Below, piece by piece: positions 1-64,000 of a stretch of 64,000 nt of DNA. Position numbers and translations under genes: made by a program. The stretch spans positions 310,001 through 374,000 of the forward strand of contig NZ_JACNML010000001.1 in NCBI RefSeq assembly GCF_020005365.1. Direction: 5' to 3'. The notes under the pieces were generated by a model. The model ran no database searches. It was not told where the DNA came from and saw only the letters and a program-made list of their open reading frames with translations. Origin of the DNA: Kangiella shandongensis (GTDB taxonomy: Bacteria; Pseudomonadota; Gammaproteobacteria; Enterobacterales; Kangiellaceae). Each line of letters starts with the position of its first letter. Within the stretch, counting starts at the first letter, position 1.

Positions 1-255
1 CTACTCGCCTACTGTATTGTAACTTGGCTGGTTACCGCCTTTTTCACGCGTTATGCGTCACTGGCATCCCTGCTATCCAGTTTTGCTGTTGCAGCGTTTG
101 GTTTTTACATGGATCATAGGTATTTCTTCCCATTATTCGCCATGTTCCTGATTATGCTATGGCGTCACCGCCAAAATATAAAGAACCTGCGGCAGGGAAA
201 AGAGCGTAAAATTACTGACAAAAAGTTTTCGAGAAAAAAGAAGAGGTCTGAATGA
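1..255 (+). CDS. plsY: Glycerol-3-phosphate acyltransferase PlsY, C-terminal part
   Basis: The window opens inside this reading frame (frame 1), so only about the last 84 residues are seen. They contain two hydrophobic membrane segments and then the motif RHRQNIKNLRQGKE, which matches the conserved RHR-x-NI-x-RL-x-G-x-E end of PlsY, followed by a lysine/arginine-rich tail. PlsY is an inner-membrane enzyme that transfers an acyl group from acyl-phosphate to glycerol-3-phosphate in the first step of phospholipid synthesis. Linkage with tsaD and rpsU-dnaG-rpoD is usual in gammaproteobacteria and supports the call. Its TGA stop overlaps the next start as ATGA, so the downstream transporter is probably translationally coupled. 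The basic tail of about 25 residues seems long for the family. Confidence 0.82.
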   Translation, partial: LLAYCIVTWLVTAFFTRYASLASLLSSFAVAAFGFYMDHRYFFPLFAMFLIMLWRHRQNIKNLRQGKERKITDKKFSRKKKRSE

Positions 256-1442
256 GCCACGGTCACAACCCGAACCCGCTAAGGTTACTACCTCTACTCG
301 CTTCTATCGTCGCCATATCTCCGCTGGCAATTGATATGTACCTGCCAGCAATGCCGACCATTGCCAAAGACTTATCGACCTCACCAACGGCTGTACAAAA
401 TTCTTTAAGTATTTACCTTGCGGGTTACGCCATCGGCATGCTGATTTTTGGACCAGTAGCGGATCGAATTGGTCGCCGCAAAGTTGTCATCATTGGCTTG
501 ATTGGTTTTGCGCTCTGCTCAATCGCCCTTTCTTTCGCGCAGAATATCGAAAGCTTTTTATCGCTACGTTTTCTACAGGCTGCTATCAGTAGTGGCGCCA
601 CCGTCGTCGTGCCTGGCGTGATCCGAGATATGTACGGCAAACATACGGCCAAGGGCTTGTCTTACGTCAGTATGATCATGATGATCGCACCCATGATCGC
701 ACCGAGTATTGGTAGCGCTATCCTGCATTTTGCTAACTGGCGTGCCATATTTATTGTACTCGCTGCTTACAGCTTAATAATTTTAGCTTTCTCGTTATGG
801 AAGATGCCGAGCAGCATGCCATCAAAGAAAAACCGTAAATGGCTGCATGAGTTTCTTAATAACTACAAAACCGTATTTACCCACAGAACCGCGCGACTGG
901 ATATTTTCAGCGCCATGTTTGCGACTTTTGCTTTTTTCTGTTACCTGACGTCCATTTCGTACGTTTACATCGATTACTTTGGCGCAAGCGAAAAAACATT
1001 CAGTATTTTATTCGGCATAAATGTCGTCAGCCTACTGGCCAGTAACCTGATCAATAGCCGCCTTGTCGAAAGGTTGGGTTCACGCAAACTGCTGCGCTTT
1101 GGCACCGTTTATGCGCTCTTTACTGGCAGTTTCTTCTTCGCCGTGATACAGCTGGATTTAGGAATCTACTGGACAGCAGTTGCCTTATTCTTCCTACTCG
1201 GCTCACTCGCCTTTATTGCAACAAACTCAGATGGTCTGGTGCTCAACACCTTCGCCGAAAAAAGCGGCACCGCCACCGCCGTTATCGGCACCCTCCGCTT
1301 CGGCTCTGGAGCCATCGCCGGCCCACTGCTCGCTCTACTCTACGACGGCACACCGAGTAACTTCGCCTGGTTGGTTATGGTCTCGGTAGTCATGGTGTTT
1401 ATTGTGCAGTTGATGAATTTAAGACAGGCTGCAAAGCTTTGA
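252..1442 (+). CDS. MFS multidrug efflux transporter, Bcr/CflA family
   Basis: The 396-residue product has about twelve hydrophobic helices and no cleavable signal. The MFS motif A is clear after helix 2 (G67-PVAD-R-IGRR), and the N-terminal PLAIDMYLPAMP segment is the signature of Bcr/CflA drug:H+ antiporters, which export bicyclomycin, chloramphenicol or similar compounds from the inner membrane. Length fits the family (about 390-410). The start overlaps the plsY stop by four bases (ATGA), indicating coupling. Substrate cannot be told from sequence. The gene is not a usual member of the plsY/tsaD neighbourhood and may be a lineage-specific insertion. Confidence 0.88.
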   Translation: MSHGHNPNPLRLLPLLASIVAISPLAIDMYLPAMPTIAKDLSTSPTAVQNSLSIYLAGYAIGMLIFGPVADRIGRRKVVIIGLIGFALCSIALSFAQNIESFLSLRFLQAAISSGATVVVPGVIRDMYGKHTAKGLSYVSMIMMIAPMIAPSIGSAILHFANWRAIFIVLAAYSLIILAFSLWKMPSSMPSKKNRKWLHEFLNNYKTVFTHRTARLDIFSAMFATFAFFCYLTSISYVYIDYFGASEKTFSILFGINVVSLLASNLINSRLVERLGSRKLLRFGTVYALFTGSFFFAVIQLDLGIYWTAVALFFLLGSLAFIATNSDGLVLNTFAEKSGTATAVIGTLRFGSGAIAGPLLALLYDGTPSNFAWLVMVSVVMVFIVQLMNLRQAAKL

Positions 1443-1448
1443 AGTCAT

Positions 1449-1473
1449 CAGAATAGGGTAACACCTTATTCTG
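1449..1473 (+). terminator. Hairpin after the plsY-MFS unit
   Basis: Arms of 11 bases (one G-U pair) with a three-base loop begin seven bases after the MFS stop codon. There is no T-run behind the stem, so this may be a 3'-end-stabilising or factor-assisted structure, not a classical intrinsic terminator. Confidence 0.4.
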
Positions 1474-1554
1474 CGAGATAGTTCTCAGATAACTTATTTA
1501 TGCTAAGTAGAATTGAAAGTTGTATAAGGAACATCTGCTAACCAAGGACGAACT

Positions 1555-2247
1555 ATGAGCAAAACTTTCTCACTGCACGCTATTGATAAGATCAATGATA
1601 TTTTTGAAAACCACGATAATCATGTCGGTAGTGAGCTTAAAAGACAGCATCCAGACAAATACAAAGATTATATGTCCAGCGACTGCATAACCATGGCTAT
1701 TTGGGTATTAAAATATGCTTTTGAAAAAATTGGCAAGCCTGACGTCGCATCCAAAGTAGGAACGCTTGGAGAAAAAGGAACGAGTCTGGCTAAATATCTA
1801 ATCAGTCATCATAACTGGAACGGTGTTTATTATAATCCTGATGTAAACCATCCACTTGACGGAGACGGTGAGCATACATTCAGTTATTACAATCAAGTCA
1901 AAAAGAGATGCCAATACAGTGTTGCTAGAGTTCCTGTAAATAGAAAAGTTATCAACTATAGTCCAAACACAAAAAAAGTTAACCAATACTTGAATCTCAC
2001 TGAAAAAACAATGGTCAACTACAACCTATTTAAAAAGGTACCTTTTGGGTTAGGCATGTCTAGAGGAGGCTCCCATGTCTGGCTTTATTCAAAAGGAGAG
2101 GTCATGGAGTCACACTGGTCATCCATAGGAGCAGATTTATATACTCAAACGGCTCTCAGCAAATTTCAATGGCACTCTGGCATTATCGTCACGCCACCAG
2201 ACTATAGACACCTACTCAGTCAAATATCAGAAGTAAAATGTGGTTAA
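1555..2247 (+). CDS. Hypothetical protein, putative Cys-His amidase/peptidase
   Basis: I do not recognise this 230-residue protein. It has no signal peptide or membrane segment. A cysteine in an SDC motif at the start of a predicted helix (C44) and a histidine in GGSHVW followed by strand-like sequence and ESHW (H174, H187) are laid out as in papain-fold NlpC/P60-like amidases, with catalytic Cys at a helix start and His on a later strand. The tail WHSGIIVTPP resembles the last strand of such folds. The gene is A+T-richer than its neighbours and is followed after four bases by a small lipoprotein gene. Cytoplasmic amidase plus periplasmic lipoprotein is the layout of type VI peptidoglycan amidase effectors with their immunity proteins. 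No secretion marker is present, so the role stays inferred. Confidence 0.55.
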   Translation: MSKTFSLHAIDKINDIFENHDNHVGSELKRQHPDKYKDYMSSDCITMAIWVLKYAFEKIGKPDVASKVGTLGEKGTSLAKYLISHHNWNGVYYNPDVNHPLDGDGEHTFSYYNQVKKRCQYSVARVPVNRKVINYSPNTKKVNQYLNLTEKTMVNYNLFKKVPFGLGMSRGGSHVWLYSKGEVMESHWSSIGADLYTQTALSKFQWHSGIIVTPPDYRHLLSQISEVKCG

Positions 2248-2251
2248 TTCT

Positions 2252-2665
2252 ATGAAAAAAACTATTGTCTACTTATTTTTCTTAATCCTAACTGTGGCTG
2301 CCTGTGCCACAGAAAAAAAAGAGAATACCTTTAATAATGAACTAGTAAAGGTATCCACTAGAGTTTACTTGGGTAAATGGAATACCAAAGGTATTGGTGA
2401 AGCGCTCCCAAACGGTACCCTATTACTCAATCCCAAAGATTTTAAAGGTGATAAAGTCACCATTATTAGAGTTTTAAAATCAGGCAACACAAAAGAAGTC
2501 TATTACAAGGACCCTCAATCTGAAACTTCCTGGATCTATCAAGGAACTCACGATCAAGAGAAAATATTAAACCATCAATTTAAAAATACCTATATGATTA
2601 CTCAGTTGGTCATGGGAAAAGATGGTGGCTCCCTAAAGGAGCGCTTCGAAATCCCCGAAAGCTAA
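2252..2665 (+). CDS. Small lipoprotein, possible immunity partner of the upstream gene
   Basis: From the ATG at 2252 the product is 137 residues and starts with a typical lipoprotein signal: two lysines, a hydrophobic stretch and the lipobox VAAC, giving lipidation at C18. The residue after the cysteine is Ala, so outer-membrane sorting is expected. A GTG at 2240 would add four residues and overlap the upstream gene, but the ATG gives the better signal peptide. The mature part is basic and probably beta-rich, with no family I recognise. It is co-oriented with, and four bases from, the putative amidase gene, and shares its A+T-rich composition. It converges on tsaD, the two stop codons overlapping by four bases. 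Confidence 0.6.
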
Positions 2666-3684
2666 TCTAACTCCGCTATCGGCCATCGTGGCTTAGCTCG
2701 AACAACTGGTTCTTCGAATTGGCCTTGCTTCTGTTGTACCGCTTGATAGCGACAATAGCCGGCGTAGGCGATCATGGCACCGTTGTCGGTGCAGAATTTG
2801 GGACGTGGGTAGTAGGCCTTGCCGCCTTTGGATTCGAGCAGGTCGGTTAGTTTTGCTCGTAAGGCCACGTTGGCGCTGACGCCACCGGCGACCACCAGTC
2901 GCTTATGCCCCGTTTGCTCTAGCGCTCGACGGCATTTAATAAATATCGTATCCACCACCGCTTCCTGAAAGGCATAAGCAATATCGGCAAGCGATTGGTC
3001 AGACTGATCAGAGTCTTTGTATAAATTGGCAACTGCAGTTTTTAAGCCACTGAAGCTAAAGTCTAATCCGGGACGGTCAGTCATCGGGCGAGGTAATTTA
3101 TATATCCCGGCTCTACCTTTTTCAGCAAGCTTTGCTAATGCAGGTCCACCTGGATAACCCAGCCCCATAATCTTAGCGGTTTTATCGAAAGCTTCGCCAG
3201 CAGCGTCATCAATCGACTCGCCTAAAATATCGTATTGACCCAAACCTTTGACGTCGACCAATAATGTATGACCGCCCGATACCAACAAGGCAACAAAGGG
3301 AAAGTCTGGCTTTTCATCTTCCAGCATAGGTGCCAATAAGTGTCCTTCCATATGGTGCACACCTATCGCAGGGATTCCCCAAGCATAAGCCAGGCTTCGG
3401 CCCACACCCACGCCAACGAACAAGGCTCCGATTAGCCCAGGCCCTTTGGTATAGGCAATCGCGTCTATATCATCTTTAGTACAGTTTGCCTGTTGTAGCA
3501 CTTCTTTTACCAAAGGAATGGTCTTACGCACATGATCTCTTGATGCAAGCTCAGGCACCACACCGCCATATTCGGCATGCAGTTCAACTTGGCTATAAAG
3601 AGCATCACCAATAATCCCTTTCCCGGAATCATAGATGGCCACGCCCGTTTCATCACAAGAGGTTTCAATACCAAGAACTTTCAT
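2662..3684 (-). CDS. tsaD: tRNA N6-adenosine threonylcarbamoyltransferase TsaD
   Basis: TsaD transfers the threonylcarbamoyl group to A37 of ANN-decoding tRNAs (t6A), working with TsaB, TsaE and TsaC in the cytoplasm. The 340-residue protein begins with the ASKHA-type phosphate loop [15 protein letters not shown], has the iron-binding HHMEGH motif near residue 110, the GGHT segment, and the C-terminal VAGGVSAN and [12 protein letters not shown] motifs. Length equals the family norm. It lies divergent from rpsU with about 240 bases between, the arrangement found in enterobacteria. The stop overlaps the convergent lipoprotein gene by four bases. Confidence 0.97.
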
Positions 3685-3813
3685 GCTTATGCCAGTTTGC
3701 TTTGCCTATATTCAGAAGAATGTCAAATTTTAAAGAAGTTTAGCCCAATTAGCGAGACCAGCGTGAAATTTGCTCATTTATGAATAAAATCATGGTTATT
3801 TCATGAGATCTCT

Positions 3814-3842
3814 TTGCTTTTTACGTCGAAAATGTTTAAAAT
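3814..3842 (+). promoter_or_regulatory. Candidate promoter of rpsU
   Basis: TTGCTT at 3814-3819 and TAAAAT at 3837-3842 are separated by 17 bases, about 86 bases before the rpsU start. The -10 matches consensus in five of six positions and the -35 in three. The position fits the known sigma-70 control of the macromolecular-synthesis operon. Confidence 0.5.
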
Positions 3843-3928
3843 TTGCGCCCTTCCTGTGGTAATAGCTTATCACGGATGGGTAACTTTCTGATTTTATTAA
3901 CATTAACTTAAAGGTTAGGTGATTTTTA

Positions 3929-4144
3929 ATGCCAAGCGTAAGAGTAAAAGATAACGAGCCATTTGACGTTGCATTACGTCGCTTCAAGCGCTCATGCGAG
4001 AAAGCAGGTATTTTGGCTGAAGTTCGTAAGCGTGAACATTACGAGAAGCCAACAGCTGTTCGCAAGCGTCAAAAAGCAGCGGCAGTAAAGCGTGCAGCGA
4101 AAAAAGTAGCTCGCGAAAACGCTCGTCGCATTCGCTTGTATTAA
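3929..4144 (+). CDS. rpsU: 30S ribosomal protein bS21
   Basis: The 71-residue, very basic protein is full length for bS21 and carries the conserved [21 protein letters not shown] start and the RENARR end. bS21 sits by the anti-Shine-Dalgarno region of the 30S subunit and aids initiation. It is the first gene of the classic rpsU-dnaG-rpoD operon. A GGTTAGGTGA stretch precedes the ATG. A weak T-rich stem after the stop (4147-4168) is where partial termination is known in E. coli, allowing much more S21 than primase. Confidence 0.98.
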
Positions 4145-4146
4145 GC

Positions 4147-4168
4147 GCTTATTTTAAGCAATTTTTTT
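4147..4168 (+). terminator. Weak stem with T-run between rpsU and yqeY-like gene
   Basis: GCTTA-TTT-TAAGC is followed by AA and seven T. The short A+T stem suggests a leaky terminator, matching the partial terminator known after rpsU in enterobacteria. Confidence 0.42.
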
Positions 4169-4208
4169 ATTTTATAGAAAATAGCCATAAATAAGTGAGG
4201 GAATAGCC

Positions 4209-4655
4209 GTGTCAGAACTACATGATCGTCTTAAAGAGGCAATGAAAGAAGCCATGCGCGCCAAAGATAAGGAGCGCCTGAGTACTGTTCGCCTGGCTTT
4301 ATCTGCTATTAAGCAGGTTGAAGTCGATACTCGTGAGACACTTGATGACGCGGCCATTCTTGCTATCTTAGACAAGCTGGTGAAACAGCGTCGTGACTCC
4401 ATTAAACAATATGAAGATGCTGGTCGCCAAGAGCTGGCTGATGTCGAAAAAGCTGAAATCGACATTCTTCAAGAATTCCTTCCACAGCCTCTGACTGACG
4501 AAGAAATTGATGCCCTCATCGAAGATGCGGTTGCTAAAACTGGTGCCGAGTCGATGAAAGACATGGGTAAAGTCATGGGGATGCTAAAACCACAGCTTCA
4601 GGGCCGTGCCGATATGGGCGCCGTCAGTGGTAAAATTAAGGCGCGTCTGTCTTAA
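4209..4655 (+). CDS. GatB/YqeY domain-containing protein
   Basis: A 148-residue, largely helical, charged protein that matches the YqeY family throughout: an N-terminal helical segment rich in K/E with the MKDKERLSTVRL-type motif, and a C-terminal QPLTDEEI...MGKVMGMLKPQLQGRADMG motif like the tRNA-binding tail of GatB and bacterial GlnRS. A role in amidotransferase or tRNA handling is suggested by that homology but not shown. Genes of this family stand between rpsU and dnaG in many proteobacteria, as here. The start codon is GTG, with GTGAGGGA upstream. Confidence 0.92.
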   Translation: MSELHDRLKEAMKEAMRAKDKERLSTVRLALSAIKQVEVDTRETLDDAAILAILDKLVKQRRDSIKQYEDAGRQELADVEKAEIDILQEFLPQPLTDEEIDALIEDAVAKTGAESMKDMGKVMGMLKPQLQGRADMGAVSGKIKARLS

Positions 4656-4741
4656 TCTGACTTTTCAATTTGACAAACTAGGTAAAATATCAGGGCTCTG
4701 CTATTATTGAGCTACCTGATTATATTCTATAATTACATTTA

Positions 4742-6520
4742 ATGGCCTTAATTCCGCAGCAGTTTATTCAAGAACTACTGGCTCGAATCGATATTGTCGA
4801 TTTGATCGACTCGCGTATTCCGCTGAAAAAAGCTGGCGCGAACTATAAGGCATGCTGCCCTTTCCATGGTGAAAAAACACCCTCTTTTACCGTCAGTCAG
4901 GATAAGCAGTTTTATCACTGCTTTGGTTGTGGTGTTCATGGCAATGCCATTAGTTTTGTCATGGAGTATGACCGTCTTGAATTTCCGGATGCAGTAGAAG
5001 AACTCGCAGCCAGTTTGGGGCTGGAAGTACCGCGCGATGACAATGCTCCCAGCCGTCCTAAAGTCGACGCCTCGCTGTATGAGCTGATGAATAAAATCGC
5101 TAAGTTCTATCAGCGTCAACTGAGCTCACCACAAGGCAAACCAGCCGTAAACTATTTAAAAAAACGCGGCCTGAGTGGTGAAATCGCGAAACGCTTCGCT
5201 ATCGGTTATGTGCCAAGTGAATGGCGTAACCTGGAAAAAGTCTTTCCACAACTGAAAACGGATCAAACGTTACAGAAACAGCTGATCGACTGTGGCATGC
5301 TGATCAAAAAAGACAACTCCATGTATGATCGCTTTCGTGATCGCATCATGTTCCCGATCAAAGATAAACGCGGACGCGTTATTGCCTTTGGTGGCCGTAT
5401 TATTGATCAGGGAGAACCTAAGTACCTGAACTCACCAGAAACACCAATTTTTCACAAGAGTAACGAGCTCTACGGGCTATATCAGGCACGTCAGGCCAAC
5501 CGTAAGCTCGAACGACTGCTGATCGTCGAAGGTTATATGGATGTGGTCGCGCTGGCTCAATTTGATATCAATAACGCTGTCGCAACGCTTGGCACCGCAA
5601 CCACCGAAAGTCATCTGCAGCAGTTATTCCGCGCCACCCGCGAATTAGTGCTATGTTTCGATGGTGACCGGGCAGGACGTGACGCGGCTTTACGTGCTTT
5701 GGAGCACGGACTGTCTCAACTGCGTGATGGGAGAGAAATAAAGTTAATGTTTCTGCCAGACGGCGAAGATCCGGACTCAATGGTGAGAAAAGTGGGTAAG
5801 GATGAGTTTCTACAACAGGTAGCGCAAGCCATTCCGCTGTTTGAGTTCTTACTGGAACATTTATCCGCCCAGGTTGATTTAGAATCGGTCTCCGGACGCG
5901 GTCAGCTGGTGCATCTGGCAAAGCCCTACCTGGATAAGGTTACCGACCCGATTTATCATGAATTTTTCAGTAACGCACTGGCCGAAAAGGCCCAGCTATC
6001 CGTAGAGAAGCTAGAGAAAATTATTGAGCAGCCACAACAAGCGACTAAGCCCGTATCACAACCTAAACAGACGACCAACGGCCAAAAGATCAACAAAACC
6101 ATCCAATTGGCGTTGACTTTGTTGTTGCAAAAACCACAGTTAGGGCTCAGTATAAAGAACGTAGCATGGCTGAAAACACTGCCGGAGAAAGGCCCAAAAC
6201 TCTTGTACCAACTCCTTGAAATTATTCATAACAACCCCAAGATCAGTACAGGTACCCTGCTGGAATATTGGCGTGACCATGACAAGCTATACAACCGACT
6301 GGCGCAACTAGCCGTGGTTGAGCGTGAAGAGCGCATGCAGGGTAATGAACAGGCAGAGCTTAATGACTGCATGCAGCGGCTATTAAGACAAGCTCAGACC
6401 CAGCGTCTGGACTATTTAAGGCTAAAAGATAAACAATCCGGCCAAAAGTTAACGACAGCAGAAAAATCCGAATACCAGCAATTACTATTGTTGGCCAAAC
6501 AAAAGCCCCAAAAGCGTTAG
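4742..6520 (+). CDS. dnaG: DNA primase
   Basis: The 592-residue primase synthesises RNA primers at the replication fork with DnaB. The N-terminal CHC2 zinc finger is complete (C39, H42, C60, C63). The TOPRIM core shows LLIVEGYMDV with its catalytic Glu and LCFDGDRAGRDAA with the acidic metal ligands. The last 150 residues are the less conserved helical DnaB-binding domain. Length is usual. No Shine-Dalgarno sequence is visible before the ATG. A TATAAT at 4728-4733 lies only eight bases from the start, so transcripts from it would be nearly leaderless; otherwise it is read from the rpsU promoter. Confidence 0.97.
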   Translation: MALIPQQFIQELLARIDIVDLIDSRIPLKKAGANYKACCPFHGEKTPSFTVSQDKQFYHCFGCGVHGNAISFVMEYDRLEFPDAVEELAASLGLEVPRDDNAPSRPKVDASLYELMNKIAKFYQRQLSSPQGKPAVNYLKKRGLSGEIAKRFAIGYVPSEWRNLEKVFPQLKTDQTLQKQLIDCGMLIKKDNSMYDRFRDRIMFPIKDKRGRVIAFGGRIIDQGEPKYLNSPETPIFHKSNELYGLYQARQANRKLERLLIVEGYMDVVALAQFDINNAVATLGTATTESHLQQLFRATRELVLCFDGDRAGRDAALRALEHGLSQLRDGREIKLMFLPDGEDPDSMVRKVGKDEFLQQVAQAIPLFEFLLEHLSAQVDLESVSGRGQLVHLAKPYLDKVTDPIYHEFFSNALAEKAQLSVEKLEKIIEQPQQATKPVSQPKQTTNGQKINKTIQLALTLLLQKPQLGLSIKNVAWLKTLPEKGPKLLYQLLEIIHNNPKISTGTLLEYWRDHDKLYNRLAQLAVVEREERMQGNEQAELNDCMQRLLRQAQTQRLDYLRLKDKQSGQKLTTAEKSEYQQLLLLAKQKPQKR

Positions 6521-6532
6521 AGAAGCTAATGC

Positions 6533-6562
6533 TTGCTGAGATGGGTGCATATTCTGTATAAT
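6533..6562 (+). promoter_or_regulatory. Candidate internal promoter for rpoD
   Basis: A perfect -10 TATAAT at 6557-6562 lies 18 bases after TTGCTG (6533-6538, three of six matches) in the 140-base dnaG-rpoD gap. The weak -35 keeps confidence low. Confidence 0.4.
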
Positions 6563-6661
6563 TTGCGGTTCGCCATGCGCTAACCGCGAGGGGTTTATAC
6601 TGTGTATAGATCCTAGGGTTATTATTCGCAAAATGGTGTGATCACTACAAAGGTATTCTAG

Positions 6662-8536
6662 ATGTCAGAGAATTCGCAACAGTCACAGCAGTCACAGTTA
6701 AAGTTACTCATTGCGCGAGGTAAGGAACAAGGCTTCTTAACTTATGCAGAAGTTAACGATCACTTACCGCCCGATATCGTCGATCCAGAGCAAATCGAAG
6801 ATATCATCCGCATGATTAATGACATGGGTATTCAGGTTTATGAAACCACGCCTGATGCCGATGAACTGCTGATCAATGATGAGTCCGTCACCGATGAAGA
6901 AGCTGCAGAAGAAGCTGCGGCAGCTTTAGCCAGCGTTGATGGTGAGTTTGGGCGTACCACGGACCCAGTTCGTATGTACATGCGTGAAATGGGTAGCGTT
7001 GAGCTCCTCACGCGTGAAGGCGAAATCGACATCGCTAAACGAATTGAAGAAGGTATCCGCCAGGTCCTTACGGCCATTGGTAACTACCCGGACACTGTCC
7101 GTATTCTGCTCGAAGAATACGACCAGTATAAAAATGAATTTATTCGCCTGACCGATATCGTCACTGGCTTCCTTGATGGTGAAGAAGCTGAATTTGTGCA
7201 GGAAGAGTCAGAAGCGGCCCAAATCGCTAACGCCAGCGCTGAAGAATCTGATGATGAAGACATCGATGATGATGCTGACGACGATGACACTGACGATGAC
7301 GAGACTGAAGAAGAAGTCGATACAGGCCCGGATCCAGAAGAAGCTGAAGAACGCTTCTCTGAGTTGGCTAAACAGTACGACAAGACCGTAAAAGCCATCA
7401 AGCGCTATGGTCGTGCCCACCAGTCTGCGAAGAAACACATTGAAATCATGTGTGAGCAGTTTTTAAACCTAAAACTGGCTCCACGGATGTTCGAATACCT
7501 GGTACAGAACCTTCGTACCAAAATGGATGGTATTCGTGAACAGGAACGTTTCATTATGTATTTAGCGGTGAGAAAGTCTCGCATGCCACGCAAGACCTTC
7601 ATCACAACCTTCTCTGGCGCAGAAACAAATCCAGAATGGCTCGATGGCCATCTGGCGAAGAAGAGCAAATACTCCGAAGCTTTAGCAGAGCATGCTGAAG
7701 ATATTCGTAAAGCACAGCGCAAAATGCAGCTAGTCGAAGAAAGCTGTGACTTGAGCGTACTCGAGATTAAAGAAGCCAACCGCGAAATGTCGATTGGCGA
7801 AGCCAAAGCTCGTCGTGCGAAAAAAGAGATGGTCGAAGCGAACTTGCGTCTGGTTATCTCGATCGCCAAGAAATACACCAACCGCGGATTACAGTTCCTG
7901 GATTTGATTCAGGAAGGTAACATCGGCTTGATGAAAGCCGTGGATAAGTTTGAATATCGCCGAGGTTACAAGTTCTCGACTTATGCAACCTGGTGGATTC
8001 GTCAGGCCATTACTCGTTCGATTGCTGATCAGGCACGTACTATTCGTATTCCGGTGCACATGATCGAAACGATCAATAAACTGAACCGTATTTCACGCCA
8101 GATGCTTCAGGAAATGGGTCGCGAACCACAACCGGAAGAATTGGCAGAACGTATGGATATGCCTGAAGACAAGATCCGTAAGGTTCTTAAAATCGCTAAA
8201 GAGCCAATCTCCATGGAGACGCCAATTGGCGATGACGAAGATTCGCATCTGGGCGACTTTATTGAAGACTCAACAATCGATTCACCGGTCGATGCAGCCA
8301 CAGGCGAAAGCCTGAAAGAAGTCACCGATGAGATCTTGGCAGGCTTAACCGCTCGTGAAGCAAAAGTTCTTCGTATGCGTTTTGGTATTGATATGAATAC
8401 TGACCATACGCTGGAGGAAGTCGGCAAACAGTTCGACGTGACTCGTGAGCGTATTCGTCAAATCGAAGCCAAAGCTCTGCGTAAACTACGTCACCCAAGC
8501 CGCTCAGAGAAGTTACGTACATACATCGACGAGTAG
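6662..8536 (+). CDS. rpoD: RNA polymerase primary sigma factor RpoD (sigma-70)
   Basis: The 624-residue protein has all sigma-70 parts: region 1.1 (residues 1-80), region 1.2 ([11 protein letters not shown]), a non-conserved region, region 2 with the -10 reader [19 protein letters not shown] near 445, region 3, and region 4.2 [27 protein letters not shown] that binds the -35 element. It directs core polymerase to housekeeping promoters. The non-conserved region holds an unusually pure Asp/Glu tract at about residues 176-228. An AAAGGTATT ribosome site precedes the ATG. The tRNA-Ile2 gene follows, as in related bacteria. Confidence 0.98.
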
Positions 8537-8585
8537 TTTAAAAAACAAAAACTTAGAATAGATCCGGATTTCTCCAGATTTGTTA

Positions 8586-8623
8586 TTGCACGCGCAGGAA
8601 TTTTCTCGTAAACTCCTGCGCGT
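8586..8623 (+). promoter_or_regulatory. tRNA promoter with GC-rich discriminator, inside a 10-bp inverted repeat
   Basis: TTGCAC (8586-8591), 17 bases, TAAACT (8609-8614), then CCTGCGCG directly after the -10. A GC-rich discriminator of this kind is the hallmark of stringently controlled stable-RNA promoters. The same bases form a perfect inverted repeat (8590-8599 with 8614-8623, 14-base loop) that could act as the rpoD terminator, although the T-run begins seven bases beyond the stem. Confidence 0.55.
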
Positions 8624-8659
8624 TAATAGTTTTTTGCGCGACTTCTGCGCACTCCTATC

Positions 8660-8736
8660 GGGCCCGTAGCTCAGTTGGTTAGAGCATCCGACTCATAATC
8701 GGCAGGTCCCCCGTTCAAGTCGGGGCGGGCCCACCA
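8660..8736 (+). tRNA. tRNA-Ile2 (anticodon CAU)
   Basis: A full 77-nt cloverleaf with encoded CCA: acceptor stem GGGCCCG/CGGGCCC, D-loop AGCTCAGTTGGTTAGAGC, anticodon loop CTCATAA with CAT at 8694-8696, T-loop GTTCAAGTC and A73. CAU could mean Met or lysidine-modified Ile2. The GGGCCC acceptor stem and position just after rpoD (as ileX in E. coli) favour Ile2, which reads AUA after TilS modification. An elongator Met tRNA is the alternative. Confidence 0.88.
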
Positions 8737-9050
8737 TCACTCTTACATGCCTTACTGTTCCTTGTTTATCAAACTGTATTTGGTGGCATATGTGATAACT
8801 TCTGTCACTAGTTATTTCGACGACTCCTTTCAAATCTTATACAGCAAAAAGCTCTGATCGACAGTATGAAAAGAAGGTTACAGCGTGCTGCATGGGATAA
8901 GCAGTTTCGAGCTTAGTTATTATTTAGTTAAATATAGGTACACTTTTTTGCATTGCATTCGTACATATTAACCCCAAGGCAGAAAGTATCAGGCCACGAG
9001 GGCCTGCTCTTTATAGTTTTACAGCTCACCAATACCCAGTCGAGCAAAAG
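8737..9050. other. 314-base intergenic stretch after the tRNA
   Basis: No convincing gene. A 16-codon ATG frame at 8866-8916 (MKRRLQRAAWDKQFRA) has no ribosome site. A small stem CAGGCC/GGCCTG at 8990-9006 lies 45 bases beyond the stop of the leftward amidohydrolase and may end its transcript, without a clear T-run. Confidence 0.35.
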
Positions 9051-10436
9051 TTAATGAGCTCTTTCCCCACTCTGATAGACGGCAACAATGTCTCGAACAT
9101 TGGAAATATCTTGTGTCGGGTCACTGCTGAAAACGACAAAGTCTGCTCGCCAGCCATTCTCCAGTCGACCTAGTTCATTTTCTCGGTGAAGGACTTTAGC
9201 ACCGTTTACAGTAGCTAGCTTGAGTACCTGCATCGGAGGTATTCCTGCTGAGGCCAGCAACTCCATTTCCTGATGGAAGCTTTCACCAGGTATTACCCAC
9301 GGATTACCAAGATCAGTGCCCACACTGAGTAAAACCCCTTGCTCATGCAGCTGCTTTACAAATTCAAGTACCTTAGGCCAAGTCCTTTGTGCATTTTGAT
9401 AATCTTTTTCCTGCCAACCAATATTGAAGTGATAAAAGTCTCGCCAGTTCTTAAGGTTTCCTGGGTAGGCTTGTTGTAACATCGTAGTGTCCGTGACACT
9501 CTCCTGATCCGCAAAGAATGCGTTGTAGAACACGATAAGTGTTGGGTCGACGGCGGTATTCTGCGCTACTAGCTCACGAAAAAGTTCCCGCATCGGCTCA
9601 CTGTTAAGTTCCATATATTGATACCACTGATACCAACTAACACTCCCTGGACGCTTAGCCTTGATGTAAGCATCACCTGCTTTAGCTGTTAGCAGTTCTG
9701 ATGAAATTGGCATTGCGTGAACCAGGTGATCAATGCCCAGATTTACACCTTGGGTCCAGCTAACTTCCTCAAGGTGGGCAATCACCGGAAGGTTGTGCTG
9801 CTTAGCACGCTTAATGGCAACTTTAATTTGCTCTTCACCGAGACCAGTGTAGAGCTTAATGAAATCAACACCCATTGCCGCCTGACGATCGACTGTTGCT
9901 ATAATGTCATCCTCATCGCTAACAATATCAACCAGACCGTCAAAAGCTTCCGTATTGATGATGCTTCCCGCAACAAAGGCTCGAGGACCAGCTACTTTAC
10001 CGAGAGTTTGAGCTTCCCTATATGCAATGTTCGTTGCCGTGTCACCACCAGGGTTACGAATACTCGTGACTCCAGCTTTCAGCAACTGCTGACCGTTCCA
10101 GCGCGCTATATCAAGAGAGTTATCAGCCTTAAGGACCATGGTTTCATTGGCTACTTCATAACTCACTGCACCGAGGTTGATATGTGCATGAGTATCAATA
10201 AACCCCGCACTGACATAATTTCCCCTTAGGTCTACTGTTTCTACTGATTCAGAAAGCTTGAGGCTTGGCTCCCCCTGACCCACCTCAACGAAATGACCAT
10301 CATCAACCACAAGATAGCCATTAGGTAGCACTTCAGAGCGTTCAGGAAAAATTAAAGCTGCGTTTTTATACAAGGTCTGACCCTGTGCAAAAACAAGGTT
10401 TGGTATTAGCAACGCACAAAAAAGTATTCGGTACAT
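9051..10436 (-). CDS. Secreted metal-dependent amidohydrolase
   Basis: The 461-residue protein starts with a Sec signal peptide (MYRILFCALLIPNLVFAQG, cleavage near residue 18). It then shows the amidohydrolase layout: a beta-sandwich segment, FIDTHAHINLG with the HxH metal site, GVDFIKLYTG with a possible carboxylated Lys, VIAHLEE and HLVHAMP histidines, and SVGTDLGNPW with the last metal Asp. It resembles imidazolonepropionase-like or Xaa-Pro dipeptidase (prolidase-type) amidohydrolases. The substrate cannot be named. An AAAGGA site precedes the ATG. It lies downstream of the ECF sigma operon and has its own copy of the TGTAA-N16-ACGACT element 40 bases upstream, so sigma control is likely. 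Confidence 0.85.
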   Translation of the reverse strand: MYRILFCALLIPNLVFAQGQTLYKNAALIFPERSEVLPNGYLVVDDGHFVEVGQGEPSLKLSESVETVDLRGNYVSAGFIDTHAHINLGAVSYEVANETMVLKADNSLDIARWNGQQLLKAGVTSIRNPGGDTATNIAYREAQTLGKVAGPRAFVAGSIINTEAFDGLVDIVSDEDDIIATVDRQAAMGVDFIKLYTGLGEEQIKVAIKRAKQHNLPVIAHLEEVSWTQGVNLGIDHLVHAMPISSELLTAKAGDAYIKAKRPGSVSWYQWYQYMELNSEPMRELFRELVAQNTAVDPTLIVFYNAFFADQESVTDTTMLQQAYPGNLKNWRDFYHFNIGWQEKDYQNAQRTWPKVLEFVKQLHEQGVLLSVGTDLGNPWVIPGESFHQEMELLASAGIPPMQVLKLATVNGAKVLHRENELGRLENGWRADFVVFSSDPTQDISNVRDIVAVYQSGERAH

Positions 10437-10476
10437 AATAAAGTCCTTTAATCACTTAGGTTTGCTTATACTTAAG

Positions 10477-10503
10477 AGTCGTTGCTATTTAGAATTCCTT
10501 ACA
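10477..10503 (-). promoter_or_regulatory. Putative ECF promoter of the amidohydrolase gene
   Basis: On the minus strand TGTAA (10503-10499), exactly 16 bases, then ACGACT (10482-10477), followed by the ATG after 40 bases. It is one of three identical-spacing copies in this locus. Confidence 0.62.
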
Positions 10504-10505
10504 CG

Positions 10506-11066
10506 TTATTCAGATATTTTTTTAAGAACTTGTTTGGACAGATACTCTCGCCACTTAAACAATACGAGAGCTAACATTAATATGGTCTCTGTTACCACCA
10601 CTTGAGCAGTAGTAATGAGCTCCTGTTCGTTAAAAATGGAACGAGCCACAAACAAAATAACCCATACAGCCATAAATATTAGCGTTGCAATAAAGCTCAG
10701 CCGCCAACGGACAATTTCTTGTCGAACTAAATTGATTTGCTCGGTTAGCGAGGCGTTAACCGAGCGCGTGTTAAGTAATCTGATACTCTTCCAGCGACTG
10801 CGATTAATCAGGATATACGTCACCAGCCCCCAACTGCTTACAAAACCCAGCCAAAGTTGCATATAAAGACTACTGCTTCCTAGCAATGACTGAGCGAAGA
10901 AATACCCAGCTCCACACAATATGGATGTTTCCAGTATGATATTTATCGCCATCAGGACAAATTGACGACGGTACTTTTTAGTTAACTTGGCTAACTGCGG
11001 TGCAGGCTCACTAACTTTTGACTGCCATAAGCGCGATAAAGCAGCTAGGTCATCTGATTCTTTCAT
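10506..11066 (-). CDS. Membrane protein coupled to the ECF sigma factor, possible anti-sigma factor
   Basis: I do not recognise a family. The 186 residues comprise a charged cytoplasmic start (residues 1-32), two close membrane helices (about 34-53 and 67-87), a basic helical linker, and two more helices (about 123-142 and 151-168), so four membrane spans. Its start overlaps the sigma gene stop by four bases, so the two are made together. Cotranscribed membrane proteins next to ECF sigma genes are commonly anti-sigma factors. However, no zinc-binding His-x3-Cys-x2-Cys motif is present, and the N-terminal 32 residues (with LSRLWQSK) would have to provide sigma binding. Confidence 0.62.
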   Translation of the reverse strand: MKESDDLAALSRLWQSKVSEPAPQLAKLTKKYRRQFVLMAINIILETSILCGAGYFFAQSLLGSSSLYMQLWLGFVSSWGLVTYILINRSRWKSIRLLNTRSVNASLTEQINLVRQEIVRWRLSFIATLIFMAVWVILFVARSIFNEQELITTAQVVVTETILMLALVLFKWREYLSKQVLKKISE

Positions 11067-11569
11067 TTATCAACTCCTGCCATTAACTCAGAAAGTTTGT
11101 GTTTAGCACGATTCAGCCGTACGGCTACATTGGATTCGCTTAGTCCCAGAACATCGCTAATTTCAATATTACTCAAATCCTCGAGCTTAAGCATAAGGAC
11201 CTGGCGTAAGCTTAATGGTAAGCGCTGTAGCATTAGAGCGAGTTGCTCTTGACGTTGATCGTACTGAAGTGCGGTCTCAAGACTGGAGTTCTCATCAAGC
11301 AACTCACTATCAAGCATCGTCTCACTAGCTCGGCTGTAGCGTCGAATATGATCAACGCCAACGTTATGGATAATACGGTAAATGTACGTTTTCAAGGTGG
11401 ATTTGTTATTAAACCGAGGGAGCCCACGCCAAACTTCTAACGCCATTTCTTGCGCCAGCTCTTCGCGTAATGCTGGACGAATCTCATAACCTGAAGCTGA
11501 GTGCACTATATTTGGCCAAAACCTTTGGATGATCACATCATAGTCGTTAAAGTCATTTTCTTTTGCCAA
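11063..11569 (-). CDS. ECF-family RNA polymerase sigma factor
   Basis: The 168-residue protein has only sigma regions 2 and 4, as ECF factors do. Region 2 includes ELAQEMALEVWRGLPRF and STLKTYIYRIIHNVGVDHIRR; region 4 is LPLSLRQVLMLKLEDLSNIEISDVLGLSESNVAVRLNRAKHKL with a helix-turn-helix. The start is TTG at 11569, with GTGGAG eight bases before; no usable ATG lies nearby. The downstream membrane protein overlaps by four bases. A TGTAA-N16-ACGACT element ends 38 bases before the start, suggesting autoregulation. The trigger is not visible. The subgroup was not assigned. Confidence 0.92.
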   Translation of the reverse strand: MAKENDFNDYDVIIQRFWPNIVHSASGYEIRPALREELAQEMALEVWRGLPRFNNKSTLKTYIYRIIHNVGVDHIRRYSRASETMLDSELLDENSSLETALQYDQRQEQLALMLQRLPLSLRQVLMLKLEDLSNIEISDVLGLSESNVAVRLNRAKHKLSELMAGVDK

Positions 11570-11607
11570 TCGTCAAGCTCCACTGGAAATATATTTCTTA
11601 CTATCAC

Positions 11608-11634
11608 AGTCGTTGAAGAGTCAAAAATATTACA
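11608..11634 (-). promoter_or_regulatory. Putative autoregulated ECF promoter of the sigma gene
   Basis: TGTAA (11634-11630), 16 bases, ACGACT (11613-11608) on the minus strand, 38 bases before the TTG start. It is arranged back to back with the rightward copy eight bases away. Confidence 0.65.
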
Positions 11635-11642
11635 AAAACTTA

Positions 11643-11669
11643 TGTAAGAAAAAATTTTTGGACACGACT
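11643..11669 (+). promoter_or_regulatory. Putative ECF promoter of the divergent small membrane protein
   Basis: TGTAA (11643-11647), 16 bases, ACGACT (11664-11669), 51 bases before the ATG at 11721. Same spacing and sequence as the two leftward copies. Confidence 0.65.
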
Positions 11670-11720
11670 ACATTAATGAACTTTATACCAAATTAAAATG
11701 TTTCTAACAGGAGAAAAGTA

Positions 11721-12002
11721 ATGACATTGCTTAATCGTTTACAGACTATTAATAAAAAGCTGGCACTCTCTGTTATTTGGTCCATAGTCGTGCTCAGCTG
11801 GCTAATTACGGGTGGGATATTATTATTTGGTGTCTCAAAGAATGCGTTAATTATTCTTGTTACTATAGCCGCTGTACTTACAGAAACTGGCTTTTGGTTA
11901 ACGGCACTGCTGCTCGGTGTCGCTATAGTCAATGCTCGCCGTGCCGTCCTGACAAAAGTTAAAGCTCTCATAACAGGCAGAGTATTTAGTGCGGACAAAT
12001 GA
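11721..12002 (+). CDS. Small two-helix membrane protein, likely ECF regulon member
   Basis: The 93-residue protein has an amphipathic start, two strongly hydrophobic spans (about residues 15-38 and 42-70) and a basic tail. I do not recognise a family. A good AGGAGAA ribosome site lies before the ATG, so it is likely a real gene despite its size. It is transcribed away from the ECF sigma gene, and a TGTAA-N16-ACGACT element faces it, which points to a function in the same envelope response. The tail RRAVLTKVKALITGR should lie in the cytoplasm under the positive-inside rule. Confidence 0.68.
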   Translation: MTLLNRLQTINKKLALSVIWSIVVLSWLITGGILLFGVSKNALIILVTIAAVLTETGFWLTALLLGVAIVNARRAVLTKVKALITGRVFSADK

Positions 12003-12120
12003 TCTTACAGGTTGATATATCGGCTAATCAACACTAATACCCAGCGATAATAGCTTAAGTTTTTGCCAATAAATGCCCTCTCAGCTAACCTTTTCGCTGG
12101 GTTTGCAGCTGACTGATCGT

Positions 12121-12162
12121 ATTAACACATAATCGCTGGGGTTCAGGCTATTATGTGTTAAT
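12121..12162. repeat. Perfect 13-bp inverted repeat
   Basis: ATTAACACATAAT (12121-12133) and its exact complement (12150-12162) flank a 16-base spacer in the gap between the small membrane protein and the leftward deacetylase. There is no T-run. It could be a factor-independent 3' end of both convergent units, or a protein-binding site. Confidence 0.55.
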
Positions 12163-12212
12163 GATGCGAGATATGAGATAGGGCTGTTATTATATTTTAT
12201 ATAGCACCGGCT

Positions 12213-13118
12213 CTAGTGATTAATCACTTGCTGCATAAATAGTTTTTCTAAATACCGTTCATCCAGATTCTTATGCCACAACCCCTTTCTTTGGCCGTTG
12301 ACCAGAGCTATTTCACCAATCCGACCAGGATTAAACTTTAAGACTCTATCGACTTTATACTTCGCTATGTCATCACTATAGGCTTCGTCGGGAGTGATAA
12401 TATTCCAGCCGCGTATTCTCAGTTCTTTAACCAGATCACCGATGAAGAGAGCGGAAATATCCATTTCATGCAGTAATAAAACATGCTTAGGTGATCGTCC
12501 TAAATGTTCCTGAGCCATTTCATCATAGTATTCGATACTTTCTATCAAGAGCTGCACATAAAACTGACTCATCTTCTCCATATCAATGTCATGCCCTTCC
12601 TTAACAGCGTTTTGAAACAACGACTCAATATACCAGTCATAGTTATTCAAAGTGATGTAGGCATTTTTATAGCCGTGCTTGTTAAGCAACTTGCGCATAC
12701 CGTCTCGCTTTTCGGCGGTATTACCTTCTCTTAAATAAGGAAAACGGAACAGTTTTCGAAAATTATTGAACTGCTGGAGTTTAACATCAGCTAATAGGAA
12801 GTCTTTTGAATAGTCTTGCAAAGATAGCTGGTTAAAGTCTGGGTGACTGTGGGTATGGTTAGAGATAATGTGCCCAGCCTCACTGTAAGTGTTTAGGCGT
12901 TCTATGCCCTCCGCGTCCAAGCGCTTACTGACAGAGAAGAAAGCCACCTGCTCTACGTTATGTTCTTTCAGCTCGGCGACTAACTTTTTCGCTCGAGTAG
13001 GCCCATCGAAATAACCCGAGGCACTTCTTGGTGAATCATCAAACGTAATAGCGATTTCTTTTGCTTCCGATAAAAACACCGTCAGTAGCAACAGTATTGT
13101 CAATAGTATTTTTCTCAT
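12213..13118 (-). CDS. Secreted polysaccharide deacetylase (NodB domain)
   Basis: A signal peptide (residues 1-19, ending SEA) precedes a NodB carbohydrate esterase 4 domain: AITFDDSP gives the catalytic base and metal Asp, SNHTHSHPDF supplies the two metal His residues, and FRFPYLREG is motif 3. The 301-residue protein should remove N-acetyl groups from a glycan in the periplasm or outside the cell. The C-terminal part carries a LLLHEMD motif typical of motif 5. The start region has no strong ribosome site. It is a single gene flanked by A+T-rich gaps. Confidence 0.88.
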   Translation of the reverse strand: MRKILLTILLLLTVFLSEAKEIAITFDDSPRSASGYFDGPTRAKKLVAELKEHNVEQVAFFSVSKRLDAEGIERLNTYSEAGHIISNHTHSHPDFNQLSLQDYSKDFLLADVKLQQFNNFRKLFRFPYLREGNTAEKRDGMRKLLNKHGYKNAYITLNNYDWYIESLFQNAVKEGHDIDMEKMSQFYVQLLIESIEYYDEMAQEHLGRSPKHVLLLHEMDISALFIGDLVKELRIRGWNIITPDEAYSDDIAKYKVDRVLKFNPGRIGEIALVNGQRKGLWHKNLDERYLEKLFMQQVINH

Positions 13119-13416
13119 AATAGTAGTATCAGGTTCCGATTTATAAGCTTAGATTATTATTTAATGATGGTGTTGTACAATACCGCTGCTTAGAAATAAA
13201 TTAGGGCAAAAAAATAGACTACTTTAAATGAACTCGACATGTTCGCTAGATGGTTACTTACCTAGAACTTTTTTATAATTAACAAAATCTTCAAATAGAG
13301 TCAGTACAACATACCACTTCATGTCCTTTGAGAGCCCCGCATCACTGGCTAAGCTATTAAAAATTGCAGGTAAACCGTGTATGCTATGACCAAAACCAGG
13401 TAGCAAAGGCAATAAT

Positions 13417-16233
13417 ATGAAAACAATAGCATTGACCACCACCTTAATTCTCCTGTCTTTAACCGGCTGTGAACAAGAGTCTCAGGATAAAGCAGCAGAA
13501 GTAGAGGCAAATACAACAGTCGTTCAATCGCTGGCAGAGCAGCAATCCAAAGAACAGCAAACACTGGATAAGCAAACTAAAGAAGCCCTTGCTAACTCTG
13601 ACTACCCGGAAGAGGTACCAACAGGCCGCTTACCCGAAGGGATCGCACCGACTCAATATGATGTTCAACTGAAAGTCGATCCGGACAAACCGACGTTTAG
13701 CGGAACAGTCACTATCGATCTCGCTCTGGATATACCAACCGCTCATATCTGGCTTCACGGTAAAGATATTACACCAAGCAAAGTTACGATCACTCCAGAG
13801 GGTAAATCCGTTATACAGGCTCGCTATGAGCAGCTTGATGACACGGGCGTTGCGAAACTGTCGCTGGAACACCCTGTTACGACCTCAACCGCAACGCTAG
13901 TTATAGAATACGAGGCACCTTTTAATGAGGCGTTAGAAGGCTTGTACCGGGTTAAAGACGGCGAGCTTAATTATGCCTTTACCCAGTTTGAAGCCACTGC
14001 GGCACGCCTGGCTTTTCCCAGCTTTGATGAACCCGCATTTAAGGTTCCTTTCACCTACACACTCACCGTCCGTAATGAGCACAGGGCATTTACCAATACG
14101 CCAGCGATTTCAGAGACGGACTTAGGTAACGGCTGGAAAAAAATCGTCTATGCCAAGTCCAAGCCTCTGCCTACGTATTTAATCGCCTTTGCTGTTGGCG
14201 ACTTTGACGTTGTCGAATGGCAGGATATCCCAGCAACAGAAGTTCGTGATCGCACGATTCCTCTGCGCGGCATTGCGACCAAAGGCAAAGGCCATCGCCT
14301 GACTTATGCCCTGAAAAACACCAAAGACATTCTAAATTCTCTCGAAGACTACTTCCAGATTCCATACCCTTATAAAAAGTTAGATATTGTAGCGGTGCCT
14401 GACTTCAACGCAGGCGCCATGGAAAATGCGGGCTTAATCACTTATCGTGAACAACTGTTATTGTTCGACAATACGATTTCTCTCGGGCAGAAACGCGCCT
14501 ATATGAATGTTCATGCGCACGAATTAGCGCATCAGTGGTTTGGTAACTTAGTCACTCCAGTCTGGTGGGATGATATTTGGTTGAATGAAGCTTTTGCAAC
14601 CTGGATGGCACACGTTTCCAACGACAACATCTATCCAGAGCAAAAATTTCGACAGGCTCTTCTCGAGCGCTCTTTGAGCGTTATGGCATCTGATAGCTTG
14701 ATCACTGCGCGCCAGATTCGTCAGCCAATTCAGAGCAATCACGACATTCAGTCAGCTTTCGACGGTATCACCTACTCGAAAGGGGGCGGTGTGTTAAGTA
14801 TGCTCGAGGCCTTTCTGGGGCCTGAGAACTTCCGCTCGGGGATCCAGCATTATATGCAAAAGTTCGCATTTGATAATGCTACAGCACAGGACTTTATTAC
14901 CGCCATTGGTGAGAAGTCACCTCAAGTGCCATTAGAAACTATTCAAAATGCATTCAATAGCTTCCTTGAGCAACCGGGGATCCCGCATCTTAATATTGAA
15001 CTGACTTGTGATGAGTCGAAGCAATCCGTTATCAAACTGTCACAGTCACGTTATTTACCTCTGGGCTCGAAAGGCTCGACCAGGCAAACTTGGAAAATTC
15101 CGGCCTGCTTTAAGTATGCCATCGACGGTAACCAGCACCAGTTATGTGAAGTGTTGGAGGGTAAAAACCAAACGATAGAACTGCCTGAGCAAGGCTGCCC
15201 AGCCTATTTTATGCCGAATGCCGATGGCGCTGGCTATTATCGCTTCAGCCTGTCCCACGATGGCTGGCAAGCTCTTCTCAATAATAAAGCTCAGCTCAGC
15301 ACCCGAGAGCTTATGTCGGTCAATAACAGCTTACAGGGTGCTATCAACGCTGGGAAATTAACCTTTAGCGATTTGATCGATATTGCTCCCCAAATTATTG
15401 CTTCCGAGTCAGCGGCAACGGTGATGGGACCGAGTCAACTGTTCAGCTTTGTCTATCATAAAGTGGCACAAAATGATGAGCAAAAAGCAAAGCTGGCAAA
15501 GTTGAATCGAGAACTTTACGGCCAGCGCCTGACAGAGCTCGGCCTTGAAAATAAAAAAGGCGACGCCGTTAATACCATCAAGTTACGTAACGATCTGATT
15601 AACTTTCTGGCCAAAGAAGGTGAAGATAAAGCCGTGAGGCAGTATCTGACGGACATGGCCGTAGCCTATACCGGTTATCAGGAAGACGGTAATATCCATC
15701 CCGATCGCGCTGATAGCAACATTATCGGAACTGCCCTCCAGGTCGCCACAGAAGATCTCGGCACTCCGTTTGCCAAGCACCTGAGAATGCTGCTTGAGTC
15801 ATCCAACGACGGTACCGTTCGTGGCCGCTTGCTCGGTGGCTTAGGTGCGGTAAAAGATCCACAGTATGCGGCAGAACTGCGTGAACTGGTTTTGTCAGAA
15901 TCGCTACGTGATAATGAGATATACTCAATTCTATTAGGCCAGTTGAATGACGAAAAGTTACAGGAGCCGATGTGGGAATGGTTTAAGGCCAATATCGATG
16001 CTGTCAAATCCAGAATTCCACCGTTCGGCCAACACCGCATGCCGATCATAGGCCGATACTTCTGTTCCGCGCCAATGAAGAAAGACTTTATTCAGTTCTT
16101 TAAACCTATTGTTGATGAACTGGCTGGCGCACCACGTCCTTACCAACAGAGCATTGAGTCGATAGAGCTCTGTATAGCTCAAGTTAAGTTCCATAAGGAG
16201 GACGTAGAAAGCTACCTTTCCTCGCCACAATAG
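13417..16233 (+). CDS. M1-family zinc aminopeptidase, lipoprotein
   Basis: The 938-residue protein begins with a lipoprotein signal (lipobox LTGC, lipid on C18), then an acidic linker of about 50 residues. The M1 catalytic domain shows the exopeptidase loop GAMEN at 333-337, the zinc motif HELAH at 368-372 and the third ligand E391 in NEAFATW. The C-terminal half is an ERAP1-like helical repeat domain. It is therefore an envelope-anchored aminopeptidase that trims peptides outside the cytoplasm, distinct from cytoplasmic PepN. It is monocistronic, with an intrinsic terminator 12 bases after the stop. The residue after the lipid Cys is Glu, so outer-membrane transport is expected. Confidence 0.93.
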   Translation: MKTIALTTTLILLSLTGCEQESQDKAAEVEANTTVVQSLAEQQSKEQQTLDKQTKEALANSDYPEEVPTGRLPEGIAPTQYDVQLKVDPDKPTFSGTVTIDLALDIPTAHIWLHGKDITPSKVTITPEGKSVIQARYEQLDDTGVAKLSLEHPVTTSTATLVIEYEAPFNEALEGLYRVKDGELNYAFTQFEATAARLAFPSFDEPAFKVPFTYTLTVRNEHRAFTNTPAISETDLGNGWKKIVYAKSKPLPTYLIAFAVGDFDVVEWQDIPATEVRDRTIPLRGIATKGKGHRLTYALKNTKDILNSLEDYFQIPYPYKKLDIVAVPDFNAGAMENAGLITYREQLLLFDNTISLGQKRAYMNVHAHELAHQWFGNLVTPVWWDDIWLNEAFATWMAHVSNDNIYPEQKFRQALLERSLSVMASDSLITARQIRQPIQSNHDIQSAFDGITYSKGGGVLSMLEAFLGPENFRSGIQHYMQKFAFDNATAQDFITAIGEKSPQVPLETIQNAFNSFLEQPGIPHLNIELTCDESKQSVIKLSQSRYLPLGSKGSTRQTWKIPACFKYAIDGNQHQLCEVLEGKNQTIELPEQGCPAYFMPNADGAGYYRFSLSHDGWQALLNNKAQLSTRELMSVNNSLQGAINAGKLTFSDLIDIAPQIIASESAATVMGPSQLFSFVYHKVAQNDEQKAKLAKLNRELYGQRLTELGLENKKGDAVNTIKLRNDLINFLAKEGEDKAVRQYLTDMAVAYTGYQEDGNIHPDRADSNIIGTALQVATEDLGTPFAKHLRMLLESSNDGTVRGRLLGGLGAVKDPQYAAELRELVLSESLRDNEIYSILLGQLNDEKLQEPMWEWFKANIDAVKSRIPPFGQHRMPIIGRYFCSAPMKKDFIQFFKPIVDELAGAPRPYQQSIESIELCIAQVKFHKEDVESYLSSPQ

Positions 16234-16244
16234 CTTAGACAAAC

Positions 16245-16268
16245 AAGCGCTCGCAGGAGCGCTTTTTT
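16245..16268 (+). terminator. Intrinsic terminator of the aminopeptidase gene
   Basis: AGCGCTC-GCAG-GAGCGCT stem-loop followed by six T, immediately downstream of the stop codon. Confidence 0.88.
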
Positions 16269-16282
16269 ATTGCATCACGAAT

Positions 16283-17479
16283 TTATTTCTCTGCCAGTAA
16301 CTTCTTCTGAATCATGACCGAAGCAAGAATTCCGTAGCCAATGGCAAAAAGCAGAAAACTATCAATGGTATCGAACAGAGAAAATAGATATGGCGCAACC
16401 CCGGTTGAGATAATCATGGTCGCTGATACCAGTGCTCTGATAGCACCTAAGTGCGTACTGCCAAATACTTCAGCGTAGAAAGAATTAATCACAGGACCAC
16501 TTGATGCGACCGTTATGCCAGCTAAAAACATAAATGCAAATAACCAGGCTTCATGCCTTCCGATGAACAGACAAAATATACCAAGCACCAATGGCAGCAG
16601 GTACCAGCGCATATAGACTCGTGGATGGGACGCATCCACTAAGGGTCCAGATAGAATGGCTCCCAGGAAGTGAGTCAGACCATACACCATTAAACCGTAT
16701 GACAACCAGTCCAACGTCCAGCCCTTGCCATCAATCAATACAGTCTGATGGAAGAAAATTCCGGTAATTAAAAATGCAGGACCAATTATCGCTGGCAATA
16801 TTAGCCAGAAACGCCAATCGGACATGACCTGAGCACGAGACCAATCTTTATTTTCCCCCGCCTCCAGACTACTTTCTGTAACGTTATGGACTGGAACCAA
16901 ATCAGCTTTTTTTAGTAGCCATAATAATAACGGGAATACCAGCAATAATGCGAAAGCAGCGTAGCTATGCCAACTTGCTGTATGTCCATAATTTTTCAAT
17001 AAGTTGACCGCAATCGCCGGCATCATCATCTCGCCAAAAGCCATCCCCTGTAATGACAGGCTAACCGCCTTACCCCGGTGTTTTGGAATATAGCGCATGA
17101 GAGTGGTTACAGCGATATGGGTCATCAAGCCCTGACCGCATAAACGGATCCCCAGATAAGAAAGGAACAGCATGATTAAATTGGTACTGTTGGCAAAGAG
17201 AATACAGGAAGCAATAAGGCCAATGATGACGAAGCTCATAAACTTCTTTACTTCAATATCATCGATCTTGGCGCCAACAAAAAATATCGTAAACCCGCTG
17301 ATCAGCGTCGCCATAGAATAGACCAGACTCAGGTTATCTTTTTCCAACAGCAAGTTCGCAATAAGGTCTTTGTTGAATAGTGAAATAAAGAATGTTTGGC
17401 CCAGATTTCCGATAAAAACACAAAGAAATCCGAATAAAAGCAAGTACTTATTACTTTTAACGAAATTAAGGTAATTCAT
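16283..17479 (-). CDS. MFS transporter, monocarboxylate/oxalate-formate type
   Basis: The 398-residue protein has twelve predicted membrane helices and no signal peptide. The GIRLCGQGLMTHIAVTTLMRYIPKHRGKAVSLSLQGMAFGEM segment, with arginine in helix 4 and the RGKA loop, resembles MCT and oxalate/formate antiporter-like MFS members. The central loop is charged (residues about 195-215). The substrate is unknown; no metabolic gene is cotranscribed with it except that acnA lies upstream in the same direction with a 219-base gap, so independent transcription is likely. Confidence 0.8.
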   Translation of the reverse strand: MNYLNFVKSNKYLLLFGFLCVFIGNLGQTFFISLFNKDLIANLLLEKDNLSLVYSMATLISGFTIFFVGAKIDDIEVKKFMSFVIIGLIASCILFANSTNLIMLFLSYLGIRLCGQGLMTHIAVTTLMRYIPKHRGKAVSLSLQGMAFGEMMMPAIAVNLLKNYGHTASWHSYAAFALLLVFPLLLWLLKKADLVPVHNVTESSLEAGENKDWSRAQVMSDWRFWLILPAIIGPAFLITGIFFHQTVLIDGKGWTLDWLSYGLMVYGLTHFLGAILSGPLVDASHPRVYMRWYLLPLVLGIFCLFIGRHEAWLFAFMFLAGITVASSGPVINSFYAEVFGSTHLGAIRALVSATMIISTGVAPYLFSLFDTIDSFLLFAIGYGILASVMIQKKLLAEK

Positions 17480-17656
17480 GGCTTATGCCGTGAAGGTGAA
17501 AAATTAGGTTGGCATTATACTCTGAGTCACTCGAACTTACAGCCCACAGTCTGTAAGGCTATTCTGCTATCTGCGCTAAACAATCATCACTCCCACCCCA
17601 CGATATTACCCAAATACCGGGCCATGCATGGAAGTCGTATGGCTTGCGATATACCA

Positions 17657-17683
17657 GGTCTGCTGGGAATACCCCTGCAGACC
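17657..17683 (-). terminator. Hairpin downstream of acnA
   Basis: GGTCTGC and its complement GCAGACC, with inner GGG/CCC pairing, lie 16 bases beyond the aconitase stop. No T-run follows on either strand, so it may stabilise the 3' end instead of ending transcription alone. Confidence 0.45.
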
Positions 17684-17698
17684 CGGCCGCCGTTACCG

Positions 17699-20413
17699 TT
17701 ACTTCTTATTAATAAAGTCTCTCAATACGTAATGTAAAATACCGCCATTTTTGTAGTATTCCAGCTCAACCTTGGAGTCCAGGCGTGAGCGAGCCTTAAA
17801 GTGTATGGTTCTACCATCATTGCTTTTCGCTTCAACCGTAAGCATTTGGTTTACATCAAGACCATTAGCAATACCCTTGATAGTAAAACTTTCGTCACCG
17901 CTTAGCCCTAACGTTTCGGCGTCCTGACCGTCGACAAACTCCAATGGCATCACGCCCATACCGACCAGATTACTGCGATGAATTCGCTCATAACTTTCGG
18001 CAATCACAGCCTTAATACCTAACAGCGTCGTACCCTTAGCCGCCCAGTCACGCGATGAACCGCTGCCATACTCTTGTCCCGCTAACACAATCAACGGGAT
18101 ACCTTCAGCCTGGTATTTTTGTGACGCATCAAATACTGTCATGGTTTCACCGCTAGGGATATAACGGGTATAACCACCTTCTTTATCAACCAGTTGATTT
18201 TTAATGCGGACGTTAGCGAAAGTACCACGAACCATCACTTCATCATTACCTCGACGCGAACCGTAGGAATTAAACATCCGCGGCTCAATGCCTCGTCCTT
18301 TCAGGTACTGGCCCGCGGGGCTATCCTCAGAAAAGCCGCCGGCTGGAGAAATGTGGTCAGTCGTAATCGAATCACCGAGTTTCAATAGCACGTTGGCGCC
18401 AACAATATCCTGCGGTTGCCCAACCTCCGGCTTCAACCCCTGGAAGAATGGTGCCTGCTTAATGTAAGTAGAAGAATCATCCCACTGATAAACTTTGTCT
18501 TTCGACACTTCCATATCGCGCCATTGCTTGTTGCCATCGAAGATTTTACCATAGTTTCTGGCGAAGTCAGCAGGCGTCAGAACTTTATTCATAACCTCCT
18601 CAATTTCTTCGTTTGAAGGCCAGATATCTTTAAAATACACCGGTTTTCCGTCTGGTGTATGAGTTACAGGCTCATTTTCAAAGTCAATATCCACGCGACC
18701 AGCAAGCGCATAAACCACCACCAGCATTGGTGACATCAGGAAATTCATTTTCACGTCCGGGTGCACGCGAGCCTCAAAATTTCGGTTACCCGACAGGACG
18801 GATGCCACCACCAGATCGTTTTCGGTCACCGCTTTACCCACCGCATCCGGTAGCGGACCTGAGTTACCAATACAGGAGGTACAGCCATAACCGACCAGGA
18901 AGAAATCTAATGCTTCCAGATCATCCAGTAAGCCCGAATGGTGTAAATAGTCGGTAACGACCTTTGAGCCCGGTGCCAACGAGGTTTTAACCCAGGGCTT
19001 AACTTTTAAACCGAGATCATTGGCTTTTTTCGCCACGAGACCAGAGCCAATCATCACCGTCGGGTTCGACGTATTGGTACAAGAGGTAATCGCAGCAATT
19101 GAAATCGAACCATCGTGTAACTCATAATCCTGATCACTGTCTTTATCATCGACCTTAATCGTTTTCAGTAGGCCATTATCATTATCGGCCGGACTGCGAT
19201 CTTCCAGAGGCTGATAACCGCGCCCATAATTCAACTCCATTAGGGATTTAAACTGGGCTTTTAAGTTACTGATGGCAATTTTGTCTTGAGGACGCTTTGG
19301 ACCAGAGGCAGTAGGAACCACTGTACTCAGATCCAACTCAACCACACTGCTATATTCAATATCCTCTTCGTTTTCGCGCCACAGCATGTTGTTCTTGGTG
19401 TAAGCTTCAACACGCTCAATCGTTTCTTCGCTACGATTGGTGTCGCGCATGTAATCCAATGTACGATCATCAATTGGGAAATAAGTCACGGTACAACCAA
19501 ATTCCGGCGACATATTGGAAATGGTCGCACGGTCGGTCACGGTCAGATGATCCAACCCATCGCCGAACACCTCGACAAACTTGCCCACGACCCCGTGCCT
19601 ACGCAATAAATCAGTAATGGTTAGCACCATGTCGGTTGCTGTAGTGCCGATCGGTAACTTACCCGTCAGTTTTAAACCGACCACTTCAGGTAATAAGAAA
19701 AAGATAGGCTGGCCAAGGATAGCCGCTTCGGCTTCAATGCCACCAACGCCCCAGCCAACAACTCCAATACCGTTAACCATCGGCGTATGTGAGTCGGTAC
19801 CGACAAGAGTGTCTGGAAATAAGGCCCCATCACGCTCTACAACGCCCTGTGCCAGATACTCCAGATTCACCTGGTGGCAAATACCCATACCTGGCGGCAC
19901 CACCGTAAAGTTATTAAACGCCGTCTGTGCCCACTTTAAGAACTGATAACGCTCCTTATTGCGCTCATATTCCATATCGATATTTTTATTTAGGGAATCT
20001 TTATCACCGTAGAAATCCACCTGAACCGAGTGATCAATCACCAAATCGACAGGAATCAAAGGATTCACTTTCTGACCATCAACACCGTGGTTACTGGCTT
20101 CAGCTCGAACCGACGCCAAGTCGACCACCGCCGGTACCCCCGTAAAATCCTGCATCAGCACTCGTGCAGGCTTATAGGGAACCTCTTTCTTTTCCGGGTT
20201 CGGCTTCCATTGCAACAAAGTATTCACATGATCGCTGGTTACCGCCAGCCCATCATAGTTTCTCAATGCATTCTCAAGAAGGATTCGGATAGAAAAAGGC
20301 ATCTTCTTGATACCATGGCCTTGCGCCTCTAAATCTCTCAGACTCCATATATCGAAGTTCTTACCGCCAACAGCGAGAGACTGCTTACAATTAATAACCT
20401 CTTCACTCATCAT
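17699..20413 (-). CDS. acnA: Aconitate hydratase AcnA
   Basis: This 904-residue enzyme interconverts citrate and isocitrate in the TCA cycle, using a [4Fe-4S] cluster. Iron-sulfur ligands appear as SCTNTSNP (near residue 445) and GCTSCIGNSGP (near 510). The SDSHTPMVNGIG-type substrate segment and the C-terminal swivel domain with GSGSSRDWAAKG are intact. Length and sequence order identify the AcnA/IRP1 group, not AcnB. It starts at MMSEEV, with a GGGAGCCC stretch upstream. Divergent from purC, with a 238-base gap. Confidence 0.96.
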   Translation of the reverse strand: MMSEEVINCKQSLAVGGKNFDIWSLRDLEAQGHGIKKMPFSIRILLENALRNYDGLAVTSDHVNTLLQWKPNPEKKEVPYKPARVLMQDFTGVPAVVDLASVRAEASNHGVDGQKVNPLIPVDLVIDHSVQVDFYGDKDSLNKNIDMEYERNKERYQFLKWAQTAFNNFTVVPPGMGICHQVNLEYLAQGVVERDGALFPDTLVGTDSHTPMVNGIGVVGWGVGGIEAEAAILGQPIFFLLPEVVGLKLTGKLPIGTTATDMVLTITDLLRRHGVVGKFVEVFGDGLDHLTVTDRATISNMSPEFGCTVTYFPIDDRTLDYMRDTNRSEETIERVEAYTKNNMLWRENEEDIEYSSVVELDLSTVVPTASGPKRPQDKIAISNLKAQFKSLMELNYGRGYQPLEDRSPADNDNGLLKTIKVDDKDSDQDYELHDGSISIAAITSCTNTSNPTVMIGSGLVAKKANDLGLKVKPWVKTSLAPGSKVVTDYLHHSGLLDDLEALDFFLVGYGCTSCIGNSGPLPDAVGKAVTENDLVVASVLSGNRNFEARVHPDVKMNFLMSPMLVVVYALAGRVDIDFENEPVTHTPDGKPVYFKDIWPSNEEIEEVMNKVLTPADFARNYGKIFDGNKQWRDMEVSKDKVYQWDDSSTYIKQAPFFQGLKPEVGQPQDIVGANVLLKLGDSITTDHISPAGGFSEDSPAGQYLKGRGIEPRMFNSYGSRRGNDEVMVRGTFANVRIKNQLVDKEGGYTRYIPSGETMTVFDASQKYQAEGIPLIVLAGQEYGSGSSRDWAAKGTTLLGIKAVIAESYERIHRSNLVGMGVMPLEFVDGQDAETLGLSGDESFTIKGIANGLDVNQMLTVEAKSNDGRTIHFKARSRLDSKVELEYYKNGGILHYVLRDFINKK

Positions 20414-20582
20414 GGGCTCCCTTATAAATCAATAAATTGATGATTTTTTCACGCTATTCTTCACTATACATCAGATAATACGTAACTTAAAATTTAGACC
20501 GTGAAGATCCTGTAAAATTGCTACACAGCCCGTAATACGTGGAGAATTTCGTAAACTCTGGTATCATTGCGTCCTCGTATTT

Positions 20583-20607
20583 GGCTTCCACCACCTACGG
20601 TGAAGCC
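20583..20607 (+). promoter_or_regulatory. Hairpin in the purC leader
   Basis: GGCTTC(C)ACC pairs with GGTGAAGCC around a six-base loop, about 45 bases before the purC start. No PurR-like operator or purine riboswitch core was recognised, so its role is open. Confidence 0.3.
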
Positions 20608-20651
20608 GATAACCCATTGAATTTAACTGCATGACACAATAGGACTATTCC

Positions 20652-21758
20652 ATGAGCCTTGCTGATAAAGTTTTAGCCGTTAATGACGATCTACCGATCC
20701 GTACCAATCAACCTGTCCATAGCGGTAAAGTTCGCTCTGTTTACTGGTTAACCGAAGAAGATAGCGCACGTTTAATTCAAGAACGTGGCTACGACGTTGC
20801 TGCTGACGCACCACTCGCAATCATGGTGATCAGTGATCGTATCTCTGCGTTCGATGCCATCTGGCATGGTGAAGGCGGTATGAACGGTGTACCGGGTAAA
20901 GGTGCCGCGCTCAACGCTATTTCTAATCACTGGTTTAAACTGTTCCGCGAGAATGGCCTGGCTGACAGCCATATCCTTGAAATTCCGCATCCATTCGTGT
21001 GGATTGTGCAAAAAGCAAAGCCCGTCATGATCGAAGCGATTGCGCGTCAATACATCACTGGTTCTATGTGGCGCGCTTACGCTAAAGGTGAACGTGAATT
21101 CTGCGGTATTCGTATCCCAGACGGTCTGGAAAAAGATCAGAAACTTGATGAGTTGTTAATCACACCTTCAACTAAAGGCATCCTGAAAGGTATTCCTGGC
21201 GTACCAGAAGCGGACGACGTTAACATTACGCGTCAAGACATCGACGATAATTACGAAGCATTCCAGTTCCGCAGTAAAGACGACATCAACCTGTATGAAA
21301 AGCTTCTGAAAGAAGGTTTCGATGTGATTAGTTCTGAGTTGGAAAAGTTGGACCAGATGTTTGTCGATACCAAATTTGAATTTGGTTATGTCACTGACAA
21401 AGCAGGCAACGAAAAACTGATCTACATGGATGAAGTAGGTACCCCTGATTCCTCACGTATCTGGGACGGCCCAGCATTCCGCGACAGCGGCAAAGTGGTC
21501 GAAAACTCAAAAGAAGGTTTCCGTCAGTTCCTGCTGAACCACTTCGAAGACTCAGACATTCTATTAAACAAAGATCGCATGGACGAGCGTCAGGCACTGG
21601 CTCGTGATAACGCGCTGCCAACTGAAGCTCTGATGGACGTATCCAATACCTACACCGGTATTGCTGAAAAGATTACTGGCGAAAAAATTGAATTGTCAGA
21701 TAATCCAAAAGCCGAAATCATCCAAATCTTAAAAGACGAATTTAAGTTGGTTGATTAA
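20652..21758 (+). CDS. purC: Phosphoribosylaminoimidazole-succinocarboxamide synthase
   Basis: PurC joins aspartate to CAIR with ATP in purine synthesis. The 368-residue protein has the [10 protein letters not shown] phosphate-binding start, [11 protein letters not shown], the [32 protein letters not shown] core and the [27 protein letters not shown] nucleotide site. It is the long form (about 367 residues) found in several gammaproteobacteria, not the 237-residue E. coli type. An AGGA site precedes the ATG. It is transcribed alone and is followed by a GC-rich hairpin before the convergent YVTN gene. Confidence 0.95.
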
Positions 21759-21776
21759 GCTTTAACAGTACGATAA

Positions 21777-21800
21777 TTGGCGGCTCACTAGGGCCGCCAA
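21777..21800. terminator. Hairpin between convergent purC and YVTN genes
   Basis: TTGGCGGC and GCCGCCAA form a perfect 8-bp stem with an 8-base loop in the 48-base gap between converging stops. The T-run is poor on both sides, but position suggests a shared transcription end. Confidence 0.55.
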
Positions 21801-21806
21801 CTTACT

Positions 21807-22982
21807 CTAATGTCCTGCCAGATGATTCCACTCGGGTAACAACACAATACAGTTTGGGTTAAACCCATTTTCTTTAAAAGTGTCGATTCGATGAGTCACT
21901 AAGTGGTTTTCCATATCCACCACCGTAATTTCTCCATCGCTCATCCCGGGTAAATTCAGTAGTGAATTCTGAACGAAACCCAGCTTACCATCTTTAGTAA
22001 ATGCAATATGATGTGCGCCTTCAGCAGTGCTGTAAGTTTTAACCAGCTTCGGCTCAGTGACCTTATCTGCAATATCAAAGACATGAACTTTACCAGGCTT
22101 GGCTGTCGTCACATACATGGTCTTTGCATCATCGCTGAAATAGATTTCGAGCGGCATTGCAGCCTCTTCTGAAGCAAAGTCAAACGCTTCAGCAGCATCA
22201 AAATCCTGGGTTTGTTTATTCCAGGTTAAAGTCCATAAAGTCCCCCCCTGCATATTAGTTACATAAGCAACGACAGGGTCGCTATTAGGCACAAACAAAA
22301 CTTCCACAGGAGCCTCACCGGCTGGCGTCTCCTTATTGGAGACCTTAATCGCACCTAAAGTTTTATTCGTACTCGCTTCAAACACAGAAATATGATCACC
22401 AGCTTTCGTCATATCAGGACTGACAGTACTGGTCACTAATATACGATCAATGTCATTATTAATAGCGATTCCGTGTGGGTAGGGTTTTGGCGTTTTCAAT
22501 TCAGCCAGAACTTTATCGCTTTTGACATCGCCGACATAGACAGTGTCCGATCCCATGCAAGTCAGATACCACTTACTGTTATCGTCTGAGAAAACTACAT
22601 CCTCACCCACTTTACAGTTATCGACATTGATCACTTTCAAACGGTAAGGAAACTCCTTAAGGTTCATCACCCTTAACTCATTCCCTCGACCTAATGCGGT
22701 GATATAGGCTTTACTCATGGTTTTATCATAGAAGATATGATGCGCGACGAGATCTGGAGGTAAAGGAATCTCCATCAGAATTTGACCAAAAGCATCCGAG
22801 TCAGGATCCACATTCATAACCGCAATGCCCTCCTCCCTTTGCTGTTGCCCACTGAGCTTTAAAGACTTCAGTGAGTCAGCCGGCTTACTTTCGTAATTAA
22901 TTAAAGCCAAGATCTCTCCTCGGCTCGAAGTCGATAGTGAACCGAGCAATATGATGAAGAATAACATAATCAATCGTGACAT
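21807..22982 (-). CDS. Secreted YVTN/beta-propeller repeat protein
   Basis: A Sec signal peptide (about residues 1-22) is followed by a seven-blade-like propeller of about 365 residues. Repeated units such as DTVYVGDVKSDKVLAELKTPKPYPHGIAINND and KVHVFDIADKVTEPKLVKTYSTAEGAHHIAFTKDG match YncE/YVTN and Lactonase-type propellers. Such periplasmic proteins bind ligands or metals or act as scaffolds; no enzyme motif is seen. Two cysteines (NCKVG and TCMGSD) may form a disulfide. It is divergent from a cupredoxin-like gene, with two palindromes in the shared 115-base control region, so the three genes may form one module. Confidence 0.8.
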   Translation of the reverse strand: MSRLIMLFFIILLGSLSTSSRGEILALINYESKPADSLKSLKLSGQQQREEGIAVMNVDPDSDAFGQILMEIPLPPDLVAHHIFYDKTMSKAYITALGRGNELRVMNLKEFPYRLKVINVDNCKVGEDVVFSDDNSKWYLTCMGSDTVYVGDVKSDKVLAELKTPKPYPHGIAINNDIDRILVTSTVSPDMTKAGDHISVFEASTNKTLGAIKVSNKETPAGEAPVEVLFVPNSDPVVAYVTNMQGGTLWTLTWNKQTQDFDAAEAFDFASEEAAMPLEIYFSDDAKTMYVTTAKPGKVHVFDIADKVTEPKLVKTYSTAEGAHHIAFTKDGKLGFVQNSLLNLPGMSDGEITVVDMENHLVTHRIDTFKENGFNPNCIVLLPEWNHLAGH

Positions 22983-22995
22983 AACTTCCTCCTTG

Positions 22996-23018
22996 TTAAC
23001 CAGTCTTGAATCGGTTAA
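22996..23018. repeat. Palindrome in divergent control region (left)
   Basis: TTAACC-N11-GGTTAA, 14 bases upstream of the leftward YVTN start codon. An operator-like site close to the YVTN ribosome-binding site. Confidence 0.4.
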
Positions 23019-23048
23019 TAATTGTACAGCACTTTGCTAGAATGAACC

Positions 23049-23073
23049 TTGATTATGTATACATTTTAATCAA
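23049..23073. repeat. Palindrome in divergent control region (right)
   Basis: TTGATTA-N11-TAATCAA, with TGTATACA nested inside, 24 bases before the cupredoxin gene. The two nested symmetries suggest a dimeric regulator site. Confidence 0.48.
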
Positions 23074-23097
23074 TAGACTCAGTGGAGAATAAGTAAA

Positions 23098-23469
23098 ATG
23101 AAACTGTCAAATTCTTTTACAGTTGTTTTGAATATACTCTTTACTTTGCTGGTTATAACAAGTCCCTTACCACTCGGCGCGACCAACGATATTACCACTC
23201 ATCGAATTGTTATTCATGAGGGTAAAGTTAAAGGAGAACAAACTCTGAAGTTTAATCAGGGTACCAGCATCAATATCGAGATTAAGTCGGACAAGAATAT
23301 GGAACTTCATGTACATGGCTACGATATCAAATTGGATCTAAAAGCAGGTATCACTGCCAAGCTCAGTTTTGATGCTCAGGTTGCGGGGCGCTTTTCAGTA
23401 ACACGCCACGACGCTCATGGTAACGACAGCCATGGTGCGCTATTTTACATTGAGATCTACCCACAATGA
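23098..23469 (+). CDS. Periplasmic cupredoxin-like protein
   Basis: A signal peptide (about residues 1-30, cleavage after LGA) leads a beta-rich domain of about 93 residues. ELHVHGYDIKLDLKAG followed by AGRFSVTRHDAH is the pattern of cupredoxin-like domains in which His residues (HVH, RHDAH) may bind copper; the usual Cys ligand is missing, so a blue type-1 site is unlikely. The ATG follows a GGAGAATAAG site. It overlaps the next membrane gene by four bases (ATGA), so the two are coupled. A role in metal delivery or sensing is inferred. Confidence 0.7.
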   Translation: MKLSNSFTVVLNILFTLLVITSPLPLGATNDITTHRIVIHEGKVKGEQTLKFNQGTSINIEIKSDKNMELHVHGYDIKLDLKAGITAKLSFDAQVAGRFSVTRHDAHGNDSHGALFYIEIYPQ

Positions 23470-24917
23470 GACGTCTGGGGATTAAATCCATATGCACGTT
23501 ACTTCTAGCCATTGCCTATAGCCATTTAATTTTCAATACAGTTCAGGCACACTCCTTTGGTGAGCGTTACGACTTACCCTTACCCCTATCAATGTATTTA
23601 ACTTCGGCAGCTGTTGTCGTGCTGGTTTCTTTTGTCATTACGGCAGTCTTTTTACGACAATCACGCCTAGCAAACTTATCACCTTATATTGAACTGAAGA
23701 GTTTTCTCCCGCGCGGTTCTTTAAGTCGGAAAATCATCACAAGCATTCTGCAATTAATTGGCGTTACACTATTTGCTTTAACATTGGTTACGGCTTATGT
23801 CGGAGACAACAATACTTTCAATAATTTTTCCCCAACATTTGTCTGGATAATCTGGTGGGTAGGATTCACGTTTATCGTTGCGCTAGTTGGTAATTTCTGG
23901 CCAGCTCTTAACCCGTGGCGAACACTGGCACTATGGAGTCATTTATTTAAAGTAAAAAGTCACCGCCCCTATCCGGAAAAACTAGGTGCATGGCCAGTCG
24001 TTATCATCTTTATTATTTTTGCCTGGTTAGAACTTATTGCACAAGGACCGGAAACTCCCAAGGTCCTCTTCTGGTTAATCACTATCTATAGCTTCTATAC
24101 CTGGCTGGGGATGGCTATTTTTGGCATCAACAACTGGTTACGCCATGGCGATGTATTCAGTCATTTCTTTAACCTCTTTGGTCGCTTTGCATTGTTCAAT
24201 GTGAAAAGTGATAAGGTGCAACTGCGTTTGCCTGGTTCCGGATTAACCCATGACAAGCCATTACATTTTTCCGAAACTTTCTTCGTAGTTTTACTGCTTT
24301 CTACCGTATCTTTTGATGGCATATTAGAAACGCCGCTGTGGAAAAATTTGCTCGACTTTATTGCTGAGAATCAATTGATAAGACCCCTGCTGATCGATTT
24401 ACAGGGCAATGGTATTGATATCATCACACTCATTAAGAGTTTGGCTTTGTTAATAGTTCCTTGTCTGCTATTAAGTGTGTTTCTAATATTTTGTTATCTC
24501 AGCGTGAAAACTGGCGGCAAGAAAATGTCTCTCACAGAAGCTGCGGGGCATTACGTTTTGTCGCTAGTCCCAATTGCTCTGGCTTATCATATAGCTCATT
24601 ATATTTTCTACTTAATGATCGCAGGGCAACAAATCATTCCACTCCTGTCAGATCCATTTGGTTACGGCTGGGATATTTTTGGCACTAAAAATTACACTAT
24701 GGATATTGGAGTCATTAATGCTAAGACGGTATGGTTTATCTCTATATACGCCATCATCATTGGCCATATCATAGCTGTTGTTTTAGCACATTATTCTGCT
24801 ATAAAAATTTACCAAAACCATAAACAAACGTTAATGAGCCAAATCCCAATGCTGATTTTAATGATTGCTTATACCATGCTAAGTCTTTGGATCTTATCTC
24901 AACCAATAGTTGAATAG
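23466..24917 (+). CDS. Polytopic membrane protein of the cupredoxin module
   Basis: The 483-residue protein has an N-terminal signal-like helix ending VQA, followed by the motif HSFGERYDLPLPLSMYLT and about ten membrane helices. Conserved-looking spots are GNFWPALNPWRTL in the second third and HYIFYLMIAGQQIIPLLSDPFGYGWDIFG near the end. I recall similar proteins annotated as fenitrothion hydrolase-like, but no hydrolase active site is visible. Its start overlaps the cupredoxin stop. Histidines at AHSFGERYD and AYHIAHY near membrane surfaces make metal transport a possible, unproven, role. Confidence 0.68.
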   Translation: MRRLGIKSICTLLLAIAYSHLIFNTVQAHSFGERYDLPLPLSMYLTSAAVVVLVSFVITAVFLRQSRLANLSPYIELKSFLPRGSLSRKIITSILQLIGVTLFALTLVTAYVGDNNTFNNFSPTFVWIIWWVGFTFIVALVGNFWPALNPWRTLALWSHLFKVKSHRPYPEKLGAWPVVIIFIIFAWLELIAQGPETPKVLFWLITIYSFYTWLGMAIFGINNWLRHGDVFSHFFNLFGRFALFNVKSDKVQLRLPGSGLTHDKPLHFSETFFVVLLLSTVSFDGILETPLWKNLLDFIAENQLIRPLLIDLQGNGIDIITLIKSLALLIVPCLLLSVFLIFCYLSVKTGGKKMSLTEAAGHYVLSLVPIALAYHIAHYIFYLMIAGQQIIPLLSDPFGYGWDIFGTKNYTMDIGVINAKTVWFISIYAIIIGHIIAVVLAHYSAIKIYQNHKQTLMSQIPMLILMIAYTMLSLWILSQPIVE

Positions 24918-24963
24918 TTTCCTACTCTTAGGTCTCACTGTTCGCATATCTTGTTGAGAGAAT

Positions 24964-25821
24964 CTAGCTATTACAAGTTAATTTATTAGTAACCCCTTTG
25001 TCTTTTTGAGATTTTACAAATATATAAAACTTATCTACTTCATCTTGCAGGTGCTTGGGGAGAGGATCATTGGGAAGGCTATCCAAGCCAAGTCTCTTTC
25101 TTCGCTGATTAATACTTTCTAACTTTTTGTCTGCAAGCAGCTCATGCTCGGCTTGAATTAACTTATATTGATCATCAAACGCAAAAACAAATAGTCCATT
25201 AAGTTTCTTATTCAAAGCTAACCAAGTTAACCACTCTTCATAACTCTCAACTAAAGGCTTCATATCTGGCTTTTCAGTATAAGGACTCGTATTAATTATT
25301 GTATTTAAAGCTGTGAAATTACCTGTCTGTACCAGCATATTTTCCAATATATTTTTTGCAGCATCCTCATCTTCATAAAACATATTATCTGCTAGTTGCC
25401 ACATAGCTACCACGTCATTACTCTCAACAAGTATTTTCAGATCTTCGTTGTTTAAGTCTTGATAATCTCGGAAATTAAACCCACTATAAAACAGCGTGTA
25501 ACCTCTCTTTTCAAGCCAAACCCTTCCTTTTAAGTCAGCCTCAATATATTGATATAAATAACTAGCAATATCAAATGAACAGCTATCGCTAATCTTATAT
25601 CTGTTACCTGCTATAAAATATTCATTCTTACTACTTGTAGCTTCGGAGTTTTTTGAGCGTGCTTCCTTTTGTCTAACAATTTTTTTACTAGTTTTACTAA
25701 CAAGCTCTGCACTATTGCTAATCGTTTGTTTATAGTTATGGGTACCATCTTCAAGTCCACCCCAGATAAAGAAGATTGAAATAATAACTAGAATAATTAA
25801 TAACCCTATGCCTTTCTTCAT
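24964..25821 (-). CDS. Hypothetical membrane-anchored protein
   Basis: I do not recognise a family. The 285 residues begin with one hydrophobic anchor (about residues 5-22), then a Ser/Lys-rich linker, then a helical domain of about 200 residues with cysteines near residue 80 and at the end (CNS). Helical repeats near the middle (VAMWQLADNMFYEDEDAAKNILENMLVQ) resemble Sel1/TPR-type packing. The gene is A+T-richer than its neighbours. Its start shares one base with the sirtuin stop (TAATG), so it is translated after that gene, which could be recent attachment to the operon. Confidence 0.55.
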   Translation of the reverse strand: MKKGIGLLIILVIISIFFIWGGLEDGTHNYKQTISNSAELVSKTSKKIVRQKEARSKNSEATSSKNEYFIAGNRYKISDSCSFDIASYLYQYIEADLKGRVWLEKRGYTLFYSGFNFRDYQDLNNEDLKILVESNDVVAMWQLADNMFYEDEDAAKNILENMLVQTGNFTALNTIINTSPYTEKPDMKPLVESYEEWLTWLALNKKLNGLFVFAFDDQYKLIQAEHELLADKKLESINQRRKRLGLDSLPNDPLPKHLQDEVDKFYIFVKSQKDKGVTNKLTCNS

Positions 25822-26552
25822 TAAAGAGACTCCAGAAAGAATTTAGAGGCTATCCCTTTAACGCAATAATCCACTACCGAACTCTCCGTTGGCTCTGGGT
25901 TAATTTCTATCACGGTAGCGCCTTGGCTTTTGGCGAGCGCGGCGAGCCCTGCGGCCGGATAGACTTGGCTGGAAGTTCCTACCGATAAAAATAGGTCACA
26001 GGAGTAAGAGGCGCTTTCGGCGTCGCGCCAGGCGTGTTCGGGTAAGGCTTCGCCAAACCAGACCACAGAAGGACGAATCTGTCCACCACATTCAGGACAT
26101 TCTATTACTTCTTCAATGTCATCTACACCTTCTTTGTATTCAGTTCGACATTGTAGGCAGTGATTGCCCCAGATATTACCGTGTAATTCAGTAACGTTTT
26201 GAGAGCCACCAGCCTGGTGCAGGCCATCAACATTTTGCGTGATTAGTGTGACGCTTTGTGAATTGGATTGTTGCCATTTGGCGATGGCTTTGTGTGCGTC
26301 GTTGGGCTCTTTGGTTTTCAGTTCACTTCGACGCCATTGATACCACTGCCATACGCGGTTCGGATTTTCCAGGAAACCTTCGAGACTCGCCATTTTTTGT
26401 GGATCGTACTGGCTCCACAGGCTTTCTTTCGTTTCATCTTTGTAGGATCTAAATGTGGCAACGCCGGATTCTGCAGAGACTCCGGCGCCGGTAAGAATAG
26501 TCACGCATTTTGCATTTTTAATATGATAGAGAGCGTCATTATCAATTTCCAT
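25821..26552 (-). CDS. cobB: NAD-dependent protein deacylase (sirtuin, CobB-like)
   Basis: The 243-residue protein has every sirtuin motif: GAGVSAESGVATFR at about 22-35, TQNVDG at 105-110, catalytic H124 in ELHG, a zinc ribbon with C132, C135, C152, C155, and the SVGTSSQVYPA and VIEINPEPT nucleotide segments. It removes acyl groups from lysines using NAD+. Y71-x-x-R74 matches the class III Y-x-x-R pair that binds succinyl and malonyl groups, so desuccinylase activity is likely alongside deacetylation. It lies in a leftward run with dUTPase, djlA, murU and amgK. Confidence 0.93.
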   Translation of the reverse strand: MEIDNDALYHIKNAKCVTILTGAGVSAESGVATFRSYKDETKESLWSQYDPQKMASLEGFLENPNRVWQWYQWRRSELKTKEPNDAHKAIAKWQQSNSQSVTLITQNVDGLHQAGGSQNVTELHGNIWGNHCLQCRTEYKEGVDDIEEVIECPECGGQIRPSVVWFGEALPEHAWRDAESASYSCDLFLSVGTSSQVYPAAGLAALAKSQGATVIEINPEPTESSVVDYCVKGIASKFFLESL

Positions 26553-26564
26553 TGATATAAAAGC

Positions 26565-26837
26565 TTACTCCAACGATAAGTGGCTAAAGTCAAAACGGGT
26601 GTCGATCACTTCGCCGTCAGCACCGGTCGCTTTTAATGCTTTTAAGTAACGCTCTGCCGTTTCACTATTCACATTCAGCTTTACGTCACGTGGCGACTCA
26701 CCGGAAACTTCGAGTAATTTCTTCGCGACCTTTTGTTCGATGTTAAATAACTCGGCTAACTCTTGCTCGATATAAAACTTACCACGTTCAGAGTCGCCAT
26801 ACCCTTTTATGACGACCTTGTATCCACCTTCAGACAT
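26565..26837 (-). CDS. Small protein with an L7/L12 C-terminal-like fold
   Basis: The 90-residue protein has no signal or membrane segment. The pattern VVIKGYG..., then a KVAKKLLEVSGESPRDVKLNVNSETAERYLKALKATGADGEVID, alternates helices and strands like the C-terminal domain of ribosomal protein bL12, in which KxVRxxTGLGLKEAK is replaced. This is fold resemblance by eye, not a family match. An AGGTCCC stretch lies before the ATG. It sits 12 bases before the sirtuin gene in the same operon and 14 after the dUTPase. Confidence 0.6.
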   Translation of the reverse strand: MSEGGYKVVIKGYGDSERGKFYIEQELAELFNIEQKVAKKLLEVSGESPRDVKLNVNSETAERYLKALKATGADGEVIDTRFDFSHLSLE

Positions 26838-26851
26838 ATAGGGACCTCTTT

Positions 26852-27484
26852 TTATTCTGGGCGAGGATAATTATCCGCTAACCCCTGATATACTAGATGC
26901 TTAAAATCATCTTCAGAAGCATCTAACTTCTCTAGAATCTCGACTAAGACTTCATTATCTTCTTTGCCATACCATTCTTTGATATAAGTACCTTCTTTGT
27001 AGCCTTTGTCTTGACGGAAAAAGTTTAAGGTATTTTTACCAACATAACTTTTAAACAGTTCTTCAAACGGCATATTGATTTGTTTCATGCAGCCGGCAAA
27101 ACTGGAGCCATCAAAGTGCTGATACATTACGGCCTGCCCGGCTAACGCTTCAAGCGTCTGTTTAAAGTCATCCTTCTCCAAAGGCTCCCACATTTCATTG
27201 GTTAGCTCTTCGGCAATATCATCAAATGACCGCTCACCATCAATACGCGAGCTTAAACCGAAGTGAAAAATATCCACCAATTCCATTTTGACCTGTTCGA
27301 TCTCAGGCGTCTGGTGCTTCCACCACTTCCACCCATAATGGTCCAGCATCTCAGCGCACTCAATCCAAATTGCTCGATACCATTCATAGTTCTGCTCGAA
27401 CCATTTTTCATGGACTTTCGTATTCATTGCATTTTGCATTTCCAGCATGGTTGCAACCTGCTTTACCATTAATGCTTTATTCAT
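26852..27484 (-). CDS. Dimeric dUTP diphosphatase
   Basis: The enzyme hydrolyses dUTP to dUMP and PPi, keeping uracil out of DNA and feeding dTMP synthesis. The motifs are those of the all-helical dimeric dUTPase/MazG-like superfamily: ECAEMLDHYGWKWWK (metal-binding ExxE) near residue 45 and EQVKMELVDIFHFGLS (ExxxD) near 68. It is not the trimeric Dut type. The ATG at 27484 (211 residues) is preferred; a GTG at 27496 would add four residues. No trimeric dut lies at its usual place after coaBC in this window, so this enzyme may replace it. Confidence 0.85.
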   Translation of the reverse strand: MNKALMVKQVATMLEMQNAMNTKVHEKWFEQNYEWYRAIWIECAEMLDHYGWKWWKHQTPEIEQVKMELVDIFHFGLSSRIDGERSFDDIAEELTNEMWEPLEKDDFKQTLEALAGQAVMYQHFDGSSFAGCMKQINMPFEELFKSYVGKNTLNFFRQDKGYKEGTYIKEWYGKEDNEVLVEILEKLDASEDDFKHLVYQGLADNYPRPE

Positions 27485-27553
27485 GACTCTACCCACATAA
27501 GTAAAATTTAAGATCCTGTCTACACTTCCATCATAGCAAAAATAAGGCCTTCA

Positions 27554-28387
27554 CTACCAACCGCGGCTTCTTTTGATCAGTTCGTATGCCGCTTTAATTT
27601 CCTGAGTCTTTTCATTAGCCATTTTGATCATTTCTTCCGGCAAGCCCTTGGCGACCAGCTTATCAGGATGGTGTTGTGACATCAGGCGACGGTAAGCCCG
27701 CTTTATCGTTTTTTGATCATCGCTACTTTTCACACCCAGCACTTGATAGGCCTGGTCGACACTGGGTGCGTCTGGTGCCTGCTGATAAGTACCTCCATGT
27801 CCACCGCCTGCCTGTCCTTGTTGCTCCGAATAGCCATAGAAACGTTGTTGCGCCTGTACCATTTTGATCAGCTGATCGATCATAAAGTTGGCAAAACCGA
27901 GGTGCTTTCCTACGCGGTGCAACACGGCACGTTCATATTCATGCATGGTTCCGTCCGCCAGCGCCATGGTAATCTGTACTTCGAGGAACATCTGCATCAA
28001 ATTACGACGACGATGACACTCCTGCTTAAATTGATCGACCACAGCCTCAAGGTCAAAGTCACTGCTTTTGCCCTGCTGAAACAAGTCAATAGCAAACTTA
28101 CGCGCATCACTATCCAGGCCCATCCGGCTCATGACATTTTCAGCGTGCCGAATTTCATTCTGCGTCACGCGCCCATCCGCTTTTGCGATATGGCCCATGA
28201 CTGAAAAGGTCGCCGTGAAGAAAGCGGCTTGTACCCGCTCCTGATCACCCGGCGCATAGCGCTCTTGATAATCATCGCTCTTTTTATCCAACTGATGTCC
28301 CAGCACAGCACCAATAATGGCTCCTAATGGCCCTCCGCCAAGGGAGAAACCCAGGACACCACCGATTACTTTACCAAACCAACTCAT
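27554..28387 (-). CDS. djlA: Co-chaperone DjlA
   Basis: DjlA is an inner-membrane J-domain protein that stimulates DnaK. The 277 residues show an N-terminal Gly-rich membrane helix (FSLGGGPLGAIIGAVLGH, residues about 12-30), a central TerB-like helical domain (about 50-170), a Gly/Gln linker, and a C-terminal J domain with the HPD triad in QHHPDK. Full family length. It starts two bases after the murU stop, so it is coupled to the muropeptide-recycling genes. Confidence 0.94.
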   Translation of the reverse strand: MSWFGKVIGGVLGFSLGGGPLGAIIGAVLGHQLDKKSDDYQERYAPGDQERVQAAFFTATFSVMGHIAKADGRVTQNEIRHAENVMSRMGLDSDARKFAIDLFQQGKSSDFDLEAVVDQFKQECHRRRNLMQMFLEVQITMALADGTMHEYERAVLHRVGKHLGFANFMIDQLIKMVQAQQRFYGYSEQQGQAGGGHGGTYQQAPDAPSVDQAYQVLGVKSSDDQKTIKRAYRRLMSQHHPDKLVAKGLPEEMIKMANEKTQEIKAAYELIKRSRGW

Positions 28388-28389
28388 CG

Positions 28390-29088
28390 TTATAGCTTTC
28401 CGTCATATTCAATTGTTTTAATCCGCCGCTGAAAGCTTTCATTCAGCTGCTTCAGTCGCTCGGGTGTTCCGATATCGAACCAACGCCCTTGAAATAATTC
28501 TCCTGTTACTTCCGCTTCTACCATCAACTCTCTTAGTACTGGTGCCAGCCGACATGGCTCCCCAAGCGGTACATCAGCAAATACCTCTGGTTGATAAACG
28601 CCAATTCCGGTAAAAGTATGTTTATCGTCACCCTCAGCAATAACCAGACCATCGCTTCTCAGTTGAAAGTCACCTTGTGGATGGTGGTCAGGGTTTGGTA
28701 CTAAAACGATATGAGCTTTTTTAGTTGGTTGCAGCAACAACTTTTCATAGTCGTATTCGGACCAAACATCGCCATTCACAACAATAAAAGGTTCGTCGTC
28801 AAAAAAATCCAGGGCATTACGGATACCGCCCGCCGTTTCCAGGGCCTGTCTTTCGTGTGAGAAGGTCAGCCTCACCCCCCAGTAAGCTCCATCGCCCAAA
28901 TATTCCGGGATTTGATCACCTAACCAGGAGGTATTAATCAGAATATCTTTAATACCCGCGTCTTTAAGCGCCTCAATATGCCACTCGATCAGTGCTCGTC
29001 CGTCCACCTTGAGCAATGGCTTGGGATGGCGCTCAGTCAAAGGCCGCATGCGCTCGCCGCGTCCGGCCGCTAAAATCATTGCTTTCAT
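28390..29088 (-). CDS. murU: N-acetylmuramate alpha-1-phosphate uridylyltransferase
   Basis: MurU makes UDP-MurNAc from MurNAc-1-phosphate and UTP, the last step of the recycling bypass that avoids de novo (fosfomycin-sensitive) UDP-MurNAc synthesis. The 232 residues open with the nucleotidyltransferase signature AMILAAGRGERMRPLTERHPKPLLKV and have VVNGDVW with the metal Asp. It overlaps amgK by four bases. The pair next to lptD mirrors the Pseudomonas locus, which supports MurU rather than a generic mannose-1-phosphate guanylyltransferase. Confidence 0.93.
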   Translation of the reverse strand: MKAMILAAGRGERMRPLTERHPKPLLKVDGRALIEWHIEALKDAGIKDILINTSWLGDQIPEYLGDGAYWGVRLTFSHERQALETAGGIRNALDFFDDEPFIVVNGDVWSEYDYEKLLLQPTKKAHIVLVPNPDHHPQGDFQLRSDGLVIAEGDDKHTFTGIGVYQPEVFADVPLGEPCRLAPVLRELMVEAEVTGELFQGRWFDIGTPERLKQLNESFQRRIKTIEYDGKL

Positions 29089-30128
29089 GAAATAGAGCCT
29101 TGCTTCTCTTCAAAAGCAGGAATGATCTTACTGGTCAGCCACTGATAAAACTCTGTCATCTGAGGATATTTTTCCGCTTGCTGAATAATATAAGTGAGGG
29201 TTAAGGGAATATCTTTCAAGTAATCCGCTTTGCCATCGCGATAATTCAGACGACAGAAAATACCAGCGACCTTGATATGACGTTGCAGCCCCATCCAGTC
29301 AAACCACTGTTCAAACTGCTCTTTATCTAAAATGGCCGGCGAGCGCTTCAGGTAATAATTAACCCAGGCATCCACTTGTTGAGGCGTCCACTGGATATAG
29401 CAGTCTCTCAATAAAGATAGTAGATCGTAGGTTAATGGCCCTCGAACAGCATCCTGAAAATCAATAATGCCCGGTTCATCGGTATCGTCACACTGCATCA
29501 GGTTTCTCGAGTGATAGTCTCGATGGACAAACACCTGCGGCTGTGACTGAGCGCTCTGGATGAGATGCTCAAAGGTCGTATCTAACAGGCGATGCTCGAC
29601 TGGGGTTAACTCTATCGACAAATGTTTGCTAAGGAACCAGTCCCTAAACAGCTCCATTTCTGTTCGGAGCAGTTTGTCATCATAATCCGGCAATCGACCC
29701 GGTGATATCTTCTGCATTTCAATCAAGCTATTGATGGCGTTGTGGTATAGCTCATCAGCAGCGCCCAAATTACCCGAAGACTGAGCTTCTTTGAGTAAAG
29801 GCAGATACAGTTGGTCCCCCAGATCCGACAGCAGCATAAAGCCCTGCTCTAAATCCTGCGCCAGAACTCTCGGCGCATTCACGCTTTCAAGTAATTCCGC
29901 AACCCTTATAAATTGTCGGCTGTTTTCATGCTCAGGCGGGGCGTCTACCACAATCCAGCTATTGCCGCTCCGTTCATCCTGCCAACGAAAATATCGTCGG
30001 AAACTGGCATCTCCCGAGACCATGCTCCATTTCAGATTAGCTAATATCTGCTCTTCGTCAGCCAGCAAACGACTCACACGTTGCTGTGACCACTCCTTTA
30101 ATAATGTCTGTCGGCTATCTTTTGTCAT
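29085..30128 (-). CDS. amgK: Anomeric N-acetylmuramate/N-acetylglucosamine kinase AmgK
   Basis: The 347-residue protein belongs to the aminoglycoside phosphotransferase fold. The Brenner motif VFVHRDYHSRNLM and the metal-binding IIDFQDAVRGPLTYDLLSLLRD are clear near residues 195-230. AmgK phosphorylates the anomeric carbon of MurNAc, giving MurNAc-1-phosphate for MurU; its stop overlaps murU by four bases. It is divergent from lptD, as in pseudomonads. Cytoplasmic; no signal peptide. Confidence 0.93.
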   Translation of the reverse strand: MTKDSRQTLLKEWSQQRVSRLLADEEQILANLKWSMVSGDASFRRYFRWQDERSGNSWIVVDAPPEHENSRQFIRVAELLESVNAPRVLAQDLEQGFMLLSDLGDQLYLPLLKEAQSSGNLGAADELYHNAINSLIEMQKISPGRLPDYDDKLLRTEMELFRDWFLSKHLSIELTPVEHRLLDTTFEHLIQSAQSQPQVFVHRDYHSRNLMQCDDTDEPGIIDFQDAVRGPLTYDLLSLLRDCYIQWTPQQVDAWVNYYLKRSPAILDKEQFEQWFDWMGLQRHIKVAGIFCRLNYRDGKADYLKDIPLTLTYIIQQAEKYPQMTEFYQWLTSKIIPAFEEKQGSIS

Positions 30129-30260
30129 TATTGATTTTCAATCTGTCCCGTAAGCGTTTATCATTAGGCCTTTATAACTGATGACAGTTACAAAGCGTAG
30201 GCCCTTGAATTGTCGGGCTATCTATTTTGTGACCAACCCGTAAAAAAACACGAAAAGTAC

Positions 30261-32636
30261 ATGGTAAGCAAGAAAGTCCGTTGGGTAAAATCTTTTTTGG
30301 TCTCTAGCGTTAGTATCGCAGTAATGATGGCTACGCCGTCAGGTCTCGCCGCAGAGTCTAGTAAAGAACAAAACATCGTTGATAAGCCTCAGCTCAACTC
30401 GGCTGAGGCCGAGGCTATGCCTACAACTAATGAAAATCATCAGGCTTATCAATTCCCTGAATTCAAGACCTGTCCCAGCCAACCAGTTGAACCAACTCGT
30501 TACCAGCCGCAACTGGTCGAGACTAATGCCCCCATTCGGGTTTATTCCGATGAAGCTTATCGTGAAGGCAATAAAGCCTATTTAACCGGTAATGTTCAGG
30601 TTACCCAATCCCAACAGAAGCTAACAGCAGACCAGTTAACCGCGGATAATGAAACCAAGTCGTATCATGCGCAGGGAGACCTGTTATTTACCAACAATAA
30701 TTTTGTTGTGGGTGCGGATAGTCTTGACTATTACTCGCTTCAGGGCTCAACGGAAATCAGAAATACTCGCTTCCACCTATACAGTAATAACGGAAACGGT
30801 ACTGCTCAAAAGATTCGCGTTGATAACAAGCAACTACTGACGTTAACTGATACGGACTTCTCAACCTGTCCAGAAGATCAGAAAAGTTGGGTCTTCGAGT
30901 CTGGTGAAATCATCATTGATCGTGAGAGCGGCTGGGGTAAAGCCTACAACAGCGTGGTCAAAGTCGCTGATATTCCTGTTTTCTATATACCCTATATTAC
31001 CTTTCCGGTCGATGATCGCCGCAAAACAGGCTTATTACCACCGTCATTCAGCAACTCAAACCGCAACGGTCGCGATTTAAGTATCCCCTATTATTTAAAC
31101 CTGGCACCCAATTATGATCTGACCTTGACGCCAAGGTATATGACGTCTCGGGGTTCCATGCTTGGCTCAGAGTTTCGTTACCTGACTGAGCAGAGTAATG
31201 GCGAACTTTTCTTCGAATATTTACCGGATGATAAAGCAGCTGGTTCCGATAATCCTGAAAACCTACCGGATCAGCGCTGGCAGTACAGCGTGGATCATTT
31301 AACACAACTTTCTGATCACTGGAGCACCGGCATGGTGGCTCGTAAGGTAAGTGATGACAGTTATTATCAGGATTTTGGTGGGAGTATTCAGGACAGTAAC
31401 CAGGACATATTAAGCCAGAACCTCTATGTACAATACTTAAGCCAGGACTGGTTTATGCGCACTGAGTATCAGGACTGGCAGCTGCTAAACAGTCCTGTAG
31501 AGCGCTATACGATTGCTCCACGAGTCCAGTTAACCCGTTTTTTCGAACCCAATGAGAATAGCTTTGAAGCCAAAATTCACAGTGAGCTGACACGCTTTGA
31601 TAAGGATGGTGCCGACACCGCGGAGCGCTACCATATTGAACCTTCCATTGGCTGGAGTCACGAAACGCTTTATAGCTTTTTCCGGCCAGAACTCAGCTTT
31701 GCCTACACCCAATACAAGCAAACCGATATTAGTGACAATGTAGAAACCGCTGATCGAAGTTTACCCACACTATCGATAGATACTGGCCTGTTCTTTGAGC
31801 GTACGCTGAATTTCGACGACGGCGATCTGACACAGACGCTCGAGCCGAGGGTTTTCTATCTCTATACCCCCTATCAGGATCAGAGCGAGATAGGTATTTA
31901 CGATACCAGTTTGCCGACGTTTAACTTTACCCAGCTGTTCAGCCGTAACCGTTTTAGCGGTATCGATCGCATCGGTGACGCTAACCAGATCAGTGGCGCT
32001 CTTACCAGTCGCTTCCTCGATGATGAAGGCCGGGAGAAAGCCTCTATTTCAGTTGGTCGAACGGTTTACCTGAAAGATCGTAAAGTTACGATGCTGGATA
32101 TGCCGGTTGAAACCAATAAGCAGTCAGGGTTATTGGCTGAAATTAATTGGCGCTGGACCGATAATATTGAAGTTAAATCAGCTATCGAGTGGGATGATCA
32201 GGAGAATGAAACCACCCATGGCCTGATTAATATGCACTATGAGCCCCAGACGAACCACATCATAAACTTAGGGCATCGCTATCGTAAAACACCAAGTCGT
32301 ACTCAGGAAGAAGCTGAGCTTGCATTTGCTTGGCCATTAGCCCAAGATTGGCGTCTTTTGGGTCGATATAACCAAGACCTCACTGAAAATCGAACTAACG
32401 ACTCATTTATTGGTCTAGAATATGAGTCCTGTTGTTGGGCGGTTAGAATGGTCGCAAGACGCTATATAAATATACAACTCGATAGCCAAGGTGCACTCCT
32501 CCCTAATCAACCAGACGAACACAGCTCTGGGGTTTACCTCCAGTTTGTTCTCAAGGGAATTGGTAGCCTCCGAGGCAGCACCACACAATTTTTAGAAGAC
32601 AGTATTTACGGATACGAAGATTTATTAGGCAAATAA
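30261..32636 (+). CDS. lptD: LPS-assembly protein LptD
   Basis: LptD is the outer-membrane barrel that inserts LPS with LptE. The ATG at 30261 gives 791 residues with a normal signal peptide (VSKKVRWVKSFLVSSVSIAVMMATPSGLAA split around residues 2-32); an upstream TTG at 30210 would place 17 residues before it and is less likely. The N-terminal OstA jellyroll is followed by the long beta-barrel. Four cysteines needed for the two non-consecutive disulfides are all present: C71, C203, C724 and C725 (ESCCWAVR). It heads the operon with surA, whose start is one base after its stop. Confidence 0.96.
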   Translation: MVSKKVRWVKSFLVSSVSIAVMMATPSGLAAESSKEQNIVDKPQLNSAEAEAMPTTNENHQAYQFPEFKTCPSQPVEPTRYQPQLVETNAPIRVYSDEAYREGNKAYLTGNVQVTQSQQKLTADQLTADNETKSYHAQGDLLFTNNNFVVGADSLDYYSLQGSTEIRNTRFHLYSNNGNGTAQKIRVDNKQLLTLTDTDFSTCPEDQKSWVFESGEIIIDRESGWGKAYNSVVKVADIPVFYIPYITFPVDDRRKTGLLPPSFSNSNRNGRDLSIPYYLNLAPNYDLTLTPRYMTSRGSMLGSEFRYLTEQSNGELFFEYLPDDKAAGSDNPENLPDQRWQYSVDHLTQLSDHWSTGMVARKVSDDSYYQDFGGSIQDSNQDILSQNLYVQYLSQDWFMRTEYQDWQLLNSPVERYTIAPRVQLTRFFEPNENSFEAKIHSELTRFDKDGADTAERYHIEPSIGWSHETLYSFFRPELSFAYTQYKQTDISDNVETADRSLPTLSIDTGLFFERTLNFDDGDLTQTLEPRVFYLYTPYQDQSEIGIYDTSLPTFNFTQLFSRNRFSGIDRIGDANQISGALTSRFLDDEGREKASISVGRTVYLKDRKVTMLDMPVETNKQSGLLAEINWRWTDNIEVKSAIEWDDQENETTHGLINMHYEPQTNHIINLGHRYRKTPSRTQEEAELAFAWPLAQDWRLLGRYNQDLTENRTNDSFIGLEYESCCWAVRMVARRYINIQLDSQGALLPNQPDEHSSGVYLQFVLKGIGSLRGSTTQFLEDSIYGYEDLLGK

Positions 32637-32637
32637 T

Positions 32638-33939
32638 ATGACATTGAAACATTTGATTTCGGCTTGCTTACTGGTTGCTTCATTAAGCTCATTAACGGCA
32701 CAAAATGTACACGCTGCCGAGACTATTGATAAAGTTATTGCGCAAGTTGATGAAGACGTGATCTTGCAGAGTGAGCTCGAGCGAAAGGTTATACAGGCAA
32801 AACAACAAATTCAGGCCCGAGGTGGACAGCTTCCGCCACAGAATATCCTTGAAAGAGAATTACTCGAACAATTAATTATACAAAGTCTACAGTATCAAAT
32901 GGCGTCACGCTCTGGTATGCAAATTCAATCTGCCGAGTTACAACAAATTGCTACACGTGTTGCCCAGCAGAGCGGCATGTCACTGGATGAGTTTCGCCTT
33001 CATATGGAGCAACAGGGTATTGCCTATGAGTTATTTCTAGATGACTTACGTAAAGAGATTCTAACGTCTCGTTTTCGAGATGCCTTTGTCGCCCGTCGAA
33101 TTAAGATCAGCGAAAAAGAAATCGATTCACTGGTCAAAGCCATGGACTCTAAGAGTAGCGTTGAATACCATCTAGGGCACATTCTTATCGCTGCCGATGA
33201 AAGCGCCACTGAAAGTGAAGTCGCAACCGCCAAAAAAGAAGCCTTAACGATCAAACGCCAGTTGGAACAAGGTAAGGACTTTGCCGGTATGGCTGAAAAA
33301 CACTCCGATGGCTCTGATGCCAGTGACGGCGGTGACTTTGGCTGGAATACCGAGAAGAACCTACCGGAGCTCTTTAGAGATCCCGTTTATTATATGAAAA
33401 AAGGCGGGATCTCCCGTCTGATCCGAAGCCCTGCAGGCTTTCATATCTTAAAGTTATACGATAAACGGGGCGATCTGGAACACGTTGTACAGCAAACCAA
33501 AGCACGGCATATACTCGTTCAACCCGACGCCATTACCACAGAAGAAGATGCCAAGGACTTACTACAGCATATACGCCAACAGGTACTGACCGGGGAAACG
33601 GACTTTGGCGATATGGCGAGAAAGCACTCAGACGACCCCGGTTCGGCTAACTTAGGTGGTGAGCTGGGCTGGAATAATGTCGGTGTTTACGACCCAGTGT
33701 TTGAAGAAACTTTAGCCAATCTGAAAATTGATGAAATCAGTCAACCGTTCCAAAGCAGTTTCGGTTGGCATATCGTGCAATTAACGGGTAAGCGACAAGA
33801 CGATCAAACGGATGAAATGAAGCGTCAACAGGCCGCAAAAATCTTGCGTCAACGTAAGTTTTCTGAAGAAGTTGAGAACTGGGTCCGTGAAATCCGCGAC
33901 GAAGCTTATGTAAAAAAAGTGGTTGAAGAAGACTCGTAA
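32638..33939 (+). CDS. surA: Periplasmic chaperone/peptidyl-prolyl isomerase SurA
   Basis: SurA escorts unfolded outer-membrane proteins, LptD among them. The 433-residue precursor has a signal peptide (residues 1-27, ending HAA), an N-terminal chaperone domain (AETIDKVIAQVDEDVILQSELER), two parvulin domains (about 177-280 and 290-390, with YHLGHILIA and KARHILVQ), and a C-terminal helix that returns to the chaperone core. Length matches the family. The lptD-surA-pdxA-rsmA order is standard. Confidence 0.97.
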   Translation: MTLKHLISACLLVASLSSLTAQNVHAAETIDKVIAQVDEDVILQSELERKVIQAKQQIQARGGQLPPQNILERELLEQLIIQSLQYQMASRSGMQIQSAELQQIATRVAQQSGMSLDEFRLHMEQQGIAYELFLDDLRKEILTSRFRDAFVARRIKISEKEIDSLVKAMDSKSSVEYHLGHILIAADESATESEVATAKKEALTIKRQLEQGKDFAGMAEKHSDGSDASDGGDFGWNTEKNLPELFRDPVYYMKKGGISRLIRSPAGFHILKLYDKRGDLEHVVQQTKARHILVQPDAITTEEDAKDLLQHIRQQVLTGETDFGDMARKHSDDPGSANLGGELGWNNVGVYDPVFEETLANLKIDEISQPFQSSFGWHIVQLTGKRQDDQTDEMKRQQAAKILRQRKFSEEVENWVREIRDEAYVKKVVEEDS

Positions 33940-33971
33940 TTCTCAGCCTAATCCCCAAAGGTAATGCAGCG

Positions 33972-34982
33972 ATGGATATTGCTAGAATCCTAATTACGGC
34001 GGGGGAACCCGCCGGCATAGGTCCAGAACTGGTTGCAAAGTTAGCACAAGCGCCATGCTCTGACCAAATCATAGTCTGTGCAGCACCTGAGTTACTCAAC
34101 AAAGCAGCCAAGAGCACTGGCTTACCCCTCGAATTAACCGAATTTGATCCACAGGCGGAGCCAACGCCACATCGCCCCGGCCATCTTTGGCTGATCCCTC
34201 ATGAACTTGATAGTGATGGCGTTCATTTCGGGCAGCTCAATGTAGAACATGCACCGTATGTACTAGCAACACTACAAACCGCCAACGATATGGCGCAAAA
34301 TGGCTCTGTTGACGCGATACTGACCGGTCCCGTTCATAAAGGCATTATTAATGACTCAGGGCTACACTTCTCAGGCCATACTGAGTTTTTTGCCGATCGA
34401 AGTGGGTGCGATAAGGTCGTGATGATGTTGGCTACCGAGGGGCTTAGAGTAGCCTTAGCAACCACTCACTTACCGTTACAAGATGTATCCAAAACCATTA
34501 CATCAGAGCTCTTAACTCAGGTCATTACCATTGTAGATGCTGAATTGCGACAAAAGTTTGCAATCAAACGACCTAAGATCTTAGTCTGTGGTCTCAACCC
34601 ACATGCCGGAGAGAATGGCCACCTGGGCTCAGAAGAACAAGAAGTAATCGAGCCAACACTGGCAACACTTCGGCAACAGCTTGAAGCTGAACTTATCGGG
34701 CCCCTACCAGCGGACACGGCCTTTCAACCGAATAAAATAGCAGACGTCGATACAGTTTTAGCCATGTACCATGACCAAGGTCTTCCTACGCTAAAATACA
34801 AAGGCTTTGGCAAAGCCGTTAACGTGACATTGGGCCTTCCTTATATTCGAACTTCCGTTGACCATGGCACCGGCCTGGATATCGCCGGCCAAAGTATTGC
34901 CGATACCGGAAGCATGCAATATGCGCTACAATTTACTCAAGATCTCATCCAGCGACGTAAGCAATCTCATGGCTCACTCTAA
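33972..34982 (+). CDS. pdxA: 4-hydroxythreonine-4-phosphate dehydrogenase PdxA
   Basis: PdxA oxidises 4-phosphohydroxy-L-threonine in vitamin B6 synthesis. The 336-residue protein has TAGEPAGIGPEL at the start, the GPVHKG and FSGHTEFFA metal/substrate segments, GLNPHAGENG, and the C-terminal MYHDQGLPTLKY and VDHGTGLDIAG motifs. It is cytoplasmic and dimeric in its family. It overlaps rsmA by 14 bases, so the two are coupled. The start is 32 bases after surA. Confidence 0.97.
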   Translation: MDIARILITAGEPAGIGPELVAKLAQAPCSDQIIVCAAPELLNKAAKSTGLPLELTEFDPQAEPTPHRPGHLWLIPHELDSDGVHFGQLNVEHAPYVLATLQTANDMAQNGSVDAILTGPVHKGIINDSGLHFSGHTEFFADRSGCDKVVMMLATEGLRVALATTHLPLQDVSKTITSELLTQVITIVDAELRQKFAIKRPKILVCGLNPHAGENGHLGSEEQEVIEPTLATLRQQLEAELIGPLPADTAFQPNKIADVDTVLAMYHDQGLPTLKYKGFGKAVNVTLGLPYIRTSVDHGTGLDIAGQSIADTGSMQYALQFTQDLIQRRKQSHGSL

Positions 34983-35778
34983 AGTTGTTCAAGGTCATCA
35001 AGCAAGAAAACGGTTTGGTCAGAACTTTCTGTCTGATGACTTTTATGTTTCTAAGATTATTGAATCAATTGCGCCACAAACCGATCAACACATTGTTGAA
35101 ATTGGCCCGGGGCTGGGAGCCATTACCCAGCACCTTATCCAACGAGCGGGTATGCTGGATGTTATAGAACTGGATCGCGATCTTATTCCGCGGCTCGAGA
35201 ACACATTCAGCCACTATGCTAACTTTAAGATCCACCAGAGTGATGCCTTAAAGTTCGATTTTACCCAGCTCCAGACGGATCCAGAGCAGCCGCTACGTAT
35301 TGTCGGTAATTTGCCCTATAACATTTCCACTCCTCTTATTTTCCACCTTCTTAAGCAACGACATGTCATTCAGGATATGTACTTTATGTTGCAGAAAGAG
35401 GTTGTTGAACGCATATGTGCCAGCCCAGGCAGCAAACAATATGGCCGCCTGAGTGTGATGACACAGTATTATTGCCAGGCCAGTATGCTCTTTTCAGTAC
35501 CTCCGGGTGCATTTTCCCCTCCCCCTAAAGTCGAGTCGGCAATTGTTTGTTTGCAACCTTACACTAACCTGCCTAAAGCCGTTAGCGATGCTGATATATT
35601 AGCGAAAATTGTTACGGCAGCCTTTAACCAGAGAAGAAAGACTATTCGCAACAGCTTAAAGCAATGGCTTCAGCCGGAGGATTTCGAGAAAGTCGGTTTA
35701 TCTGGCACAGAAAGGGCAGAGCGCTTGTCATTAGATGATTTTATCCATATTTGCCGATATGTGGAGCAGTCCGGCTAA
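34969..35778 (+). CDS. rsmA: 16S rRNA dimethyladenosine transferase RsmA (KsgA)
   Basis: RsmA dimethylates A1518 and A1519 of 16S rRNA at the end of 30S assembly. The start chosen is the ATG at 34969 (269 residues), which gives the usual MAHSKVVQGHQARKRFGQNFL beginning; the open frame extends back to 34858 inside pdxA. Motif I EIGPGLGAITQHL and motif IV GNLPYNIST are intact, as is the PPPKVESAIV segment. Its TAA lies at the base of a 13-bp terminator-like stem. Confidence 0.97.
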   Translation: MAHSKVVQGHQARKRFGQNFLSDDFYVSKIIESIAPQTDQHIVEIGPGLGAITQHLIQRAGMLDVIELDRDLIPRLENTFSHYANFKIHQSDALKFDFTQLQTDPEQPLRIVGNLPYNISTPLIFHLLKQRHVIQDMYFMLQKEVVERICASPGSKQYGRLSVMTQYYCQASMLFSVPPGAFSPPPKVESAIVCLQPYTNLPKAVSDADILAKIVTAAFNQRRKTIRNSLKQWLQPEDFEKVGLSGTERAERLSLDDFIHICRYVEQSG

Positions 35779-35811
35779 GCAAAAAATGTGGACTTTTTCA
35801 CATTTTTTGCT
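35778..35811 (+). terminator. Terminator-like 13-bp stem at the rsmA stop
   Basis: AGCAAAAAATGTG (35778-35790) pairs perfectly with CACATTTTTTGCT (35799-35811) around an 8-base loop. The T-run is part of the stem. It ends the lptD-surA-pdxA-rsmA operon. Confidence 0.65.
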
Positions 35812-35853
35812 AGTCTAGTATAGGTAAAGGATGCAAGTCTAGAGGAGCAGTTT

Positions 35854-36198
35854 ATGAGAGTAGAGCAAGACGATCAGCATAAAAGAAATGCTGCCAAGAC
35901 TGAGGCCGATGCCACTAATGAGCAAATTCAAAGCGATGCTCGTCGTTTTTTTCGTGTATCCATCCACCTTCCCGTCGCAATTCGCCAGCATAACTCCGAT
36001 GTTTTGATCTCTGAGAGTCTTGATATTTCAGAGGGTGGAATCTTAGTTAAAAACTCAAAAAGCCATAAACTTAGGAAAGGCGATGCGGTCAAGGTTCACA
36101 TCGAAGGCATTCTCGGTGAAGATCAGGAGCAGATGGTTTTACACCCGATGCGAGTGCTACGAGTCGAAGAAAAGACCATAGCGTTAGAGTTCATATAG
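35854..36198 (+). CDS. PilZ domain protein
   Basis: The 114-residue cytoplasmic protein has a charged, Asp/Lys-rich leader of about 30 residues and then a PilZ domain: RRFFRVSIHLPV supplies the RxxxR c-di-GMP motif and DISEGGI the D/NxSxxG motif, both intact, so c-di-GMP binding is expected. It ends with LRVEEKTIALEFI strand sequence. It is transcribed alone from a promoter after the rsmA hairpin. Given the pilMNOPQ genes elsewhere in the window, a motility or surface role is possible but not shown. Confidence 0.88.
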   Translation: MRVEQDDQHKRNAAKTEADATNEQIQSDARRFFRVSIHLPVAIRQHNSDVLISESLDISEGGILVKNSKSHKLRKGDAVKVHIEGILGEDQEQMVLHPMRVLRVEEKTIALEFI

Positions 36199-36242
36199 TT
36201 TGGAAACTTAATTACAACTCATTAGTAATTCTAATACTTAAA

Positions 36243-36271
36243 AGCCTGTCATATAACCTTATGCAGGCTTC
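36243..36271 (+). terminator. Hairpin after the PilZ gene
   Basis: AAGCCTG and CAGGCTT form a 7-bp stem with a 15-base loop, followed by the weak T-tract CTCTAT, 45 bases beyond the PilZ stop. Confidence 0.5.
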
Positions 36272-36315
36272 TCTATAAAATCCTTAAAAATCAAGATCTT
36301 GATACAATGTATTAA

Positions 36316-36358
36316 TGTGACATTGGTCACACTTTTGTTTTTAGCTCTCCGCTATTCT
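36316..36358 (+). promoter_or_regulatory. CRP site and class II-type promoter
   Basis: TGTGACATTGGTCACA (36316-36331) is a perfect TGTGA-N6-TCACA CRP/Vfr consensus. Its centre lies 41.5 bases before a start predicted near 36365, and a -10 TATTCT (36353-36358, four of six) sits where a class II CRP promoter needs it. There is no -35 of the usual kind, as expected for activator dependence. Confidence 0.65.
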
Positions 36359-36381
36359 CTTTATCCGCAGTAGCAAGTTGG

Positions 36382-36426
36382 ATGACAGATTCAAAAGCTA
36401 ATGCCAAAAACAGTAAATGGGGGTAG
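36382..36426 (+). CDS. 14-codon ORF within the candidate small RNA
   Basis: MTDSKANAKNSKWG, ATG to TAG, begins 17 bases after the predicted transcript start. No Shine-Dalgarno motif precedes it (GTAGCAAGTTGG). Peptides this short occur by chance; position between a strong CRP site and a terminator is the only support. Confidence 0.28.
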   Translation: MTDSKANAKNSKWG

Positions 36427-36457
36427 TAATAACAATAACACAATTAGAAGAAGGTTC

Positions 36458-36482
36458 AGGCGACAAGTAAGTCGCCTTTTTA
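36458..36482 (+). terminator. Intrinsic terminator upstream of pyrE
   Basis: AGGCGAC-AAGTAA-GTCGCCT stem followed by TTTTTA. It separates the candidate small RNA from pyrE, which starts 78 bases on. Confidence 0.85.
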
Positions 36483-36559
36483 TATTACCTCTTGTTTTTT
36501 TTGTCTATAAATAGGGTTATCATAGCTCTCTGATTCCATAAGACATTTCCATACTCAGT

Positions 36560-37204
36560 ATGCACGACTACCAAAAGCAATTTATAGAGCTGGCACTGGC
36601 AAAAGAAGTCCTCAAATTTGGTGAGTTTACCCTTAAAAGTGGTCGCATTAGTCCCTATTTTTTTAATACAGGGCTATTTAATAACGGTCATGACTTAGCT
36701 CAGCTGGGTCGTTGCTACGCTCAAACCATTGTTCAACAGCAGATTCCCTTTGATGTGATTTTTGGTCCCGCCTATAAAGGCATCCCTTTGGTGAGTTGTA
36801 CAACTGTAGCTTTATCGGAACACCACGATATCAGTGCCCCCTATAGTTTTAACCGCAAAGAGAAAAAAGATCATGGCGAAGGTGGTAATATCGTCGGCAG
36901 TCCACTGAAAGGAGACGTGCTGATCATTGACGACGTCATTAGCGCAGGAACTGCCATTAGAGAATCGATCGATATCATTAAAACGCAAGGGGCCACCCCG
37001 AAAGCCGTACTGATAGCCCTGGATCGTCAAGAAAAAGGTACCGGCGAACTATCTGCAGTACAAGAAGTTGAACAAGATTACGGAATACCTGTGTTTTCTA
37101 TTATAAAGTTAGCTGACTTATTAACTTATTTAAAAGATCACCCAAAATTCAGCCACTATTACCCTAAAGTCCTCGGCTATCGTGAGACTTATGGTGTTGA
37201 ATAG
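36560..37204 (+). CDS. pyrE: Orotate phosphoribosyltransferase
   Basis: PyrE makes OMP from orotate and PRPP in pyrimidine synthesis. The 214 residues show the [14 protein letters not shown] start, [10 protein letters not shown], the flexible [15 protein letters not shown] loop and the PRPP motif [17 protein letters not shown]. Length and sequence are standard. No Shine-Dalgarno sequence is visible. Convergent neighbours slmA, algC and coaBC in the following 6 kb reproduce the usual gammaproteobacterial gene set around pyrE. Confidence 0.97.
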
Positions 37205-37219
37205 GGATGTAGGAGAATC

Positions 37220-38182
37220 ATGAACCTTAAACACATTATTGTCAGTTTTATCTTATGCGCTGCTGCCTTTGCGGCAGACGCAAAAAATTTCTATCGATTT
37301 AAAGACAATAATGGCAGGCTTGTGGTTAAAGACTATTTACCAAATTCAGCAATAAAGTCCGGCTATGACATAATTAATGAAGACGGTCGCCTGATAGAAC
37401 GGGTTGCTCCCGCTCTGACGCCAGAGCAACAAAAAGCAAAACGCCAACAACAGGACAAGCTTGACGAGCAAAAAGAAAAAGCACGGCAAGCACGCCGCCG
37501 GGATCAGCTGTTGTTACGTCAATACCGCACCATCGAAGATATTAAACGCACTGAGAAAAATCAGCTGGCTCCTCTGGAAATTAATATTTCGATTCTTAAC
37601 GGTCATAACAAATCGCTCAAGAGAAAGCTTTCTGAATTACAGAGCAGTGCGGCAGATTATGAGCGTAAAGGCAAAGCCGTACCGCAAACGATACTCAAGC
37701 AAATCACAGCAACAAAAGAACAAATCGAAGAAAATGATGAGTCGATACTTGGCTACAAACAACAGGCAGACGGCATTAAACAGCAATTTAAAAACGACTT
37801 GGTACGCTTTAAAGAGTTAAAAGCCAAAAGCGTGGTTCAGGGTTACAGCCGACACTCTGATCAGGGAGCCGCCATTCAAGTTCCCTGCAACTCTCACAAG
37901 GCATGTGAGCGCTTCTGGAAACGAGCCCAAATCTTTGCGCATGAAAATGCTTCAAACAAGCTCGAAATCGTTACTGACAGTCTGATCATATCGAGTAAAC
38001 CCCAGTCGGAAAAGGAGTTAGGATTGTCCATTACTCGGGTACCAGCAGAAAAAGACTCGATGCAGATCGTTTTCGAAGTACAATGTTTTGATTCACAAGC
38101 TGGGCAGACTTTTTGTAACAGCAAAAAGGTTACCCAGCTGAAAGAAGAGTTTATACAGTATATATCACAGCACGATAGTTAG
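37220..38182 (+). CDS. Secreted coiled-coil protein with DUF4124-like N-terminus
   Basis: A signal peptide (residues 1-21, ending ADA) is followed by FYRFKDNNGRLVVKDYLP, the YRW/YKD-x-G-x-VHY-like pattern of DUF4124 domains. Residues about 70-200 are a long charged coiled coil rich in Gln, Lys and Arg. The C-terminal 110 residues contain two Cys pairs (PCNSHKAC and CFDSQAGQTFC) likely to be disulfides. Periplasmic; function unknown. It lies 15 bases after pyrE and is probably cotranscribed; its stop overlaps the convergent slmA stop by four bases. Confidence 0.7.
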   Translation: MNLKHIIVSFILCAAAFAADAKNFYRFKDNNGRLVVKDYLPNSAIKSGYDIINEDGRLIERVAPALTPEQQKAKRQQQDKLDEQKEKARQARRRDQLLLRQYRTIEDIKRTEKNQLAPLEINISILNGHNKSLKRKLSELQSSAADYERKGKAVPQTILKQITATKEQIEENDESILGYKQQADGIKQQFKNDLVRFKELKAKSVVQGYSRHSDQGAAIQVPCNSHKACERFWKRAQIFAHENASNKLEIVTDSLIISSKPQSEKELGLSITRVPAEKDSMQIVFEVQCFDSQAGQTFCNSKKVTQLKEEFIQYISQHDS

Positions 38183-38775
38183 GCGCTGAGAACTGTAATC
38201 GGCTCCAATAATTGCCACTGGCTATCCCAGCTCGCTAAGGGTGATTGAGAAAAATCCGTTCTGACGTACTGCTGTATTCGTCCCTCAACAGTGGCTATAA
38301 GCAAATTAGCCCGGCTCCCTGCATCCGGGCTGTATCGTCCTTTTACAGCGACTTCATATTGCCTGAATAACTGCTTAAGATGAGTCTCTACCCGATTAAA
38401 CAGCTGGCTGATGCGGCCTCTTAATCGTTCATGCTCCCCAGACAAAGCTTCACCGGTTAACAGGCGACAAATTCCTGGATTGCGACTGGCAAAAGTTAAT
38501 ATCAAGCTTAACGTCTGCTGACACTGCAGGTTAAGAGCACTCTGCTCCTTTGCAATTATGTTCATGCGTGAAAAGATTGCTTCTTCCGTAAACTCAATCA
38601 GTCCCTCAAACATTCTTGCCTTACTTGGGAAGTGACGATATAACGCTGCCTCCGAAACTCCCACCTGCTTCGCGAGTTTAGCTGTTGTAATACGTTCCCC
38701 AGGATCTTTTTCAAGCATTAACGCTAATGCCTGCAATATTTCATTCTTTCTTTTTGATGAATTTTTTGCTGCCAT
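38179..38775 (-). CDS. slmA: Nucleoid occlusion factor SlmA (TetR family)
   Basis: SlmA binds SBS sites across the chromosome and blocks FtsZ assembly over DNA. The 198 residues contain the TetR-type helix-turn-helix RITTAKLAKQVGVSEAALYRHFPSKARMFEGLIEF with ERITTAKLA at about 21-29, followed by the helical FtsZ/dimer domain. The sequence and the algC/coaBC/pyrE setting, where slmA (ttk) is normally found, make this SlmA and not a generic TetR repressor. It is 22 bases downstream of algC. Confidence 0.95.
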   Translation of the reverse strand: MAAKNSSKRKNEILQALALMLEKDPGERITTAKLAKQVGVSEAALYRHFPSKARMFEGLIEFTEEAIFSRMNIIAKEQSALNLQCQQTLSLILTFASRNPGICRLLTGEALSGEHERLRGRISQLFNRVETHLKQLFRQYEVAVKGRYSPDAGSRANLLIATVEGRIQQYVRTDFSQSPLASWDSQWQLLEPITVLSA

Positions 38776-38797
38776 GTTTCTCTCAAATTTATTTTCT

Positions 38798-41296
38798 TTA
38801 GAAATTTAATCTTAGTTTTGGTGCCACTTTTAATAACTGTTGCCTCAAAACATCTTTCACAGCTTCCAGTGCCGCCTCATTATCCGCTTCAAACTTGACC
38901 ACAATACTTGGTGTTGTGTTTGAAGCCCTGGCTAACAACCATCGATCGCTATAATCCACCCTCAGTCCATCAATAGTGCTAACCTTGCCCTCACCAAAAT
39001 CTCCTTTTACTACCAGAGCTTTTACCAGTTTAAATTTTATCTTATCTGGTACAGGTACATTAATTTCTTCCGATGAAACTCCTTCAGGCAATTGGCTAAA
39101 TAGCGCTGAAGATGATTCTCCTGATCGAGCGACTAACTGTAACAGGCGAGCCGCTGCATAGAAAGCGTCATCAAAGCCGAACCAACGCTCGTTAAAATAA
39201 ATATGACCACTTCCCTCTCCGCCGAGAGGAGCTTCCGTTTCGCGCATCTTGGCCTTCATGAGTGAGTGACCAGTTTTCCACATCAAAGGCTGACCTCCTG
39301 CCAGACGGATAACATCTGGCAGGTAGCGAGTACATTTTACGTCATAGACAATTTCGGCGTTAGGGTTTCGTGACAGCACATCCTGCGCAAACAACATCAT
39401 TAAACGGTCAGTCCAGATGATCTTACCGCGATTATCCACTACTCCTAAGCGGTCTCCATCGCCATCAAAAGCAATACCGATGTCTGCTTTTTCTGAGACG
39501 ACCGTCGCCACAAGTTCTTCTAGATTGCTGGCGTGATTAGGATCGGGATGATGATGGGGGAAGGTACCATCGATTTCAGTATGCAGGCCTATGACCTCGC
39601 AACCTAACGCTTGCAGCAACTTAGGAGCAAAATCTCCGGTTACACCATTGCCACAATCTACGGCAACTTTAAGAGGCTTATCCAGCTCAATATCAGCTAG
39701 AACTTTCTGTAAATATTCCTGTTCTACAGAAACATCAGTAACCTCACCACTGCCGCTGAAGAACTCCTGCGTCTGGATACGCTTCAGTAACTCCTGGATC
39801 TGTGAGCCATATAATGTTTCACCTGCCAATACAATCTTCAGACCATTGTGCTCGGCCGGATTATGGCTGCCTGTTAGCATCACACCAGAGCGGGAATTTA
39901 AGGTATTAGCAGCGAAATACACCAACGGTGTCGCAACCATGCCCAAGTCTAAAACATCACGTCCACTAGCCTGTAACCCTTTCACTAGTGATTTATGAAG
40001 CTCAGGGCTTGATAAGCGCCCATCTCTCCCCACAACAATGCTTTGCTCCCCCCGCGAATAGGCTTCGCTTCCTATCGCCTTGCCGATAAGATAAACAACT
40101 TCGGCATTTAAATTCTTTCCTACCACACCACGAATATCATACTCACGAAAAATATCCGAGCTAATACTCTTTGAAATACCTTCCTCATTAAATGGCAATT
40201 CGCTGGAGGTCGATGTCTTCGACTCTGAAGTCGACGATAGCAAAGCCTCAGCCTGCTCCAGCTCATCTGAAGAAGACGTTTCATCAGCATAAACCACAGG
40301 GCGGGCTCGGCGCGGCTTTCGTTCAGTTGCTTGAACCTGATGAAATGCCTCATCACGGCCATCATGCGAACCTGTTTTGTGCTCATCATGAGCTTTCTCA
40401 TGCGCCACTCGGGAATAACCCGCAGCCAGCTCATTAAAATAATTCAACTGATATTTCCTACTCGCCACACTGCCGTCTTTTATACCCTGGATAAAGTGTC
40501 GGGCATCGCTTTTAAACAAACGCTTCATACTCATCAAAGGAAGCAATCCTGCGATAAGAAAAGCAAGCACTGCAGCGATAAATAACAGCAACGGAATCTT
40601 ACCTGCATCCGTACTGAAGGTGCTGATCCTCTGCCACAGAGCTAACGTCCAGTTAGCGCCAAAGCTTGGTGAAACAATTAAAGGCCGACCCTCTCCATCA
40701 ACGCTTCCTACTGATGCAACCGTATGTACGGTATCACCAAAGTTTTGCCGTAACTCCAGTCGACTTAAGTTGTCTGCTTTTCCTAGTAACGCCTGTACTT
40801 CAGACAAACTCAACGTCGCTAACAGTAAACGCCCATCGGCTAACTTCTCGACAAATGCGATATAACTTGGCTGACCATTACTTAAAATCAGCTCTGGAGG
40901 AACCGAGCTTCCTTTTTCGACCTGACGCAATAGGTCAATAATAACGTGTGTTATTGCTGGCTCAGAAGCAGTTGATGGCTGAATAGCAGCGCTATCAAAC
41001 AGGACAATATTGTCCAGTCGGGGAACTTGCTTCTTTATTTTATTAATCACGTCCTGATCTTCTTCGCCGAAAACCGAGTCCGCCGACAAAGTCAGCGCAT
41101 TCTGAATCTGTTCAACACGTTGCTGAATAAGGTTAGCCCGCTCAGAAATGCGAGACTCAAGCAGCTGTTTTGCCTGAGACTCTAGTGGCTTCTCGATCCC
41201 TAAGAAATATAGACTGGCCGAAATTCCAACCAAAATAACCAGTCCAATTATTAAAGGAATAATAAAAAAGCTTGCTAAACTTTTACCTTTTGTCAT
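38798..41296 (-). CDS. algC: Phosphomannomutase/phosphoglucomutase AlgC, long membrane-bound form
   Basis: The C-terminal 460 residues are the classic alpha-D-phosphohexomutase: FREYDIRGVVG, active-site serine in TGSHNPAEHNG, metal loop DGDGDRLG and the sugar loop GGEGSGH. It makes sugar-1-phosphates for LPS and exopolysaccharide. The first 370 residues are an added module: a membrane helix (about 10-30), a periplasmic sensor-like domain, a second helix near 235-255, and a charged, disordered linker. Such two-part AlgC forms of about 830 residues are found in other gammaproteobacteria; the added part suggests membrane anchoring. Lies between coaBC and slmA. Confidence 0.93.
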   Translation of the reverse strand: MTKGKSLASFFIIPLIIGLVILVGISASLYFLGIEKPLESQAKQLLESRISERANLIQQRVEQIQNALTLSADSVFGEEDQDVINKIKKQVPRLDNIVLFDSAAIQPSTASEPAITHVIIDLLRQVEKGSSVPPELILSNGQPSYIAFVEKLADGRLLLATLSLSEVQALLGKADNLSRLELRQNFGDTVHTVASVGSVDGEGRPLIVSPSFGANWTLALWQRISTFSTDAGKIPLLLFIAAVLAFLIAGLLPLMSMKRLFKSDARHFIQGIKDGSVASRKYQLNYFNELAAGYSRVAHEKAHDEHKTGSHDGRDEAFHQVQATERKPRRARPVVYADETSSSDELEQAEALLSSTSESKTSTSSELPFNEEGISKSISSDIFREYDIRGVVGKNLNAEVVYLIGKAIGSEAYSRGEQSIVVGRDGRLSSPELHKSLVKGLQASGRDVLDLGMVATPLVYFAANTLNSRSGVMLTGSHNPAEHNGLKIVLAGETLYGSQIQELLKRIQTQEFFSGSGEVTDVSVEQEYLQKVLADIELDKPLKVAVDCGNGVTGDFAPKLLQALGCEVIGLHTEIDGTFPHHHPDPNHASNLEELVATVVSEKADIGIAFDGDGDRLGVVDNRGKIIWTDRLMMLFAQDVLSRNPNAEIVYDVKCTRYLPDVIRLAGGQPLMWKTGHSLMKAKMRETEAPLGGEGSGHIYFNERWFGFDDAFYAAARLLQLVARSGESSSALFSQLPEGVSSEEINVPVPDKIKFKLVKALVVKGDFGEGKVSTIDGLRVDYSDRWLLARASNTTPSIVVKFEADNEAALEAVKDVLRQQLLKVAPKLRLNF

Positions 41297-41339
41297 CCAA
41301 TACTCCCCTTCCGCTGCCCATAAGCGGTCCTATTCTTTA

Positions 41340-42548
41340 TTAATTCTCTTTACGTACCTGATGAATTAACGCAATCAAGTCTTGAGCGACCTGAGACTTA
41401 CTTGCGGGTCCCAACTTATGCTCTTTTACTTCATTTTTTCCTTTATAAAAAACCTGCAGCTCATTATCATCGCAAGAAAAACCGATATCACAACGGCTCA
41501 CATCGTTAGCACAAATCATGGTGATACCTTTGCGCTCCATTTTGGCTTTCGCGTAATCACTAACGTGTTGTGTTTCTGCGGCAAAGCCGACACAAAAAGC
41601 ACCGCTTTGCTGGGCGGCCCATTTTAAGATATCTGGGTTTTGTGTCAGCTCAATGGTTAATCCTTCGTCTCCACTCTTTTTCATTTTTTGTTCAGCGGCA
41701 ACTGTAGGACGGTAATCAGCAACAGCAGCGCAAGAAACAAAGACTGAATTAGCATCCAGCTTATCTTGAACCATACCAAACATGGTCTGAGCACTTTCTA
41801 CTTTAATTCTTTCAACACCGAGAGGAGGCTCGAGACACACTGGGCCACTGATTAATGTCACTTTAGCACCAGCTCGTGCTGCCATGTCAGCAATAGCATA
41901 TCCCATTTTGCCTGAACTTCGGTTTGCCAGATAACGAACCGGATCGATGGCTTCAACCGTCGGTCCTGCTGTAATCACCCAATGCTGACCTTGCAGTATT
42001 TGTTCACAGAAAAAACGCTCCACTCGACTCACCAGTTGACCCGGCTCCAACATACGACCAGGTCCGACATCGCCACAGGCCTGATCACCCGAACCGGGCC
42101 CCCAAATGGTGATACCTCGCTCTGTCAAAATACTGACGTTAGACTGAGTCGCAGGGTTAGCCCACATTTGTTGATTCATTGCCGGCGCCGCCGCCACGGG
42201 CGCTGCGGTGGCTAGACATAATGTTGTCAACAAATCATCAGCTGCACCGACCGTTAACTTCGACAAAACATCGGCCGTTGCCGGAGCAACTAAGATCAAA
42301 TCTGCCCACCGGGCTAATTCAATATGTCCCATGCCTGCTTCTGCCTCGGCATCCAACAAATGCTCGTGTACTGGGTTTCCGGTCAGGGCCTGGAAAGTCA
42401 TCGGTGTAATAAAAGCCTTTGCGCCCTGCGTCATCACACAACGAACCTCGGCACCGGCTTTAATCAAGAGACGACTCAATTCCGCACTTTTATACGCAGC
42501 GATTCCGCCCGTTATCCCCAGCAGGATGTTCTTACCTTGCAAACTCAT
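41340..42548 (-). CDS. coaBC: Bifunctional PPC decarboxylase / PPC synthetase CoaBC
   Basis: CoaBC turns 4'-phosphopantothenate plus cysteine into 4'-phosphopantetheine in coenzyme A synthesis. The N-terminal CoaC half has the flavin-binding ITGGIAAYKS, the PAMNQQMWANPATQ segment and a GSGDQACGDVGPGRM loop; the C-terminal CoaB half has AGPTVEAIDPVRYLANRSSGKMG and the KKKSG-like nucleotide region with VGFAAET. The 402 residues are standard length. It is divergent from radC. The dut gene that often follows coaBC is absent here; algC comes next after 43 bases. Confidence 0.97.
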   Translation of the reverse strand: MSLQGKNILLGITGGIAAYKSAELSRLLIKAGAEVRCVMTQGAKAFITPMTFQALTGNPVHEHLLDAEAEAGMGHIELARWADLILVAPATADVLSKLTVGAADDLLTTLCLATAAPVAAAPAMNQQMWANPATQSNVSILTERGITIWGPGSGDQACGDVGPGRMLEPGQLVSRVERFFCEQILQGQHWVITAGPTVEAIDPVRYLANRSSGKMGYAIADMAARAGAKVTLISGPVCLEPPLGVERIKVESAQTMFGMVQDKLDANSVFVSCAAVADYRPTVAAEQKMKKSGDEGLTIELTQNPDILKWAAQQSGAFCVGFAAETQHVSDYAKAKMERKGITMICANDVSRCDIGFSCDDNELQVFYKGKNEVKEHKLGPASKSQVAQDLIALIHQVRKEN

Positions 42549-42708
42549 GCTAACCAGTTGATTTAACTTGTAATGGCTTACAAGTTTACGCTTTTACGCA
42601 CAAAAATTATAGTGAAATTCTTAATTACAAAAGGACTTCCCGGGCTTACACTCAGCATGACTGAAGCAAAACACGAATGCTACATTTAACAGGAACAAGG
42701 AAGTTATT

Positions 42709-43383
42709 ATGAAAATCATGGAATGGCCACAGCAGGAGCGACCACGTGAGCGCCTATTACGGCATGGCGCAACCAGCCTTTCAGATGCTGAGTTACTCGC
42801 TATTTTCCTACGCACTGGCACCAAAGGCTATAATGCTGTTGAGCTGTCTCGCCACTTACTCAACGAGTTCGGTGGTCTACGCCAGCTGCTCGGAGCCAGT
42901 CTTAAAGAGTTCACACAACAACCGGGCATGGGAGCAGCAAAGTACTGTCAGCTACAAGCCAGTCTGGAGCTCTCCAAACGGTATTTACAACAAAACCTGA
43001 GACTTAACCACAGTTTTTCCAACCCAGAGCAGGTGAAACAATTTTTAAGCATAACCCTGGGTCATCACAAACGAGAGCAGTTCATGGTTCTATTTTTAAA
43101 CAATCAGCACCAACTGTTATCTCAGGACACTCTGTTCCAAGGAACCATCAACAGTTCCGAAGTGCACCCAAGGGTTGTGGTTGAAAAGGCATTGAGCTAT
43201 CATGCCGCCGCAGTGATTTTGGCGCACAACCACCCCAGTGGCTGTATCGATCCAAGCCCGTCAGATAGACACATCACCGACAAAATCCAACAGGCCTTAG
43301 AGCTGATGGATATACGCACCTTGGATCACATTATCATTGCCCACAACAAGAGCTATTCTTTTGCGGAGCACGGTCTTTTATGA
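42709..43383 (+). CDS. radC: RadC family JAB1/MPN metalloprotease-like protein
   Basis: The 224 residues have an N-terminal helix-hairpin-helix-like part (RPRERLLRHGATSLSDAELLAIFLRTG) and a JAB1/MPN domain with the zinc motif AHNHPSGCIDPSPSD and the upstream catalytic Glu in INSSEVHPR. Historically linked to DNA repair; the family function is not settled. The gene is divergent from coaBC and upstream of rpmB-rpmG, the standard enterobacterial order. A hairpin follows its stop. Confidence 0.95.
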   Translation: MKIMEWPQQERPRERLLRHGATSLSDAELLAIFLRTGTKGYNAVELSRHLLNEFGGLRQLLGASLKEFTQQPGMGAAKYCQLQASLELSKRYLQQNLRLNHSFSNPEQVKQFLSITLGHHKREQFMVLFLNNQHQLLSQDTLFQGTINSSEVHPRVVVEKALSYHAAAVILAHNHPSGCIDPSPSDRHITDKIQQALELMDIRTLDHIIIAHNKSYSFAEHGLL

Positions 43384-43386
43384 AAT

Positions 43387-43427
43387 TTTATCCGTTTTCA
43401 CCGAAAACACGGATAAATCCGTCTTTT
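43387..43427 (+). terminator. Terminator of radC
   Basis: TTTATCCGT and ACGGATAAA (9 bp, 13-base loop) then TCCGTCTTTTATT, four bases after the radC stop. Confidence 0.6.
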
Positions 43428-43440
43428 ATTGACCGTTTAG

Positions 43441-43469
43441 TTGTCAAAGGGAACGCTTTCTGGTATAAA
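43441..43469 (+). promoter_or_regulatory. Promoter of rpmB-rpmG
   Basis: TTGTCA (43441-43446), 17 bases, TATAAA (43464-43469), each five of six to consensus, followed by the GC-rich discriminator GTGCGCCC. The discriminator suggests growth-rate or stringent control, as expected of ribosomal-protein genes. Confidence 0.75.
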
Positions 43470-43547
43470 GTGCGCCCTATTTGAAGAGTCTCGGTGGCCG
43501 AACAATGTGCCGCCGTAATGTAATGATTATTTTTTGGAGGCTATATC

Positions 43548-43784
43548 ATGGCTAAAGTTTGTCAGGTAACGGGTAAGCGTCCAGTGACAGGTAATAATGT
43601 GTCACACGCAAAAAACCGTACAAAGCGTCGTTTTTTACCAAATCTACACACTCACCGTTTTTGGGTAGAGTCTGAAAAGCGTTTCGTAAAATTACGCGTA
43701 TCAGCAAAAGGTATGCGCATTATCGATAAGAAAGGTATCGAGACTGTGCTAGCTGAACTGCGTGCTCGTGGCGAAAAAGTATAA
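43548..43784 (+). CDS. rpmB: 50S ribosomal protein bL28
   Basis: The 78-residue basic protein opens [29 protein letters not shown] and is full length for bL28. A TTTTTGGAGGC site gives an excellent ribosome-binding sequence. It is followed after 12 bases by rpmG, and both are read from the strong promoter at 43441-43469. It carries one cysteine only, so it is the non-zinc type. Confidence 0.98.
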
Positions 43785-43796
43785 GGAGCGATTAAG

Positions 43797-43952
43797 ATGC
43801 GCGATAAAATTCGTTTAGTTTCTAGTGCTGGTACAGGTCATTTCTATACCACCGACAAGAACAAGAAAAACATGCCTGGTAAAATGGAGATCAAAAAATA
43901 CGATCCAACCATTCGTAAGCATGTAATGTACAAAGAAGCAAAAATTAAGTAA
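43797..43952 (+). CDS. rpmG: 50S ribosomal protein bL33
   Basis: A 51-codon frame starting [19 protein letters not shown] and ending YKEAKIK, the standard bL33 length. The two CXXC pairs of zinc-binding L33 are absent, so this is the zinc-independent form. AAGGAGCG lies before the ATG. The gene directly follows rpmB and ends at an intrinsic terminator. Confidence 0.97.
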
Positions 43953-44003
43953 TACCAAAAGCTTAATACAGCTTCACAGTTTTCTGCCTCCAAGAAAACG
44001 CAT

Positions 44004-44033
44004 AAAAAGCCCAGTTTTGACTGGGCTTTTTTC
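44004..44033 (+). terminator. Intrinsic terminator of rpmB-rpmG
   Basis: A-run, AGCCCAG-TTTTGA-CTGGGCT stem, then a T-run; located 51 bases after rpmG. Confidence 0.92.
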
Positions 44034-44079
44034 TATTCTGCATTACAATAATTCTAAATATTAAATCCTGTTCTACGAC

Positions 44080-44889
44080 ATGCCAGAATTACCTGAAGTC
44101 GAAACCACAACACGTGGCTTAGCAACGCATATTACCCACAAAACCGTTGCCGAAGTTAATATCTATCAGCCTCAACTGCGCTGGCCTATTCCTAATGAAG
44201 TCAAGCAGCTTGAAGGCCGGGTCAGTGGTGATATTCGGCGTCGTGCAAAATACATGCTATGGCAGTTCGAGCACGGTTGTCTGGTGATGCACCTGGGCAT
44301 GTCCGGTGCTATGCGCGTAGTCGATGCCGATACGCCGTTAAAAAAGCACGACCACTTTGAAGTCGTGTTCGATGATGGCAAAGCATTGAGGCTGAACGAT
44401 CCGCGCCGATTTGGCGCTATTCTATGGCAGCCGAAAAGACAATCTCTTGAGGTCATCAAATCTCTAGGACCAGAACCTTTGTCAGAAGCCTTCGATGGCG
44501 AATATCTTCACCAGAAGCTGGCCAAGCGGAAAGGTGCCATTAAAAACGCCATTATGACCAATGCAGTGGTTGTCGGGGTCGGCAATATCTATGCCAGCGA
44601 ATCGTTATTCTTAAGCGGCATCCATCCCAAACGAGCGGCTAACCGAATCAGTGTGAAGCGCTGCCGTTTACTGGCCTTCAACATCAAGCAAGTGCTCGAG
44701 CAAGCCATTAAGCAAGGTGGCACCACCCTGAAGGACTTTACAGCATCCGACGGCTCACCGGGTTACTTTGCACAGGAACTGAATGTTTATGGCCGTGAAG
44801 GCAAGCCTTGCCCACGCTGTCAAAGCCCCATCAAAAATATCACTCTGGGCCAGCGCTCCAGTTTCTATTGCCCTCAGTGCCAGAAATAG
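44080..44889 (+). CDS. mutM: Formamidopyrimidine-DNA glycosylase (Fpg/MutM)
   Basis: MutM excises 8-oxoguanine and other oxidised purines, and cuts the strand by beta/delta elimination. The N-terminal MPELPEVETT gives the catalytic Pro2 and Glu3. The conserved LGMSG and NIYASE helix-two-turn-helix segments and the C-terminal zinc finger CPRCQS...FYCPQC are intact. It is 269 residues, the usual size. It lies just downstream of rpmG, the normal order. The start has no visible ribosome-binding site. Confidence 0.97.
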   Translation: MPELPEVETTTRGLATHITHKTVAEVNIYQPQLRWPIPNEVKQLEGRVSGDIRRRAKYMLWQFEHGCLVMHLGMSGAMRVVDADTPLKKHDHFEVVFDDGKALRLNDPRRFGAILWQPKRQSLEVIKSLGPEPLSEAFDGEYLHQKLAKRKGAIKNAIMTNAVVVGVGNIYASESLFLSGIHPKRAANRISVKRCRLLAFNIKQVLEQAIKQGGTTLKDFTASDGSPGYFAQELNVYGREGKPCPRCQSPIKNITLGQRSSFYCPQCQK

Positions 44890-45004
44890 CCGTCTAGATT
44901 GCCTTCCCGCCAGTAGTCTGCTATTTTGTCATTAAGCGCTGGTCAGATGACTGCGTATTCAGCCATGTTCCAGCGCTGTTCATTCAACAGCAAGGGGAAC
45001 TGTT

Positions 45005-45424
45005 ATGGCTCGATTTAAACAACGCTTTCAACAACATCAACAATCAAAAAATACACAGACCGACATGACACCCATGTTAGACATCGTCTTTATTCTGCTG
45101 CTATTTTTCGTCGTCACCACCAGCTTCATCCAAACCGAATCCATTGATATTGCTCAGCCCAGTGCTAATTGCCAGCAAGACTGTGGCAAAGACGTAAAGC
45201 CTCTGGTGGTAACGATTGATGCCGAGAACCAGGTATTTTTTGACAATAGAATCATTGACTTAGAAGCCATACAGGCCAACCTCGAAAGCCAATTAGTCAA
45301 AGAAATGACAGCGCCAGTTATCGTTAAGGTCCATGCTGATGCTCAAAATTTCAGCATGGTATCAGCCGTTGACCAGGCTAATAAAGCTGGAGCCATTAAC
45401 GTTAATGTAGCACCATGGCACTAG
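45005..45424 (+). CDS. ExbD/TolR-family protein (first of two)
   Basis: The 139-residue protein has a cytoplasmic basic start, one membrane helix (TDMTPMLDIVFILLLFFVVTTSFIQ, residues about 21-43) holding the conserved Asp of the proton path, and a periplasmic domain. ExbD works with ExbB in proton-motive force transduction to TonB-dependent receptors. No exbB, tonB or tolQ lies nearby. A stem GCTGTT/AACAGC sits just before the AAGGGGAA ribosome site and could affect initiation. A closely similar gene lies about 200 bases downstream. Confidence 0.9.
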   Translation: MARFKQRFQQHQQSKNTQTDMTPMLDIVFILLLFFVVTTSFIQTESIDIAQPSANCQQDCGKDVKPLVVTIDAENQVFFDNRIIDLEAIQANLESQLVKEMTAPVIVKVHADAQNFSMVSAVDQANKAGAINVNVAPWH

Positions 45425-45438
45425 CAGCATAACGATTT

Positions 45439-45518
45439 ACCGCCACACGCCACGGTTTAGTAATTTTTACATAAAATAGACTAGACATTTTATGCTGGAT
45501 CACATTTAATGTGGCGGT
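45439..45518. repeat. Separated 9-bp inverted repeat between the exbD genes
   Basis: ACCGCCACA at 45439-45447 and TGTGGCGGT at 45510-45518 are perfect complements 62 bases apart. The arms could close a leader structure; no T-run follows. Confidence 0.35.
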
Positions 45519-45626
45519 TATACTTAAATGACTTAACTAAACCAAATGCCGCCTTTGTGGGCCAAGTGCTTAATCGGCAAATTTTATGCCCCAATAAGCA
45601 ACAAAAGTGCGACAGGATAAAGATTT

Positions 45627-46043
45627 ATGCGTAGAAAACATAGAAGCGAAGAAGACGAAACTGGAATTGACATGACACCGATGCTCGACATCGTTTTTAT
45701 CATGTTGATTTTCTTTATCGTAACCACATCATTCGTCAAAGAAGACACAGTTGAGATCGCTCGTCCAAGTACCAACCAGGACTCAACTCCTCCGAAAAAT
45801 CCACCACCTTTAATCGTGGTGTCGATTGACGGTCAAAGTAACGTATTCATGAACGACCGCTCTGTCGATCCTGAAGCGATCCGTGCAAACATTGAAACCC
45901 AGTTAGCGGTCGATCCCCGTTCTCCGGTTTTAGTACGAGTTCATGAAGAAGCGATCAACGACGTATTGGTAACGGCTGTTGACCAGGCCAATGCAGCTGG
46001 CGTTTCAAAAGTAAACGTTGCTCGTTGGATCACTGGTGACTAA
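45627..46043 (+). CDS. ExbD/TolR-family protein (second of two)
   Basis: The 138-residue paralogue has the same plan: basic start, a helix with MLDIVFIMLIFFIVTTSFV carrying the essential Asp, and a periplasmic domain ending DQANAAGVSKVNVARW, which matches the first copy's DQANKAGAINVNVAPW. The two arose by duplication and each keeps the catalytic-path residue. Pairs of ExbD next to ExbB are common in TonB systems with ExbB-TonB2 proteins; here the pair stands alone. Ends at an intrinsic terminator. Start is ATG at 45627 after an AGGATAAAG site. Confidence 0.9.
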   Translation: MRRKHRSEEDETGIDMTPMLDIVFIMLIFFIVTTSFVKEDTVEIARPSTNQDSTPPKNPPPLIVVSIDGQSNVFMNDRSVDPEAIRANIETQLAVDPRSPVLVRVHEEAINDVLVTAVDQANAAGVSKVNVARWITGD

Positions 46044-46063
46044 GTTATGACAGCTTAAGTCCG

Positions 46064-46091
46064 AAAAAGGCGGCCTCGGTCGCCTTTTTTA
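46064..46091 (+). terminator. Intrinsic terminator after the second ExbD gene
   Basis: AAGGCG-GCCTCGGT-CGCCTT stem, flanked by AAA and followed by TTTT; 21 bases after the stop. Confidence 0.88.
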
Positions 46092-46117
46092 TTGCCTGCT
46101 GCAACCCGATAACTCCA

Positions 46118-46702
46118 ATGACACTATCTCAACTGCCCAATAACAAACTGCTACACAACTCAGGTATCTCCGCTCAGTTCTATAGCCAGGGCTGTCAAGA
46201 TTTTCATCAAGCCTGCCATTACGTGTGGCGACTGCCCTATGGTAGAAACTCGGACAGAGCAGACTGGCAGCTTGTCCTCAAAGAGAAAAAAGGGGCCTGC
46301 AGTACCAAACATGCCTTACTCAAAGCATTAGCTGATGAACTAAACCTGCCGGTACAGCTCACGGTTGGGATTTACAAAATGTCAGAGAGAAATACTCCTG
46401 GCGTTGGAGCGGAACTGAAGCGGCATGGACTTTCCTATATTCCAGAAGCCCACTGCTACCTTAGAGCCAATGGTCAACGCTTTGACTTTACCAAAAGACA
46501 CCTTACAGACGCAGAGCCGATTGACGATTTCTTACTCGAGCTGAATATTAAACCCAACCACATAGGTGATCATAAAGTATCGACTCACCAGAAATTTATC
46601 AAACAGCACATTGATGACAGCAACGAGCTGTCGCACCTCAGCTTTGAAGCAGTATGGCATATACGAGAGTCCTGTATACAGGCCTTAAGTCATTTTAAGT
46701 AA
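46118..46702 (+). CDS. Transglutaminase-like domain protein
   Basis: The 194-residue cytoplasmic protein has the transglutaminase-like triad order: Cys in KKGACSTKHALLKALADEL (near 67), His in EAHCYLR and Asp in FDFTKR. Proteins of this kind are peptidases or amidotransferase-like enzymes; the substrate is unknown. No signal peptide or ribosome site is visible. After its TAA the same frame stays open for 28 more codons, ending two bases before the next gene. Confidence 0.68.
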   Translation: MTLSQLPNNKLLHNSGISAQFYSQGCQDFHQACHYVWRLPYGRNSDRADWQLVLKEKKGACSTKHALLKALADELNLPVQLTVGIYKMSERNTPGVGAELKRHGLSYIPEAHCYLRANGQRFDFTKRHLTDAEPIDDFLLELNIKPNHIGDHKVSTHQKFIKQHIDDSNELSHLSFEAVWHIRESCIQALSHFK

Positions 46703-46791
46703 AAACAACTGGAAGATTTAAGTAAAGACTCTTACGATATGGTGTTTTCTAAATTCAAAAAGAAGCAACAACCACTGTTTGGCAATTAATT

Positions 46792-47091
46792 ATGACCAAT
46801 TTGCTCGTTATTCTATGTATCGCCCTCGCTGTAGGTTTTTGGGTATATAACCGACGCATACAGGAAAATGCTTATAAAGCTGCACAGCAAGCCTGTCAGG
46901 AGGCTGCTGTGCAGAACCTTGACGGGTATGTCGCACTAAAGAAAGTATATTTTGATAAAGACACCGATGGCAAAGTACGGTTCTTACGCCGCTATCAGTT
47001 TGAGTTCGCCACCGATGGCGCACAACGCTATACAGGACACATTGTGATGCAAGGTAAATGGCCCGTTATCGTTGAAATGGAATCGGTTTAA
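46792..47091 (+). CDS. Single-span membrane protein, DUF3301-like
   Basis: A 99-residue protein with an N-terminal membrane helix (about residues 3-21), a charged helical stretch with ACQEAA, and a strand-rich end with RRYQFEFATDGAQRYTGHIVMQG. This plan, including the RYQFEF-DG-RY motif, resembles the DUF3301 family of gammaproteobacteria; function unknown. No clear ribosome site precedes the ATG. Transcription is likely with the transglutaminase-like gene, 89 bases upstream. Stop is three bases from the convergent patatin stop. Confidence 0.65.
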   Translation: MTNLLVILCIALAVGFWVYNRRIQENAYKAAQQACQEAAVQNLDGYVALKKVYFDKDTDGKVRFLRRYQFEFATDGAQRYTGHIVMQGKWPVIVEMESV

Positions 47092-47094
47092 ACG

Positions 47095-47877
47095 TCATAT
47101 TGCCAAGCTAACCTGATTATCTACCACTTCCCGATATAACGCTCGTCCAGTGGCCTCATAAGCGGCCAGAAAAGCTTCAGCACCTTTCTCTAGCTTGGTA
47201 GGTCCACATCGCGGTAGATCAAACAAGGATAGCGCTACCAGATTGGCTTTCTGTGGAATTTTCAATGCCCTAGAATTCTTTTTTCGCCATGGAGAAACTG
47301 AAACAATATGATGGTAGAACACTCTTTCTTTCGATTCTATCGCTGCCATTGCTGGTCGATCCTGTATGCCACCATCCAGTAACCGGTAGCCGTTAAAATT
47401 TAATGGCTGAAACATCACCGGAATGGCGCACGAGGCATAAATTGCAGGAATCAGTTCACCACTGCTTAACACAACTGTTGACTTGCTCTTAGTATCATAG
47501 GCCGACAGAGCCAACGAAGCTCGACAATCTTCGAACTGCCTGACCGGCAGCGTTTCCTCCAGCATGCCACGAAACTTATCACCTTTTAATAAGCCCCACC
47601 CCAGCCCTGGATCCCAGAAGTCTTGTCGTTTCAATTGAAAAAGAATCGCTTTAATGTCTGCTGAGCTTAGCCCTGCAGCCCAACAGGATGCGACCAAAGC
47701 ACCGGCACTGGAACCGGTCAGTCTCTGTGGCAGTAGCCCCTCATCTTCCAACGCATTTAACACGCCTGTATGAGCGTAAAAACTAAAGAAGCCAGAAGAA
47801 AGGGTTAAGGTAAATGGTTCTTGACGCAGCCAGTCGATAAGGCGCATGGGTATCTTAATATGATTCAATGCCGCCAA
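47095..47877 (-). CDS. Patatin-like phospholipase
   Basis: The 260-residue protein has the Ser-Asp dyad of patatin-type lipid acyl hydrolases: GSSAGALVASCWAAG (serine in GxSxG, near 57) and DGGIQDRPA (aspartate). The oxyanion segment is FSGFFSFYAHTG-like instead of the classical GGGxRG, which is a point of caution. RssA/YchK-like intracellular members share this size. No signal peptide. Located 21 bases after the ferredoxin gene in the same direction, so they may be cotranscribed. Activity is inferred from the motifs. Confidence 0.82.
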   Translation of the reverse strand: MAALNHIKIPMRLIDWLRQEPFTLTLSSGFFSFYAHTGVLNALEDEGLLPQRLTGSSAGALVASCWAAGLSSADIKAILFQLKRQDFWDPGLGWGLLKGDKFRGMLEETLPVRQFEDCRASLALSAYDTKSKSTVVLSSGELIPAIYASCAIPVMFQPLNFNGYRLLDGGIQDRPAMAAIESKERVFYHHIVSVSPWRKKNSRALKIPQKANLVALSLFDLPRCGPTKLEKGAEAFLAAYEATGRALYREVVDNQVSLAI

Positions 47878-47898
47878 TGACAGACAGCGGCTCTTAAA

Positions 47899-48177
<279 letters not shown>

Positions 48178-48230
48178 CTATTACGATTAAACACAACTAT
48201 TATCGCTTATATCGTACGCAACTTCGAGGG

Positions 48231-48716
<486 letters not shown>

Positions 48717-48806
48717 TCATCAGTTAACTCTCAGTGTTGCCGCCATCTTACTGCAAGTCCTGATAAAAGCCCAGAGTTGGACAATTAACACCGCCATTAG
48801 TCATAA

Positions 48807-50195
48807 CTATGACTTCTTCATTAATGATAATAAAAACTTAGCCAGCCGGCCCGCAGGCGGATACATAAGTCTGGTCGCTGCGAAGCGGCTCTGCATAAAA
48901 ATACTCTTTGCCTTGGAGAAGGTTTTAAAGCCCTCATGACCATGATAATGCCCCATGCCGCTGGCACCAACGCCTCCGAATGGCAGACTCTCCTGACTCA
49001 CGTGAAGAATGGTATCGTTTAAAGTTACCCCACCGGAAATGGTCTCGGTCATATAGCGGTGAATACACTCTTTATCATGACTAAATAAATACAATGCCAA
49101 GGGACGTGGCTGTGCATTAATCGCCTTGATAACCTCGTTATGATCCTGGTAGCGAATGACGGGCAGTAACGGGCCAAAGATTTCCTGCTGTCGAATGAGC
49201 ATTTCGGGACTGGTGTCAAACACTAACGCAGGCGGTACTTTGCGTTCAACTCTTCTGCCAGTACTAAATAAAGGGATAATCGTTGCCCCCTTATCCCGTG
49301 CATCGTTGAACAACGTCTGGTATCGCTCAAATTGCCTGGTCGAGGCAATGGAGGTATACCCCAGCTCTTCCCACTCCGGATAAAAAGCTTCTGCCGTTTT
49401 TCTAGCCTGCTCTATAAATAACTCCTGCTTAGCTTCTGGTAAGTAAAGATGATCGGGAGCCAGACAGGTTTGCCCAGCGTTGAGCAACTTGCCGAAAAGA
49501 AGCCGCTCGGTGGCAACTGTTAAAGAATATTTGTCATCAATCACGACAGGAGATTGACCACCCAGCTCCAGCGTTACAGGGGTCAGGTTGTCGCTGGCGG
49601 CCTGCATGACTTTTTTGCCGATAGTAGCGGAGCCAGTAAAGAGTAGATGATCAAATGGTAAACGTGAAAAATCGGCCCCCATTTCAGGGCCACCATAAAC
49701 CACCTTAACCCAATCATTCCCCAAATACTTTCCACACAACCTGGCAAAAAGTAAACTGAACTGCGGCGTATATTCCGACATTTTCAGCATGACTCGGTTG
49801 CCCGCAGCAAGCGCGGCTACCAAAGGACCAAGAGCCAGATATAACGGATAATTCCACGGAACGATAATCCCGACAACACCTAAGGGCTGATACATAATCG
49901 AACCTTTCGCTGGCCGGAACCATAAACTGACTGAACGTCGTTCAGATTGCATCCAGTTGGCCAAGTGTTTTTCAGCGTAACTAATCGTCTTTAATGCTGG
50001 GAATATCTCAGCAAGCTCGGTTTCATAAGGAGAGCGGTAACCAAAATCCTTACTGATTGCCTGGATGATTTCTGCTTCATTATCCTTCAGCAGCTTTTTT
50101 AGGGTTCTCAGCAACTCTAAACGCTGCCGGATTGCAGGGTAGGGAGACTGCTGATGCTGTTGCTGCAAGTGCTCTAGTGAGGCTTGAATAGTCAT
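48807..50195 (-). CDS. Aldehyde dehydrogenase, coniferyl-aldehyde type
   Basis: The 462-residue class 3-like ALDH has the Rossmann segment VVGIIVPWNYPLYLALGP, catalytic Glu in VTLELGGQSP, and catalytic Cys in GKLLNAGQTCLAPDH. The compact length and C-terminal hydrophobic tail (FLLSLMKKS) are typical of the ALDH3/coniferyl aldehyde dehydrogenase group, which oxidise fatty or aromatic aldehydes with NAD(P)+. The tail may give membrane association. No aromatic pathway genes are nearby; the substrate is left open. Confidence 0.85.
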   Translation of the reverse strand: MTIQASLEHLQQQHQQSPYPAIRQRLELLRTLKKLLKDNEAEIIQAISKDFGYRSPYETELAEIFPALKTISYAEKHLANWMQSERRSVSLWFRPAKGSIMYQPLGVVGIIVPWNYPLYLALGPLVAALAAGNRVMLKMSEYTPQFSLLFARLCGKYLGNDWVKVVYGGPEMGADFSRLPFDHLLFTGSATIGKKVMQAASDNLTPVTLELGGQSPVVIDDKYSLTVATERLLFGKLLNAGQTCLAPDHLYLPEAKQELFIEQARKTAEAFYPEWEELGYTSIASTRQFERYQTLFNDARDKGATIIPLFSTGRRVERKVPPALVFDTSPEMLIRQQEIFGPLLPVIRYQDHNEVIKAINAQPRPLALYLFSHDKECIHRYMTETISGGVTLNDTILHVSQESLPFGGVGASGMGHYHGHEGFKTFSKAKSIFMQSRFAATRLMYPPAGRLAKFLLSLMKKS

Positions 50196-50279
50196 ACCGA
50201 AATATCAAAATAATCAGTCAGTTAATGATAATTCAGCATAGCATAAAAAAGTTGTTACTCACTAACCCTACACCCGATG

Positions 50280-51254
50280 TCACAGGAACCGATCAAAATA
50301 TTCTAAAATCGTTTGCTCCAGATAAAAACTCACGCCTTTGTTAGTCGGAGAGGCGACAAAACCTACGTGACCACCATGTTCGCTAATGCGAAGTTCCAGA
50401 CTATCGGACAGCTGATCCTCATGCGGAATGATTTCTGGCGACATGAAAGGATCGTCAGCGGCATGAAGGATCAGAGAGGGGCGCCGGATACCACCCAGAT
50501 AATGAATACTTGATGCCTGACGGTAATAATCATCCGCATCTTCAAATTCGTTGAGGTAAGAAGTGATACGGTTATCAAATTCGCGGAATGAACTAATCGC
50601 CATAACATCCCGAGGCGATAAGTTGAGCAACTCCAACAAACGAGCCGGCGTGAACTTTCTTACAATCCGCTTCTTCATTGATGTAAGAAGGTAAAACTTA
50701 TATAGTTTCGACAGCCCCTGCTCAATCGAGTCAGCGCAAATCCCCAGATCAAACGGTGTCGAGACAGCACAGCCAGCACTGATCGCAGCCTGACTTCCTT
50801 GCTCTCCGAGCCACTTTAACAAGACATTGGCGCCTAATGAATAGCCTGCAACAAACAGTTTGTCGGGAGATTTCTGCTGTTGGATATGAGCAATAACTTC
50901 ATCCAGATCGTCGCTTCGTCCAGAATGATAGGTTTTATCCAGACGATTCATTTCTTCACTACAACCGCGCCAATAGACTAAAACCCCGCGCCAGCGGCGC
51001 TGCTGAATTTGGAACAACATCCGACGCAAATAAGGGGAGTTTTTATCCCCCTCAAGCCCATGTAAAAGTACAACCGTTGGCGCATCACGGTCGGGATTAA
51101 CCCAGTCCATATCAAGGAAGTCACCGTCGCTCAGCTCTATCCGTTGTCTGCTCAATTGAGGTAACGGAAGCCGCGGCACAAGCGGCGCCCAGAAGGTTTG
51201 TAAATGTCGGTTCCTTAACCACCAAGGTGGATCAAAATGGCTTTCCTTAAGCAT
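50280..51254 (-). CDS. Alpha/beta hydrolase, YheT family
   Basis: The 324-residue cytoplasmic hydrolase has the YheT signature FDPPWWLRNRHLQTFWAP at the start, the oxyanion HGLEGD, the nucleophile elbow GYSLGANVLLKWLG (serine), DDPFMSP, and the catalytic His in HGGHVGF. The triad is complete. The family comprises esterases of unknown natural substrate. It lies 21 bases after hemE in the same direction and 85 bases before the ALDH gene. Length is normal. Confidence 0.9.
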   Translation of the reverse strand: MLKESHFDPPWWLRNRHLQTFWAPLVPRLPLPQLSRQRIELSDGDFLDMDWVNPDRDAPTVVLLHGLEGDKNSPYLRRMLFQIQQRRWRGVLVYWRGCSEEMNRLDKTYHSGRSDDLDEVIAHIQQQKSPDKLFVAGYSLGANVLLKWLGEQGSQAAISAGCAVSTPFDLGICADSIEQGLSKLYKFYLLTSMKKRIVRKFTPARLLELLNLSPRDVMAISSFREFDNRITSYLNEFEDADDYYRQASSIHYLGGIRRPSLILHAADDPFMSPEIIPHEDQLSDSLELRISEHGGHVGFVASPTNKGVSFYLEQTILEYFDRFL

Positions 51255-51274
51255 AACACCCTATTTTCTCTTTC

Positions 51275-52342
51275 TTATTGATGATATTTTCTACTCAATT
51301 CATGTACAGCATTGATAAAAACACCGGCTTTCTCTGGGTTCACGGTTTGATGAATCCCATGCCCTAAATTAAACACATGACCGTTGCCTTGTCCATAACT
51401 GGTAAGTATTGTTTCGACTTCCTGCCGAATTCGCTCGTCTGAGCCGTACAAAATGGATGGATCCATGTTACCTTGTAAAGCCGTTTTACCAGCTACTCGT
51501 TGCCGTGCTTCGGCCAAATCCGTAGTCCAATCAACCCCCAGACAGTCGCAACCTGTCGCGGTCATTAAGTCTAACCACTTACCACCACCCTTTGTGAACA
51601 GAGTGACAGGGATACGCTGACCGTCTTTTTCTCTGACTAAACCATCGACAATTTTCTGCATGTAGCGTAGCGAAAACTCTTGGTAATCGCGCGGTGTTAA
51701 AACGCCGCCCCAGGTATCGAAAATCATCAAAGCTTGCGCCCCGGCCTCTACCTGAGCATTCAAGTATACAATAATTGAGTCAGCCAGTTTGTCTAACAAT
51801 TGTCGCAGAACGTTGGGTTGCTCGTACATCAACCCTTTAACTTCAGAGAAGTTCTTAGTTGTACCGCCTTCGACCATGTAAGTGGCCAACGTCCAGGGGC
51901 TACCGGAGAAACCAATCAAAGGTACCTGCCCTTTAAGTTCACGGCGAATGGTCGATACGGCATCCGTAACATATTTCAGTTCTTGATTTGGATCGGGAAT
52001 GGGTAATGCATTAACACTTTTCGCATCTCTCACCGCCTTTTTAAAAGCAGGACCTTCGCCCGGGGTGAAATACAAGCCTAACCCCATAGCATCCGGAATC
52101 GTTAGAATATCTGAGAAAAGAATCGCTGCATCCAGAGGGAAGCGACGTAAAGGCTGCAAGGTCACCTCGCAGGCCAGCTCTGGATTGGTACACAAGTCCA
52201 TAAAGCTACCGGCTTCGGCACGTAATTCACGGTATTCAGGCAGGTAACGCCCCGCCTGACGCATCATCCATACAGGGGTATAATCCGTCGGCTGCTGAAG
52301 GGTGGCTTTGATATAGCGATCATTTTTTAAAGGTTGGCTCAT
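51275..52342 (-). CDS. hemE: Uroporphyrinogen decarboxylase
   Basis: HemE converts uroporphyrinogen III to coproporphyrinogen III in haem synthesis. From the ATG at 52342 the product is 355 residues with the usual start [11 protein letters not shown]; an upstream TTG at 52366 would add eight. Key motifs are [17 protein letters not shown], the catalytic [10 protein letters not shown], and [24 protein letters not shown] (52380-52375, minus strand) sits 33 bases before the ATG, so the transcript leader is short. No Shine-Dalgarno sequence is seen. YheT follows 21 bases on. Confidence 0.97.
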
Positions 52343-52428
52343 GTCTAGGCACAGGTCTATAAACAATGGCCGCTATTATAAAGCTTAGCCGATACGAAAA
52401 CAGCCTAAATCTAAAGAAAAGACGTTCG

Positions 52429-53778
52429 CTAAAGCTCTTCTCCACCCTTTGACAACTCATTGACAATAGATGAAAGCTGTCTTACCCAAGGTTTCTGTGC
52501 AAGAATCTCAGGCGGCAATGCCTCAATTGACTGCTCCGCTTCCGCGCGTGTAGGGAAAGCGCCCCATAGAACTCTATAGCGCTGTTTGCCATCAATATCT
52601 GCAGCATAAACGTAGCTATCTGCTAAATCTAAAGAACTCTGAAACGCCCTGGCAGCTTGCTCATCAGAATGAGAGAACAACTGTAAACTATAAGCATCTT
52701 GTGACTGACTCGATAACCATTGTTTGAAGTCCTGATTCACGTCGGCTGTCACAGACTCTGGGTCTGGCTTTTCCGCGACTTTCAGTGCAATATCCTCAAT
52801 GGGATCGGGCGTTGCTGCAGCTGCAGCTACCTCTTCTTCTGATAGCTTACTATCCTCACCCACGCTCTGTTCTATATCGGAGGGATTTACATTGTTATCT
52901 TCATCGCTCAGATCGCGATTCGCTTGTTCAGCTCCCTGAATTTCAGCCGCTACGTCTTCTGACACCGTTATATTGGCATTATCTGTCGACGCGTCTTGAG
53001 CTTTCTCAATAACCAACTCCTGAGGATTGGAGCCTGTTACCTGTTCGTCATCCTCACTGGCAATATTTACTACCAAGAGAATAATAAACACCACCGCAGC
53101 AGCACCTAAAGCAACAGTCATGTACCAGCTTTTGTTGGCTCGTTCAAAGTTTTCATTGCTTTCCTGGCCTGAAAACAAGGAACTTAAATTCTTCTTTGCA
53201 TTCTCAACAATATCTTTTGGCAGTCCTTCGCTTGAATACCAGATGGTATCACTCTGCATTTGAGAGACTTGCGCAAACTTTGGCTGATCTTGTAACTGCT
53301 TCTGTAAAAACTCAAAACAGTCTTCTTTTGAGAATAAAGGCAGGTCAACGCATCGTTCAGAAAATGACTCGACTCGATCCCCTAAACCTGGCTCAGCTAA
53401 CAGCAGCCAATAGACGTTTTCCGTTGGAACCGTCAACTTTTGCAACAATAGCGTCGAAGCCTCATGGGCGTCATCAATGATGACCAGTAAGGGCTTATCC
53501 AGCTGCTTTGGTAACTGCGCTTTAATTTGCTGGATGGTACTCAGAGGATGGACCTGAATAAGCTGACAATCAATAGCGTCATCGACTACCAGTTTTTTCT
53601 CGAATATTTTACCGAAAGACGATTTACCAGCACCAAACTGCCCTTCCATCAGCGCGAAACCACCATTGGGCACTTGATATTTAATCAGGCTCATTAAGCG
53701 ATTCCAGCTTTCTGGTAAATATAAAACGCGGTTATGCTTTTCGAATACGTTTGGGTTAAGCGATTGAGAAAAAGCCAT
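52429..53778 (-). CDS. DamX-like AAA ATPase with SPOR domain
   Basis: From the ATG at 53778 (449 residues; AAGGTA site ten bases before) the protein has an N-terminal AAA-type P-loop domain (GQFGAGKSSFGK near residue 48; VIIDDAHEAS near 100), a membrane helix (about 230-250), an acidic linker of about 100 residues and a C-terminal SPOR domain (residues about 370-440) that binds denuded septal glycan. A TTG at 53787 adds three residues. The aroK-aroB-damX order is classical. It is a probable cell-division protein, larger in its ATPase part than a SPOR protein needs. Confidence 0.9.
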   Translation of the reverse strand: MAFSQSLNPNVFEKHNRVLYLPESWNRLMSLIKYQVPNGGFALMEGQFGAGKSSFGKIFEKKLVVDDAIDCQLIQVHPLSTIQQIKAQLPKQLDKPLLVIIDDAHEASTLLLQKLTVPTENVYWLLLAEPGLGDRVESFSERCVDLPLFSKEDCFEFLQKQLQDQPKFAQVSQMQSDTIWYSSEGLPKDIVENAKKNLSSLFSGQESNENFERANKSWYMTVALGAAAVVFIILLVVNIASEDDEQVTGSNPQELVIEKAQDASTDNANITVSEDVAAEIQGAEQANRDLSDEDNNVNPSDIEQSVGEDSKLSEEEVAAAAATPDPIEDIALKVAEKPDPESVTADVNQDFKQWLSSQSQDAYSLQLFSHSDEQAARAFQSSLDLADSYVYAADIDGKQRYRVLWGAFPTRAEAEQSIEALPPEILAQKPWVRQLSSIVNELSKGGEEL

Positions 53779-53791
53779 TTGAAGCAATACC

Positions 53792-54886
53792 TTATGCTAC
53801 ATACTGCCTGAGAAATTGTTCAACTTTCTGAGACGCGACTGAATGATTAATAGTAACCTTACCGATGGATTTTGGCAAAATTAGAGTGAGATCTTCGTCA
53901 ACATTCTTCTTATCCATCATCATTGAGTTAACTAATTTCGAGGAAGTCAGTACCTGATTAAAGTCACGCAATGATACAGGCAATCCAAATTGACTAATCA
54001 ACAGCCTTATCCTTTCGGACTCTTCACTCGTTAAGAGCTTACTAGACTCGGCAAATTCAGCGGCTAAAACCATGCCAATGGCAACGGCTTCACCATGCAG
54101 TATTTTGCCATAACCAAGACACCGCTCGATAGCGTGTCCAAAAGTGTGTCCCAGATTTAGCCACGCCCGTATTCCCTGCTCCCTTTCATCCTGACTAACC
54201 ACGTCAGCTTTTATTTCACAGGATCTCTGAATCATGTAACTTAAAGCGTCCTCATCATGCTTCAAGATTGCTTCTACATTAGACTCTAACCACTGAAAGA
54301 AACTGGCGTCATAAAGTACCGCAGCTTTGATAATTTCGGCGACTCCAGCTTTAAACTCTCTTACAGGTAAAGTCTCTAAAGTTTGAATATCGGTAATAAC
54401 ACGACTCGGCTGATGGAAAGCACCAATCATATTCTTACCTTGAGGATGGTTTACGGCAGTTTTACCGCCGACGGAAGAATCTACCTGAGAAAGAACAGTG
54501 GTAGGGATTTGGATAAAGTCGATCCCTCTCTGATAAGTAGCTGCGGCAAACCCAGCCATATCGCCAACGACTCCACCACCTAATGCAATCAAAGTGGCAT
54601 TTCGGCGCAAGCCAGAGTCAAGCATCGACTCCAGAATACGCTGATAATTGGCAAATGACTTAAACTCTTCACCATCTTCCAATATATAGTTATAGACTTG
54701 GAAAGTCTCTAAAGCAACTTTCAGGACGTTTAAATAGAGAGGGGCAACAGTTTCATTTGTTACGATGAAAACCTGTTGCCCCTTTATAACTTCTGACAGG
54801 ACTTTACTATCAGTCAACAACCCTTTGCCGATAAGTATTTGATAACTAGATTTTTTTGGAACGAAACTTAAATCAAGAATTTTCAA
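53792..54886 (-). CDS. aroB: 3-dehydroquinate synthase
   Basis: AroB makes 3-dehydroquinate in the shikimate pathway, using NAD+ and zinc. The 364 residues have GGGVVGDMAGFAAATYQRG, QIPTTVLSQVDSSVGGKTAVN, and the metal ligands in GHTFGHAIE and GEAVAIGM. Length fits. It follows aroK after nine bases and is followed by the damX-like gene after 13, forming a single leftward operon. Confidence 0.97.
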   Translation of the reverse strand: MKILDLSFVPKKSSYQILIGKGLLTDSKVLSEVIKGQQVFIVTNETVAPLYLNVLKVALETFQVYNYILEDGEEFKSFANYQRILESMLDSGLRRNATLIALGGGVVGDMAGFAAATYQRGIDFIQIPTTVLSQVDSSVGGKTAVNHPQGKNMIGAFHQPSRVITDIQTLETLPVREFKAGVAEIIKAAVLYDASFFQWLESNVEAILKHDEDALSYMIQRSCEIKADVVSQDEREQGIRAWLNLGHTFGHAIERCLGYGKILHGEAVAIGMVLAAEFAESSKLLTSEESERIRLLISQFGLPVSLRDFNQVLTSSKLVNSMMMDKKNVDEDLTLILPKSIGKVTINHSVASQKVEQFLRQYVA

Positions 54887-54895
54887 AGCTTTTAT

Positions 54896-55420
54896 CTATG
54901 CTATGGGCTGTTCCATCAGCTCAACGATTTCTTTAGCCACAGACTTTACAGAGCTAATGTTAGTCGCAACCGTTAGATCAGCGATTTCAGTATAGAGAGG
55001 TTCCCTTTCAGCCATTAATGCTTCCAAGGTTTCTCTTGGATTCTCATTCTGGATCAGAGGCCGGCGCTTATCTCGACGAGTTCTTTCAAGCTGTTGCTCA
55101 ATCGAGGTATCAAGGTACACAACAACCCCTCTTGCCGCTAAATGATTACGACTCTTATCCGAAACCACTGCTCCACCGCCAGTAGCGAGTACGATTCCCT
55201 GGCGTTGCGTTAATTCTTCGATAACCTTTTCTTCGCGCACTCGGAACCCTTCTTCACCTTCGATATCAAATATCCAATCGATAGGCGCACCGGTTCGCTC
55301 CTCAAGTTCATGGTCACTATCCACAAACTCAAGCTTCAAGATTTCGGCTAACTGCTTTCCAATGGTGGTTTTACCCGCACCCATTGGTCCTACTAGGAAG
55401 ATATTGCGCTTACCTTTCAT
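54896..55420 (-). CDS. aroK: Shikimate kinase
   Basis: AroK phosphorylates shikimate with ATP. The 174-residue enzyme has the P-loop [15 protein letters not shown], the substrate-binding [11 protein letters not shown] and FRVREEKV, and the ATGGGAVV motif. The lid segment is [12 protein letters not shown]. Standard length. A terminator-like stem lies between it and pilQ; the embedded TATAAT (55485-55480, minus strand) may be its own promoter. Confidence 0.97.
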
Positions 55421-55462
55421 TATTAATATTGAACTCTTTTAATTAACCAAATATTAAAAACC

Positions 55463-55496
55463 AAAAACCCAGGTACGCGATTATACCCGGGTTTTT
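55463..55496 (-). terminator. Terminator-like stem between pilQ and aroK
   Basis: AAAAACCC and GGGTTTTT arms (with inner GGT/ACC pairing) flank a 12-base loop. The leftward strand ends with a T-run. A TATAAT lies in the loop. It may separate pil and aro transcripts. Confidence 0.65.
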
Positions 55497-55515
55497 AGTA
55501 TTTGGGTATGAAAGA

Positions 55516-57732
55516 CTAGTTTTTCAAGCCCCGCTTGATAATTTTTGGTGTCACAAAAATTAACAGCTCTTCTTTCGCATCTTCACGAGACGTATTTCTG
55601 AACAACCAGCCTAATAGAGGAATATCGCCCAATAGCGGAACTTTTGTTTCATCGTACTTGGTCCGGTGCTGGAAGATACCACCTAAGACAATGGTTTCAC
55701 CATTGTCTACCAAGATCTGGGTACCTATTTCCTGGGTATTAATTGCAGGAGCACCGCCCACGGCAAAGCCATCAGCTGTCGTAAACACAACTTCATCACC
55801 ACGTGTATCCTGACTGATTGATAAATCAAGGAACACTCTGCCATCCGGGGTAATTTGTGGTGTTACTTTTAGTTCTAATACAGCTTCTTTAAACTGAATA
55901 TTTGAAGCACCGGAAGAGCCGCCCTGCAAGTATGGAATTTCTTCACCTGCTTTAATAAAGGCTTCTTTCTGATTGGCTGTAATCACTTTCGGGCTTGCCA
56001 CGACTTCACCACGATTTTCAGCTTCCATGGCCGATAGCTCCATGTCGACAATAATCCCCTCGGCAAGCCTCGCAAAAGATAAGCCTAATGAGCCCGCAGG
56101 GTTCGCCACAGGCAAGTTCACGTTAAGTCTCTCAGGAATAGAACCGATGCTATTAGGGTCTTCACCTTCCACAATAATGTTATCGTTATTTACGACAGCT
56201 CCGCCGATCGTTCCTGATACGGTACCCTCTCTCGAGTTAAACTTATCCGTCACACCAAAGCGAGCACCTAAATCACGGGCAAAGCCATCACTCGCAGTTA
56301 CTAAACGGGCTTCAATTAATACCTGCTCAACCGGTCTGTCGAGTTGAGAAACCAAGTTTCTGACCTCTTCAATCTTTGAAGCAACGTCTTTTACGATTAA
56401 TGTATTAGTACGAACATCAATAGATACCGCGCCACGCGCAGATAAAACACCGACAGTTTGATCAGCCGACGTTGAACCCGTTGAATTTGATGTTGTTAAT
56501 TTAGATGGCGATAGTAACGAAGCAATTTCAGCAGCTTTTGCGTAATTTATTTGTATCAGCTCAGTTCTAAGCGGAGCCAACTCTTCTTGCTGCTTATTGG
56601 CTTCAAGCTCCTGTTGTTCGCGCGCCGCGATAACGTCTGCAGGAGCAACCATCATGACGTTACCTTCCTGCCGCTTATCAAGGCCTTTAGATTTTAGGAT
56701 AATATCCAGAGCCTGATCCCATGGCACATTGACCAGATTCAGGGCCATAGAGCCTTGAACGTCATCACTGATGACAATATTGATCCCGGCAAAATCACCT
56801 AAAGTATGCAATATTGCCTTTAAGTCCATATCCTGGAACTGAAGGGTTAAGCGTTCACCTGTATACTTCGGCTTCTCACGTTCACGCTTTTCAATTTCCT
56901 GTTTAGTCAGCGGCTTCAGCTCGATCGTATAAAGATCGTCGGCCTGATATGCCAGGTAATCAAAACGATCATTACCACGCACAGATAAACGCACCGTATC
57001 GCCTCGACGTGAGGTTTCGACAAGTTGGGCGGGCGTGCCGAAATCAATAACATCCAGACGGCGAACAAAATCAGGATCAATATCACTACCAATAAAGTCT
57101 GCAATCACCGTTCGACCTTCCTGACGCAGATCAACGTTAACATTTGGTGAGCCAAGACTAACCAGAACACGGCCCTCTCCAGAAGTGCCGCGACGGAAAT
57201 CAACCCCTGTGATATCGAACTGAGAATTCGCAGTATAGCTTGCGTCTCTACTGGACTTTGAAGTACCAGCCTGAGCTGTAGAGGCCCCCGCATCCAAAGT
57301 CACTACATAAGCATTCCCTTGGATTTGACTATTATAGGAAACCAATTCGGACAAGTTGATCACCACACGAGTTCGATCTTGGGCTTCGATAGCCGTTACA
57401 GAGCCGATTGCGCCGACCCCAACATCTTTTGTCTTATAATCGAGTGCAGAGCTGACTCCAGCAAAATCCATTGAGATTCGAGCCGGGCTGTCAGTCGTAA
57501 ACTCCTGTGGCGTTGGTGGTACATCAGAATAGCTCAGCCGTACCATTACCTTGTCGCCAGGTAACACATTATAGTCAATCGACTGTAACTGACTGGCATG
57601 GACACCCCATGAAAACAGCATAGCTCCCGCCAACACTGAACAACTCTTTACTAACTTCTTCATCTTTATCAACATAGTCGTTTTACCCAATTCTGACTTG
57701 TTCATCCGTTCTTCATTTATAATTCGCATCAT
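55516..57732 (-). CDS. pilQ: Type IV pilus secretin PilQ
   Basis: PilQ forms the outer-membrane pore for pilus extrusion. The 738 residues include a signal peptide (ending VHA), one or two AMIN domains (residues about 55-270) that bind peptidoglycan, an STN-type N0 domain (LTLQFQDMDLKAILHTLGDF), an N1 domain (AEIASLLSP), and the C-terminal secretin with VEARLVTA and the GGIFQH signature. The chosen ATG (57732) follows GAGGG four bases after it, but gives 23 residues before the hydrophobic core; starts at residue 10 or 20 are alternatives. pilP ends seven bases upstream. Confidence 0.95.
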   Translation of the reverse strand: MMRIINEERMNKSELGKTTMLIKMKKLVKSCSVLAGAMLFSWGVHASQLQSIDYNVLPGDKVMVRLSYSDVPPTPQEFTTDSPARISMDFAGVSSALDYKTKDVGVGAIGSVTAIEAQDRTRVVINLSELVSYNSQIQGNAYVVTLDAGASTAQAGTSKSSRDASYTANSQFDITGVDFRRGTSGEGRVLVSLGSPNVNVDLRQEGRTVIADFIGSDIDPDFVRRLDVIDFGTPAQLVETSRRGDTVRLSVRGNDRFDYLAYQADDLYTIELKPLTKQEIEKREREKPKYTGERLTLQFQDMDLKAILHTLGDFAGINIVISDDVQGSMALNLVNVPWDQALDIILKSKGLDKRQEGNVMMVAPADVIAAREQQELEANKQQEELAPLRTELIQINYAKAAEIASLLSPSKLTTSNSTGSTSADQTVGVLSARGAVSIDVRTNTLIVKDVASKIEEVRNLVSQLDRPVEQVLIEARLVTASDGFARDLGARFGVTDKFNSREGTVSGTIGGAVVNNDNIIVEGEDPNSIGSIPERLNVNLPVANPAGSLGLSFARLAEGIIVDMELSAMEAENRGEVVASPKVITANQKEAFIKAGEEIPYLQGGSSGASNIQFKEAVLELKVTPQITPDGRVFLDLSISQDTRGDEVVFTTADGFAVGGAPAINTQEIGTQILVDNGETIVLGGIFQHRTKYDETKVPLLGDIPLLGWLFRNTSREDAKEELLIFVTPKIIKRGLKN

Positions 57733-57739
57733 TCAGCCC

Positions 57740-58297
57740 TCACTGTCCCAAGACCAGGTACTGTGTTCGATTTTCCCAACAACCTCGTCCATTCGGAATA
57801 ATCGCTTCAATGGTGATTTGATTACTTTCTATTTTGCTAATGCGACCATTATTCAAACCGATATACTCACCTTCGTGAACCGGCTGTATCACACCCGCAC
57901 TATCACCACTTAATATTTTAACTAAGCCTCTAAGCTCTTTCTTATTGGCTATCATGCCCATGTACTGCATCGCATCCAGACCATACTTTTCCATTTCATG
58001 CTTTTGACGATTCGGATCCGGTCGGACGTCTGACTCACAGTTTCCATCAACTAACATGGTACGCGATTCGTGTTCTGGATCGAGCTGTGCAAATGGACTG
58101 CGTAGCTCCGAAGCCGAGTATGTAAAAGGCTCATAAGCCGCGACTTTTGGTAATGGCTCGATACTGGTTTTAGTTTTGCTTTTAATGTCAGCAATTTTCT
58201 TATCCAGGCTTTCCATCCCCTCGTCTTCACATCCTGACAACAAAGCTAAAGACATGATGACTCCGAGAAGGACACTGGTTTTATTTAAAGACTTCAC
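57740..58297 (-). CDS. pilP: Type IV pilus assembly lipoprotein PilP
   Basis: PilP is an inner-membrane lipoprotein that links the PilMNO platform to PilQ. The 185 residues have lipobox LSGC (C23 lipid) after a hydrophobic start, an extended linker and an HR-like beta domain at the C-terminus (RGLVKILSGDSAGVIQPVHEGEYIG). It starts two bases after the pilO stop. Confidence 0.95.
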   Translation of the reverse strand: MKSLNKTSVLLGVIMSLALLSGCEDEGMESLDKKIADIKSKTKTSIEPLPKVAAYEPFTYSASELRSPFAQLDPEHESRTMLVDGNCESDVRPDPNRQKHEMEKYGLDAMQYMGMIANKKELRGLVKILSGDSAGVIQPVHEGEYIGLNNGRISKIESNQITIEAIIPNGRGCWENRTQYLVLGQ

Positions 58298-58299
58298 TG

Positions 58300-58926
58300 T
58301 TACCCCTCCTCAGACTCATAACGATACGTTTTAGCCAAGACACTGAAACTCAATTGTTCAGCCCCCCCCTCTGCTTCTGTGGGAGTCCCTCTTCGGCGAT
58401 TACGAGGACTCGAGGCAGGCTCAAGTTTAAAGTTATGCAAGGTGACGATTCTCGGAAGCTTCGAGACGCGACTGACAAAGTCAGCTATTTGATGATAGCT
58501 TCCCGTAGCAATGATTTCGATAGGCTTTTCAATGTAAAACTCCTTTTTCTTCTCATTGAGGTATTTATGTGACAACAGCTCGATTCCTGAACCGGAAGCG
58601 GCATACGAGATTTCATCCAATAACCCTGGGATTTCCGTATTTTTTGGCAGCTGCTCTAAAAGCCCCTTAAAGGTTTCTTTCATCTCCGCCATTTGCTTGC
58701 GATACGCATCTAAATTAACCGCTTTCTCGTATTCCCGCTGGTAATCATCGAGCAACTGGACTTCTTTACGTTTTTTGGATTCCAACTCTCCGAGCTGGTC
58801 ACTCGTATCAAAGTAATAGCCCAGCCCCAGCACGACAACCATTGCCAGCGCAATAAATACGATTTTTCCAGGGAGGGGCCAGGAACCAATATTACTAAAA
58901 TCTTGATATTGACTTAAATCAGCCAT
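58300..58926 (-). CDS. pilO: Type IV pilus inner-membrane protein PilO
   Basis: The 208-residue protein has one membrane helix (about 22-40), a coiled-coil stretch (LESKKRKEVQLLDDYQREYEKA) and a C-terminal ferredoxin-like domain with EIPGLLDEISYAASGSGIELL. It pairs with PilN to align the pilus machine. Start shares one base with the pilN stop; pilP follows after two bases. Confidence 0.95.
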   Translation of the reverse strand: MADLSQYQDFSNIGSWPLPGKIVFIALAMVVVLGLGYYFDTSDQLGELESKKRKEVQLLDDYQREYEKAVNLDAYRKQMAEMKETFKGLLEQLPKNTEIPGLLDEISYAASGSGIELLSHKYLNEKKKEFYIEKPIEIIATGSYHQIADFVSRVSKLPRIVTLHNFKLEPASSPRNRRRGTPTEAEGGAEQLSFSVLAKTYRYESEEG

Positions 58927-59521
58927 TATTTCCCCTCCTCAACTGTCGCTTTGCCTGGAATAACCTGTTTTGCTTCAAGCGTAAAGTTCTGTGCCGGGAG
59001 CCCTTTCGTTTGCTTATTAACGTCTTTTAAAGAACTGGTCTGCAAACGTTCAGAGGTATCCATCTTGCGCATAAACTCAGAAATTCGAGGGTTGGTTTCA
59101 CCCTGACCGGTAAAAATTAATTTGTGCTGTAAAATTTTATTTTTTCCGGCAGTCGTTTCTATCCGCTGCCAAGTCGACAGGTTTATCCCCTCAGGAGTAA
59201 CACGAACCAATTCATCAAACATACGCACCACTTCAGGTCGGCTGCGCTGCAAGTCTGTGATCAGGTTCATGCGCTTAATGAGTTCTTCCTTTTCTTTCTT
59301 CAGCTTCTCAATTTCTTTCGTTTGCTGTTTCAGCACACCAATCTCGGTATTGAGCTTATTGATACGCTTATCTTGGTTATCAATTCTGGACTGCATAACG
59401 AAGTGCACTAAAACAAATATCAGTGCGGCCAATACGACCATTAAGCCGAATGTAATCCAAAACTCTTTATTCCGCTCTTGGCGTAACTCCTCACGCCAAT
59501 CGAGTAAGTTAATACGTGCCA

Positions 59522-59522
<1 letters not shown>
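58926..59522 (-). CDS. pilN: Type IV pilus inner-membrane protein PilN
   Basis: The 198-residue protein begins ARINLLDWREELR, the conserved short cytoplasmic tail that docks into PilM, followed by a membrane helix (about 23-43), a coiled coil, and a periplasmic domain with VRMFDELVRVTPEGINLSTWQR. It partners PilO. Start overlaps the pilM stop by one base. Confidence 0.96.
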
Positions 59523-60601
<1,079 letters not shown>

Positions 60602-60844
60602 TCATTTAGTTGGTTCAACAATGTCCCTTATTTCTTCATTTATCTTAAGTTGAGTGTTTAAGACACGTCCCCAAAAGTGAATCCAATTTCACTCAAAAGT
60701 TAAACTTTTTTATTAACTAACACTTCTAAGATACTATATTTACACTGATTTACAAAAAAATTCAGCCTTTTTTTTTAGAAAAGGTATACTGGTACACAAT
60801 TCATAAACCAGCTATATCGCTCCACCATAAATCTTTCAAAAAAA

Positions 60845-63433
60845 ATGACCATCAATATATTGAAGAAATTAGCCTTATTTGTGAGTTTTATCACAATATT
60901 TGTGATCATGACGGTGATCGGTGCTTTCCTCTATGCGACGCCGCAAGTGCCTGAAATCGACTCATTGAAAAATGTAAAGCTGCAAACGCCTATGCGCATT
61001 TTTACTGCCGATGGCAAGCTCATTGGTGAGTTTGGCGATGTCAGGAGGGAGCCCGTTGAGTTCGAGCAAATCCCTGAAAGCTTTATAAACGCCCTGATAT
61101 CAACCGAGGATCAGCGCTTTTATGAACACAGCGGAGTTGATGTCAAAGGCTTATTACGTGTTCTAAAAGTCGCCGCCACTACTGGTGAGTTTTCAGAAGG
61201 GGCCAGTACGCTAACCATGCAGACTGCGCGTAATATGTTCCTGACCCGCGATCAGCGGTTAAAGCGTAAGCTGATTGAGATGTTTCTCGCCGTTCACATG
61301 GAACGAGAGCTATCCAAGCAAGAAATCCTCGAACTCTATACCAACAAAGTGCACTTCAGTCATCGTGCTTATGGGCTGGCTGCCGCAGCAGAAGTTTATT
61401 ATGGTAAGCACCTGAGTGAACTGACTCTGCCTGAAGCAGCGATGATGGCCGGACTGCTCAAAGGTGAATCTGCCTACAACCCGATCTCACATCCTGACAG
61501 GGCAGTTGGTCGACGTAATCTGGTTCTCAGCCGTATGCTCGACGAAGGCTACATTGATCAAAAGACCTACGAGCTGGCGATTGAGACACCGCTAACAGCT
61601 AAAAAGCACCGCGCCGATCTCGATATTGAAGCCCCATACGTTGCTGAAATGGTCCGCCTCGACGTCATCAATCGTTTTGGTCGAGACATTGCCTATAATC
61701 ACGGACTGGATATTGTCACGACTATCGACTCCCAGCACCAAGCCTATGCTAATACCGCCCTGCGTGAAGGCTTACTGACTTACGATCGCCGTCATGGTTA
61801 TAAAGGGCCAGAGCAGCAAATCGAAAATTTTGCTGAAAAAGAGGTCAATGAATTGATGCAAATTCTGGATTCAACACCGGAAATTGGAGGCCTCCAACCA
61901 GCCATCATCCTTGAAGTAGCCGACAAGAGTATCAAGGTACTGAGTAAAGAAGCCAAGGAACTCACCATTGAATGGGAAGGCTTAAATTGGGCCGCAAAAT
62001 TTATTAGCGACACCCGTATTGGCTACAAGCCGAAATCTGCCAAAGAGTTCGCTTCAGCAGGCGATGTGGTACGGATTCGCCATATCAAAGAAGATGAATG
62101 GCACCTCAGTCAATTGCCAGAAGCCTCAGCAGCCTTCATTTCATTACGCTCAAAAGATGGTGGAGTCACCTCGCTGGTCGGCGGCTTTGATTATCTGTCC
62201 AATAAATTTAACCTGGCCACTCAGGCACGAAGACAGCCGGGCTCGAATATCAAACCATTTATCTACGCCGCCGCGTTCTCGAAAGGCTTTAATGCCGCCA
62301 GCCTGGTCAATGATGCACCCTACGTTAAGGTCAATAATGAAATTGATGAAGTATGGCGCCCGCAAAACGATAATCTGAAATATAATGGGCCTACTCGACT
62401 TAGAGTGGGGTTAAAGCGCTCGATTAATACCATTTCGACTCGCTTGATCGATAGTATCACCCCAGCCTATGCGGAACGGTTCCTGGTTAAAATCGGATTA
62501 CCCGATGAGCACATGGACCCGTACCAGTCACTAGCGCTGGGAACAGCCAGTTTTACACCGATGGAAATGGCTACCGCTTACGCGGTACTGGCTAATGGTG
62601 GCTATCAGGTAGAGCCCTACTATATTGAAAAAATCACCACTTCCTATGGTGATGTTCTTTATCAGGCAACGCCGAAAGTCGTCTGTGAACAATGCGAGCA
62701 AATTCGTATTAATAATCAGATCCGTGACGCTAAGTACTCTCCCGAGATCCGTAACTATCCGGCACTACCGCTCCCTGAAAACAAAATTGCACAGGAAGTC
62801 ATCGATCCCCGAGACGCTTTTATTCTCTACGATATGATGAAAGACGTGATCCATAGCGGCACCGCAACCACACAACTGCGCCGCCGTAACAGCCCTTTGC
62901 TGGAGCGCCACGATCTGGCAGGTAAAACTGGTACCGCTAATGATTATAAGGATGCCTGGTTCTCCGGCTTTAACGATAAACTGGTGGCCAGTGCCTGGAT
63001 GGGCTTCTCCGATCATCGACGCAGCCTTGGCCGTTACGAATATGGTGGTAAAGCCGCTCTACCTATCTGGGCTTCGTTTATGGAAAAAGCCCTCGACGGA
63101 GTGCCTGAACAGGAAATTATTCAGCCTCCTGGTGTCGTCTCTGCCAAAATTGATCCGAAAACCGGTAAGTTAGCTGCGCTAGGCCAACAAAATGCTATCT
63201 TTGAATATTTCCGAGACGACAGTGTGCCATCAGAAAGCAGTCAGGGAACAACTGACTTTGGGCAGCTCTACAGTGATGACATCAACCGCAACACTGATGA
63301 GGAAAGCGAACCAGAGCAGCTTGAGCAAGAGCAATTAGATCAGCTCATTGACTCTCTGCAAGATGACTCTGAATCGGAGCCGGTAGAACAGGAAGAGAAT
63401 CAGGAACCACCAGAGCCCGGCTCGATATTCTAG
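60845..63433 (+). CDS. mrcA: Penicillin-binding protein 1A (mrcA/ponA)
   Basis: A bifunctional murein synthase. One membrane helix (about 8-30) precedes the GT51 glycosyltransferase with catalytic E88 in EDQRFYEHSG and the ELYTNKVHFSHRAYGLAAAAEVYYGK motif, an OB-like insertion, and the transpeptidase with S467-x-x-K470 (QPGSNIKPF), SxN in SINT and K694-TGTA. The acidic tail of about 70 residues is rich in Glu/Gln. The 862-residue length fits PBP1A. Divergence from pilM is standard. No Shine-Dalgarno site is seen; the ATG follows an A-run. Confidence 0.97.
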   Translation: MTINILKKLALFVSFITIFVIMTVIGAFLYATPQVPEIDSLKNVKLQTPMRIFTADGKLIGEFGDVRREPVEFEQIPESFINALISTEDQRFYEHSGVDVKGLLRVLKVAATTGEFSEGASTLTMQTARNMFLTRDQRLKRKLIEMFLAVHMERELSKQEILELYTNKVHFSHRAYGLAAAAEVYYGKHLSELTLPEAAMMAGLLKGESAYNPISHPDRAVGRRNLVLSRMLDEGYIDQKTYELAIETPLTAKKHRADLDIEAPYVAEMVRLDVINRFGRDIAYNHGLDIVTTIDSQHQAYANTALREGLLTYDRRHGYKGPEQQIENFAEKEVNELMQILDSTPEIGGLQPAIILEVADKSIKVLSKEAKELTIEWEGLNWAAKFISDTRIGYKPKSAKEFASAGDVVRIRHIKEDEWHLSQLPEASAAFISLRSKDGGVTSLVGGFDYLSNKFNLATQARRQPGSNIKPFIYAAAFSKGFNAASLVNDAPYVKVNNEIDEVWRPQNDNLKYNGPTRLRVGLKRSINTISTRLIDSITPAYAERFLVKIGLPDEHMDPYQSLALGTASFTPMEMATAYAVLANGGYQVEPYYIEKITTSYGDVLYQATPKVVCEQCEQIRINNQIRDAKYSPEIRNYPALPLPENKIAQEVIDPRDAFILYDMMKDVIHSGTATTQLRRRNSPLLERHDLAGKTGTANDYKDAWFSGFNDKLVASAWMGFSDHRRSLGRYEYGGKAALPIWASFMEKALDGVPEQEIIQPPGVVSAKIDPKTGKLAALGQQNAIFEYFRDDSVPSESSQGTTDFGQLYSDDINRNTDEESEPEQLEQEQLDQLIDSLQDDSESEPVEQEENQEPPEPGSIF

Positions 63434-63466
63434 TCGATTATCTTCCACAATAATCCTTGCAGCCAT

Positions 63467-63496
63467 AAAAAAAGCACCGATATCGGTGCTTTTTTT
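63467..63496. terminator. Bidirectional intrinsic terminator
   Basis: A perfect 30-base palindrome: seven A, AGCACCGAT/ATCGGTGCT-type stem, seven T. It serves both mrcA (rightward) and rpmE (leftward). Confidence 0.95.
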
Positions 63497-63520
63497 ATTT
63501 GAAGCTTGCTCAGTAACGAA

Positions 63521-63730
63521 TTACTTAAGCTTACGAGTTCCGAAACGCTTACGGAAACGATCAACACGACCGCCTGAATCAACCATTTTCTGTTTACCAG
63601 TGTAGAATGGGTGACAAGCTGAGCAAACGTCCAGGCTGATGTCAGAACCCGCTGAACCAACTTCAATAACATTACCGCAACTGCAAGTTGCTTTAATGGT
63701 TTTATATTCTGGGTGAATACCTTGTTTCAT
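63521..63730 (-). CDS. rpmE: 50S ribosomal protein bL31, zinc-binding type
   Basis: A 69-residue protein with C16, C18, C36 and C39 (CSC...CSAC) for zinc, the C+ type usually displaced by a zinc-free paralogue during zinc starvation. GIHPEYKTI at the start and [15 protein letters not shown] near the end are the standard bL31 motifs. A sigma-70 promoter lies about 90 bases upstream and the transcript ends at the shared palindromic terminator. Confidence 0.97.
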
Positions 63731-63819
63731 AATTTATCTCTCGTCATTGGAGTCGCCATTTGGGCTATAGCATTTGAATTTTGCTACGCCAAACACCACT
63801 CGAATATTTAGGAAGCGCG

Positions 63820-63848
63820 ATCATACGCGGAGATAGCGCCAAGATCAA
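63820..63848 (-). promoter_or_regulatory. Promoter of rpmE
   Basis: On the minus strand TTGATC (63848-63843), 17 bases, TATGAT (63825-63820), so the leader is about 80 nt, long enough for a regulated 5' structure. Confidence 0.65.
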
Positions 63849-63885
63849 GTCCCGGCCACTGTCACGAACTCAGCTAAATGACCCA

Positions 63886-64000
63886 CTATTTCAATGGCAG
63901 CTTCGATGGTAACTGCAGATCCAGCCCAAACAGGAAGTCGTTTTCGATGGTAAAAGACCTTTGTGTTAATACCTGCCCTTCATTACCAATAATCCGCAAA
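63886..64000 (-). CDS. C-terminal end of an unidentified protein
   Basis: The minus-strand frame open to the window edge reads 37 codons to a TAG at 63886-63888 (LRIIGNEGQVL...GLDLQLPSKLPLK). Nothing recognisable; too short for a family call. Confidence 0.35.
   Translation of the reverse strand, partial: LRIIGNEGQVLTQRSFTIENDFLFGLDLQLPSKLPLK

Follow-up and report, generated by a model that had tools for sequence, protein, structure and literature searches.

What reads the three identically spaced sequence elements that lie within 1.2 kb in the genome of Kangiella shandongensis, and which genes do they control? Within the 64-kb stretch of DNA that was analysed (the window), an exact pattern search found TGTAA-N16-ACGACT three times, at the coordinates and on the strands reported in the initial annotation, which had attributed these sites to a local ECF sigma factor. 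Our preferred reading, to which we assign a probability of roughly 0.88, is that the locus encodes an autoregulated ECF sigma/anti-sigma pair, that its own sigma factor would read the three elements as −35/−10 promoters, that the regulon is local, and that the locus was probably gained horizontally.

The first of these elements (11634-11608, minus strand) lies before the predicted sigma/anti-sigma operon, the second (11643-11669, plus strand) before the divergent gene of a small membrane protein, and the third (10503-10477, minus strand) before an amidohydrolase gene; all three are exact matches to an ECF-type promoter of the form TGTAA-N17-CGACT. The sigma and small-protein promoters stand back to back, with 8 nt between their −35 elements. 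The distances from site to start codon (38 nt for sigma, 40 nt for the amidohydrolase and 51 nt for the small protein) are as originally claimed and agree with the ORF coordinates. In 100 shuffles of the window the TGTAA-N16-ACGACT pattern occurred 0.02 times on average, with no shuffle containing three copies, and the 26 contigs (2.80 Mb) of the draft genome contain no further exact copy. Relaxing the gap to 15–17 nt retrieved six sites genome-wide, including the three locus promoters, with the remaining three falling within ORFs of 662, 481 and 204 aa. One of these ORF-internal matches, with a gap of 17, is in the window itself (55978-56005), so that the earlier statement that other ACGACT occurrences in the window lack a TGTAA partner holds for gap 16. 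A scan for sigma70 promoters retrieved 4 sites, against 7.0 expected.

Three genes of the locus, those for the sigma factor, the amidohydrolase and the small protein, had been described in the initial annotation, and a fourth, directly downstream of sigma, had been left out. The sigma gene (11569-11063, minus strand) encodes a 168-aa protein of the ECF group (group 4), whose members typically have about 170–200 aa, with regions 2 and 4 above the Pfam cut-offs (Sigma70_r2, 4.4e-13; Sigma70_r4_2, 4.3e-11), no match to region 1.1 or 3, and a match to the TIGR02937 sigma70-ECF model above its cut-off. Translation begins at a TTG codon at 11569, as in the called ORFs of two homologous loci (L064 and L065), and this start may result in a low basal level of sigma. 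The previously omitted gene (11066-10506, minus strand), whose start overlaps the sigma stop codon, encodes a 186-aa probable membrane anti-sigma factor with four hydrophobic stretches in a simple scan, preceded by an N-terminus of about 35 residues that carries an LxxLWQ sequence. This protein has no Pfam or NCBIfam match at E 0.1, and neither the Hx3Cx2C motif nor the ASDI or zf-HC2 domains by which class I (ASDI/zinc) anti-sigma factors are defined.

The amidohydrolase gene (10436-9051, minus strand, ATG start) encodes a 461-aa protein (Pfam Amidohydro_1, 8.5e-25) with an N-terminus that by eye resembles a signal peptide. It is nearest to prolidase/Xaa-Pro dipeptidase-like enzymes, and its profile matches the structures of an Xaa-Pro dipeptidase (PDB 2qs8, 6.2e-28) and a possible prolidase (2p9b, 2.6e-26), from which it differs by the signal-peptide-like N-terminus. 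The best NCBIfam match, to Xaa-Pro dipeptidase NF051886, reaches 111.6 bits, under the curated cut-off of 500, and the enzyme is accordingly termed prolidase-like by family only. The divergent gene (11721-12002, plus strand, ATG start) encodes a small hydrophobic, presumably membrane, protein of 93 aa with no Pfam match. Further along the window, Pfam identifies a polysaccharide deacetylase (13118-12213, minus strand) and an M1 aminopeptidase (13417-16233, plus strand). A terminator-like hairpin at 8990-9006 follows the amidohydrolase gene, although such sites are no commoner than in shuffled sequence, and an inverted repeat with a 16-nt stem (12121-12162) follows the small-protein gene; the two inverted repeats bound the cassette.

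In the proposed mechanism, the ECF sigma factor would read the three −35/−10 promoters, and the 186-aa membrane protein, produced from the same operon, would hold it at the inner membrane via the short cytosolic N-terminus. An envelope signal would free the sigma factor, which would then raise the expression of its own operon (autoregulation), of the secreted prolidase-like amidohydrolase and, through the promoter back to back with that of sigma, of the small inner-membrane protein. Sequestration by a membrane protein, signal-triggered release and induction are the standard logic of ECF systems. Sigma binding, anti-sigma action, membrane topology, secretion, the envelope signal and the substrate of the enzyme are what we infer in this scheme, and the name "envelope response" is likewise suggested by the signal-peptide-like N-termini and hydrophobic proteins.

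Orthologous loci were found in Aliidiomarina shirensis (L064), Aliidiomarina sanyensis (L065) and a further genome (G407; locus L126), all belonging to a different family than the window. Their sigma factors are 52–58% identical to that of the window, and the three loci contain the same four genes, arranged as in the window; such a sigma is present in 3 of 17 genomes of the Aliidiomarina-type genus. The motif TGT[A/T]A-N17-CGACT appears with identical spacing in 12/12 promoters (sigma, amidohydrolase and small protein, in the window and the three orthologous loci), with TGTAA in 11 of them and TGTTA in the small-protein promoter of L065, and the spacer sequences vary among the 12. The −10 element had originally been given as ACGACT; CGACT is indeed conserved, but the leading A, present in 8 of the 12, is one base too many. 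Absence of the motif from the corresponding promoters of orthologous loci had been named in the initial annotation as an observation that would refute its proposal; the motif is kept in every one of these promoters, and the proposal survives this test. The small protein has homologues in divergent position in 3/3 of the other loci, with 40–47% identity. In L126 the amidohydrolase (4712-5533) is truncated to 273 aa, while the predicted ECF promoter before it and the gene for the small protein are retained.

Searching 394 genomes of the order with a four-sequence profile (up to nine candidates scored per genome) retrieved at least 46 matches at E 1e-25, in at least 38 genomes. These 46 matches, together with L065 and two G407 loci, form a set of 49 loci, from which L066 and L067 (28% and 32% identity), L077 (a weak match from the same genus) and L111 (a duplicate of L064) were left out. 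In 25/49 of these loci the motif [T/C]GTAA-N18-GACT lies in the 450 nt that precede sigma, and in 6/49 it is present with a gap of 19 (the L124 copy seemingly lying within an upstream gene); each remaining gap between 8 and 30 was found in 0–1 loci, and 200 shuffles gave a mean of 0.13 and a maximum of 3. In six loci (L071, L120, L124, L132, L136 and L152) the motif is located about 3.5–3.8 kb upstream of sigma, 24–74 nt before a hydrolase gene that apparently heads the sigma operon. The motif is thus found in 36/49 loci in total: 25 with gap 18, five with a convincing gap 19, and the six far-upstream cases.

The other 13 loci have no exact motif before sigma or the putative operon head. Five of them (L076, L127, L158, L159 and L160) carry sigmas that fall outside the main clade, some on long branches; within the main clade, a grouping drawn post hoc after the tree, the motif is present in 36/44 loci. 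The remaining eight are L072, L119 and L138 along with L068, L074, L121, L128 and L137, and the latter five, as well as L076 and L159, show near matches to a looser pattern that were not counted. Within the window's own family the closest locus is L068; its −10 element reads CACT instead of CGACT, and its upstream copy begins about 315 nt ahead of the sigma gene. L072, which has a hydrolase-ABC-sigma row and is partly masked, showed no motif in the 332 nt available before the hydrolase.

Among 22 loci of other ECF sigmas, the motif was found in none at gap 18 or 19 (L011 and L027 being represented by shortened upstream regions). Of 398 genomes sampled across the phylum, 5 had a match at E 1e-40, all from the same order, and a search of plasmids retrieved 14 distant sigmas, all below 60% identity. 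A literature search whose coverage lay outside the main ECF reclassification found no such ECF clade; the TGTAA/GACT strings that turned up in one paper (PMC3445524) are primers.

An ORF of 151–236 aa with hydrophobic stretches directly follows sigma in 48/49 loci, the exception being L160, and a simple hydropathy scan gave four such stretches in 30 of the 48 partners, three in 13 and two in 5 (the called start of the L121 partner is internal). A WQ pair near the N-terminus is shared by 41/48 partners, with W alone in the other 7 (L068, L074, L076, L127, L128, L137 and L159). All seven are among the 13 loci without an exact promoter, a coincidence that may reflect mere distance. Beyond the orthologues, identity to the membrane partner of the window is 13–19% (alignment of 11). 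Because of its position, hydrophobicity and co-conservation, the 186-aa protein is probably the anti-sigma factor.

This organization resembles that of ECF sigma factors with membrane anti-sigma partners, such as RpoE/RseA, in having a two-domain sigma (regions 2 and 4), an adjacent membrane-protein gene and a fixed-spacing −35/−10 promoter before its own operon. The code differs, being TGTAA...CGACT here and GGAACTT...TCAAA in RpoE-type promoters, and the partner differs from RseA in its four hydrophobic stretches and in having no recognised anti-sigma domain. Many ECF promoters contain an AAC core in the −35 element and CGTC in the −10 element, features that are common rather than defining, and the TGTAA/CGACT consensus departs from both. 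A likeness can also be drawn to CnrY (class II-type), described in PMC7406223 as having a short N-terminal segment with two helices that reach sigma4 and sigma2. By analogy, the N-terminus of the 186-aa protein could form two such helices, and the relatives of the window sigma with a solved structure include CnrH (4cxf). Unlike CnrY, the 186-aa protein has several hydrophobic stretches.

The predicted regulon is essentially local and very small. TGTAA-N18-GACT occurs at 16 sites in the genome, of which 11 are ORF-internal, 3 are the locus promoters and 2 appear intergenic. The L052 site overlaps an apparent gene start, and a scan found no downstream start within 250 nt. The L165 site (1501-1527; G000:C21:246770-246796) reads TGTAAG...TGACT with a gap of 18 and stands 34 nt before a gene (1466-465, minus strand) whose 333-aa product has a signal-peptide-like N-terminus; the −10 element of the site is TGACT, unlike CGACT, and we consider this gene a candidate fourth member. 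A larger genomic regulon was considered and rejected on this distribution of sites, with L165 the sole candidate kept. TGTAA-N17-CGACT has 4, 9 and 11 sites in the Aliidiomarina-type genomes G395, G404 and G407, the first two corresponding to L064 and L065. Of these sites 1, 7 and 8 lie outside the locus; in each genome one of them falls in a tRNA-Thr gene, and any others are ORF-internal. The classification of one site (L178) as ORF-internal was also rejected: the ORF had been extended upstream, and the site is the predicted amidohydrolase promoter of A. sanyensis.

In sister clades the same predicted promoter precedes hydrolases and small membrane proteins of other kinds. In L153, L155 and L157 a divergent promoter with a gap of 19 precedes an amidohydrolase, and the L157 enzyme shares 37% identity with that of the window across 444 aa. 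Next to the amidohydrolase comes the gene for a small protein with a homologue in L156. The L156 small protein, divergent to sigma, matches Imm_superinfect (PF14373) and stands alone under the divergent promoter, with no amidohydrolase in the 9 kb examined. A different kind of divergent small protein, coiled-coil-like by eye, is present in nine other loci, and the one of the nine that was tested has no Pfam match. In L071 (890-5384) the row consists of an alpha/beta hydrolase, an ABC ATPase, a permease (ABC-2 transporter), sigma and the membrane protein; judging from distance and a similar first gene, the same row is likely in L120, L124, L132, L136 and L152. The amidohydrolase-linked sigmas and that of L156 form one clade with weak support (81/87), in which the window sigma groups with Aliidiomarina (98/90).

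These targets bear on what the module is for. It is conceivable, though doubtful, that it serves a nutrient response (peptide scavenging by a secreted dipeptidase) rather than stress or defence, a view compatible with the mechanism proposed above. The prolidase-like target enzyme points in this direction, as does the recurrence of hydrolases and peptidases (alpha/beta hydrolase, S9) as targets or neighbours of the homologues. However, small membrane proteins recur as targets too, and they are retained in two loci, one with a truncated amidohydrolase (L126) and one with none found in the 9 kb examined (L156), which fits an envelope role better.

As for the reader of the motif, it is quite improbable that the promoters are recognised by another ECF sigma of the same genome. 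ECF promoters can cross-talk, and the genome contains 8 sigma-like matches, the sigma of the locus included; but the motif goes with this sigma family in different genera and families, is missing before the 22 other ECF genes of relatives, and its intergenic copies in the genome cluster at this locus. Marginally less credible still is a palindromic operator, in which a dimeric repressor would bind the TTACA-N8-TGTAA of the divergent intergenic region and GACT would be incidental. Two inverted TGTAA elements do occur 8 nt apart in the window, but the amidohydrolase site has a single TGTAA, and over the 17 loci compared the distance between inverted elements ranges from 5 to 21 nt, whereas TGTAA and GACT are separated by 18 nt, or by 19 in a minority of loci; we rejected the palindromic operator because of this variation. 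Chance coincidence, for which one could cite the short half-elements, the 13 further TGTAA-N18-GACT sites in the genome and a backward control pattern that is commoner still (30 occurrences), is refuted by conservation and has practically no probability left, as 11 of the 13 are ORF-internal and three sites in 1.2 kb plus the 12/12 orthologous promoters far exceed it. The original claim that the sigma factor of the locus reads the motif, autoregulates and drives the amidohydrolase and small protein is in turn supported by those 12 promoters, by the spacing conserved across more distant homologues and by the 0/22 count for other ECF sigmas.

The cassette lies directly after rpoD and tRNA-Met (8660-8736), at a spot whose content varies in congeners. 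The region 8740-12225 is without a DNA match in the 19 congener genomes searched (up to 15 candidates scored per genome; two of the genomes are 55% and 86% complete); of its flanks, the rpoD/tRNA-Met side matches 18 of these genomes and the M1 peptidase side 13. None of the congener sigmas among the matches listed exceeds 34% identity, and in G005, G010 and G001 other genes occupy the space of the cassette. In G005, a genome without the sigma, the deacetylase homologue adjoins another amidohydrolase gene (L196:2644-4952), whose product shares only 24% identity with that of the window, and no motif was found at this gene. Because the cassette is unmatched in congeners, and because of the tree, we favour horizontal gain: the cassette with its promoters was probably acquired by this species, beside the tRNA. 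The alternative is loss in the congeners combined with transfer to Aliidiomarina, which is consistent with the presence of sigma, the membrane-protein gene and the amidohydrolase in L068 of the window's own family.

The motif, its spacing and conservation, its link to the sigma family, the operon layout and the absence from the 19 congeners are all read directly from sequence. Tentatively, the locus may belong to an uncharacterised ECF clade in which [T/C]GTAA, a gap of 18–19 nt, GACT and the membrane anti-sigma factor are fixed, and the cargo is swapped by clade: an amidohydrolase with a small membrane protein, an alpha/beta hydrolase with an ABC exporter, a coiled-coil-like small membrane protein, or a superinfection-immunity-like small protein. 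The clade would then represent a portable, peptide-responsive envelope module, with the small membrane protein as constant effector and the secreted enzyme as an optional one. One code placed on differing cargo in sister clades would offer a natural experiment in how ECF regulons swap targets and keep their DNA recognition, and the K. shandongensis locus provides, for this ECF clade, a testable set of sigma factor, putative anti-sigma factor, promoters and targets with a clear code.
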